From assembly GCA_015062825.1 (NCBI GenBank), contig SUTR01000028.1:1-32117 (forward strand): DNA of 32,117 nucleotides, in the 5' to 3' direction. A program made the translations under genes and the position numbers. Every line of letters begins with the position of its first letter. Position 1 is the stretch's first letter. The notes under the pieces were generated by a model. It worked only from the letters and a program-made list of their open reading frames with translations, searched no databases and had not been told where the DNA came from. Source of the DNA: Methanosphaera stadtmanae (GTDB lineage Archaea; Methanobacteriota; Methanobacteria; Methanobacteriales; Methanobacteriaceae). Shown piece by piece: positions 1 to 32,117 of this stretch.

Positions 1-157
1 GTATAATAAAAAATAGAATAATTTAAAAGGTTTAAATAAGAAAAGAAGCTAGTACATAATTTTGGTCAAAACTCAAAGTATGTAAAAAAAAAGTCCATAT
101 GATTACAGTACTACTTAGTTGTTATCCCCAACAATCATGAAAAAAATAAATAATCCC

Positions 158-166
158 TTTTGATAT
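158..166 (+). promoter_or_regulatory. TATA box for the aldo/keto reductase
   Basis: The sequence TTTGATATA lies about 40 bases before the ATG at 205. An archaeal start site about 25 bases downstream would fall near 188, leaving a leader of roughly 16 bases that still contains the SD-like AAAGG at 193-197. A small dyad, TTGTT-ATCCCC-AACAA (119-134), sits upstream of it. Nothing else was recognised in the first 204 bases. Inferred from spacing only. Confidence 0.4.
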
Positions 167-204
167 ACCCTATAATAACTGATTAGTAAATGAAAGGTTA
201 AATT

Positions 205-1245
205 ATGAAATATGTTAAATTAGGCAATAGTGACTTAAAAGTTAGTAAAGTGTGTATGGGCTGTATGGGTTTTGGAGATAGCAAAACGGGGATGCATTCA
301 TGGACATTGAATGAAGAAGAATCAAGTAAAATTATCAAATATGGTATTGACAATGGCATAAACTTCTTTGATACTGCTATAGGCTATCAGAATGGTACCA
401 GTGAACAATACTTGGGCAGAACCATTAAGGAATATGCCAGCCGTGAAGATATGGTAATAGCTACAAAGTTCTTACCTAGATCACAGGATGATATTAAAAA
501 CAACATCTCAGGAGAAGAACATATTAGACAAATGGCAAATAAAAGTCTTGAAAATCTGGGCCTTGACTATATAGATTTATACATTTATCATATGTGGGAC
601 TTTAACACACCTATCTATGACATATTAAATGGATTAAATCAATTGATAGATGAAGGCTTAGTAAAGCATATTGGTATATCCAATTGTTTTGCATGGCAAT
701 TGGCAAAGGCAAATGCAATAGCTAAAGAAAATGGATTTAAAGGATTTGTATCTGTACAGGGACATTATAATTTAATATTCAGAGAGGAAGAAAGGGAAAT
801 GATTCCCTATTGTTTAGAGGATAATATTGCTACAACACCATATAGTTCTCTGGCATCTGGAAGATTATCAAGACTTGGTGATGTAGATTCTAAACGATTA
901 AAAGAGGATGCATATGCAAAAACAAAATATGACAATACACAAAAAGAGGATAGTCAAATCATACAAAGAGTTAATGAAATTGCGCAGAAATATGATGTAT
1001 CCATGACGGAAGTATCACTTGCATGGCTGGAGTCAAAAGTGACATCTCCAATTGTAGGAGCAACAAAGATACATCATATTGACGGTGCTGTAGGCAGTGT
1101 CAACTTAACATTATCACAAGAGGACATTACATATCTAGAAGAGTTATATGTACCTCATAATTTAGTTGGTGTAATGGCAGATAACAAAGAGACATTAAAT
1201 GACAACAAGAAAGTATGGATGAAACATACAAAGGATAAAATTTAA
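205..1245 (+). CDS. Aldo/keto reductase
   Basis: Probable cytoplasmic NAD(P)H-dependent oxidoreductase of the aldo/keto reductase superfamily, a TIM-barrel family that reduces aldehydes and ketones. The expected catalytic tetrad is visible: Asp56 in FFDTA, Tyr61, Lys88 in ATKF and His129 in YIYHMWD. The N-terminal MKYVKLGNSDLKVSKVCMG and the late LAWLESKVTSPIVGATK segment (cofactor-binding region in the family) are typical. At 346 residues it is full length. The ATG is preceded by AAAGG at suitable spacing. It is a single-gene unit, with its own TATA box and a T8 tract at 1260-1267, convergent with the ribosomal operon. The physiological substrate cannot be read from sequence. The family is widespread in gut bacteria, so lateral acquisition is possible but not shown. 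Confidence 0.93.
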   Translation: MKYVKLGNSDLKVSKVCMGCMGFGDSKTGMHSWTLNEEESSKIIKYGIDNGINFFDTAIGYQNGTSEQYLGRTIKEYASREDMVIATKFLPRSQDDIKNNISGEEHIRQMANKSLENLGLDYIDLYIYHMWDFNTPIYDILNGLNQLIDEGLVKHIGISNCFAWQLAKANAIAKENGFKGFVSVQGHYNLIFREEEREMIPYCLEDNIATTPYSSLASGRLSRLGDVDSKRLKEDAYAKTKYDNTQKEDSQIIQRVNEIAQKYDVSMTEVSLAWLESKVTSPIVGATKIHHIDGAVGSVNLTLSQEDITYLEELYVPHNLVGVMADNKETLNDNKKVWMKHTKDKI

Positions 1246-1259
1246 AATTCACACTCTTA

Positions 1260-1267
1260 TTTTTTTT
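1260..1267 (+). terminator. T-tract terminator after the aldo/keto reductase
   Basis: Eight T residues begin 14 bases after the stop codon. Archaeal RNA polymerase terminates on oligo-T in the non-template strand, so this is the probable end of the transcript. Confidence 0.5.
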
Positions 1268-1516
1268 AATAAAAAAAGCATCATGTAAAATATTTTATCA
1301 TCAAGAATTATAATAAATGTATCATTTAAACATTAAGTTATTATCATAACTATTAAAATAATAAAATAACAAGTTATTAAAATTAAATGGTAATATGATA
1401 AATAAAAAAATAATCTTAGAAAATACATATGTCAAGAGAAAATAAGATAAATTAATATTCAAAAATCTAATCAACATAAAAAATAATTTCTATAATAAAC
1501 TTTAAAAAAGAGATTC
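1268..1516. other. AT-rich intergenic region, nothing recognised
   Basis: Spacer between the convergent aldo/keto reductase and L14e genes. It is almost entirely A and T. I saw no reading frame, RNA gene or convincing repeat in it beyond the flanking T tracts. Confidence 0.6.
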
Positions 1517-1551
1517 AAAAAAAAATAAAAAATTAAAATGTTAAAAAAAAA
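1517..1551 (-). terminator. Terminator of the ribosomal operon (two T9 tracts)
   Basis: Reading the minus strand past the L14e stop there is a short AAGCTT/CTTATAAG-rich stretch, then a run of nine T (1543-1551) and a second run of nine T (1517-1525). Two successive oligo-T tracts are a good archaeal terminator for a long operon. Confidence 0.55.
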
Positions 1552-1576
1552 TAAGTAAGTGATAAAAAGCTTAAAC

Positions 1577-1798
1577 TTATAAGTTAGCTAAAGCTTCTTT
1601 AACTGCTTCAATATCATCAGATACTTCTACAGTTGCATCCACTGGTTCTAAGTGTTTAATGTTACATCTTTTGTTTTTAACTTCATTTCCAACGATTTCA
1701 ACAAAGTTTTCATCAATAACATCTACAATAACACATTTTTTCCCAGATTCTCTTCCTGCGATTTTAACACATACTCTTCCTTTTTCTATTGCTGGCAT
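1577..1798 (-). CDS. rpl14e: Ribosomal protein L14e (eL14)
   Basis: Small archaeal/eukaryotic-type large-subunit protein with a KOW/SH3-like fold. MPAIEKGRVCVKIAGRESGK followed by CVIVDVIDENFVEIVG is the family signature, as is NIKHLEPVD. I set the start at the ATG at 1798 (73 residues). The longer in-frame GTG at 1807 lies inside the AGGTGAG SD site, so it is a decoy. It is the last gene of the operon and follows cmk closely. In many Euryarchaeota this gene precedes cbf5/truB; here it is followed by oligo-T tracts and a convergent gene. Confidence 0.95.
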   Translation of the reverse strand: MPAIEKGRVCVKIAGRESGKKCVIVDVIDENFVEIVGNEVKNKRCNIKHLEPVDATVEVSDDIEAVKEALANL

Positions 1799-1807
1799 AT
1801 TTCTCAC

Positions 1808-2332
1808 CTATTTATTTTTCTTATTAATACAATTTATTATTAATTCTACAGTAGCTTCTTCATCAAAAGATTCGGTATTAATAATAAGATCATATATTGA
1901 TAAGTCATCTATATCAATATTATGAATCTCCATGTACCGTTTTCTTTCGCTACTTGTTCTTTCTTTAATTTCACGATTAACTGTATCTATGTCTTTGTCT
2001 TCTCTGTAACAAATACGTTCTGCACGAATGTTATCCGGAGCCATAAGCCATATTCGATAGTCAGCATCACAGAAGTGTGCTGATAATCTACCTTCTACAA
2101 TTAAATCATCTGCTGACGCAGCTATTTCTGCTTGTTTCTTATCTAAAGCTTTATCAATTTCATCATTACCTTCAGCAAACTCATTAAACTGAATCAAATC
2201 CATATTATGTTCAACCGCTAACATTCTAAATACATCACCCGCTGAATTAAATGGAATATCTAACTTTTGGGATAAATTCTTAGCAGCTGTAGATGTTCCA
2301 GTTCCAGCGAGTCCACCTATAGTAATAATCAT
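1808..2332 (-). CDS. cmk: Cytidylate kinase, archaeal type
   Basis: Phosphorylates CMP (and probably dCMP) with ATP in pyrimidine nucleotide metabolism; cytoplasmic. The N-terminal phosphate-binding loop [10 protein letters not shown] (residues 6-15) has Thr where classical Walker A motifs have Lys, as is usual in archaeal Cmk. [12 protein letters not shown] and the basic lid segment [16 protein letters not shown] are also diagnostic. The length of 174 residues is normal. The ATG overlaps the TGA of L34e by four bases (ATGA), which indicates translational coupling. The position between L34e and L14e is the conserved archaeal arrangement. Confidence 0.95.
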
Positions 2333-2598
2333 AATGATCTAGCCTCTTCTTTGAATAACTGTTTAGTACAGTTAGTACATAAATTTCCACCATATGGTCT
2401 GTTAGGAGTTCTTTTATTTTTGGAAATTTTCCTAATTTCATATGGTCTTCCACGTGGTACTGCATCTAATACTTTACCACATTTTGCACATACATGTTTA
2501 GAAGGTTTTTTCTTCTTGTAATGTACTACTCTTCTTCCTCCAGGAACTCTTTTTTGAACTTTCTTAAATGTTCCTGTTCTATATCTTGGTGCAGGCAT
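2329..2598 (-). CDS. rpl34e: Ribosomal protein L34e (eL34)
   Basis: Large-subunit protein of 89 residues. It has the typical [14 protein letters not shown] start and [20 protein letters not shown] core. Two CxxC pairs (Cys37/Cys40 and Cys74/Cys77) form a zinc ribbon. The ATG has a strong SD, AAAGGAGGAAG. The gap of 107 bases upstream, before the EMC3-like gene, is one of the longer ones in the operon and carries repeats (separate entry), so an internal promoter or processing site here is possible. Confidence 0.96.
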
Positions 2599-2632
2599 TA
2601 GTCTTCCTCCTTTTAAATTAATATAATTACCA

Positions 2633-2699
2633 GGTTATTCTTGTCCCTTTAAACCTAATAATTTCATAACATTTCATAACATATAACTAGATTAATCTA
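2633..2699 (-). repeat. Structured spacer before L34e: dyads and a 10-base tandem repeat
   Basis: The spacer between the EMC3-like gene and L34e holds AGGTT (2633-2637) facing AACCT (2652-2656), a perfect tandem duplication of ATTTCATAAC (2661-2680), and a 12-bp perfect palindrome TAGATTAATCTA (2688-2699) just after the upstream stop codon. The role is unknown; transcript processing or a leader structure is a guess. Confidence 0.4.
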
Positions 2700-2705
2700 A
2701 TTATT

Positions 2706-3242
2706 TTATATTGTTTTCATACCCATTAATCTTCTAAGTGCAAATGAAATTGCAAATGAACATAAAATGTACCATCCAAAGAAGTTAATTGTCAATGGAT
2801 CAGTTTGAGTCCATATGATATTCCATATTGGCATGAGCAATAAATAAAATTGTGATGATGCAATATGAATTTGCATATGACTAATAGCATAGTTTCCAAC
2901 CATACCATAATAAATTACTAAGATAGGAATCATTGTAATTAAGGTAGGTTTAAACTGCATGACCATTAAATCTTTCTGTTTAGGCATGAAATCCATTTGT
3001 TTTTTCTGAACTTTAGCTAAAGCTTTAGGATCACCTGATTTTTGAGCTTCCCTGAGTTCACTTTGAATCTCTTTCATCTCTGCTTGCATTTCTTCCATTT
3101 TATCATAATCAATTAGAAGTTTCTGCAATACTGTAATAAATAATGCAATAAGTCCTGCAATAAATAGTACAGTTAAGATTGGATTATCAGGTGTAGGATC
3201 CAATGCTATTAACGGTCCTAAAACTGAATCTAAAAATGACAT
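2706..3242 (-). CDS. EMC3/TMCO1-like (DUF106) Oxa1-superfamily membrane protein
   Basis: Archaeal relative of YidC/Oxa1/Alb3, EMC3 and Get1, thought to help insert membrane proteins. Visible architecture: an N-terminal transmembrane segment (about residues 17-42), a charged coiled-coil region rich in Glu, Lys and Gln (about 45-90), a second segment (about 97-120), a hydrophobic stretch around 128-145 and a C-terminal segment (about 150-172). The length of 178 residues fits the family. The ATG is preceded by GAGGATTG. Its place beside secY and adk is conserved in Euryarchaeota and supports a role in the membrane insertion pathway. The exact client range is not known from sequence. Confidence 0.85.
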   Translation of the reverse strand: MSFLDSVLGPLIALDPTPDNPILTVLFIAGLIALFITVLQKLLIDYDKMEEMQAEMKEIQSELREAQKSGDPKALAKVQKKQMDFMPKQKDLMVMQFKPTLITMIPILVIYYGMVGNYAISHMQIHIASSQFYLLLMPIWNIIWTQTDPLTINFFGWYILCSFAISFALRRLMGMKTI

Positions 3243-3258
3243 TATTCAATCCTCAAAT

Positions 3259-3816
3259 TTATGATAAAATATCAACAATATCATTTACTGCATCATCTAA
3301 ACCATTATCATGGTTTTGAACTATTGAAACAGTTGCACCTGTTAATACTGCATAAGTCATAGCAGTTGATTTTGCAACACTTTGATGTAAATCTATATCT
3401 TCAGCATATTCCTGATCACGTACACGAGTATCATCAGTCATTCTTCTGTACATGATTTCACTAGGACTTGCTTCAACTAAGATAAACTGTGTTGGTTTTA
3501 ATTCATCAAGAACCCATACTGGTAATCCTGGAAGGAAACCTTTTGGAGTTTTAATAGAACAATGTGTATCAATGATAACATCATCATTTTCTGCCATTTG
3601 ATGAATTCTTTCTGCTGCTTGTTTTTGCACTTCTTTTTGTATTTCAGGATCTAGTTTACGCATATCATCACGTGATTCAACTAATCCTTTTTCTTCTGCA
3701 ATTTCAAACATTATATTTCCATAATTAATGTTAACATAATCGACTTTTTCTAAAACTTTATTTAATACTGTGGTACTACCAGTACCAGGTATACCTGCAA
3801 GTACTACTATGTTCAT
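3259..3816 (-). CDS. adkA: Adenylate kinase, archaeal AdkA type
   Basis: Converts AMP plus ATP to two ADP. The loop LAGIPGTGSTTV near the N-terminus lacks the usual Walker A Lys, as in other archaeal AdkA enzymes. VIIDTHCSIKTPKGFLPGLP and FILVEASPSEIMYRRMTDDTR are family-typical AMP-binding and lid regions. I chose the ATG at 3816 (185 residues), giving MNIVVLAGIPG. An ATG one codon earlier (3819) is equally in frame, and the GTG at 3825 lies within the SD-like AAGTGA. It sits between secY and the EMC3-like gene, the conserved archaeal location. Confidence 0.94.
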   Translation of the reverse strand: MNIVVLAGIPGTGSTTVLNKVLEKVDYVNINYGNIMFEIAEEKGLVESRDDMRKLDPEIQKEVQKQAAERIHQMAENDDVIIDTHCSIKTPKGFLPGLPVWVLDELKPTQFILVEASPSEIMYRRMTDDTRVRDQEYAEDIDLHQSVAKSTAMTYAVLTGATVSIVQNHDNGLDDAVNDIVDILS

Positions 3817-3880
3817 CATAATCACTTCATTTTATCTAAAATATTTTATTTGTTAAAAAAGATGATAAGAAATTAATATC

Positions 3881-5230
3881 TTATTCATCTCCTAAGAATT
3901 TTCTTAACATTGGATGCATATCCATTAATTGTTCTTTAGCTATTTCTTCGTATAGCCTGTAAACAACACCAACAGTCAATAGTACACCGGTACCTCCACC
4001 TAATGCACCAGTTAAATCTGCTGCGAATGCAAGTACACCTACAAATGCACCACCTAATACTGTGATAGTTGGAATATACTTGTTAAGTATTCTTTTAAAT
4101 TGTACTTTACTACTTCTGAAACCAGGTACTTGAACACCCATATTTGACAATTGTGATGCCACTTGTTTTGGTCCAATACCACTAATTTCAACCCATAATA
4201 ATGCAAATAATATTGAAAGTCCAATAAATACTATGGCATATATTAATACTTTTAACGGATCAGTTAAAAGTACTGATATATTTGAAGGTGTTGTTAAGTA
4301 ATAAGCTATACCACTTATTGCTTGACCTTGTGATACTTCTCCGAGTATAGGGAATCCTGCTGATTGGAATATTCCTGCAAATAATTGTACATTTAAGAGT
4401 AATGCACTTGTTAATATAACAGGCATGTTACTTGCATATACAAATTTAAGAGGATATTTTGATCTTGCTCCTTTTACTCCACCATAGGATAATGGAATTT
4501 CCACTCTCATACATTCAGCATATACTACTACAAGGAATACTATAATTGTAGCAAGCACTGGTATTAATAGATTGAATTGTGGTTGTCCTGTCATTAAGGA
4601 ATAGATGAAGTTTGGTATTCTACCTGCTGGTGCTGCAGAACCTGTTGCTGGTAGGAAGTTAAATGTTCCTATAAGTATTTGTTGGGATACTCCTGCGGCA
4701 ATGAATAATCCAATACCACTACCGAATCCCCATTTACTTACAACTTCATCCAAGTAAATGATAATTAATCCACCTAATACCATCTGAATGATAAGTATAA
4801 TTGTATATTCACCACTTATTGGTGGAAGAGAACCTGTTACTACAAGAACTGCTCCCTCAAATAATGTGAATAATATAGCTAATAATTTTTGAGTTCCTTG
4901 GAATGCAGCTTTATCTTCTGGACTAGATAAATCCAAATTAATAAGTTTACCACCTACTAATAACTGCATTACAATTGATGCAGTAACTATAGGACCAATA
5001 CCCAATGTAAGTATTGAACCGAAGCTACCTGCCATTACTGATCTTAACTGTGCAAATTGATCTATAGCTGTAGGACTAAGACCGTACAAAGATACTTCAG
5101 TTAAAATGAAGTATAATACTAGTATAATTGCTGTCCATTTTAATTTATCTTTGAATCCAAGTTTCTTCTCAGGATTAATAACTTGGGGAAGAATTGAATA
5201 AAATGGTTTGATACTGTCTAGAGCTGACAT
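3881..5230 (-). CDS. secY: Protein translocase subunit SecY
   Basis: Channel-forming subunit (Sec61 alpha homologue) of the SecYE-beta translocon in the cytoplasmic membrane. About ten transmembrane segments can be counted through its 449 residues. FGSGIGLFIAAGVSQQIL, YAECMRVEIPLSYGGVKGARSKYPLKF (cytoplasmic loop) and PGFRSSK are recognisable conserved stretches. I set the start at the ATG at 5230 (MSALDSIKPFYSILPQVINP), which has GTGGGGA six bases upstream; an in-frame TTG at 5257 would only add a polar tail. It follows L15, as in most archaeal and bacterial spc operons. Confidence 0.97.
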   Translation of the reverse strand: MSALDSIKPFYSILPQVINPEKKLGFKDKLKWTAIILVLYFILTEVSLYGLSPTAIDQFAQLRSVMAGSFGSILTLGIGPIVTASIVMQLLVGGKLINLDLSSPEDKAAFQGTQKLLAILFTLFEGAVLVVTGSLPPISGEYTIILIIQMVLGGLIIIYLDEVVSKWGFGSGIGLFIAAGVSQQILIGTFNFLPATGSAAPAGRIPNFIYSLMTGQPQFNLLIPVLATIIVFLVVVYAECMRVEIPLSYGGVKGARSKYPLKFVYASNMPVILTSALLLNVQLFAGIFQSAGFPILGEVSQGQAISGIAYYLTTPSNISVLLTDPLKVLIYAIVFIGLSILFALLWVEISGIGPKQVASQLSNMGVQVPGFRSSKVQFKRILNKYIPTITVLGGAFVGVLAFAADLTGALGGGTGVLLTVGVVYRLYEEIAKEQLMDMHPMLRKFLGDE

Positions 5231-5274
5231 TTTTTTCCCCACGGAACAGTTTTCCAAATAAAACAGAAATCAAA

Positions 5275-5712
5275 TTATATGATTTCTGCTACTCCTCCTG
5301 CACTTTCAATTTTTTCTATTGCACTTTTAGAGAATTTTGGTGATTTAATAACCATAGATGTGGATAAGTTACCTTTTCCTAATACTTTATTGTAACCTAA
5401 TTCAGTTACGTCAAGTACTATTTGTCCATCTTCTTTAGTAGCTATTTCGTCTGCTAAAAGTTTTTCTATTTCATTATCAATGTATGATAAATTAATAGGT
5501 TTGAATTGCTGGATAGTTTTTTGAGGACGTTTAAATCCATATTTACCAAAGTGGTTAGGATCATTGATAACCATCCAAGTCCAGTGATGTTTGTTTCCAC
5601 CAGCTTGTCCACGACCTCCACGGTGACCTGCACCTCTTCTTTTCTTAGTACATCCACCACCAACAGATCTTGAACCTCGTAGTTTTCTGATTTTTCTTGT
5701 TTTTCTAATCAT
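5275..5712 (-). CDS. rpl15p: Ribosomal protein L15 (uL15)
   Basis: Large-subunit protein. It has the strongly basic, glycine-rich N-terminus (MIRKTRKIRKLRGSRSVGGG, then GAGHRGGRGQAGGNKHHW) typical of archaeal L15 and the C-terminal LGKGNLSTSMVIKSPKFSKSA segment. The start is set at the ATG at 5712 (145 residues): the upstream in-frame GTG at 5721 is part of the SD AGGTG. It lies between L30 and secY. Confidence 0.96.
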   Translation of the reverse strand: MIRKTRKIRKLRGSRSVGGGCTKKRRGAGHRGGRGQAGGNKHHWTWMVINDPNHFGKYGFKRPQKTIQQFKPINLSYIDNEIEKLLADEIATKEDGQIVLDVTELGYNKVLGKGNLSTSMVIKSPKFSKSAIEKIESAGGVAEII

Positions 5713-5729
5713 ATTGGACACCTGCTAAT

Positions 5730-6188
5730 TTAGATCATTTTTAAGAGTAATTCATTAATGTTTTCTGATCTGTAACCAAGTGAACCACCTTCATTGAAGG
5801 ATTTTTTGGTATTTTCATATCCTTTACGAGGTGGGTTTAAACGGAATATTGGTTTTAAACCAGAATCTTTGAGAGTTGTTTCACCGTTAAATAAAGCTGT
5901 TGCTAATTCATCAACATTAGCATAATCAGTGTTTTCTTGAACATATTCATCAGTAACTCTTTTGTTACCAGGTAATCTTCCTCTTTGGGATACTAATACT
6001 TTAAGAGTTTCTTCTGAAATTTCTCCCCATGTAATGTAGTCTTTACCTTTTTGTAACATTCCTTTGTAACTATCGTTTTCAGGAATTATTACACAATGAC
6101 TGATTCTTGTAAGGTTAAGATAATTAAGGTTGTCCGCAAGTTTTCTTTTAATACCTGTTCTTCCACGAACTCTTATTACTGCATACAT
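5730..6188 (-). CDS. rpl30p: Ribosomal protein L30 (uL30)
   Basis: Large-subunit protein of 152 residues, the long archaeal/eukaryotic (L7-type) form. MYAVIRVRGRTGIKRKLADN is the recognisable N-terminal RNA-binding region. FRLNPPRKGYENTKKSFNEGGSLGYRSENIN marks the archaeal C-terminal extension. The ATG is preceded by GAGGTG. Confidence 0.96.
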   Translation of the reverse strand: MYAVIRVRGRTGIKRKLADNLNYLNLTRISHCVIIPENDSYKGMLQKGKDYITWGEISEETLKVLVSQRGRLPGNKRVTDEYVQENTDYANVDELATALFNGETTLKDSGLKPIFRLNPPRKGYENTKKSFNEGGSLGYRSENINELLLKMI

Positions 6189-6204
6189 AATAACACCTCA
6201 TTAT

Positions 6205-6888
6205 TTAATCTAATACTCCAAGAGCAGCTAGATCTTCTTGGCTTGATTTAACACTAGATAATTCTTTAAGTGCTTCAAATACAGCACGTGCAAAGTTAAT
6301 AGTGGTTTGAGTTTGTCCTCTTGTCATTGACCATACATCAGCTATACCTGCTAATGAGAGGATAGTTTTACCAACATTACCAATTGCTAATCCTACACCT
6401 CCAGGTGCTGGAATAAGGGTAACATTTACACTACTCATTTTACCGTCTACTTTGAAAGGAACTGTGTGTTTTCTTCCACAGACACAACCCCAATCTCCAC
6501 AACCTCTTCTTACTTTGATGATGTTGTGTTTTGCATTATCTACAGCTTTTCTTATAGCTGGACCTACTTCTTGAGATTTACCTTCTCCAAGTCCAACATA
6601 TCCTTTTCTGTTACCTACTGCTACAATTACTCTAAAGTTAACTTTTCTACCAGATTTATGCATTCTTTGAACAAGGTTAACATCCATAACTTCTTCTTCA
6701 AGATCTGGTAATAGTGCGTCAACAATTTCAATTTCCATTATTGGAAGGCCTTTTTCTAATATTTGATCAATATCAGTTATTTCGCCATCTTTAACTTTCT
6801 GTCCAAGTTCAGTTTTTGGAGTCCAATTTTCCACGTTGAACCTGTTAGGAGAGTTTTTATTGTTTGATCTATTTGATCTTTTGCTCAT
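6205..6888 (-). CDS. rps5p: Ribosomal protein S5 (uS5)
   Basis: Small-subunit protein of 227 residues that contributes to decoding accuracy. It has the double-stranded RNA-binding-like S5 domain (FRVIVAVGNRKGYVGLGEGK) and the C-terminal S5 fold (PAPGGVGLAIGNVGKTILSLAGI). Between them lies the archaeal Cys-rich insertion with Cys130, Cys135 and Cys137 (RRGCGDWGCVCGRKHTVPF). The N-terminal 20 residues are Asn/Ser/Arg-rich. The ATG overlaps the TGA of L18 by four bases and has GAGG upstream. Confidence 0.97.
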   Translation of the reverse strand: MSKRSNRSNNKNSPNRFNVENWTPKTELGQKVKDGEITDIDQILEKGLPIMEIEIVDALLPDLEEEVMDVNLVQRMHKSGRKVNFRVIVAVGNRKGYVGLGEGKSQEVGPAIRKAVDNAKHNIIKVRRGCGDWGCVCGRKHTVPFKVDGKMSSVNVTLIPAPGGVGLAIGNVGKTILSLAGIADVWSMTRGQTQTTINFARAVFEALKELSSVKSSQEDLAALGVLD

Positions 6889-7466
6889 TGTGTTGCCTCA
6901 TCTATTTTTTCTTTAACGCTATCGAAATGATCTGGTATTTCCATTGGAGATAATCCACATCTTATATAATTTGCGAATTTAGCATTTCTTTCTTCTTCAT
7001 CCATACTTTCTGCATATTCTGCAATATGTTCTCCTCTGATTCTTGAATCATCAGGTAATATAGAATCATTATGAGGTATCCATAATCCAGCATCTAAAGC
7101 TCCTTTGAGTACTGCATATATTTTTGTACCTTTGATTGAAGGTTGTAAACCGATATCTAATATGGTTTCATCATAGTCTTCATTAAGAGCTTTTTTACCG
7201 AATAAGTATCCAGTAAGATAAGCAGCAGATGTGTTTTTACCATTACCTAACCATCCATAATTTTTTAGTTGTTTGGATGTTGCTGAAACTAATGTTTCAT
7301 CTCCATTGTCTCCAACTTTAATTAATTGAGTAATGGTATGATTTGATGTTACTCTAACAACCATTCGTGTTTTATCAAGGTCAACTAATTTATATCTTTT
7401 GTTATAATTAGTTTTTCCTTCTCTTCGTCTTTTGAATTGAACTTTGTATGTTGCTCCTCGTGCCAC
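6885..7466 (-). CDS. rpl18p: Ribosomal protein L18 (uL18)
   Basis: 5S-rRNA-binding large-subunit protein of 193 residues. MARGATYKVQFKRRREGKTNY, then KRYKLVDLDKTRMVVR and YLTGYLFGKKAL are typical of archaeal L18. The start codon is GTG at 7466, supported by GGGGG about nine bases upstream; no ATG fits. Its stop overlaps the S5 start (ATGA). Confidence 0.96.
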   Translation of the reverse strand: MARGATYKVQFKRRREGKTNYNKRYKLVDLDKTRMVVRVTSNHTITQLIKVGDNGDETLVSATSKQLKNYGWLGNGKNTSAAYLTGYLFGKKALNEDYDETILDIGLQPSIKGTKIYAVLKGALDAGLWIPHNDSILPDDSRIRGEHIAEYAESMDEEERNAKFANYIRCGLSPMEIPDHFDSVKEKIDEATQ

Positions 7467-7469
7467 TTT

Positions 7470-7928
7470 CTATTCCCCCGTTTCTTTTAACATTCCGTGG
7501 TCTTTAGCATAAGTTTTCATGTATGATTTACTTCTGAATGATCCACCTTTTGCCATGTTATATAATTTACGGTATGTAGTTCTATCAATTTCATCGTTAG
7601 CACGCATATCTTTAAGAACAACCCTTAAAGAACGGATGGTACTCATCCATGCTTGTTTCTTAGGAGTTCTAGCTTTTTTAGCCCCTTTGATACTACCATG
7701 GCCTTTTCTTCTTCCTTTACGTTTTTGTTCAGCATTCTTTTTGCTTCTGTAACTGCTTATTCCAGTAGCCGGTTTTGCTTTGATAACACCATCATTAATC
7801 AAAGCTTTGATACTATTTCTTGTAATTGCTCTGGAAACCTCTTCCATATGTTCAGGGTCAATCCATACTCTGTTAACCCCTACTTTAAGAATCTTTGCAG
7901 CTAATTTTTTCTGTGTAGTAAGATTCAT
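7470..7928 (-). CDS. rpl19e: Ribosomal protein L19e (eL19)
   Basis: Archaeal/eukaryotic large-subunit protein of 152 residues. MNLTTQKKLAAKILKVGVNR and VWIDPEHMEEVSRAITRN, then the basic RKGRRKGHGSIKGAKKAR, are signature segments. The ATG is preceded by a near-perfect SD, AGGAGG. The spacer before it (about 90 bases) is long for this operon and carries a three-tier inverted repeat (separate entry). Confidence 0.97.
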   Translation of the reverse strand: MNLTTQKKLAAKILKVGVNRVWIDPEHMEEVSRAITRNSIKALINDGVIKAKPATGISSYRSKKNAEQKRKGRRKGHGSIKGAKKARTPKKQAWMSTIRSLRVVLKDMRANDEIDRTTYRKLYNMAKGGSFRSKSYMKTYAKDHGMLKETGE

Positions 7929-7956
7929 GAAAATCCTCCTAAATATATAAATAAAT

Positions 7957-8024
7957 AATTAAGATTAATAGACATCCACAGTCCATAAGACTATAAGACT
8001 TATTCTATAATTTCAATCTTAATT
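7957..8024 (-). ncRNA. Predicted three-tier stem in the L32e-L19e spacer
   Basis: AATTAAGATT (7957-7966) and AATCTTAATT (8015-8024) are a perfect 10-bp inverted repeat. Inside, ATAGA (7968-7972) pairs with TCTAT (8004-8008), and AGTC (7980-7983) can pair with GACT (7989-7992 or 7997-8000). The outer arm contains the L32e stop codon (8019-8021). The transcript could therefore fold into a long stem just before the L19e SD site. Whether it is an autoregulatory site, a processing site or chance is not known. Confidence 0.45.
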
Positions 8025-8348
8025 TAATACTTTAACCCCTATTTCTTGAGCTTTTGCTACAATTAACTGTCTTTTTCTTTTTCCTACTGTTGCACCAATT
8101 CTAGCTGCATCAGTTTCAGGATTTAAAGCTTTGATTTGTTCGACGTTTTCAACTAATATATCTTTATAACCTGATGGGTGTAACCCTCTAGTAGCTTTAG
8201 GACATCTGAATCCTACTCTAGCCATTGCAGGTTTTCTTGCTTGGTATCGTCGTCTTTTACTTAGTTTACCTCTAGGTCTACGGTAACTATCACCAAGTTT
8301 TTTATATCTCCAATATTCTTGTCTTTTGAAGGTTGGTTTTTTAGTCAT
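8019..8348 (-). CDS. rpl32e: Ribosomal protein L32e (eL32)
   Basis: Archaeal/eukaryotic large-subunit protein. The conserved block FKRQEYWRYKKLGDSYRRPRG, then the basic KLSKRRRYQARKP and the GFRCPKATRGLHPSGY motif identify it. At 109 residues it is at the short end of the family, lacking the variable N-terminal extension found in some archaea. The ATG has GAGGAAG upstream. Confidence 0.95.
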   Translation of the reverse strand: MTKKPTFKRQEYWRYKKLGDSYRRPRGKLSKRRRYQARKPAMARVGFRCPKATRGLHPSGYKDILVENVEQIKALNPETDAARIGATVGKRKRQLIVAKAQEIGVKVLN

Positions 8349-8368
8349 AGTAACTTCCTCTTAAAAAA

Positions 8369-8923
8369 TTATTCTTCTAGTTCTTCCTGAGTTTTATCCA
8401 CTAAGTATATTCCATCTTGGAATACACGAGGATCCCGTCTTTTAATTTTTGTAGCTTGTTCAATGTTAGCCATGGTTTGACCAACATCTTCTTTGTTTAT
8501 ACCAGTAATTGTTACATCTTCACCTTTTACTGATACTTTTACATCTCCCATAATTTTAGCTACACGTGGACTTCTTTCCCCGAGGAAGTTGTCAATGTTT
8601 ATAAGATTTCCTTTAACTTTTACAGTCATTGGAAAGTGAGCATAGACGATTTTCATTTTATAAGTAAAGCCATGTTTTACACCATAAATCATGTTTGAGA
8701 TATGTGATCTTATTGTTCCAACCATAGCTTTATCTTTTTTATTAGGGAATGCTACGAATATTTTAACATTTCCTTCTTCTTCTGATATGGTAATTTTATT
8801 ATGGTTGAAGTTTCTCTTAAGTTCTCCACCATTTCCTTTAACTGTTACATCAGCACCATCTATGGTAACTGTAACATCTTCAGGTATGGGGATAGTCTCT
8901 GTTATATTTGCTAATTTAACCAT
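8369..8923 (-). CDS. rpl6p: Ribosomal protein L6 (uL6)
   Basis: Large-subunit protein near the factor-binding site, 184 residues with two L6 repeats. The first repeat includes [21 protein letters not shown] and the second [21 protein letters not shown] followed by the C-terminal [14 protein letters not shown]. The ATG lies after GGTGAAATA in the short gap following S8's neighbour, with the SD just past the preceding stop region. Confidence 0.96.
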
Positions 8924-8935
8924 TATTTCACCTAA

Positions 8936-9328
8936 TTAATATACATATACTAATAATCTTCCACCAATTCCAGCTTCTTTAGCTTCATGGTGAGTCATTA
9001 CACCTTGTGGTGTAGTTACGATTAATATTCCGAAGTTTTTAGCTGGTAAGTATCTTTTTTCGAAATCTTCGAATTCATCATTTTTAACTGCGTGACGAGG
9101 TTTGATTACACCACATTTGTTGATGTTACCTTCTAATTCCACATTAAAGTAACCAGCTTTTCCATCATCTACTAATTCAAAATTTCCTATATAATTTTCC
9201 TTTTGCATTGTGCTTAATACATGTCCAATGAGTTTTGATGCAGGTTTGATTACACATGAATCGTTTCCTTGTAACTCATTGTTTCTGATGTTTGTTAAAG
9301 CATCTGCAAGAGGGTCCATAAGAGACAT
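8936..9328 (-). CDS. rps8p: Ribosomal protein S8 (uS8)
   Basis: 16S-rRNA-binding small-subunit protein of 130 residues. [18 protein letters not shown] is the characteristic N-terminus and [19 protein letters not shown] the conserved C-terminal RNA-binding segment. In bacteria S8 is the autoregulator of the spc operon; whether that holds here is unknown. The ATG is preceded by AGGAGTG. Confidence 0.97.
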
Positions 9329-9345
9329 TCTATAAACACTCCTGT

Positions 9346-9489
9346 CTAGTTATATTTTTTAAATCCGATTTTTGGAGCTATTTCTCTAAAGCATTGACGA
9401 CAAAGATTTAAACCATATCTTCTTACAATAGCTGAATGATCTCCACATCGAGTACATTTTCTTGCTGCTTTCCCGTATTTTCTTGGCAA
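9346..9489 (-). CDS. rps14p: Ribosomal protein S14 (uS14), zinc-binding, TTG start
   Basis: Translating the minus strand between L5 and S8 gives a 47-residue protein that begins [20 protein letters not shown] and ends with [11 protein letters not shown]. Cys12, Cys15, Cys30 and Cys33 form the CxxC-X14-CxxC zinc site of archaeal S14. The start codon is TTG at 9489, with AGGTGA five bases upstream. The GTG inside that SD is also in frame but is a decoy. The stop is TAG at 9346-9348. The L5-S14-S8 order is the conserved arrangement, which confirms the call. Its short length and TTG start make it easy to miss. Confidence 0.95.
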
Positions 9490-9501
9490 AATATTCACCT
9501 T

Positions 9502-10011
9502 CTATTCTTCAATAGTAACTTGGAATTTTTCTTTCATTAATTCCATTGCTTCTTCTGGGGTAACTCTTTGAGTTTTTGGTATTTTTTTAGGTCTTAATCT
9601 TCTTTCTTTAATTCTGTGACCTGGTTTTTCAAAGGTTACTGAAACATCCATACCAAAAATTCCTATGTCAGGGTCGTATCTTACACCAGGAATATCAATG
9701 TGTTCTCTTATACCGAAGGATACATTTCCTTCTTTATCAAATTGAGAAGCTTTAATCCTATTTTCTAAACCACTTAAAACCATTGATATTATTTTATCAG
9801 CTTTTTCTCCTCTTAAAGTTACTTTACATGCAATTGGTTGTTTTTTCCTAATTCCGAATTCAGGATTTGTAACTTTTGAGTAAGTTCTAACAGGTTGTTG
9901 ATCTACAAGAGATAATAATAAACTTTCTGCTCTTGTTAATCTTTCCCCACCTTCACCAACACCAATGTTAACTGTTGCTTTTTGAATTCTTGGTTTTTGC
10001 ATAACATTCAT
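9502..10011 (-). CDS. rpl5p: Ribosomal protein L5 (uL5)
   Basis: Large-subunit protein that contacts 5S rRNA and P-site tRNA; 169 residues. [20 protein letters not shown] and [25 protein letters not shown] are the family hallmarks. The ATG at 10011 gives [10 protein letters not shown]; a second in-frame ATG lies three codons later at 10002. The SD GGAG lies within the last codons of S4e. This is consistent with coupled translation. Confidence 0.97.
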
Positions 10012-10013
10012 GT

Positions 10014-10739
10014 TTAGTCATCTCCTAATAATGATATTACAGGTTTATCTTGTCCGATAACGAAAACATATTTTGCTAATGTTAAGAAAGAACCTTCATC
10101 AGTTTCCATTAATACAGTGTTAGATTTAGAAGATTGTGTAACTGTAATAGTTTTAATTCTTCCTAATTCACCAATGTGTTTACCACCAGTGATTAAACCT
10201 AATGATCCTTCTTCAAATTTGATTGAATCAGAAATGTTTTGTTCAGGAATTTCTAATAATAAAACATCACCTGTTTTATATTCATCTTCACATAGTACAT
10301 TTCTACCATCATGTAAGTTTAACTGTGTTTTTCCACCTTTAATTGTGGTTTTATTTTTTATACTTACTAATTTGAAGTTTGAATCTTTTTCATCTATTTC
10401 ATGAAGTACTAATCTACCTTTATAATCAGGTAAGATTCTGTAGTATTTATTTAATTTAGGTATAGAAATTACATCCATAAATCCTACAGGGAATCTGTGG
10501 TCTTTTCTTACTGTACCATCAACTAATACATCACCATTATTTAAGATTATTTTTGCTTCACGTGCATTGCTAGCTACACCTAGAATATCTCTTAATACCA
10601 TTACTAATGGCAGTGATTCATTAAGAGCATGTGGTCCAGCACTTGTTTTTGTAGTCCATGTTTCTTCCTTAACATGTATAGGCCACATTTTAGGTGCTTT
10701 AAATCTTTTTAAATGTTTTCTTGATCCCATATTTGCCAT
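10014..10739 (-). CDS. rps4e: Ribosomal protein S4e (eS4)
   Basis: Archaeal/eukaryotic small-subunit protein of 241 residues with an N-terminal S4 RNA-binding region, the central S4e domain and a C-terminal KOW segment ([14 protein letters not shown]). [18 protein letters not shown] is a clear signature. The ATG at 10739 is used here because AAGGT lies six bases upstream; an ATG three codons in (10730) is possible. It is followed directly by L5. Confidence 0.96.
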
Positions 10740-10741
10740 AT

Positions 10742-11095
10742 TTATACCTTCCTATTTAATGCATTGTTCCTTCTTTCATCATCTAAGTAAATATCAGTTA
10801 TTACTAAATTTGATGGGTGAATTGGTTGGTATAATTTTGTTCCATCTTGTTTCTGAGATGATGCACCATCTACCATTACACGGTAGTTTTTAAGATCTAC
10901 TCCTTCAACTTTTCCTTCTGTTCCTTTGAAGTCACCACGTACAATTAGTACTTCGTCACCTTTTCTTACAGGGAAGGATCTTCTATTGAATTCACTTCTT
11001 AAACTGTCAGAAAGATGTACACTCATTAAGTTGTGACGTTTGTGTAATGGTGCAGTATATAACGCTTTACGTTGTTTTCTTGGTTGTTTTGACAT
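10742..11095 (-). CDS. rpl24p: Ribosomal protein L24 (uL24)
   Basis: Assembly-initiating large-subunit protein with a KOW motif (KGDEVLIVRGDFKGTEGKVEG). KQPRKQRKALYTAPLHKRHN and MSVHLSDSLRSEFNRRSFPV are typical of archaeal L24. The start is set at the ATG at 11095 (117 residues) because AAGGTGA is correctly spaced before it; the upstream in-frame TTG at 11113 would overlap the L14 gene. Confidence 0.96.
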   Translation of the reverse strand: MSKQPRKQRKALYTAPLHKRHNLMSVHLSDSLRSEFNRRSFPVRKGDEVLIVRGDFKGTEGKVEGVDLKNYRVMVDGASSQKQDGTKLYQPIHPSNLVITDIYLDDERRNNALNRKV

Positions 11096-11105
11096 TATTT
11101 CACCT

Positions 11106-11504
11106 TTATACAATTATACTTGCAGCACTACCAATAGCTGGCCAAATATCAGCAGCTTCTTTAGCTATAGGTCCTCTGATTTCGGAACCTTTTAATACTC
11201 CATCTTCGGTAATGATTACAGCAGCATTATCTTCAAATTTAACTCTTAGACCATCTGCACGTCTGTATTCTTTTTTCTGACGAACAACAACTGCAGTTGT
11301 GACTTCTCTTCTCATGTCAGCTGTTCCTTTTTTAACGGAAATAACTACCATGTCACCTACACCAGCAGTAGCAAGTCTTCTTCTTACTCCTTTAAATCCT
11401 TTTACTGAAATAATTTCAACTTCTCGTGCTCCGGTGTTATCAACACATTTTAATCTAGCACCGATTGGAAGGGACTTGGAGACTTTTGATGTTAACGCTT
11501 TCAT
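11106..11504 (-). CDS. rpl14p: Ribosomal protein L14 (uL14)
   Basis: Large-subunit protein at the subunit interface, 132 residues. [20 protein letters not shown] and the [13 protein letters not shown] and [13 protein letters not shown] segments are highly conserved. The SD AAAGGAGA is formed by the last codons of S17, pointing to coupled translation. Confidence 0.97.
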
Positions 11505-11509
11505 TTTAT

Positions 11510-11827
11510 TTATTCTCCTTTAACTTCTACTAGCACAAAATGTTTAGTTTTACTTATTTGTCTACATTCTGCAATTTTTACAGAATCGCCGACTTTTACA
11601 TCAAGACAATCTGGTTTGTGTGCTTGTATTTTAGAATTTCTTTTTTCGTATCTTTCATATTTTTTAATAAATTTATAGAAACTTCTTTCTACAGTAATTG
11701 TCCTATCTGCTTTATCACTCGTAACTGTTCCTTCTATAACTTGACCTCTTACAGAGAGTTCACCGTGAAATGGACAGTTAGGATCATTACATTCATTTTC
11801 TGGCTGTTTTACATTAATGCCTACCAT
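11510..11827 (-). CDS. rps17p: Ribosomal protein S17 (uS17)
   Basis: 16S-rRNA-binding small-subunit protein of 105 residues with an OB fold. The N-terminal [17 protein letters not shown] extension is archaeal-type; [16 protein letters not shown] and [21 protein letters not shown] are core S17. The SD AGGTGA before the ATG is made of the last sense codon and stop codon (AGG TGA) of the upstream RNase P gene, so the two are tightly linked. Confidence 0.96.
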
Positions 11828-11831
11828 AATT

Positions 11832-12113
11832 TCACCTAATTTTCTTAAATTTCTTTTTTATCCGGTCTTCAGGGCGGGCTACAATAACTTTTCCGTCTAT
11901 TGAGACTTGTTGATTATCAGGTAATGTAAATAAAAATATTGCATTATCCTTTGGAATCTTTTTCTCAATATTCCCCGTATCTATCGTTAACATATTACGG
12001 GTTTCATCTATCACAATTCCTTTTATTCCTACAAATCCCTCATGATTACTGTCAATTATTTCAACAGCCAATCCAATAAGTTCATGTCGAAATACATTTT
12101 GTGGAGTTATCAT
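11832..12113 (-). CDS. rnp1: Ribonuclease P protein component 1 (Rpp29/Pop4)
   Basis: Protein subunit of archaeal RNase P, which removes 5' leaders from pre-tRNAs; in complex with Rpp21 it supports the RNA subunit's specificity domain. The Sm-like/OB core is visible: [36 protein letters not shown] and [20 protein letters not shown], with a basic C-terminus [10 protein letters not shown]. The length is 93 residues. Placement between aIF1 and S17 matches MTH11 of Methanothermobacter. The ATG has only a weak SD-like GTGAAG, and an 84-base spacer with a hairpin precedes it. Confidence 0.94.
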
Positions 12114-12143
12114 AAAAACTTCACATCTGAATTTTTTTCCCTG

Positions 12144-12163
12144 TCAATAAATTAAATTATTGA
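12144..12163 (-). repeat. 7-bp inverted repeat in the aIF1-rnp1 spacer
   Basis: TCAATAA (12144-12150) and TTATTGA (12157-12163) are perfect inverted arms around a six-base loop, in an 84-base gap within an otherwise compact operon. No T tract follows on the minus strand, so it is not an obvious terminator. Confidence 0.4.
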
Positions 12164-12197
12164 TCTTACTTTTAAATCTTCCCTAAAAAGGTTAAAC

Positions 12198-12503
12198 CTA
12201 TTTTATTTCTATAGTATCTGAAGAAAAACCCATATTTGCTAGTACTTCTTTAACTTTACGTTTATGATCTCCTTGTAATTCAATTTGACCTTTTTTAGCA
12301 GTACCACCACATGCACATTTAGATTTTAAGGTTTTTGTTAATTCACGAACATCAATATCATGTTCATCTATACCTTCTACAATAGTCATTAATTTACCAA
12401 ATCTTCTACGGACTGTGTAAACTTTTACTTTTTGTACTTCACGTGCAATTTCTTCACATACACATAGATCTTCTGGAAGACCGCATATTTCACAGATTTT
12501 CAT
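12198..12503 (-). CDS. Translation initiation factor aIF1 (SUI1 family)
   Basis: Archaeal homologue of eIF1, which binds the small subunit near the P site and monitors start-codon selection. An N-terminal Cys cluster ([19 protein letters not shown]) is followed by the SUI1 domain, including [32 protein letters not shown] and [16 protein letters not shown] set the start at the ATG at 12503 (101 residues), which matches the usual archaeal N-terminus. An ATG at 12536 would lie inside L29 and add 11 residues. GGGAG in the end of L29 is the nearest SD. The position after L29 is conserved. Confidence 0.94.
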
Positions 12504-12510
12504 CTCTAAT

Positions 12511-12717
12511 TTATTCTCCCTGTTGTTTGTTTTCATTCATTATAGTTAGAACACGAGCAATAGTTCTTCTAGTTTCTCTAATTTTACCAGGATTATCTAC
12601 TCCAGAAACAGATCCTTTACTGATTAATGTATTATATTCAGCATGAAGCTCATTTAATTTTGCTTCTAAATCTGTTGAGCTTAAATCTCTTAGTTCTTTA
12701 CTTCTTAAAATAACCAT
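12511..12717 (-). CDS. rpl29p: Ribosomal protein L29 (uL29)
   Basis: Small helical large-subunit protein near the exit tunnel, 68 residues. [19 protein letters not shown] and [21 protein letters not shown] are family-typical. The start is the ATG at 12717, with GAGGA upstream; an upstream in-frame start at 12747 would precede the SD. It follows S3 in the standard order. Confidence 0.96.
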
Positions 12718-12756
12718 AAGTGATTCCTCATTATTCTTAAGGTTCAATGCCCTTTT

Positions 12757-13704
12757 CTATAATTCCTCAGATTTATTTAATTTAAGATGAATTTCTTGAA
12801 CTTTTTCTTTTAGTTTACCAAATCTTTCAGAATCCATGAATGGTAATTCATCTTTTTCAAGTATAGCATGGAATATTTTTTCTTCTTCTTGAGATAAATG
12901 TTCAATACTATCTTTTATTTTAGGAAGAATTTCATCTTCGAATTTTTTAACTTGTTCTTCAACAAATCCTAATTCATCTTCTTCTTCGGTAATTTCTTCA
13001 AGTTCTGCTTCTTCAGAAATTTCATCTAAAATATCTTCACCAGTGATTTCTTCTTCGATTTCAGCTTCTGCAACTTCTTCAGCAACTGGTTGTTCTACTG
13101 TTTCAGTTTCAACTGGTTGTGCAATTTCAATGTTATCAGGTAAGATTACTTCAGGAGGCATGATTCTTACATAAATACCAAGTACACCTGGTTTTAATTG
13201 AACTGTAGCAAATCCTTCTTTAACGTGTTTAATTGATGGTTCACCACATTTTTTAATGTAACCTTCATTAAATTTAGCACATGCTGATCTTGATCCTCTG
13301 ATTTTACCAGATATTGTTACTTCTACCCCTTGAGCACCTGCTCCCATGATCCTTCTAATAATGGAGTATGCTACTCTTCTGAAATGCATTCCTCTTTGTA
13401 ACATGGAAACAATTTTGTTTGCCATTATTCTAGGGTTTAATTCAGGAACATCTACTTCTTTAACTTCAACTTGTGGGTTTTCTAAGTCAAAATCATTTTT
13501 AAGTGTTTTTGTTATAGATCTTACGGTTTTTCCACCTCTACCTATAACCATTCCTGGTTTTTCTGCATAAACAAGAACAATTGTTCCTACAGGAGTTACT
13601 TGAATATCCATTCCACCATAACCTGCTCTTTCGAGTTTAGTTTCAAGATATTCATCTATTCTTGTTCTTTTTAATCCTTCTTTTACAAAATCTTTTTCAA
13701 TCAT
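12757..13704 (-). CDS. rps3p: Ribosomal protein S3 (uS3) with long acidic tail
   Basis: Small-subunit protein at the mRNA entry site. The N-terminal KH domain has the GxxG loop GRGG (residues 55-58), and the C-terminal S3 domain runs to about residue 185 (GVLGIYVRIMPPEVILPD). After that, about 120 residues (195-315) are strongly acidic and partly helical or coiled (e.g. EEVAEAEIEEEITGEDILDE). The total of 315 residues is long for S3. The SD GGGGGAGG lies in the tail of L22. The ribosomal part is certain; the function of the tail is unknown. Confidence 0.96.
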   Translation of the reverse strand: MIEKDFVKEGLKRTRIDEYLETKLERAGYGGMDIQVTPVGTIVLVYAEKPGMVIGRGGKTVRSITKTLKNDFDLENPQVEVKEVDVPELNPRIMANKIVSMLQRGMHFRRVAYSIIRRIMGAGAQGVEVTISGKIRGSRSACAKFNEGYIKKCGEPSIKHVKEGFATVQLKPGVLGIYVRIMPPEVILPDNIEIAQPVETETVEQPVAEEVAEAEIEEEITGEDILDEISEEAELEEITEEEDELGFVEEQVKKFEDEILPKIKDSIEHLSQEEEKIFHAILEKDELPFMDSERFGKLKEKVQEIHLKLNKSEEL

Positions 13705-13710
13705 GCGTAC

Positions 13711-14175
13711 TTAAGCCTCCCCCAATACTACTTGTATATGTGTTGTAGGTGTATTTGATGGGCTTGCTCTTCCAAATGCTCTTGGAGTCCAACCTCTTAT
13801 AATAACCCCTCTGTTTGCAGATATGTGAATTAATTTTAAATTTTCAACATCTAATTCTTGATTTTCTGCATTTGCTTCTGCATTTTCTAAAACTTTTAAT
13901 ATTGCAGCTGCTGCTTTAACAGGGTATCTACCAGAAGGCCATCCTTTTAAGTCACTTCTGTGACCAACTTTTTTGTTGTGTCTTTTGAATGGTACCACTG
14001 TTTTTTTAGCAATAACATCTTCTAAAAATGCTTTTGCATCTTCTAAATACATGTTACGAATTGTTCTACATATTTCCACTGAATGTTTTGGAGAAATTTT
14101 AAGACCATGACTTGATGCTTTTGCAATTTTTTCATCCGGTTTTGGTTGGTATGAATAAGTATTTTTCTTTGCCAT
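13711..14175 (-). CDS. rpl22p: Ribosomal protein L22 (uL22)
   Basis: Large-subunit protein lining the exit tunnel, 154 residues, archaeal type. [20 protein letters not shown] and [20 protein letters not shown] are typical, as is the C-terminal [20 protein letters not shown] loop. The ATG has AAGGAGAAGG upstream. Confidence 0.97.
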
Positions 14176-14192
14176 ATAAACCTTCTCCTTAT

Positions 14193-14603
14193 TTATTTAA
14201 GTGGAACGAACATTGATGATCTTGTAGCACCCATACCAGGGTCTCCGTGTTGTACTCTTCCTCTGGTTACTGCAAATTCACCGAAGTAGCATCCAATCAT
14301 TTCAGGTTGTATTGTTACTTCTACAAAATCTTGACCGTTGTATATACCGAAGGTCAATCCTACCATATTAGGAAGTACAATCATATCACGACAATGTGTT
14401 TTAATAACTATTGGTTTTCCACTATCATTTTTGGTATTTTTAACTTTTTCAATTTTTTCAAGAACTTTTTCTTGAGTTGGTAAAAATCCTCTTTTAAGAG
14501 ATCTTCTTTGTCTTGATGGTAATAATTCGATTACTTCATCAAGAGACATTTCCTGAAGCTCTTCAAGAGTATATCCTCTAAATTTAAATATTTTACGAGC
14601 CAA
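14193..14603 (-). CDS. rps19p: Ribosomal protein S19 (uS19), TTG start
   Basis: Small-subunit head protein of 136 residues. [40 protein letters not shown] and [15 protein letters not shown] are conserved. The N-terminus [31 protein letters not shown] is the archaeal extension. The start codon is TTG at 14603, supported by AAGGAGG eight bases upstream. Confidence 0.96.
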
Positions 14604-14615
14604 TTAAGTGCCTCC

Positions 14616-15341
14616 TTATCGTCTTTTACCAGTACGTTTAGCTGCTATAGAACCAACTTTTCTTCCTGCTGGTGCATGTCTTGAAATTGTTGTTGGTCTT
14701 CCTGGATGTTGTCTGTTACCTCCACCGTGTGGGTGATCTACTGCGTTCATTGCAACACCTCTAACAGTCATCATCTTCTTACCTTTTGCTTTAAGTGCAT
14801 GATATCTGTTTCCAGCTTTAAGGAATGGTTTATCTTTTCTTCCTCCACCTGCAACTATACCAACAGTTGCTCTACTTCTTGGGTTGAATGCTTTTAATTC
14901 ACCGGATGGTAATTCAATCATTGATTTACCTACATCGTGAGTGATGAGTGAAGCATATGTACCTGATGATCTTACAAATTTTCCGCCGTCACCAGGATTG
15001 TTTTCAATATTGTAGACTGGTGTTCCTTCAGGAATTTCACTTAATGGTAATGTGTTTCCTGGTTCTACTGGTGCTGATACACCACATTCTATTTCATCAT
15101 CTATAGCGATACTTTCTGGTGCTAGAACTAATTTTTCTTCACCATTTTCAAATTTAACTATAGCTACAGGTGCTGATCTTCCAGGATCATGGATAATATC
15201 TGTTACTATTCCTTTGATACTACCTTCTTTTTCTAAAGCATCATATGAACGATATGATACTTTCCCTCGGAATCTGTGAGATGAACTACGGTATGTTGGA
15301 GTTCCTCGACCTCTTCTTTGAATAATCAATCTTTTTCCCAT
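14616..15341 (-). CDS. rpl2p: Ribosomal protein L2 (uL2)
   Basis: Large-subunit protein at the peptidyl transferase centre, 241 residues. The catalytically important loop is present (GVAMNAVDHPHGGGNRQHPG), along with the N-terminal QRRGRGTPTYRSSSHRFRG and basic C-terminal tail. The ATG is preceded by GGAGG. Confidence 0.98.
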   Translation of the reverse strand: MGKRLIIQRRGRGTPTYRSSSHRFRGKVSYRSYDALEKEGSIKGIVTDIIHDPGRSAPVAIVKFENGEEKLVLAPESIAIDDEIECGVSAPVEPGNTLPLSEIPEGTPVYNIENNPGDGGKFVRSSGTYASLITHDVGKSMIELPSGELKAFNPRSRATVGIVAGGGRKDKPFLKAGNRYHALKAKGKKMMTVRGVAMNAVDHPHGGGNRQHPGRPTTISRHAPAGRKVGSIAAKRTGKRR

Positions 15342-15366
15342 AATAATCCTCCTAAGTCAATTATAA

Positions 15367-15627
15367 TTAGAATACTCCCATTCTAACTGCAATATCCTCA
15401 GCAGCATCTTCTCCTTCTAATTGAAGTGATGCAACTTTTTCTCCTCTAGGAGTGATATGAGTGTTTACTTTAAGAACTTTAACATCGTATAATTCTTGGA
15501 AAGCATTTTTTATAACTCTTTTATTAGCAGATCGGTGTACTACAAATGTAATTCTATTATTATCATATATGTCATTCATAGTTTTTTCTGATAATTGTGG
15601 TTTTATTATTACTGAATATGGATCCAT
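15367..15627 (-). CDS. rpl23p: Ribosomal protein L23 (uL23)
   Basis: Exit-tunnel protein and docking site for SRP and the translocon, 86 residues. IIKPQLSEKTMNDIYDNNRI and FVVHRSANKRVIKNAFQELY are the family core; KVNTHITPRGEKVA is the archaeal loop. The ATG has TAGGAG upstream. Confidence 0.97.
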   Translation of the reverse strand: MDPYSVIIKPQLSEKTMNDIYDNNRITFVVHRSANKRVIKNAFQELYDVKVLKVNTHITPRGEKVASLQLEGEDAAEDIAVRMGVF

Positions 15628-15644
15628 AATAACTAACTCCTATT

Positions 15645-16427
15645 TTATTGGAATAAATCTCCAAGTTTTTCGATTGCAGATTTTGTGTAAATAGTTAATC
15701 TACCTGCGTGTGTTCCAGGTGCAAGTAATTCAGCATTTACATTGTTTACTTCAACTATGTCTACACCTGCATGGTTTCTTGCTCCTAAGCTTATACCACG
15801 ATCATTACCTACAACTACTAAAGGACCAGAAGGTGTTCTGTATTTTCTTCCTCTGAGTTTTCCTTTACCAGATTTAATTTTTCTTCCTTTTTTAGCTCTT
15901 AATATATCATCCATGATACCTAAGTCTTTGAAAATTTCTCTGGTTTCTTTAGTTGTTTTAACTGTTTCTAATTCATCATCTACTACAAATGGTATTTGAT
16001 CTAAATTAGATATTTGATGTCCTCTTTTTTCAACTAAATCTTTATCAGCTGTTGCTGCAATTGCAGATCTAATTGCTAAGAGTCTTTCTTTTTTGTTTAT
16101 TTTTTCATGGTATATTGTGTTTACTCGTGGTGGATGAGCTTTTCTTCCTCCAATTGCTTGAGGTATGAATGCTGCTTTTGATCCTGCTGGATGTTTTGAT
16201 CCTTTTACACGAGGTACCATTGCTGCTCCTCTACCTGAACCAAATGATTCTGCTGTTGTTCTTTTACCAGCCATTGGGTCTGATCCCCATGGTTGAATTC
16301 TTGCTGTTTGAATAGAAATTACAGCTCTTTTAATTACATCTGGTCTGTATTCTTCTTCAAAAATTTGTGGGAGCTCAATTTCGCCAGTGACGTCGCCTTT
16401 TAATGAATAAACGTTAACTTTTGCCAT
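15645..16427 (-). CDS. rpl4p: Ribosomal protein L4 (uL4)
   Basis: Large-subunit tunnel protein of the archaeal/eukaryotic L4 type. MAKVNVYSLKGDVTGEIELP, then the RNA-binding loop with SFGSGRGAAMVPRVKGS and GRKAHPPRVNTIYHEKIN, and a C-terminal ARNHAGVDIVEVNNVNAELL are diagnostic. The start is set at the ATG at 16427 (260 residues); the GTG at 16436 lies within the SD-like GAGAGTGAT. Confidence 0.97.
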   Translation of the reverse strand: MAKVNVYSLKGDVTGEIELPQIFEEEYRPDVIKRAVISIQTARIQPWGSDPMAGKRTTAESFGSGRGAAMVPRVKGSKHPAGSKAAFIPQAIGGRKAHPPRVNTIYHEKINKKERLLAIRSAIAATADKDLVEKRGHQISNLDQIPFVVDDELETVKTTKETREIFKDLGIMDDILRAKKGRKIKSGKGKLRGRKYRTPSGPLVVVGNDRGISLGARNHAGVDIVEVNNVNAELLAPGTHAGRLTIYTKSAIEKLGDLFQ

Positions 16428-16445
16428 TTTAATCACTCTCTATAT

Positions 16446-17459
16446 TTAGACTCCCTGTTTTGAAGTTGTGCTTATGTAAGATATTTCTGGAGCTGTTGAA
16501 TCTTTACTTGCGTTTCTTACTCCTTTTCTTAAAACAACTAAACGTTTGGATGGTCCTGGTAATGAACCTTTAACGATTATGTAATTGTTTTTAACGAATC
16601 CATATTTTACAAATCCACCATCTGGGTTTACTAAGTCAACCTCAGATGCATCTCCTAATTTTAGGAGTTTTTTATTATATTCTGTTCTTTTATGGTAACC
16701 CATTTGACCAGCCATAGCTACTGTCCACATTGTTCTGTTTGGAGTCCATGGTCCGATAGAACCAACGTGTCTTTCTATTCCACTACGTGCTGCTTTACCA
16801 TATTGAATTCTTACACCGAATCTTTTTACAGGTCCTTGAACTCCTTTACCTTTGGTGGTAGCAATTGCATCAGTGAATTCTCCGTCTTCAAATACATCTT
16901 TTGGTGTAATTTCTTGTCCGAGAACACTTATTGCATATTCGAGTTTATCTTCTACAGATTTTCCACCTACTCCGAATTCAAGTACTTCCGGTTTTTTCTT
17001 AGGCACACTGGTAAGTTTTGGTTTAGTGTGAACTAGAACTCTTATTTCATCAATTTCATCAATTCTATTTCTTAAGTTTTCTAGTTTTGGTTCAATTTCT
17101 TCAAATTTAGGAATTGATATTTTTCTTGATAATTCATCATCTAAATTATCATTTGCGAGTACATCGGTTAATGTTTTTAATCCGTATGTTGTTTTTGTGT
17201 AAGCTCTAATTCCCAACACTACTAAAGGTGGTGCCTCTAATATTGTAACTGGAACTGATAGTTCCATGTTTTCTGTTGGAGAACCTTTTCTAGAATCCAG
17301 AGCCGTCACGTGGGTCATACCCACCTTGTATCCTGCGAATCCGAGTATTCCAGTTTCCTCTACTTCTGGCCAAGTACTTACACGTGGTGTTTCTCGTGCC
17401 ACTCTTTTACGAGGACTGAAAGCAACAGATCCTTTTCTTGGTTGGTGATGTCTAGTCAT
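16446..17459 (-). CDS. rpl3p: Ribosomal protein L3 (uL3)
   Basis: Large-subunit protein near the peptidyl transferase centre, 337 residues, archaeal type. MTRHHQPRKGSVAFSPRKRV, FAGYKVGMTHVTALDS and TKGKGVQGPVKRFGVRIQ are diagnostic. The ATG has AAGGAGA upstream. It follows the SPOUT methylase gene by a 72-base gap with a TATA-like AATTAATATAATT, so a second promoter is possible. Confidence 0.98.
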   Translation of the reverse strand: MTRHHQPRKGSVAFSPRKRVARETPRVSTWPEVEETGILGFAGYKVGMTHVTALDSRKGSPTENMELSVPVTILEAPPLVVLGIRAYTKTTYGLKTLTDVLANDNLDDELSRKISIPKFEEIEPKLENLRNRIDEIDEIRVLVHTKPKLTSVPKKKPEVLEFGVGGKSVEDKLEYAISVLGQEITPKDVFEDGEFTDAIATTKGKGVQGPVKRFGVRIQYGKAARSGIERHVGSIGPWTPNRTMWTVAMAGQMGYHKRTEYNKKLLKLGDASEVDLVNPDGGFVKYGFVKNNYIIVKGSLPGPSKRLVVLRKGVRNASKDSTAPEISYISTTSKQGV

Positions 17460-17531
17460 GTTGTTTTCTCCTTGTTTAGTTTACAAAATTATATTAATTG
17501 TGTTATTTACATTCACAAAAATAAAATACAT

Positions 17532-18350
17532 TCATTCTCTCATAGCATTAATTATTGCTAAAGTACTAACTAATGCCTCTTCTGTCCTAACTGTTTCAGT
17601 ACCCTGTCTACATACAGTATTTAAGACAAAATCTAATTTATGTTCATTTATCATGGTGTTTATTCCAGAATATGGACCACCAAATAAAATAGCAACATGT
17701 TTAGCTTCGTTGATACTGGATTGAACCTCATTGAAAATAGAAGTAATATTAGGAGCATATTTTGATGTACCTATAACCAAATCTGGTTTAGATTTCATCA
17801 TAGTGATGCTGTTAGAGAGGTTACTGTCACTAGTTAATGTTTCATATCCCCAATAAAGATCATTCGGTCTATCGGGTTCAATTAAAATTTCTTTACCAAA
17901 TTTTACTATACGAAAACTCAGTACTTTATTTACACTTAGTTTTTCTTTACATAATGCAAGACGGTCTACACCAATATCGACCATAGTGCCTTTTCTGACA
18001 CGTTTTTTTGTCAATCCTTGTCTAAAGTCACCAATTTTAATTTCTTGATCACTTAAAGGATGATGTGGTGTCCTAAGTGGTGGAAGTATTCCTACATTTT
18101 TCAGTTCCTTTGAAATAGGAAATACCTGCTTTCGCAAATATTGGGGTGTATTCATATACTCAAGAATAGTCTTCATATATAAGGCATCTTCATGAGAGCC
18201 ACCCTCTGAATTATCATTGTAAATAACAATGTTGTCTGCTCTATATAAAGCAGCATATCTTCCAATTAATCCAACTTTATATGTTCTTACTTTTGAATCT
18301 TTTGATTCTGCCAAATAACTATTAGGCAAAAATATTGATAATTGCTCCAT
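17532..18350 (-). CDS. SPOUT-family RNA methylase (MTH1/COG2106 family)
   Basis: Putative S-adenosylmethionine-dependent RNA methyltransferase related to Methanothermobacter MTH1 and eukaryotic C9orf114. The conserved block YMNTPQYLRKQVFPIS, then LKNVGILPPLRTPHHP, is characteristic. An OB-like insertion covers about residues 95-165. The C-terminal part (ILFGGPYSGI, then VLNTVCRQGTETVRTEEAL) carries the trefoil-knot SAM-binding region. The start is the ATG at 18350 (272 residues), matching the family N-terminus; an ATG at 18374 would add eight residues, and neither has a good SD. It is the first gene of the ribosomal operon, as in Methanothermobacter. The exact modified nucleotide is not shown. 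Confidence 0.88.
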   Translation of the reverse strand: MEQLSIFLPNSYLAESKDSKVRTYKVGLIGRYAALYRADNIVIYNDNSEGGSHEDALYMKTILEYMNTPQYLRKQVFPISKELKNVGILPPLRTPHHPLSDQEIKIGDFRQGLTKKRVRKGTMVDIGVDRLALCKEKLSVNKVLSFRIVKFGKEILIEPDRPNDLYWGYETLTSDSNLSNSITMMKSKPDLVIGTSKYAPNITSIFNEVQSSINEAKHVAILFGGPYSGINTMINEHKLDFVLNTVCRQGTETVRTEEALVSTLAIINAMRE

Positions 18351-18408
18351 AGTTAAAAGTATGTACCAAAACATATTAAAGTTTTAGGAAGAAGTTATGA
18401 ATTGGAAT

Positions 18409-18446
18409 ACTATATTATATATTACTTTACAACAATATATATACTT
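18409..18446 (-). promoter_or_regulatory. Candidate promoter of the SPOUT-L3 ribosomal operon
   Basis: On the minus strand two TATA-like elements lie upstream of the first gene: ATATATA within 18436-18446 and AATATATAATATA at 18410-18422. Start sites about 25 bases on would fall near 18415 or 18390, giving short leaders. This is the first promoter-like site before some 17 kb of co-directional genes. Confidence 0.4.
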
Positions 18447-18625
18447 ACCTATTATAAGGCATTAAAAAAAGACATTTTGTAGATAAATCTAGAATACTCT
18501 AGCATAAATTTTCAGTAGATATTTTTTTTCATATAATGAAAAATATAAATACTAGTTTAACATATGCATATAAAATAATATTTCTAGAATCAATTTTATA
18601 AAAATAATATTAATGACAAAAATTG
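18447..18625. other. AT-rich intergenic region with a repeated TCTAGAAT motif
   Basis: Between the pycA terminator and the ribosomal operon promoter. TCTAGAAT occurs at 18488-18495 and again at 18583-18590. The first copy is part of a small dyad, CTAGA-atac-TCTAG (18489-18502). No reading frame or RNA gene was seen. Confidence 0.4.
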
Positions 18626-18633
18626 AAAAAAAA
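18626..18633 (-). terminator. T-tract terminator of pycA
   Basis: A run of eight T on the minus strand about 38 bases past the pycA stop codon, a plausible archaeal termination tract. Confidence 0.4.
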
Positions 18634-18670
18634 TAAAAGATATATGAGATAATTAACAATAATAAACTAT

Positions 18671-20158
18671 CTATTTATCTTTGTTTTTAATAACACTGTT
18701 CATGTAAGCATTTACACCAGCAGAAATAGCTGCAACTTTTTTAGGTGATAAAAATGCAGCACCCATCGTTTTTTGATATTCCTTATCTTGTTCAACAACC
18801 TTCTCAATTTCTAATTGTAAATCAAGTTTATTTTCTTCAATGAATCCCGTGTGTAATTTTGCTTTTTGGAAATTTTCATTTTTCATCAGTGCTTTATGGA
18901 ATGGAATCGTTGTAGGAATTCCTACAATAATAAACTCAGATAATGCTCTTTGCATTCTACAAATTGCTTCATCACGATCATTACCCCAGGTAATAAGTTT
19001 TGAAATCATGGAATCATATATTGATGGAATAGTATAACCATTATATACTCCACTATCCATTCTTACACCAATACCACCAGGTGAACGATATCCCTTAATT
19101 TTACCAGGTGTTGGAACAAAGTCATTTAATGGATCTTCAGCGTTAATACGACATTCAATTGCGTGACCCTGCACTTTAATATCTTCCTGTTTAATGGATA
19201 ATTCTTCACCTGCAGCTATTTTTATTTGTTCTTTAACTAAGTCTATACCTGTAATTACCTCAGTTATTGGATGTTCAACCTGAATTCTTGTATTCATTTC
19301 CAAGAAATAATATTCACCATTAGAATACATGAATTCAACTGTACCTGCACTATTATAATTTACAGCTTGAGCGGCTTTGACAGCAGATGCACCCATTCTT
19401 TCACGTAACTCTTCAGTCATAATAGGAGATGGTGCTTCTTCAATTAATTTCTGATGTCTTCTCTGAATGGAACATTCCCTATCACAGACATGTATTGTAT
19501 TTCCATAATTATCAGCTAAAACCTGGAATTCAATATGTCGTGGTCTTTCAATAAATTTTTCTATATAAACTGTTCCATCACCAAATGTGGATTGAGCAAT
19601 ATTTTGGGTGGATTCTATTGCTCGACCAAGTTCATCCTCCTCATAAACTACTCTCATTCCAATTCCTCCACCACCCGCAGAGGATTTGATTATAACTGGA
19701 AATCCTATTTCACGTGCTTTTTCTTTAGCAAATTCTATATCAGTTATTCCTTCATTATCACCAGGAACTGTAGGAACGCCCATCTTAATCATTAATTGCT
19801 TTGAAGTAATTTTATCTCCCATAGCTTCTATAGCATCTTTGTGTGGACCAATTAATGTTATATCATTTTTTGCACATTCTTCTCCAAGTTTAGAGTTTTC
19901 GGATAAGAAACCATAACCTGGATGTATTCCATCCACACCATAATCGTTGGATATGTTAATAATTTTATCTATGTTGAGATATGATTCTGCAAGTATTGAA
20001 GAGCCAAGAGGTACTGCTTCATCAGCATACCTAGTAAATAATGCTTTTTCGTCAGTATCAGAGTATATTGCAACTGTATCAATACCTAACTCTTTACATG
20101 CTCTCATAACTCTTATAGCAATTTCTCCCCGGTTTGCTATTAAAACTTTTTCAAACAT
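18671..20158 (-). CDS. pycA: Pyruvate carboxylase subunit A (biotin carboxylase)
   Basis: ATP-dependent carboxylation of biotin, the first half-reaction of the two-subunit methanogen pyruvate carboxylase that makes oxaloacetate for biosynthesis. [20 protein letters not shown] starts the N-terminal domain; [10 protein letters not shown] (79-88), the ATP-grasp glycine loop [10 protein letters not shown] (160-169), [17 protein letters not shown] and [14 protein letters not shown] are all present. The length is 495 residues from the ATG at 20158, which has GGGAGAT upstream; an earlier in-frame start at 20173 precedes the SD. An acetyl-CoA carboxylase subunit would look similar, but methanogens use this protein for pyruvate carboxylase. 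It is divergent from birA, whose product biotinylates the partner PycB; pycB is not in this window. Confidence 0.92.
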
Positions 20159-20221
20159 TGTTAAATCTCCCATATTGTTTAAGAATAATTTACATTATGT
20201 TAATATATCTATATTTTATCT

Positions 20222-20241
20222 TATATTAATTTTTTAATATA
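20222..20241. repeat. 8-bp inverted repeat upstream of pycA
   Basis: TATATTAA (20222-20229) and TTAATATA (20234-20241) flank TTTT, about 64 bases before the pycA ATG. It could be a TATA element, an operator, or chance in AT-rich DNA. Confidence 0.3.
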
Positions 20242-20346
20242 CATTTTTTTGAAAAAAATATTATAGTTAATTTTTTATATAAAAACAAAAAAATCAATTA
20301 TAAAATATATTAGAAAAGAATTTTATAATAAATTATAATTAAAAGA

Positions 20347-20362
20347 TAATATAATATATTAT
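20347..20362 (+). promoter_or_regulatory. birA: TATA box for birA
   Basis: AATATAATATATTA lies about 75 bases before the birA ATG. A start about 25 bases downstream falls near 20380, inside the dyad at 20368-20390. Confidence 0.4.
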
Positions 20363-20367
20363 TAAGG

Positions 20368-20390
20368 TTCTTGTAGAATAATATCAAGAA
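20368..20390. promoter_or_regulatory. Candidate operator dyad in the birA promoter
   Basis: TTCTTG (20368-20373) and CAAGAA (20385-20390) form a perfect 6-bp inverted repeat with an 11-base spacer, overlapping the predicted transcription start. BirA here has an N-terminal helix-turn-helix-like region, so autoregulation is a reasonable idea, but the sequence does not match the BirA operator I know from other prokaryotes. Confidence 0.35.
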
Positions 20391-20430
20391 ATTATAAATT
20401 GATCTTCATTAAAATTAAACAGGTCTAAAA

Positions 20431-21393
20431 ATGATAAGAAAACATATTTTAAAACATATAGAACAGGAATATGTAACTGAAAGTGAATTAATTGAAAAAT
20501 TAAATATTACCCATGAAAAATTATGTGAAAACATTCAAAAGCTTACTCAAGCTGGCTATGACATTAGACATACCGAAGATAAAGGATACAAATTATTTGA
20601 TACACCGGATATTCTAGAACAATTTGAAATAGAACGTGATTTATCAACAAAGTATATTGGAAATAATCTTCATATTTATAAGGAAGTTACTTCAACAAAT
20701 GATGTTGCTAAAAAATTTGTAGATGATGATGCACCTGAAGGAACTGTTATTGTTGCAGAACAACAGACCGCAGGAAGAAGTCGTAAAAGAGCTGATTGGG
20801 CCTCTCCTGAAGGTGGTATCTATATGACTATAATATTAAAACCAGAAATCACTCTTCATGAAGCATCAAAATTAACAATTGTGACCGGTGTTGCATTAGC
20901 AAAAACATTACATGATAAATTCAATCTTGATGCAGGCATTAAATGGCCTAATGATATTTTGATGGGTTCTAAAAAGATCTGTGGAATATTAACAGAAGCT
21001 GTTACAGACTTTGATAAAATTAAAGCAATACTTATTGGTGTTGGAATAGACTTAAACATAGATTATGAAGATATTCCAGATAACCTTAAAGACATAGTAA
21101 CTACTGTTAAAGAAGAAACAGATGAAGAATATAAACGAACAGAAATATTAAAAGTATTCTTTAAAATATTTGAAGAGTTTTATGATGAATTTAAAAAAGG
21201 AAACTTCAAATATATCATATCTGAATGGAGAAGATTATCAAGTACAACAGGTAATCGTGTGAAAGTATATAAAGATGGTAAAGCATTGGAAGCTGATGCA
21301 GTTGGTATTGATACTCAAGGTGCATTAATTGTAGAACTAAATGATGGAAGTCTTGAAAGAATTACATCAGGTGAATGTAAAATATTAAAATAA
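20431..21393 (+). CDS. birA: Biotin-protein ligase with N-terminal DNA-binding domain
   Basis: Joins biotin to a lysine of biotin carrier proteins through biotinyl-AMP; in methanogens the target is PycB. Residues 1-60 form a winged helix-turn-helix-like domain (bifunctional type). The ligase domain has AGRSRKRADWASPEGGIYMT (residues 114-133), KWPNDIL (171-177), KICGILTEA and a C-terminal SH3-like domain (GNRVKVYKDGKALEADAVGI). The usual GRGR loop reads GRSR here. The length of 320 residues is normal for the bifunctional type. AGGT lies before the ATG. It is divergent from pycA and ends near a T9 tract. Confidence 0.93.
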   Translation: MIRKHILKHIEQEYVTESELIEKLNITHEKLCENIQKLTQAGYDIRHTEDKGYKLFDTPDILEQFEIERDLSTKYIGNNLHIYKEVTSTNDVAKKFVDDDAPEGTVIVAEQQTAGRSRKRADWASPEGGIYMTIILKPEITLHEASKLTIVTGVALAKTLHDKFNLDAGIKWPNDILMGSKKICGILTEAVTDFDKIKAILIGVGIDLNIDYEDIPDNLKDIVTTVKEETDEEYKRTEILKVFFKIFEEFYDEFKKGNFKYIISEWRRLSSTTGNRVKVYKDGKALEADAVGIDTQGALIVELNDGSLERITSGECKILK

Positions 21394-21417
21394 CAATAAT
21401 CCCCCCCATCAACATCC

Positions 21418-21437
21418 TTTTTTTTTAAAAAAAAAAA
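21418..21437. terminator. Bidirectional terminator between birA and the PLP enzyme gene
   Basis: Nine T followed directly by eleven A. Read on the plus strand the T tract ends birA; read on the minus strand the A run becomes T11 and ends the convergent gene at 21474. The two arms can also pair. A C7 run lies just upstream (21401-21407). Confidence 0.6.
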
Positions 21438-21473
21438 TAATTATAGGAAGATTATAAATAAACTAATTTAAAA

Positions 21474-22631
21474 TTAATCCTCTAAGTATAAAGTTTCTTC
21501 TATTTCTCCCTCAAGTATTACTTCTATTACATGATCAAATGTATCCATAATTGCAAATATTAAATCATCCATGGATAATTTACTTGAATCTTTACTTGAC
21601 CAGTCAATACGTATAGTTTTTGAAGCACCTGGCATTCCTACAGCAGGTATTGTAATTATACTATACATAGATAAAAGAAGCATTGAATATATTGTTGCTA
21701 GTAAATCTGTAGGCAAGTCTATTGTCATACCTCTCTTTTCTAGTTCATTTTTTATATCTTCTTCTTTGAACATAAAGCCAGTAGGTGTTTTTCTTGCATC
21801 AACTCCCTGTGATATTAACATTTTATATAATTCATCTTTTTGTTTGAATGCTTCTTGAATTCTTTCAGGTGAATATTTTTCGAGTCCTTTAATCATACCA
21901 GCAACCAGTGGAGCCTGTGCTTCCCATCCATATTGATTAACAACCAATTTAATCTCATCGATAAGTTTTGCACTTCCGGCCATTAATCCTCCACGTGGTC
22001 CTTCCATTAGTTTATCAGTACTTGTTACAGATAAATCAGCTCCTAAATCAATAGCTGTTGGCTGGTCATATATTGCTCTTCGTAGTCTTGCTCCAGATGC
22101 ATCATCAACAAATACTGTTATATCTTTTTCATGGGCCTTATTGATTACATATTCAAAATCTTCTATACTTATGATTTCATAGTCCATTGTTGTACCTGTT
22201 ATTACAACTAGTGATGTATTGTCATCTATTGTAAATTCATCAAGATTTGAATATTCAACATATTCTGCACCTATAAGTTCTGCTGTTCTAGGTATTGAAG
22301 GATGTCCTGGTTTTTCTGGAAGATAATGTACTATTTTAGTACCTGGTTTAACTAATGCTATTATCATCGCAGCTATTCCACTTGTCGTACGATTTAATGG
22401 CAAAATTTTTTCTCCACCAAGATGTTCTTTTCCCAGTTGTTGTATCTTTTCATCAAATACTGCAGGTCCAGCATATGTTTCCAACATTGTAATATCTTCT
22501 GATGTTATATCAAATCCACCAGCAAGTCCTGTTAAATCTATTAAACTATTCATTCCATAATTAGTTATTTTATGATTTATTAGAGATAATCCTTTTTCTC
22601 TTGTTTTGATTTCATTTAGTTCAAATACCAT
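21474..22631 (-). CDS. PLP-dependent enzyme, MJ0158 (SelA-like) family
   Basis: Fold-type I pyridoxal-phosphate protein of the methanogen MJ0158/UPF0425 family. The probable Schiff-base lysine is Lys207 in STDKLMEGPRGG, with the Asp-rich VFVDDASGAR (about 173-182) as the cofactor-contacting strand, and NRTTSGIAAM (80-89) as the phosphate-binding loop. The length is 385 residues. MJ0158 resembles bacterial selenocysteine synthase SelA but was reported not to have that activity, so the reaction is still unknown. The ATG has GGTGA upstream. It is monocistronic or follows the small acidic gene; the T tracts between them favour separate transcripts. Confidence 0.85.
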   Translation of the reverse strand: MVFELNEIKTREKGLSLINHKITNYGMNSLIDLTGLAGGFDITSEDITMLETYAGPAVFDEKIQQLGKEHLGGEKILPLNRTTSGIAAMIIALVKPGTKIVHYLPEKPGHPSIPRTAELIGAEYVEYSNLDEFTIDDNTSLVVITGTTMDYEIISIEDFEYVINKAHEKDITVFVDDASGARLRRAIYDQPTAIDLGADLSVTSTDKLMEGPRGGLMAGSAKLIDEIKLVVNQYGWEAQAPLVAGMIKGLEKYSPERIQEAFKQKDELYKMLISQGVDARKTPTGFMFKEEDIKNELEKRGMTIDLPTDLLATIYSMLLLSMYSIITIPAVGMPGASKTIRIDWSSKDSSKLSMDDLIFAIMDTFDHVIEVILEGEIEETLYLED

Positions 22632-22693
22632 TATTTCACCATTATCTTGTTATTATAATATAATAGGGATGATAAATTGATTATTTAAAATTT

Positions 22694-22744
22694 AAAAAAA
22701 AGAATAGTTTGATATTAGAAAAAAGTTTATTATTTTAAAAAAAA
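22694..22744 (-). terminator. T tracts after the small acidic gene
   Basis: Two runs of eight T on the minus strand (22737-22744 and 22694-22701) follow the stop codon at 22766. Downstream, TATTATATTATAATA (about 22648-22664) could be the TATA region for the MJ0158-family gene. Confidence 0.45.
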
Positions 22745-22765
22745 GATAAATTAAAGAAAATACGT

Positions 22766-23089
22766 CTATTCAACATTAATAGTAAATACGTTACGGAATA
22801 ATCCTATTACAATTTCTAATTGATCATCAGTAAAACTCATGATAGTTACTTCATCATCATCTTTAACAAAGTATTCTGCATCAATTATTACTCCATTTTC
22901 ATCCAAGTAGAGATATAATCCATCAACAGTGCCATCATCACTATTATCATTTAGATAAATTTCAAATTTAATTACCATATCTACTGCTTTAACTTCATTG
23001 TAGCTATAATCAGGGTCAATAAGTTTCCTTTGTAATGCTTCTGTTAATTCTATCATTCTTTCTTCTAATTTATCCTTATATTCTGTCAT
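22766..23089 (-). CDS. Hypothetical small acidic protein
   Basis: I do not recognise this 107-residue protein. It begins MTEYKDKLEERMIELTEALQ (probably helical), followed by beta-like segments (VDMVIKFEIYLND, then DGLYLYLDENGVIIDAEYFV) and a final helical stretch FTDDQLEIVIGLFRNVF. It is strongly acidic, has no Cys, His or Trp, and has no signal peptide or membrane segment, so it is likely a soluble cytoplasmic protein. The ATG is preceded by AGGGG at good spacing, and codon use looks like its neighbours, so it is probably a real gene. It is divergent from the flippase gene. Confidence 0.7.
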   Translation of the reverse strand: MTEYKDKLEERMIELTEALQRKLIDPDYSYNEVKAVDMVIKFEIYLNDNSDDGTVDGLYLYLDENGVIIDAEYFVKDDDEVTIMSFTDDQLEIVIGLFRNVFTINVE

Positions 23090-23201
23090 TGATTATTCCC
23101 CTAAAAGATAATTATTATTAATGTATCAATATAATAATAATTTATCCTTCCAAATATTTATAATTAATATTAATTTTTAAATAATATATATTAAAAGAGA
23201 G

Positions 23202-23210
23202 AAAATATAA
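23202..23210 (+). promoter_or_regulatory. TATA box for the flippase gene
   Basis: AAAATATAA, with a predicted start about 25 bases on (near 23231). That would place the dyad at 23236-23268 at the very beginning of the leader. Other AT-rich elements (23273-23281) are possible but leave no room for the SD site. Confidence 0.3.
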
Positions 23211-23235
23211 ACTAGCAGAAATATTTAAATATGAG

Positions 23236-23268
23236 AATTTATTGACAAAAACAAAAATTCAATAAATT
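23236..23268. promoter_or_regulatory. 10-bp inverted repeat in the flippase leader
   Basis: AATTTATTGA (23236-23245) and TCAATAAATT (23259-23268) are perfect inverted arms around a 13-base A-rich loop, 26 bases before the strong SD AGGAGG (23294-23299). It could be an operator or a leader hairpin. Confidence 0.45.
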
Positions 23269-23306
23269 AAAACTATAATATTTAAATTTAATTAGGAGGC
23301 AGGTAT

Positions 23307-24860
23307 TTGACAGATAAAAAATCTAAACTTGCCGCTGGAAGTATTATCATTATTTTAGGGTCGATTATCCTAAGATTAGGCGGATTTATATATAGATTTA
23401 TATTAAGTAGATTATTATCTCCAACAGGTTATGGAATTCTTGGTTTAACCCTACCATTTCAGAATATATTCATTATAGGTGCATCAGGAGGAGTACCACC
23501 GGCAATTGCTAAATATGTTTCACAATACAAGGCAATAGATAATGAAGATATGGTTCATCAAACAATAGTTACGGGTATTAAACTGATGATATTCATGTCG
23601 GTAATTGCAGCATTAGTTATGTTTTTAATAGCTGAACCTGTTGCAATAGACATGTGGCACAAACCAGAAGCCTTGTTACCATTAAGATTAGTTTCAATTA
23701 TCATTCCATTTAGTGTTCTTGTTGGTTCATTTAGAGGAGTTTTTCAAGGTCTCTATGATATGACCAGCATATTCTTTAGTAAATTTATTGAACAAATATT
23801 TACCATCATATGTGCATCAGCACTAGTAATTGTTGGATGGTACGCAGCAGGTGCAGTTATTGGAACAGCACTTGGATTTTTAGCATCACTTCTTGGTACA
23901 TATTACCTTTTCAGAAAGGATATGAACAATTATTATACTAGTCATGAATTTACAAAGATTACATTTAAAGAAGAATTAAATATAATGGTTACTATAATGA
24001 AATTTTCCATACCTGTAGTTATATCAGGTATTGCAGAAATATTTCTATATGATACAGGAACATTCTTTATTGGAATGTTTTTACCAGCATTTTATGCAGG
24101 ATTCTTCACTAATGCTAGTGCTATTGCACGAATTCCATTGATAATTGCCAATTCAGTATCAACATCAATATTACCAGCAACAAGTGAAGCAGACAGTCTA
24201 AAAGATAAAGAATTAATGCGAATGTATATGCATCAATCCTATAGATATACGGCAGCTACAACACTTCCAATATCAGCTTTTATAATGATATATGCAACAC
24301 CATTAATGATATTGTTATTTGGTGGTGAATATGCTCCGGCAGCATCTGCATTATGGATACTTGTAGGAGGAATGTTTTTCTTCTCTATTTATTTAATAGC
24401 TTCAAGTATGTGTCAAGGATTAGGAAAACCTACTTTTCCAATGTATGCATTGATAGTTGGAGCAATTGTCAATGCTATAACAGGATATATATTAATTCCA
24501 AAATTTGATATTTCAGGAGCTGCAATATCAACTACACTTGCAACATTTGTATTAATGGTAATGACACTATATGAATTAGTAAGATTAACAGGAATAAATC
24601 CACCATATAAAGACTTGATAAAATTATTCTTTGCAACAATTGTTATGATAATAATAATGTATTTAATTCCAAAGACAATTCTTGGAATGATAATCGGAGG
24701 AATAATAGGAATAATAGTATATATAGTTATAGTAGTATTTACCAAGGCAATTAAAGAAGAAGATGTTGCATTTATAGAACATTTTGTAAACAAAACAGGT
24801 CCTTTAAAGAAATATCTTTTAAAAATAGTTGAAAGGATAAAAATTTATTTGAAAGAATAA
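23307..24860 (+). CDS. Polysaccharide/lipid-linked precursor flippase (MOP superfamily)
   Basis: Integral membrane protein with about 14 predicted transmembrane segments over 517 residues, typical of Wzx/MurJ-like flippases that move lipid-linked saccharides across the membrane. The N-terminal segment (GSIIIILGSIILRLGGFIYR followed by FILSRLLSPTGYGILGL) and the GASGGVPPAIAKYVSQY loop are characteristic. The start codon is TTG at 23307, with a strong SD AGGAGG seven bases upstream. It lies beside gatD-murT, so flipping of a pseudomurein precursor is a plausible role, but teichoic-acid-like or other glycan substrates cannot be excluded. Confidence 0.88.
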   Translation: MTDKKSKLAAGSIIIILGSIILRLGGFIYRFILSRLLSPTGYGILGLTLPFQNIFIIGASGGVPPAIAKYVSQYKAIDNEDMVHQTIVTGIKLMIFMSVIAALVMFLIAEPVAIDMWHKPEALLPLRLVSIIIPFSVLVGSFRGVFQGLYDMTSIFFSKFIEQIFTIICASALVIVGWYAAGAVIGTALGFLASLLGTYYLFRKDMNNYYTSHEFTKITFKEELNIMVTIMKFSIPVVISGIAEIFLYDTGTFFIGMFLPAFYAGFFTNASAIARIPLIIANSVSTSILPATSEADSLKDKELMRMYMHQSYRYTAATTLPISAFIMIYATPLMILLFGGEYAPAASALWILVGGMFFFSIYLIASSMCQGLGKPTFPMYALIVGAIVNAITGYILIPKFDISGAAISTTLATFVLMVMTLYELVRLTGINPPYKDLIKLFFATIVMIIIMYLIPKTILGMIIGGIIGIIVYIVIVVFTKAIKEEDVAFIEHFVNKTGPLKKYLLKIVERIKIYLKE

Positions 24861-24874
24861 ATTTTACTAATTTC

Positions 24875-24882
24875 TTTTTTTT
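24875..24882 (+). terminator. T-tract terminator of the flippase gene
   Basis: Eight T residues begin 15 bases after the flippase stop and run into the stop codon of the convergent gatD (24881-24883). The two 3' ends are therefore nearly back to back. Confidence 0.45.
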
Positions 24883-25606
24883 ATCCATATAATTTTATAA
24901 TTTTTTCATGAGCTTTCATTTCAATTGAATCATCTAATTTTTCTAATGAATCAATAGAATACTTATTTTGTAGTGCTTTTAAGATTAGATAATCAGCCAG
25001 ATGAGGATTTTTTGGAAGTACCGGTCCATGCAAATATGTTCCAATAAAGTTTTTATATACCAGACCCTCTTTTTTATCAGTATCATTATTTCCAAAACCT
25101 TTAATTACATCACCCAAACAATCATGATTACTATATGTTCTTCCACCATGATTTTCAAATCCAACAATAGTTTTTGGAGTAATATCCAATGAAGTTTTAA
25201 TGATAATATTTCCTATCAATCGTTTACCAGTACTTGATTTGCTAGTATAATCCAAAATATTAAGTCCGGGTAACTGATTTCCAAATTTATCAATATATTT
25301 TTCCCCCAATAATTGATAGCCACCACAAACAGCAAATACGACCTTATTTTGCTCTATTAATTCCTGAAATGTTTTTTTATATTTAAGAAAATCTTCATAT
25401 ACTATTTGTTGTGATTTATCAGATCCACCACCCATAAAAAATAAATCACCATCTGATAAATCTATATCATTTTCAGAATCTGAAAAATTATATGTATTTA
25501 CAGTAATACCCCTATCCTCAGCTCTTTTTTGTAAACATTTGATATTTCCCGTATCACCATATAAATTTAGTAAATCAGGATATAAATGTATAATATTCAA
25601 TTGCAT
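24881..25606 (-). CDS. gatD: GatD-like glutamine amidotransferase
   Basis: Class I (CobB/CobQ-type) glutaminase subunit that releases ammonia from glutamine for its partner MurT. The nucleophile Cys94 is in VFAVCGGYQLLGE, and His193 in IGTYLHGPVLPKNP is the probable catalytic His. The opening LNIIHLYPDLLNLYGDTGNI is typical of GatD. The length is 241 residues from the ATG at 25606, which has GAGG upstream; an in-frame TTG at 25612 is less likely. It follows murT by about ten bases, so they form an operon. In Staphylococcus aureus the pair amidates glutamate in lipid II; here the target is probably a pseudomurein precursor. Confidence 0.88.
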   Translation of the reverse strand: MQLNIIHLYPDLLNLYGDTGNIKCLQKRAEDRGITVNTYNFSDSENDIDLSDGDLFFMGGGSDKSQQIVYEDFLKYKKTFQELIEQNKVVFAVCGGYQLLGEKYIDKFGNQLPGLNILDYTSKSSTGKRLIGNIIIKTSLDITPKTIVGFENHGGRTYSNHDCLGDVIKGFGNNDTDKKEGLVYKNFIGTYLHGPVLPKNPHLADYLILKALQNKYSIDSLEKLDDSIEMKAHEKIIKLYG

Positions 25607-25615
25607 AAACAAACC

Positions 25616-26956
25616 TCATTTATTTACTACTTTATCTATATAATCCCTTGTTTCAAATATTGCAGTATATGTTGGTAATACATAAACTATTTCTACATCA
25701 TCTTCTATGGCTTCATCTATTGCTTTATACATATCATTTATTATATGAATCTTATTGATTTCTACATTATCATATTTCTTTTTTAATGCAATATCTTCTG
25801 ATCTTCTCCCGCTACAATAATATTTATTTATGGTCTCATCATTAGTACACAACGTATTTGCATCCCAAATCCAAGAGACATCACGTCCATCAGCCATATT
25901 ATCATTTAAGATATGTAATATTGACTTCTTTCGAGTGTCGTGGGAAATTATTCTAGTTACCTGACTTAGACCTATAGGATTTTTAGTTAAAATAACCTTT
26001 ATTATCCTATTTTTATAATTGAAATCTTCCATACGACCTAATGAAAATGAAAAATTTTGTATGGAATTAATAACATTCTTGCTATCTAATCCTAATTCCT
26101 GTGTTAATGCAAATACTCCGCATACATTATATGCATTATATAATCCAATATAAGGATAATTGATTTCATATTCATTATTATTATTATCAGTTATAGTAAT
26201 TAATTGAGAATTAGATAATTCCTTTACATCTTTTACCATGAAATCCTTTTGTTTATTATTAAATCCACAAACTTCACAGCAATAATCACCTAAATGTCCA
26301 TAGGTATGTTTATTATATACAATCTTATTTGAACATATAGGACATTTATTTAATAAAAGATTAGTTTCTAATATTTTATTAGACTCCACATCCAATCCAA
26401 ATGTTACAATTGAATTATCCAGTTTATTTTTGAATTGATTAACATATGGATCATCACAATTAATTATCAAATTACAATTGGGCAATGCTTTGATATCTTC
26501 ATATACCTCATCAATTAATCTTTCAATCTCACCATACCTGTCAAGCTGATCTCTGAAGAAGTTTGTTACTATTAAATAATCTGCTTCCAAATATTTTCCT
26601 ACATGATCTAATGAACCCTCATCTACTTCAAATATTCCATAATCATATGAATCCAATGTATTTTTGACATAAGATGAACATAATCCATTAATCATATTAG
26701 CTCCTTTAAGATTTGATAAAATCACATTACCTTTTAAGATATGATTAATTAAATTATTTGTTGTAGTTTTACCATTTGTTCCCGTGATTAATATAATACG
26801 ATTACATTTTTCATTTACAACATCAAGAAATGAATTATCAATAAATAATGCAACTTTACCCGGAAATGATGTTCCATTTCTTTTAAAGAGTTTTAATCCA
26901 AACATCACAAATTTGGCCATGTATAATGCTATTATATTCCTAAGTTTAGATGTCAA
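25616..26956 (-). CDS. murT: MurT-like Mur ligase
   Basis: ATP-dependent Mur-ligase-family partner of GatD. The P-loop TGTNGKTTT is at residues 58-66, followed by the central domain motif FEVDEGSLDHV. A four-Cys zinc ribbon is inserted as in bacterial MurT (Cys205, Cys208, Cys227 or Cys226, Cys230). The C-terminal DUF1727 domain carries DGRDVSWIWD (356-365), which includes the catalytic Asp region of S. aureus MurT. The length is 446 residues. The start codon is TTG at 26956 with AAAGGAGAG upstream. A short hydrophobic N-terminal stretch may be peripheral to the membrane. It likely activates a Glu or other carboxylate of the pseudomurein precursor for amidation. Confidence 0.87.
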   Translation of the reverse strand: MTSKLRNIIALYMAKFVMFGLKLFKRNGTSFPGKVALFIDNSFLDVVNEKCNRIILITGTNGKTTTNNLINHILKGNVILSNLKGANMINGLCSSYVKNTLDSYDYGIFEVDEGSLDHVGKYLEADYLIVTNFFRDQLDRYGEIERLIDEVYEDIKALPNCNLIINCDDPYVNQFKNKLDNSIVTFGLDVESNKILETNLLLNKCPICSNKIVYNKHTYGHLGDYCCEVCGFNNKQKDFMVKDVKELSNSQLITITDNNNNEYEINYPYIGLYNAYNVCGVFALTQELGLDSKNVINSIQNFSFSLGRMEDFNYKNRIIKVILTKNPIGLSQVTRIISHDTRKKSILHILNDNMADGRDVSWIWDANTLCTNDETINKYYCSGRRSEDIALKKKYDNVEINKIHIINDMYKAIDEAIEDDVEIVYVLPTYTAIFETRDYIDKVVNK

Positions 26957-27289
26957 AATTATCTCTCCTTTAAATAATTATTATTTTTCCATTAGAACAT
27001 GAAAATTATTAAAATATAAATATTTAATATATGATGATATAACTCTGTTAAAATTCAGTTATCATCTTTTCTTCTTTTAATATTGAAATAATTAGCTTTC
27101 TATAATTTTAAAACTTATAATTATTATGTTTTTTATAGTATTTAATTATATTCTGAAAATTCCTATTTTAACTTATTATCGAAAAAGAATATCTTATTAT
27201 GAATTTCTCAGACATTCAATATAAGAAATAAAATTAGAAGCGTTTAATATACTTTTTATTCTTTTAGAATAACTTGAAAATGAAAATTT
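26957..27289. other. AT-rich intergenic region between acd and murT
   Basis: Contains a bulged dyad, GATGATATAACT (27033-27044) facing AGTTATCATC (27057-27066), and a 7-bp hairpin TTATTCT-ttt-AGAATAA (27256-27272). The murT promoter must lie in the left part; TATA-like candidates are too numerous to choose. No reading frame or RNA gene was recognised. Confidence 0.4.
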
Positions 27290-27319
27290 AAAAAAAAAAT
27301 GATTAAGAAAGAAAAAAAA
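27290..27319 (-). terminator. T-tract terminator of the acyl-CoA synthetase gene
   Basis: On the minus strand two T runs (eight at 27312-27319 and ten at 27290-27299) follow the stop codon within 35 bases. Confidence 0.55.
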
Positions 27320-27324
27320 GAAGG

Positions 27325-29424
27325 TTATAATTTAATTTTTATATCTAATGCACTAGAACCTTCTTCATAACAGAATACAGGGTTAATGTCTAACTCTGTG
27401 ATTTCTGGGAAATCAAGTGTTAATCTAGCAACACGTTTAAGTGTATCTTTAACTGCTTCTATGTCACATGGAGCATCTCCACGATAACCTTCAAGTAATT
27501 TACTTACTTTTGTACTTTTGATTTGTTCATCAATAGCTTCATCAGTTAATCCATAACCTAATTTAAAGTTTACATCATTAATTAGGTTTACATAGATTCC
27601 ACCCATTCCAAATCCGATAATTGGACCAAATTGAGCATCACGTAACATACCGACAAGTACTTCTTGTCCTTTAGGCATCATTTTTTGTACTTCTACTCCA
27701 TCAGGCACAACATCAGGATGGGCTTCTTTAGCACTTGCTATAATTTGTTCAAATTTCTCTTCAACTTCTTCTTTAGAGTTGATATTTACTTGCACTCCAC
27801 CAATATCAGTTTTGTGTAATATTTTATCGGATGCTATTTTAAGTACTACTGGATATTGCATGTCTTCTGCTGCTTGACCTGCTTCTTCTTTTGTTGTTGC
27901 AAGAACAATTGGTGCTGCTGAGATACCATATGCTTTTGCTACTTGATATGCTTCACTTCCAATGAGTGCATCTTTTCCACTTGCTTTTACAGATTCTATG
28001 ATTTTTGCAGCTTCTTCTTTATCTATTCCTTCAAGATTATCTATTGCTGATTTATGTGATTTTTCTTTGATTTCTGAGAATTTGGCCATTCCTTTAAGTG
28101 CTACAACTGCTGTTTCTGGGAATATGAATGTTGGTATATCATGTTCACGTAATACTAAGTTTTCTTCTACAAATGTAGGTCCACCCATGTTAACTACCAT
28201 GATAGGTTTATTGAATTTATTTTTAGCATCAACAATTGCTTCTCCTACTTCTTTAGGTTTGTATGATGCTGTTGGACATGCCATGATAATTGCACTGTCT
28301 ATGTAGTCTTCTGCAAGTACAATCTCCAATGTTTTTTCATATGCTTCAGGTGATGCATCACCTAATACATCTATAGGATTATGTACACTTCCTTCATCTG
28401 GAATAACTTCTCTGAGTTTAGCCATGGTTTCATCAGTAAGTTCTGCAAGTTGTAAACCTTCTTCTTCAATTTTATCAGCTGTTAGTACTCCTCCACCACC
28501 TGCATTAGTAATTACGGCTATGTTTTTACCTTTTGGAAGGTCGGTTTTTGCGAATGCAGTTCCTAAGTCAAATAGGTCTTGCATGGATCTTGCTCTCATT
28601 ACTCCACAGTTTTCAAATGCTGCATCAAATGCAAAGTCATTTCCTGCTAAAGCTCCTGTGTGTGATGATACTGCTTTTGCACCTGCCTGTGAAGAACCAG
28701 ATTTGAGTAATATTACTGGTTTTTTCTTAGTTACTTCTTTCATTACTTCAATGAATCTTTCACCTTCACTAATACCTTCAAGGTATCCTAAGATTACATC
28801 TGTTTTATCATCATCTGCAAGTTCTTCTATTACATCAATTTCTGATACATTTGCTTTATTTCCTAGACTAACTACTTTACTGAATCCAATTCCTTCAGAA
28901 ACACTCCAGTCGATAATAGCTACAGTCATTGCACCACTTTGTGATACAAATGCGATGTTTCCTGGTTCTGGCATTATTTGTGCAAATGATGCGTTAAGTG
29001 GAGTATGTACATCTAAGCTTCCTAAACAGTTTGGTCCTTGAACATTCATATCGTATTTTTCTGCTATAGCAGATAACTCTTCTTCAAGTTTAGCTCCTTC
29101 TCCTCCAACTTCTTTAAATCCTGCTGTTAAAACAATTACGTTTTTAATTCCTTTTTGTCCACATTCTTCAAGAGAAGCATTAGTAAATTTGGAAGGTATT
29201 GCAATAACTGCTAAATCACATTCTCCTTCAATGTCTAATACAGTCTTGTATGCTTTTAATCCTAAAATATCCTCTTCTGCTTTGATATTGATTGGATATA
29301 TTTCTCCTTGGTAACCACATGTTTTTAAGTTATCAGTAACTATATAACCTAATTTTCCTTTTTGGTTTGATGCGCCTATTACAGCCACTCCTCTTGGATT
29401 AAATAATCCTGTGAGATCTTTCAT
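27325..29424 (-). CDS. acd: ADP-forming acetate/acyl-CoA ligase, fused alpha-beta
   Basis: NDP-forming acyl-CoA synthetase that interconverts acyl-CoA plus ADP and phosphate with the acid, CoA and ATP. The alpha part has the CoA-binding Rossmann fold (VAVIGASNQKGKLGYIV, 14-30), PNCLGSLD (131-138), the SQSGAMTVAI segment (161-170) and the phosphorylated His255 in SSHTGALAGND. The beta part is an ATP-grasp domain (about 475-699) with His537 in ILHKTDIGGV and GFGMGGIYVNLINDVNFKL. The length of 699 residues is normal for fused forms. The ATG has GGAGA upstream. The leader is about 100 bases and holds two dyads. The in vivo direction and acid are not known from sequence. Confidence 0.93.
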   Translation of the reverse strand: MKDLTGLFNPRGVAVIGASNQKGKLGYIVTDNLKTCGYQGEIYPINIKAEEDILGLKAYKTVLDIEGECDLAVIAIPSKFTNASLEECGQKGIKNVIVLTAGFKEVGGEGAKLEEELSAIAEKYDMNVQGPNCLGSLDVHTPLNASFAQIMPEPGNIAFVSQSGAMTVAIIDWSVSEGIGFSKVVSLGNKANVSEIDVIEELADDDKTDVILGYLEGISEGERFIEVMKEVTKKKPVILLKSGSSQAGAKAVSSHTGALAGNDFAFDAAFENCGVMRARSMQDLFDLGTAFAKTDLPKGKNIAVITNAGGGGVLTADKIEEEGLQLAELTDETMAKLREVIPDEGSVHNPIDVLGDASPEAYEKTLEIVLAEDYIDSAIIMACPTASYKPKEVGEAIVDAKNKFNKPIMVVNMGGPTFVEENLVLREHDIPTFIFPETAVVALKGMAKFSEIKEKSHKSAIDNLEGIDKEEAAKIIESVKASGKDALIGSEAYQVAKAYGISAAPIVLATTKEEAGQAAEDMQYPVVLKIASDKILHKTDIGGVQVNINSKEEVEEKFEQIIASAKEAHPDVVPDGVEVQKMMPKGQEVLVGMLRDAQFGPIIGFGMGGIYVNLINDVNFKLGYGLTDEAIDEQIKSTKVSKLLEGYRGDAPCDIEAVKDTLKRVARLTLDFPEITELDINPVFCYEEGSSALDIKIKL

Positions 29425-29521
29425 AATTATTTCTCCATTAAAATGTATTTTTTCAAAATGAATCTTTCATAAAACAAACTCAAAAAGTATTTTGTTTTCA
29501 AGAAAAAAATTTTGAAAAATG

Positions 29522-29557
29522 TAGCATGATTTATCATTATTAATAATTACCATGCTA
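29522..29557. promoter_or_regulatory. Candidate operator dyad at the acd transcription start
   Basis: TAGCATG (29522-29528) and CATGCTA (29551-29557) are perfect inverted arms 22 bases apart. Between them is a 12-bp palindrome ATTATTAATAAT (29536-29547). On the minus strand the TATA-like TATATATAAA (about 29564-29574) lies just upstream, so the predicted start near 29543 is within the dyad. It is the most GC-containing symmetrical site in the intergenic DNA. Confidence 0.5.
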
Positions 29558-29563
29558 TAGATG

Positions 29564-29596
29564 TTTATATATATGACATTAAATTGTATATATATC
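29564..29596 (-). promoter_or_regulatory. TATA region of the acd promoter
   Basis: Two TATA-like elements on the minus strand: TATATATAAA (29564-29574) and GATATATATAC (about 29585-29597). They predict starts about 120 or 140 bases before the acd ATG. Confidence 0.4.
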
Positions 29597-29691
29597 TTTT
29601 TAATTGATTTTTTAAGATAGTACTAATAAGATTTTAAAAAATTACAAATAAATGTATTCAATATTAAATGTTTAAATTAAACAATCATAAT

Positions 29692-29743
29692 AAAAAAAAA
29701 GAATAAGAGAATTAATCATTTTTCATCAATAAAAATGATTAAT
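29692..29743 (-). terminator. Hairpin plus T-tract terminator of tex
   Basis: ATTAATCATTTTT (29711-29723) and AAAAATGATTAAT (29731-29743) make a perfect 13-bp stem with a seven-base loop. Ten bases past it on the minus strand is a run of nine T (29692-29700). This resembles a bacterial intrinsic terminator, though the stem is AT-rich. A smaller hairpin, CAACAT-AGGT-ATGTTG (29785-29800), lies directly after the tex stop codon. Confidence 0.6.
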
Positions 29744-29803
29744 AAATTTTAATATGTATAGTAATATTTCAAAGTGTTGCCTAACAACATAGGTATGTTG
29801 AGA

Positions 29804-31957
29804 TTATACCCTCATAGTTAAGCTTATTCTTTGTCTTTCCACATCCACATCCAATACTCTGACTTCTACAATATCACCTATACTAACAATATCTAATGGA
29901 TGCTTTACAAATCTATTTTCAGTAAGTTCTGATATGTGTACTAGTCCATCTTGATGTACACCTATATCTACAAATGCTCCGAAGTCAACTACATTACGAA
30001 CTACTCCTTCCAATACCATATCCACTTCAAGATCTTCTATATCCATCACATCCTTTCTTAATTGTGGAGTTGGTAGTTCATCTCTTGGATCTCGTCCTGG
30101 TTTTTTAAGTTCATCAAGTATATCCTGTAAAGTCCATTGTCCAATACCCAATTCTTCTGATATTTTCTCAATATCTTCTACTTTTATTTCTACCCCACCA
30201 TTTCTCACATCACTTAAATCATAACCATATATGGTTAGTAATGCATATACAATATCATAAGATTCTGGATGTACACAGGTACTGTCTAGGACATTTTTAG
30301 ATTGGTATATTCTCATAAATCCTGCACATTGTTGGAATGTCTTTGCACCGATTCCAGGTACTTTCAATAGCTGATTTCTATCTACAAAGTTACCATTTTC
30401 TTGTCTATATTTTACAATATTATCTGCAATTCTCTTTGATATACCTGCTACATGTTGCATTAGAGCAGCTGATGCTGTGTTTAAATCAACGCCCACATTG
30501 TTTACACTTTTTTCTACAATCCCATCTAGTGATTGTGAGAGTTTTTTCTGATTCATGTCATGTTGATATTGTCCTACCCCAATTGATTTAGGGTCTATTT
30601 TTACTAGTTCAGCAAGAGGATCCTGTAATCTTCTTGCAATTGATATTGCTCCACGTTCAGTTACATCATAATCAGGAAATTCATCTCTTGCAAGTTCACT
30701 TGCAGAGTAAACAGAAGCTCCTGCTTCATTAACAATAGCATACTGTACATTGGTATTTTCTATTATTTTAGAGATTACCTGTTCTGATTCACGGGATGCT
30801 GTTCCATTTCCCAATGCAATTACATCAACATCATATGTTCTGATAAGTTCACGTACAGTTGTTATAGTTTCATTTATCTTTTTTTGTGGTTCGGTAGGAT
30901 AAACTACTGCAGTATCCAATACATTACCTGCTGGATCTACAACGGCTAATTTACATCCAGTTCTAAAAGCAGGATCCCATCCCAATACCGTTTGTTTTGT
31001 TATTGGTGGTTGCATTAGTAATTGTTCCAAGTTTTTCTTAAATACGACCATACTTTTGTCTTCTGCCACATCAGTCAATATATTTCTTATTTCTCTTTCT
31101 ATTGCAGGTGCAATTAATCGTTTGTATGAGTCATCAATCGCTTCTTTTATAAAGTTTGTAGTGTATTTGTTTGTAATTAACTTATTTGGATTATCAGAGT
31201 AATTTATTAATACTTCATCTTCTAGGAAGAATTTGATATTTTTTTCAGGAGCTTCTATTTTAACTTTTAATATTCCTTCTTTTTCTCCCCTGTTTATTGC
31301 CAGTACCCTATGCTGTACAATGTCAGATATGTTTTCAGAATAATTATAATACATTTCATATTCAGAGGATATTTCTTTATCTTTTGCTTCAATTATAAGT
31401 TTTCCTTTTTTAATAGTTATATCCCTTATGAATCTTCTGAAATATGCTTTATCAGATATTATATCTGCAATTATATCATTTGCTCCCTGTTTTGCTTCTT
31501 CTATAGTTTGAACTTGATCATTTAAGTATAATTTTGCTTCTTCGTCTATTGAATGTTCTAAATTCTGATCATAGATAGTGTATGCTAACTTTTCAAGTCC
31601 TTTTTCTCTTGCTTTTGATGCCCTTGTTTGTTTTTTAGCCTTATATGGACGATATAAATCTTCTAATTCCACCATAGTTGTTGCTTGGTTAATTTCATCT
31701 TCAAGATCCTTTGTTAACTTTCCCTGTTTTTCAATATTGTTGAGTATTTGTCTTTTTCTGTCTTCAAGCTTAACTAGATATTTTAGTCTTTCATTTAATT
31801 GTCTTAATGTATCATCATCTAAGCCACCTGTTGCTTCTTTTCTATATCTGGATATGAATGGTATGGTATTATCATCATTGATAAGAGAAATAGCAGCTTC
31901 TGCTTGCCATGATTTTATATTTAATTCTTGTGCTATCGTTCTTTCTATACTTAACAT
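29804..31957 (-). CDS. tex: Tex-family S1 RNA-binding protein
   Basis: Homologue of bacterial Tex/YhgF, a nucleic-acid-binding protein linked to transcription. Domain order: N-terminal helical Tex domain (1-200, with TIPFISRYRKEATGGLDDDT), a YqgF/RNase H-like domain (about 323-450, GWDPAFRTGCKLAVVDPAG), helix-hairpin-helix repeats (about 494-552, LLKVPGIGAKTFQQCAGF) and an S1 domain (about 643-717, GVVRNVVDFGAFVDIGVHQDG). The length of 717 residues is normal, so the gene looks intact. The ATG has AGTGAT upstream. It is transcribed alone, from a TATA-like AATATATT near 32007-32014. The family is best known from bacteria; transfer from gut Firmicutes is possible. Confidence 0.93.
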   Translation of the reverse strand: MLSIERTIAQELNIKSWQAEAAISLINDDNTIPFISRYRKEATGGLDDDTLRQLNERLKYLVKLEDRKRQILNNIEKQGKLTKDLEDEINQATTMVELEDLYRPYKAKKQTRASKAREKGLEKLAYTIYDQNLEHSIDEEAKLYLNDQVQTIEEAKQGANDIIADIISDKAYFRRFIRDITIKKGKLIIEAKDKEISSEYEMYYNYSENISDIVQHRVLAINRGEKEGILKVKIEAPEKNIKFFLEDEVLINYSDNPNKLITNKYTTNFIKEAIDDSYKRLIAPAIEREIRNILTDVAEDKSMVVFKKNLEQLLMQPPITKQTVLGWDPAFRTGCKLAVVDPAGNVLDTAVVYPTEPQKKINETITTVRELIRTYDVDVIALGNGTASRESEQVISKIIENTNVQYAIVNEAGASVYSASELARDEFPDYDVTERGAISIARRLQDPLAELVKIDPKSIGVGQYQHDMNQKKLSQSLDGIVEKSVNNVGVDLNTASAALMQHVAGISKRIADNIVKYRQENGNFVDRNQLLKVPGIGAKTFQQCAGFMRIYQSKNVLDSTCVHPESYDIVYALLTIYGYDLSDVRNGGVEIKVEDIEKISEELGIGQWTLQDILDELKKPGRDPRDELPTPQLRKDVMDIEDLEVDMVLEGVVRNVVDFGAFVDIGVHQDGLVHISELTENRFVKHPLDIVSIGDIVEVRVLDVDVERQRISLTMRV

Positions 31958-32003
31958 ATAATCACTATTGATAAAATTTATTATATTTTGTCTGAAATGT
32001 AAT

Positions 32004-32014
32004 ATTAATATATT
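32004..32014 (-). promoter_or_regulatory. TATA-like element for tex
   Basis: On the minus strand AATATATTAAT lies about 50 bases before the tex ATG, predicting a start near 31985 and a leader of about 28 bases. The rest of the right edge (to 32117) is AT-rich with nothing recognised. Confidence 0.3.
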
Positions 32015-32117
32015 TAATTATATTCATTTTTAAAATTTAGTAAAACTAATAATTCAAAAAAAAAGATTTGTAGAAATAAATACTTATTTTGTATTATTTC
32101 CAAGAGTGAACTTTATA

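Follow-up and report, generated by a model that had tools for sequence, protein, structure and literature searches.

The window (the whole 32,117-nt stretch of Methanosphaera DNA analyzed here) encodes a MurT/GatD pair that probably acts as a glutamine-dependent amidotransferase on the pseudomurein peptide, with the α-carboxylate of the γ-linked glutamate as its likeliest target. The pair has the character of an optional wall decoration that lineages lose and swap. From homology, catalytic residues, the predicted MurT fold, a codon pattern of purifying selection, gene co-occurrence and the presence of pseudomurein ligases, we infer the activity, the substrate and the position of the modification. 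MurT/GatD in Methanobacteriales has already been published (Lupo et al. 2025, PMC11915815); the archaeal operon described there is the same gene pair in the same archaeal order, and archaeal MurT was reported from Methanopyrales and Methanobacteriales. New here are the patchiness of the pair, its broken copies, its multiple sites in one genus and the Methanosphaera-type copy in a Methanobrevibacter; in the parts of Lupo et al. available to us, neither the flippase slot nor the range of sites nor intergenus transfer is treated.

The murT-gatD pair

The features considered are as follows, the last lying outside the window.
23307..24860, forward strand: MOP-superfamily flippase (MurJ/SpoVB/Wzx-like), an open frame convergent with gatD
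24861..27324, no strand: variable slot flanked by the flippase gene and the acyl-CoA synthetase gene, holding murT-gatD here and in three relatives
24881..25612, reverse strand: GatD, glutamine amidotransferase subunit, 241 aa from its likeliest start, ATG 25606
25616..26956, reverse strand: MurT, Mur-ligase-fold ATP-dependent subunit, 446 aa; TTG start, open frame
27325..29424, reverse strand: gene of the ADP-forming acyl-CoA synthetase type, over the cut-off for acetate--CoA ligase alpha
688-2109 of locus L003 (G000, contig C64), reverse strand: the genome's own MurT-like protein, with no MurT_C match

MurT scored 112.7 bits for MurT_C and 84.6 for Mur_ligase_M, above the respective Pfam cut-offs of 25 and 24, and matched the S. 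aureus MurT structures at an E-value of 1e-69, and its TTG start is preceded by GGAGAG at 26968-26963. It contains the P-loop GTNGKT, a Cys4 ribbon (C205, C208, C227 and C230), the motif DGRDVSWIWD and all of the ATP-Mg residues (the P-loop Lys, E110 and D112/E113). The predicted MurT structure has a mean pLDDT of 89.0 and a pTM of 0.84, and matches 1-13 in the PDB are MurT chains throughout, at ~30% identity. GatD scored 129.1 bits for GATase_3 (cut-off 27) and matched S. aureus GatD at an E-value of about 6e-62. The catalytic residues of the S. aureus enzyme are C94, H189 and D349 (PMC6113224); in the window the composite triad is complete, with C96 and H195 from GatD and, as the third residue, MurT D359, which aligns with D349. 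These GatD numbers are counted from TTG 25612; from the likelier ATG at 25606, 9 bp past the murT stop, the residues become Cys94 and His193. The Pfam and S. aureus matches, the motifs and the triad thus bear out the sequence-only reading that both proteins keep the catalytic features of the bacterial enzymes.

The pair shares with S. aureus and Streptococcus pneumoniae MurT/GatD (PDB 6GS2/6H5E, 6FQB) the adjacent genes, P-loop, acidic pair, Cys4 ribbon, C-H-D triad, HGP in place of HPE, and fold. It differs in the host wall, which is pseudomurein, in the ~30% identity of MurT and in a substrate that is here deduced. The NCBIfam cut-offs of the lipid II isoglutaminyl synthase equivalogs (NF045635/NF052464 and NF045636/NF052463) were not reached, MurT scoring 263 and 270 against 800 bits and GatD 195 against 400 and 254 against 450.

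The residue census covered MurT rows from archaea (33) and bacteria (60) together with 30 archaeal GatD rows, excluding rows beyond set length limits; L110, L111 and L112 were removed as duplicates, and L103-L107, likewise duplicates, were unused. The Cys4 residues and D359 are present in 33/33 archaeal MurT rows, SWIWD in 32-33/33 at each position, D112 in 32/33 and K63 in 31/33, the ATP-Mg residues as a whole being kept in 31-32 of the 33. Archaeal GatD retains H195 in all 30 rows and C96 in 29. The MurT-type loop NFFRDQLDRxGE is common to archaeal and bacterial rows. Acting on L-Glu in place of D-Glu would require altered binding, and no such change is visible among the conserved residues. 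Against the relative L055, differences at codon positions 1/2/3 number 127/62/210 among 445 codons of murT and 42/20/100 among 241 codons of gatD, a pattern that fits purifying selection and that two more relatives repeat. The adjacent genes form a predicted two-gene operon, presumably co-transcribed; order and strand are kept in 29 of 30 other two-gene loci (gaps of -74 to 184 bp), and in the exception, L046, the genes are broken.

Proposed reaction and target

The window genome carries pMurC, pMurD1, pMurD2 and pMurE, all above curated cut-offs, which supports the view that a pseudomurein archaeon here has a genuine MurT/GatD amidotransferase. In the proposed mechanism, GatD (C96 and H195, completed by MurT D359) would free ammonia from glutamine, and MurT, binding ATP at its P-loop, would activate a carboxylate as an acyl phosphate to be joined to the ammonia. 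The likeliest acceptor would be the free α-carboxylate of the basal L-glutamate of the peptide, which is N-acylated and γ-linked, in a UDP- or lipid-linked precursor; this would be the same local group as that of D-isoglutamate in murein, chirality excepted. Pseudomurein contains γ-linked Glu (PMC4592898, PMC12996149), which should therefore leave its α-carboxylate free, as in murein; PMC12996149 also describes how UMP-Glu-Ala and UMP-Glu-Ala-Lys were synthesized. The sequence-only reading had argued that pseudomurein, having no D-amino acids and different linkages, would require "another" carboxylate or another substrate. Pseudomurein is reported to contain only L-amino acids, but another carboxylate is not required, because the α-carboxylate of a γ-linked Glu would already be available. 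The literature searched, as far as it was available to us, yielded no mention of a pseudomurein amide, nor of isoglutamine alongside pseudomurein.

Amidation of a different pseudomurein carboxylate is unlikely. Glu 5, for which a cross-link to Lys has been proposed (PMC11915815), should likewise keep its α-carboxylate free, and N-acetyltalosaminuronic acid is a uronic acid and so a candidate; bacterial MurT, however, works on an internal γ-linked Glu, and the archaeal rows show the same active-site loop.

Genomic neighborhood

In the window genome the pair, on contig C3, is not linked to a pMur cluster (clusters A/B of Lupo 2025): pMurC, pMurD1 and pMurE are on C11 and pMurD2 is on C49. In many other genera its locus has Toprim, integrase-type, BioY and DUF1284 genes rather than wall genes. 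Envelope-type neighbors occur at single sites only: PAP2 and DedA/VTT genes collinear with murT-gatD at L065, a glycosyltransferase 20 bp beyond gatD at L056, a transglutaminase-like gene at L060 (with members of its cluster at L061 and, at a distance of five genes, at L067), Ig-like surface proteins at L046 and L049, and an ExbB-type gene at L045. Further neighbors include chorismate synthase, CbiX, AIR synthase, PCNA, tRNA pseudouridine synthase, EamA and ABC-2 transporters, nitroreductase, FMN reductase, a solute-binding protein, a cation ATPase, DUF1297/DUF1246, GNAT and aldo-keto reductase proteins, and some proteins without a match. The comparison across Methanobacteriales suggested by the earlier reading thus gave varied sites and, with enrichment judged informally, no conserved wall neighborhood among the loci compared. 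Several observations run against the proposed wall role: the pair lies off the pMur contigs, its locus is of a non-wall kind in many genera, most walls are built without MurT_C, the NCBIfam cut-offs are missed, the binding change for L-Glu is not visible, and the literature search gave no pseudomurein amide.

This context, which is not wall-like at most sites, would suit a non-wall substrate such as a coenzyme glutamyl tail or a corrinoid-type carboxylate, as would the kinship of GatD with CobB/CobQ-type glutaminases and the use of Mur-fold and CobB-like enzymes (CfbE and CfbB) in F430 synthesis. We consider such a substrate improbable, more so than another wall carboxylate, since MurT_C in just 34/149 genomes is a poor fit to a core coenzyme step, CfbE is a separate gene in the window genome, and the MurT-specific residues agree with the wall enzymes.

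Distribution, loss and transfer

MurT_C was found in 34 of 149 genomes of the order and pMurC in 140. GatD was located in 32 of the 34; in the other two the contig stops where gatD would be, and G114 has a GatD remnant alone, close to a contig end. pMurC is present in 29 of the 34 MurT_C genomes, the remaining five being 64-90% complete. Among 90 good genomes, 70 lack MurT_C and 69 of these have pMurC; walls are therefore built without MurT. In 14 control genomes MurT_C occurred only in Corynebacterium glutamicum and Lactococcus lactis. It was not found in the four archaea among them (M. jannaschii, H. volcanii, S. acidocaldarius and M. acetivorans), a thin sample in which to look for the pair in methanogens without pseudomurein, a case that would have spoken against the earlier reading.

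The MurT-like protein, which occurs in Methanopyrales and Methanobacteriales with no GatD (Lupo et al., PMC11915815), resembles MurT in its P-loop and Cys4 ribbon but lacks DxxSWIWD, has the acidic pair replaced and carries a His in the loop (30/30 rows for each). In the 90 good genomes, both proteins occur in 10, MurT only in 10, MurT-like only in 41 and neither in 29 (Fisher p 0.61); in all 149 the counts are 15, 19, 67 and 48 (p 0.17). Co-occurrence gives no sign that MurT-like replaces MurT. Lupo et al. describe MurT, MurT-like or both, in contrast to the 29/90 good genomes with neither here.

The pair is broken in some draft genomes, occupies at least five different sites within one genus, and is present as a Methanosphaera-type copy in a Methanobrevibacter (AU p=1.75e-79). 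For the tree of the pair we took the first 28 bacterial rows with both proteins, a sample with no Caldisericum; row L071_bact is archaeal (G143). The sister of the archaeal pair in this tree is a Dictyoglomaceae MAG, whereas Lupo et al. placed the archaeal pair next to Caldisericum exile. A cross-order transfer was considered and set aside: the Methanosphaera copies group with G149 (98/95), yet a single family clade was not rejected (AU p 0.101). The archaeal-type pair L108, nested in Methanobrevibacter, sits at a contig edge of a Clostridia assembly, with a GC of 0.34 against 0.52-0.60 in the bacterial-looking part and, attached to it, a stretch with 90-91% resemblance to intergenic DNA of Methanobrevibacter; archaeal-to-Clostridia transfer is here no likelier than a chimeric assembly.

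The flippase and its slot

The flippase passed Pfam Polysacc_synt (99.7 bits, cut-off 28.2) and MurJ (62.8, cut-off 27.4) but missed the MurJ equivalog TIGR01695 (60.8 vs 235.55 bits) and the SpoVB equivalog, its best NCBIfam match (152.8, cut-off 372.3). As the earlier reading had it, with exactly these frames, the gene is convergent with gatD; the two lie tail to tail with 20 bp between them and are therefore not co-transcribed. The acyl-CoA synthetase gene forms the other border of the slot and is not part of the system.

That reading further proposed an amidation and export module in which the flippase moves the amidated lipid-linked product. In its favor, the flippase is MurJ/SpoVB-like and MurJ homologues were named candidate pseudomurein exporters by Leahy et al. 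(PMC2812497); in another genus, g2, all three genomes that have the MurT-like gene carry a flippase of this type at a distance of 0.3-6.4 kb from it; and a transglutaminase-like gene sits between gatD and the flippase in two near-identical relatives. The proposal is nevertheless weakened, to the point of being very improbable, because the slot is mostly empty, the flippase and gatD converge, flippase homologues occur in 140/151 genomes across the phylum set, and elsewhere murT-gatD has different neighbors. Among 20 Methanosphaera genomes, the pair lies beside the flippase in four, the slot measures 84-361 bp in 11 (11/15 judgeable genomes) and five are not judgeable; of the 11 with an empty slot, four keep the pair elsewhere and seven are without it. 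The flippase is near the pair at 3/33 other loci, all in one genus, several loci ending at a contig edge. Two flippase paralogues were found in the window genome, this gene being one; the second is at an mtd-hisB type locus in the four genomes inspected. The flippase is probably not functionally tied to the pair and is most likely an incidental neighbor.

Implications

A protective role, with an amide beside the Ala-Lys bond shielding against the phage endoisopeptidases PeiW/PeiP, was also considered. We take M. smithii, M. stadtmanae and M. fervidus to be G008, G020 and G149, which would make all three MurT-GatD carriers. The data of Schofield et al. (PMC4592898 table 3) do not support shielding: the lysis zones of M. 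smithii DSM 861 and of M. stadtmanae DSM 3091 measured 17-20 mm, those of M. thermautotrophicus and M. formicicum 18-22 mm. Older reports cited there describe M. stadtmanae as not lysed by PeiW, and M. wolfei lysates as failing on M. smithii and Methanothermus fervidus, while another describes M. fervidus as lysed; strain M1 was not lysed, with Thr given as the cause (PMC4592898). Such shielding is doubtful, two likely carriers being lysed and the older reports conflicting.

We give even weight to the broader reading that some archaeal walls are amidated: MurT-GatD would turn γ-linked L-glutamate of pseudomurein into isoglutamine, as a cassette that moves among genera of gut methanogens and is lost time and again, and, like D-isoglutamine in Gram-positive bacteria, this would tune the charge or the cross-linking of the wall. 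Should pseudomurein indeed be amidated by the pair, the published wall structures consulted here miss a variable modification, and gut methanogens have their own version of an enzyme studied as a drug target in Gram-positive bacteria. Because carriage is patchy, a single genus offers natural strains with and without the pair, and wall mass spectrometry of these can decide the matter with no need for genetics.

Identity and catalytic residues of the window genes

In profile searches, MurT, GatD and a MOP-superfamily flippase each scored over the curated Pfam cut-offs, and all three genes lie exactly where the sequence-only reading had placed them:

25616-26956, minus strand, MurT
24881-25612, minus strand, GatD
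23307-24860, plus strand, MurJ/SpoVB-like flippase, convergent with gatD

Among solved structures, those closest to the window MurT and GatD were the corresponding chains of S. aureus and streptococci. MurT was modelled with AlphaFold from a 30-sequence alignment (mean pLDDT 89.0, pTM 0.84); when this model was compared with the PDB, ranks 1-13 were MurT chains and rank 14 was the archaeal pMurC 6vr7. For GatD, the ATG at 25606, nine bases past the MurT stop, is the probable start codon; the earlier Cys94 and His193 were counted from this ATG, and here the same protein is numbered from a TTG (C96, H195). A 107-residue ORF (22766-23089) that adjoins the flippase in most of the Methanosphaera loci examined had no Pfam or NCBIfam match.

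Alignment to the solved relatives placed C96, H195, D359, E110, C205/C208/C227/C230, K63 and D112/E113 in the window proteins. In S. aureus, catalytic roles are described for C94, H189 and D349 (Nöldeke et al., PMC6113224), the counterparts of C96, H195 and D359. Together with a residue census covering 33 MurT rows from archaea and 60 from bacteria, the alignment bears out the proposal that the visible catalytic features of the bacterial enzymes are retained. Among the archaeal MurT rows, D359 and the four cysteines were present in 33/33, D112 in 32/33 and K63 in 31/33, the exceptions being a truncated row (L071, genome G143) and L069 (genome G058), which lacks K63, E110 and E113. Archaeal GatD rows had H195 in 30/30 and C96 in 29/30, with Ser instead in L067. 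Morlot et al. (PMC6085368) show that the P-loop Lys and the D112/E113 pair are both required, and they note the absence from the MurT loop of the His seen in other Mur ligases; this loop, NFFRDQLDRxGE, is common to archaeal and bacterial MurT. Differences from three relatives were in excess at third codon positions, consistent with purifying selection of the pair.

Distribution of the pair and of the pseudomurein ligases

The 2.61 Mb Methanosphaera assembly, of which the window is one entire contig (C3, 32,117 bases), encodes pMurC, pMurD1, pMurD2 and pMurE over NCBIfam cut-offs, as well as CfbE and a MurT-like protein; therefore, the host is expected to build pseudomurein. Contigs C11 and C49 carry the pMur genes, apart from the pair. 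MurT/GatD in Methanobacteriales, with a bacterial origin near Caldisericum exile, are reported by Lupo et al. 2025 (PMC11915815), and the window pair thus belongs to a published kind.

MurT_C was found in 34 of the 149 order genomes sampled (20 of the 90 good ones) and in 35/151 of the phylum set, the 35th carrier (G149) being from another family and having an adjoining GatD. The 33 order genomes with GatD were 32 MurT carriers and G114, in which a short piece of it, interrupted by a stop codon, is left close to a contig end; in the two MurT carriers without GatD (G079, G144), the contig ends at the expected gatD position. Since 69 of the 70 good genomes that lacked MurT_C had pMurC (140/149 overall, 88/90 good), most pseudomurein builders of the sample do without the pair.

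MurT-like, present in 82/149 order genomes, showed no association with MurT among them, and 29 of the 90 good genomes had neither. The MurT-like protein of the window's genome (L003:688-2109, contig C64) retains the Cys4 ribbon and the P-loop. Unlike MurT, it has lost the GatD-contact motif and the acidic pair and carries the loop His of ordinary Mur ligases, so that it resembles a ligase that adds an amino acid more than it does an amidotransferase. Lupo et al. 2025 (PMC11915815) likewise describe a MurT-like protein that has no GatD.

Movement, probable transfer and possible decay

Within Methanosphaera the pair occupies at least five sites told apart by their neighbours (the flippase slot; L047/L062; L040; L065; L072). 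In other genera, pair loci often carry integrase-type genes (12/33 loci) and Toprim (11/33), further neighbours being BioY, DUF1284 and ATP-grasp genes. A tree of 61 MurT+GatD rows put the archaeal ones, with L108 among them, in one group (support 100/99), whose sister was a Dictyoglomaceae MAG (100/100). The copy of the Methanobrevibacter genome G048 nested among Methanosphaera copies, together with that of G100 from another genus (g17), and a tree constrained to hold Methanobrevibacter together was rejected (AU p 1.75e-79). One neighbouring gene on the G048 contig had a 76% identical counterpart in 2/3 other Methanobrevibacter genomes searched, whereas the search of three Methanosphaera found none, making a misbinned contig unlikely. 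Both genes are in pieces in G129 and MurT is in pieces in G143, which draft-assembly errors could explain; the G058 MurT is full-length without the P-loop Lys.

Several single loci merit description. L069:8907-10211, the G058 MurT, adjoins a GatD and would be a dead or repurposed subunit. The archaeal MurT-GatD at L108:5500-8258 has a GC of 0.34 and sits at the edge of a contig whose GC is 0.52-0.60 and which was assigned to Clostridia in a water buffalo colon sample; it is either a chimera or a very recent transfer. At L065:262-3723, a PAP2 phosphatase, a DedA/VTT protein, MurT and GatD lie in line with gaps of 0-80 bp, a possible operon of the pair with lipid-carrier recycling genes. A transglutaminase-core protein is near the pair in two genera (L060:4643-5233; L067:91-684); passages of PMC11915815 propose transglutaminases as pseudomurein cross-linkers.

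The flippase and its variable slot

A flippase homologue at E 1e-60 or better was present in 20/20 Methanosphaera (a copy at ≥52% identity in 18/20) and in 140/151 phylum-set genomes (91/91 good). The recurrent Methanosphaera order is BirA, PLP enzyme, small ORF, flippase, acyl-CoA synthetase and Tex. The slot between flippase and synthetase could be judged in 15/20 genomes, leaving out G129 and G029 (contig ends), G051 (other context), and G052 and G123 (without the window-type flippase). It measured 2346-2957 bp with the pair inside in four genomes (the window, G102, G088, G047) and 84-361 bp in 11, of which G020, G011, G141 and G079 have the pair elsewhere and seven have none. G129 carries its broken pair toward the synthetase, with an intervening 804-residue ORF, and therefore likely in the same slot.

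The proposal that pair and flippase form an amidation and export module is weakened. Against it, the slot lacks the pair in those 11 genomes, and a flippase is near the pair in only 3/33 other pair loci, all three Methanosphaera (several loci are cut by contig ends); the window flippase is thus probably a neighbour by insertion. On the other side, all three genus g2 genomes with a window-type flippase have it 0.3-6.4 kb away from MurT-like:

L211:6268-9569, flippase and MurT-like
L213:5169-12172, flippase and MurT-like
L214:1019-10369, flippase and MurT-like

These loci raise a possible functional tie between the window-type flippase and MurT-family ligases, which counts against a chance neighbourhood. 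A second flippase occurs at a locus of one type, with putative mtd and hisB genes, in 4/4 genomes examined (G000, G008, G014, G010).

Candidate substrate

It had been argued that the different linkages of pseudomurein force the pair onto another carboxylate; the literature points the opposite way, to a Glu-gamma linkage (PMC12996149, PMC11111885). PMC12820599 mentions 'several isopeptide bonds', and in PMC4592898 the preferred synthetic substrate of the phage endoisopeptidases PeiW and PeiP is Glu-gamma-Ala. An N-acylated, gamma-linked Glu would leave its alpha-carboxylate free, like murein D-isoglutamate, with chirality as the sole difference. Among the papers searched, none contained both 'pseudomurein' and 'isoglutamine', the amidation in the PMC11915815 passages is that of D-Glu in Staphylococcus, and 'MurT' is absent from the main text of PMC12996149. 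The pair would most likely act on the gamma-linked glutamate of the pseudomurein wall peptide. The window pair is a genuine and well-preserved set of predicted amidotransferase genes in a pseudomurein archaeon, optional and exchanged.
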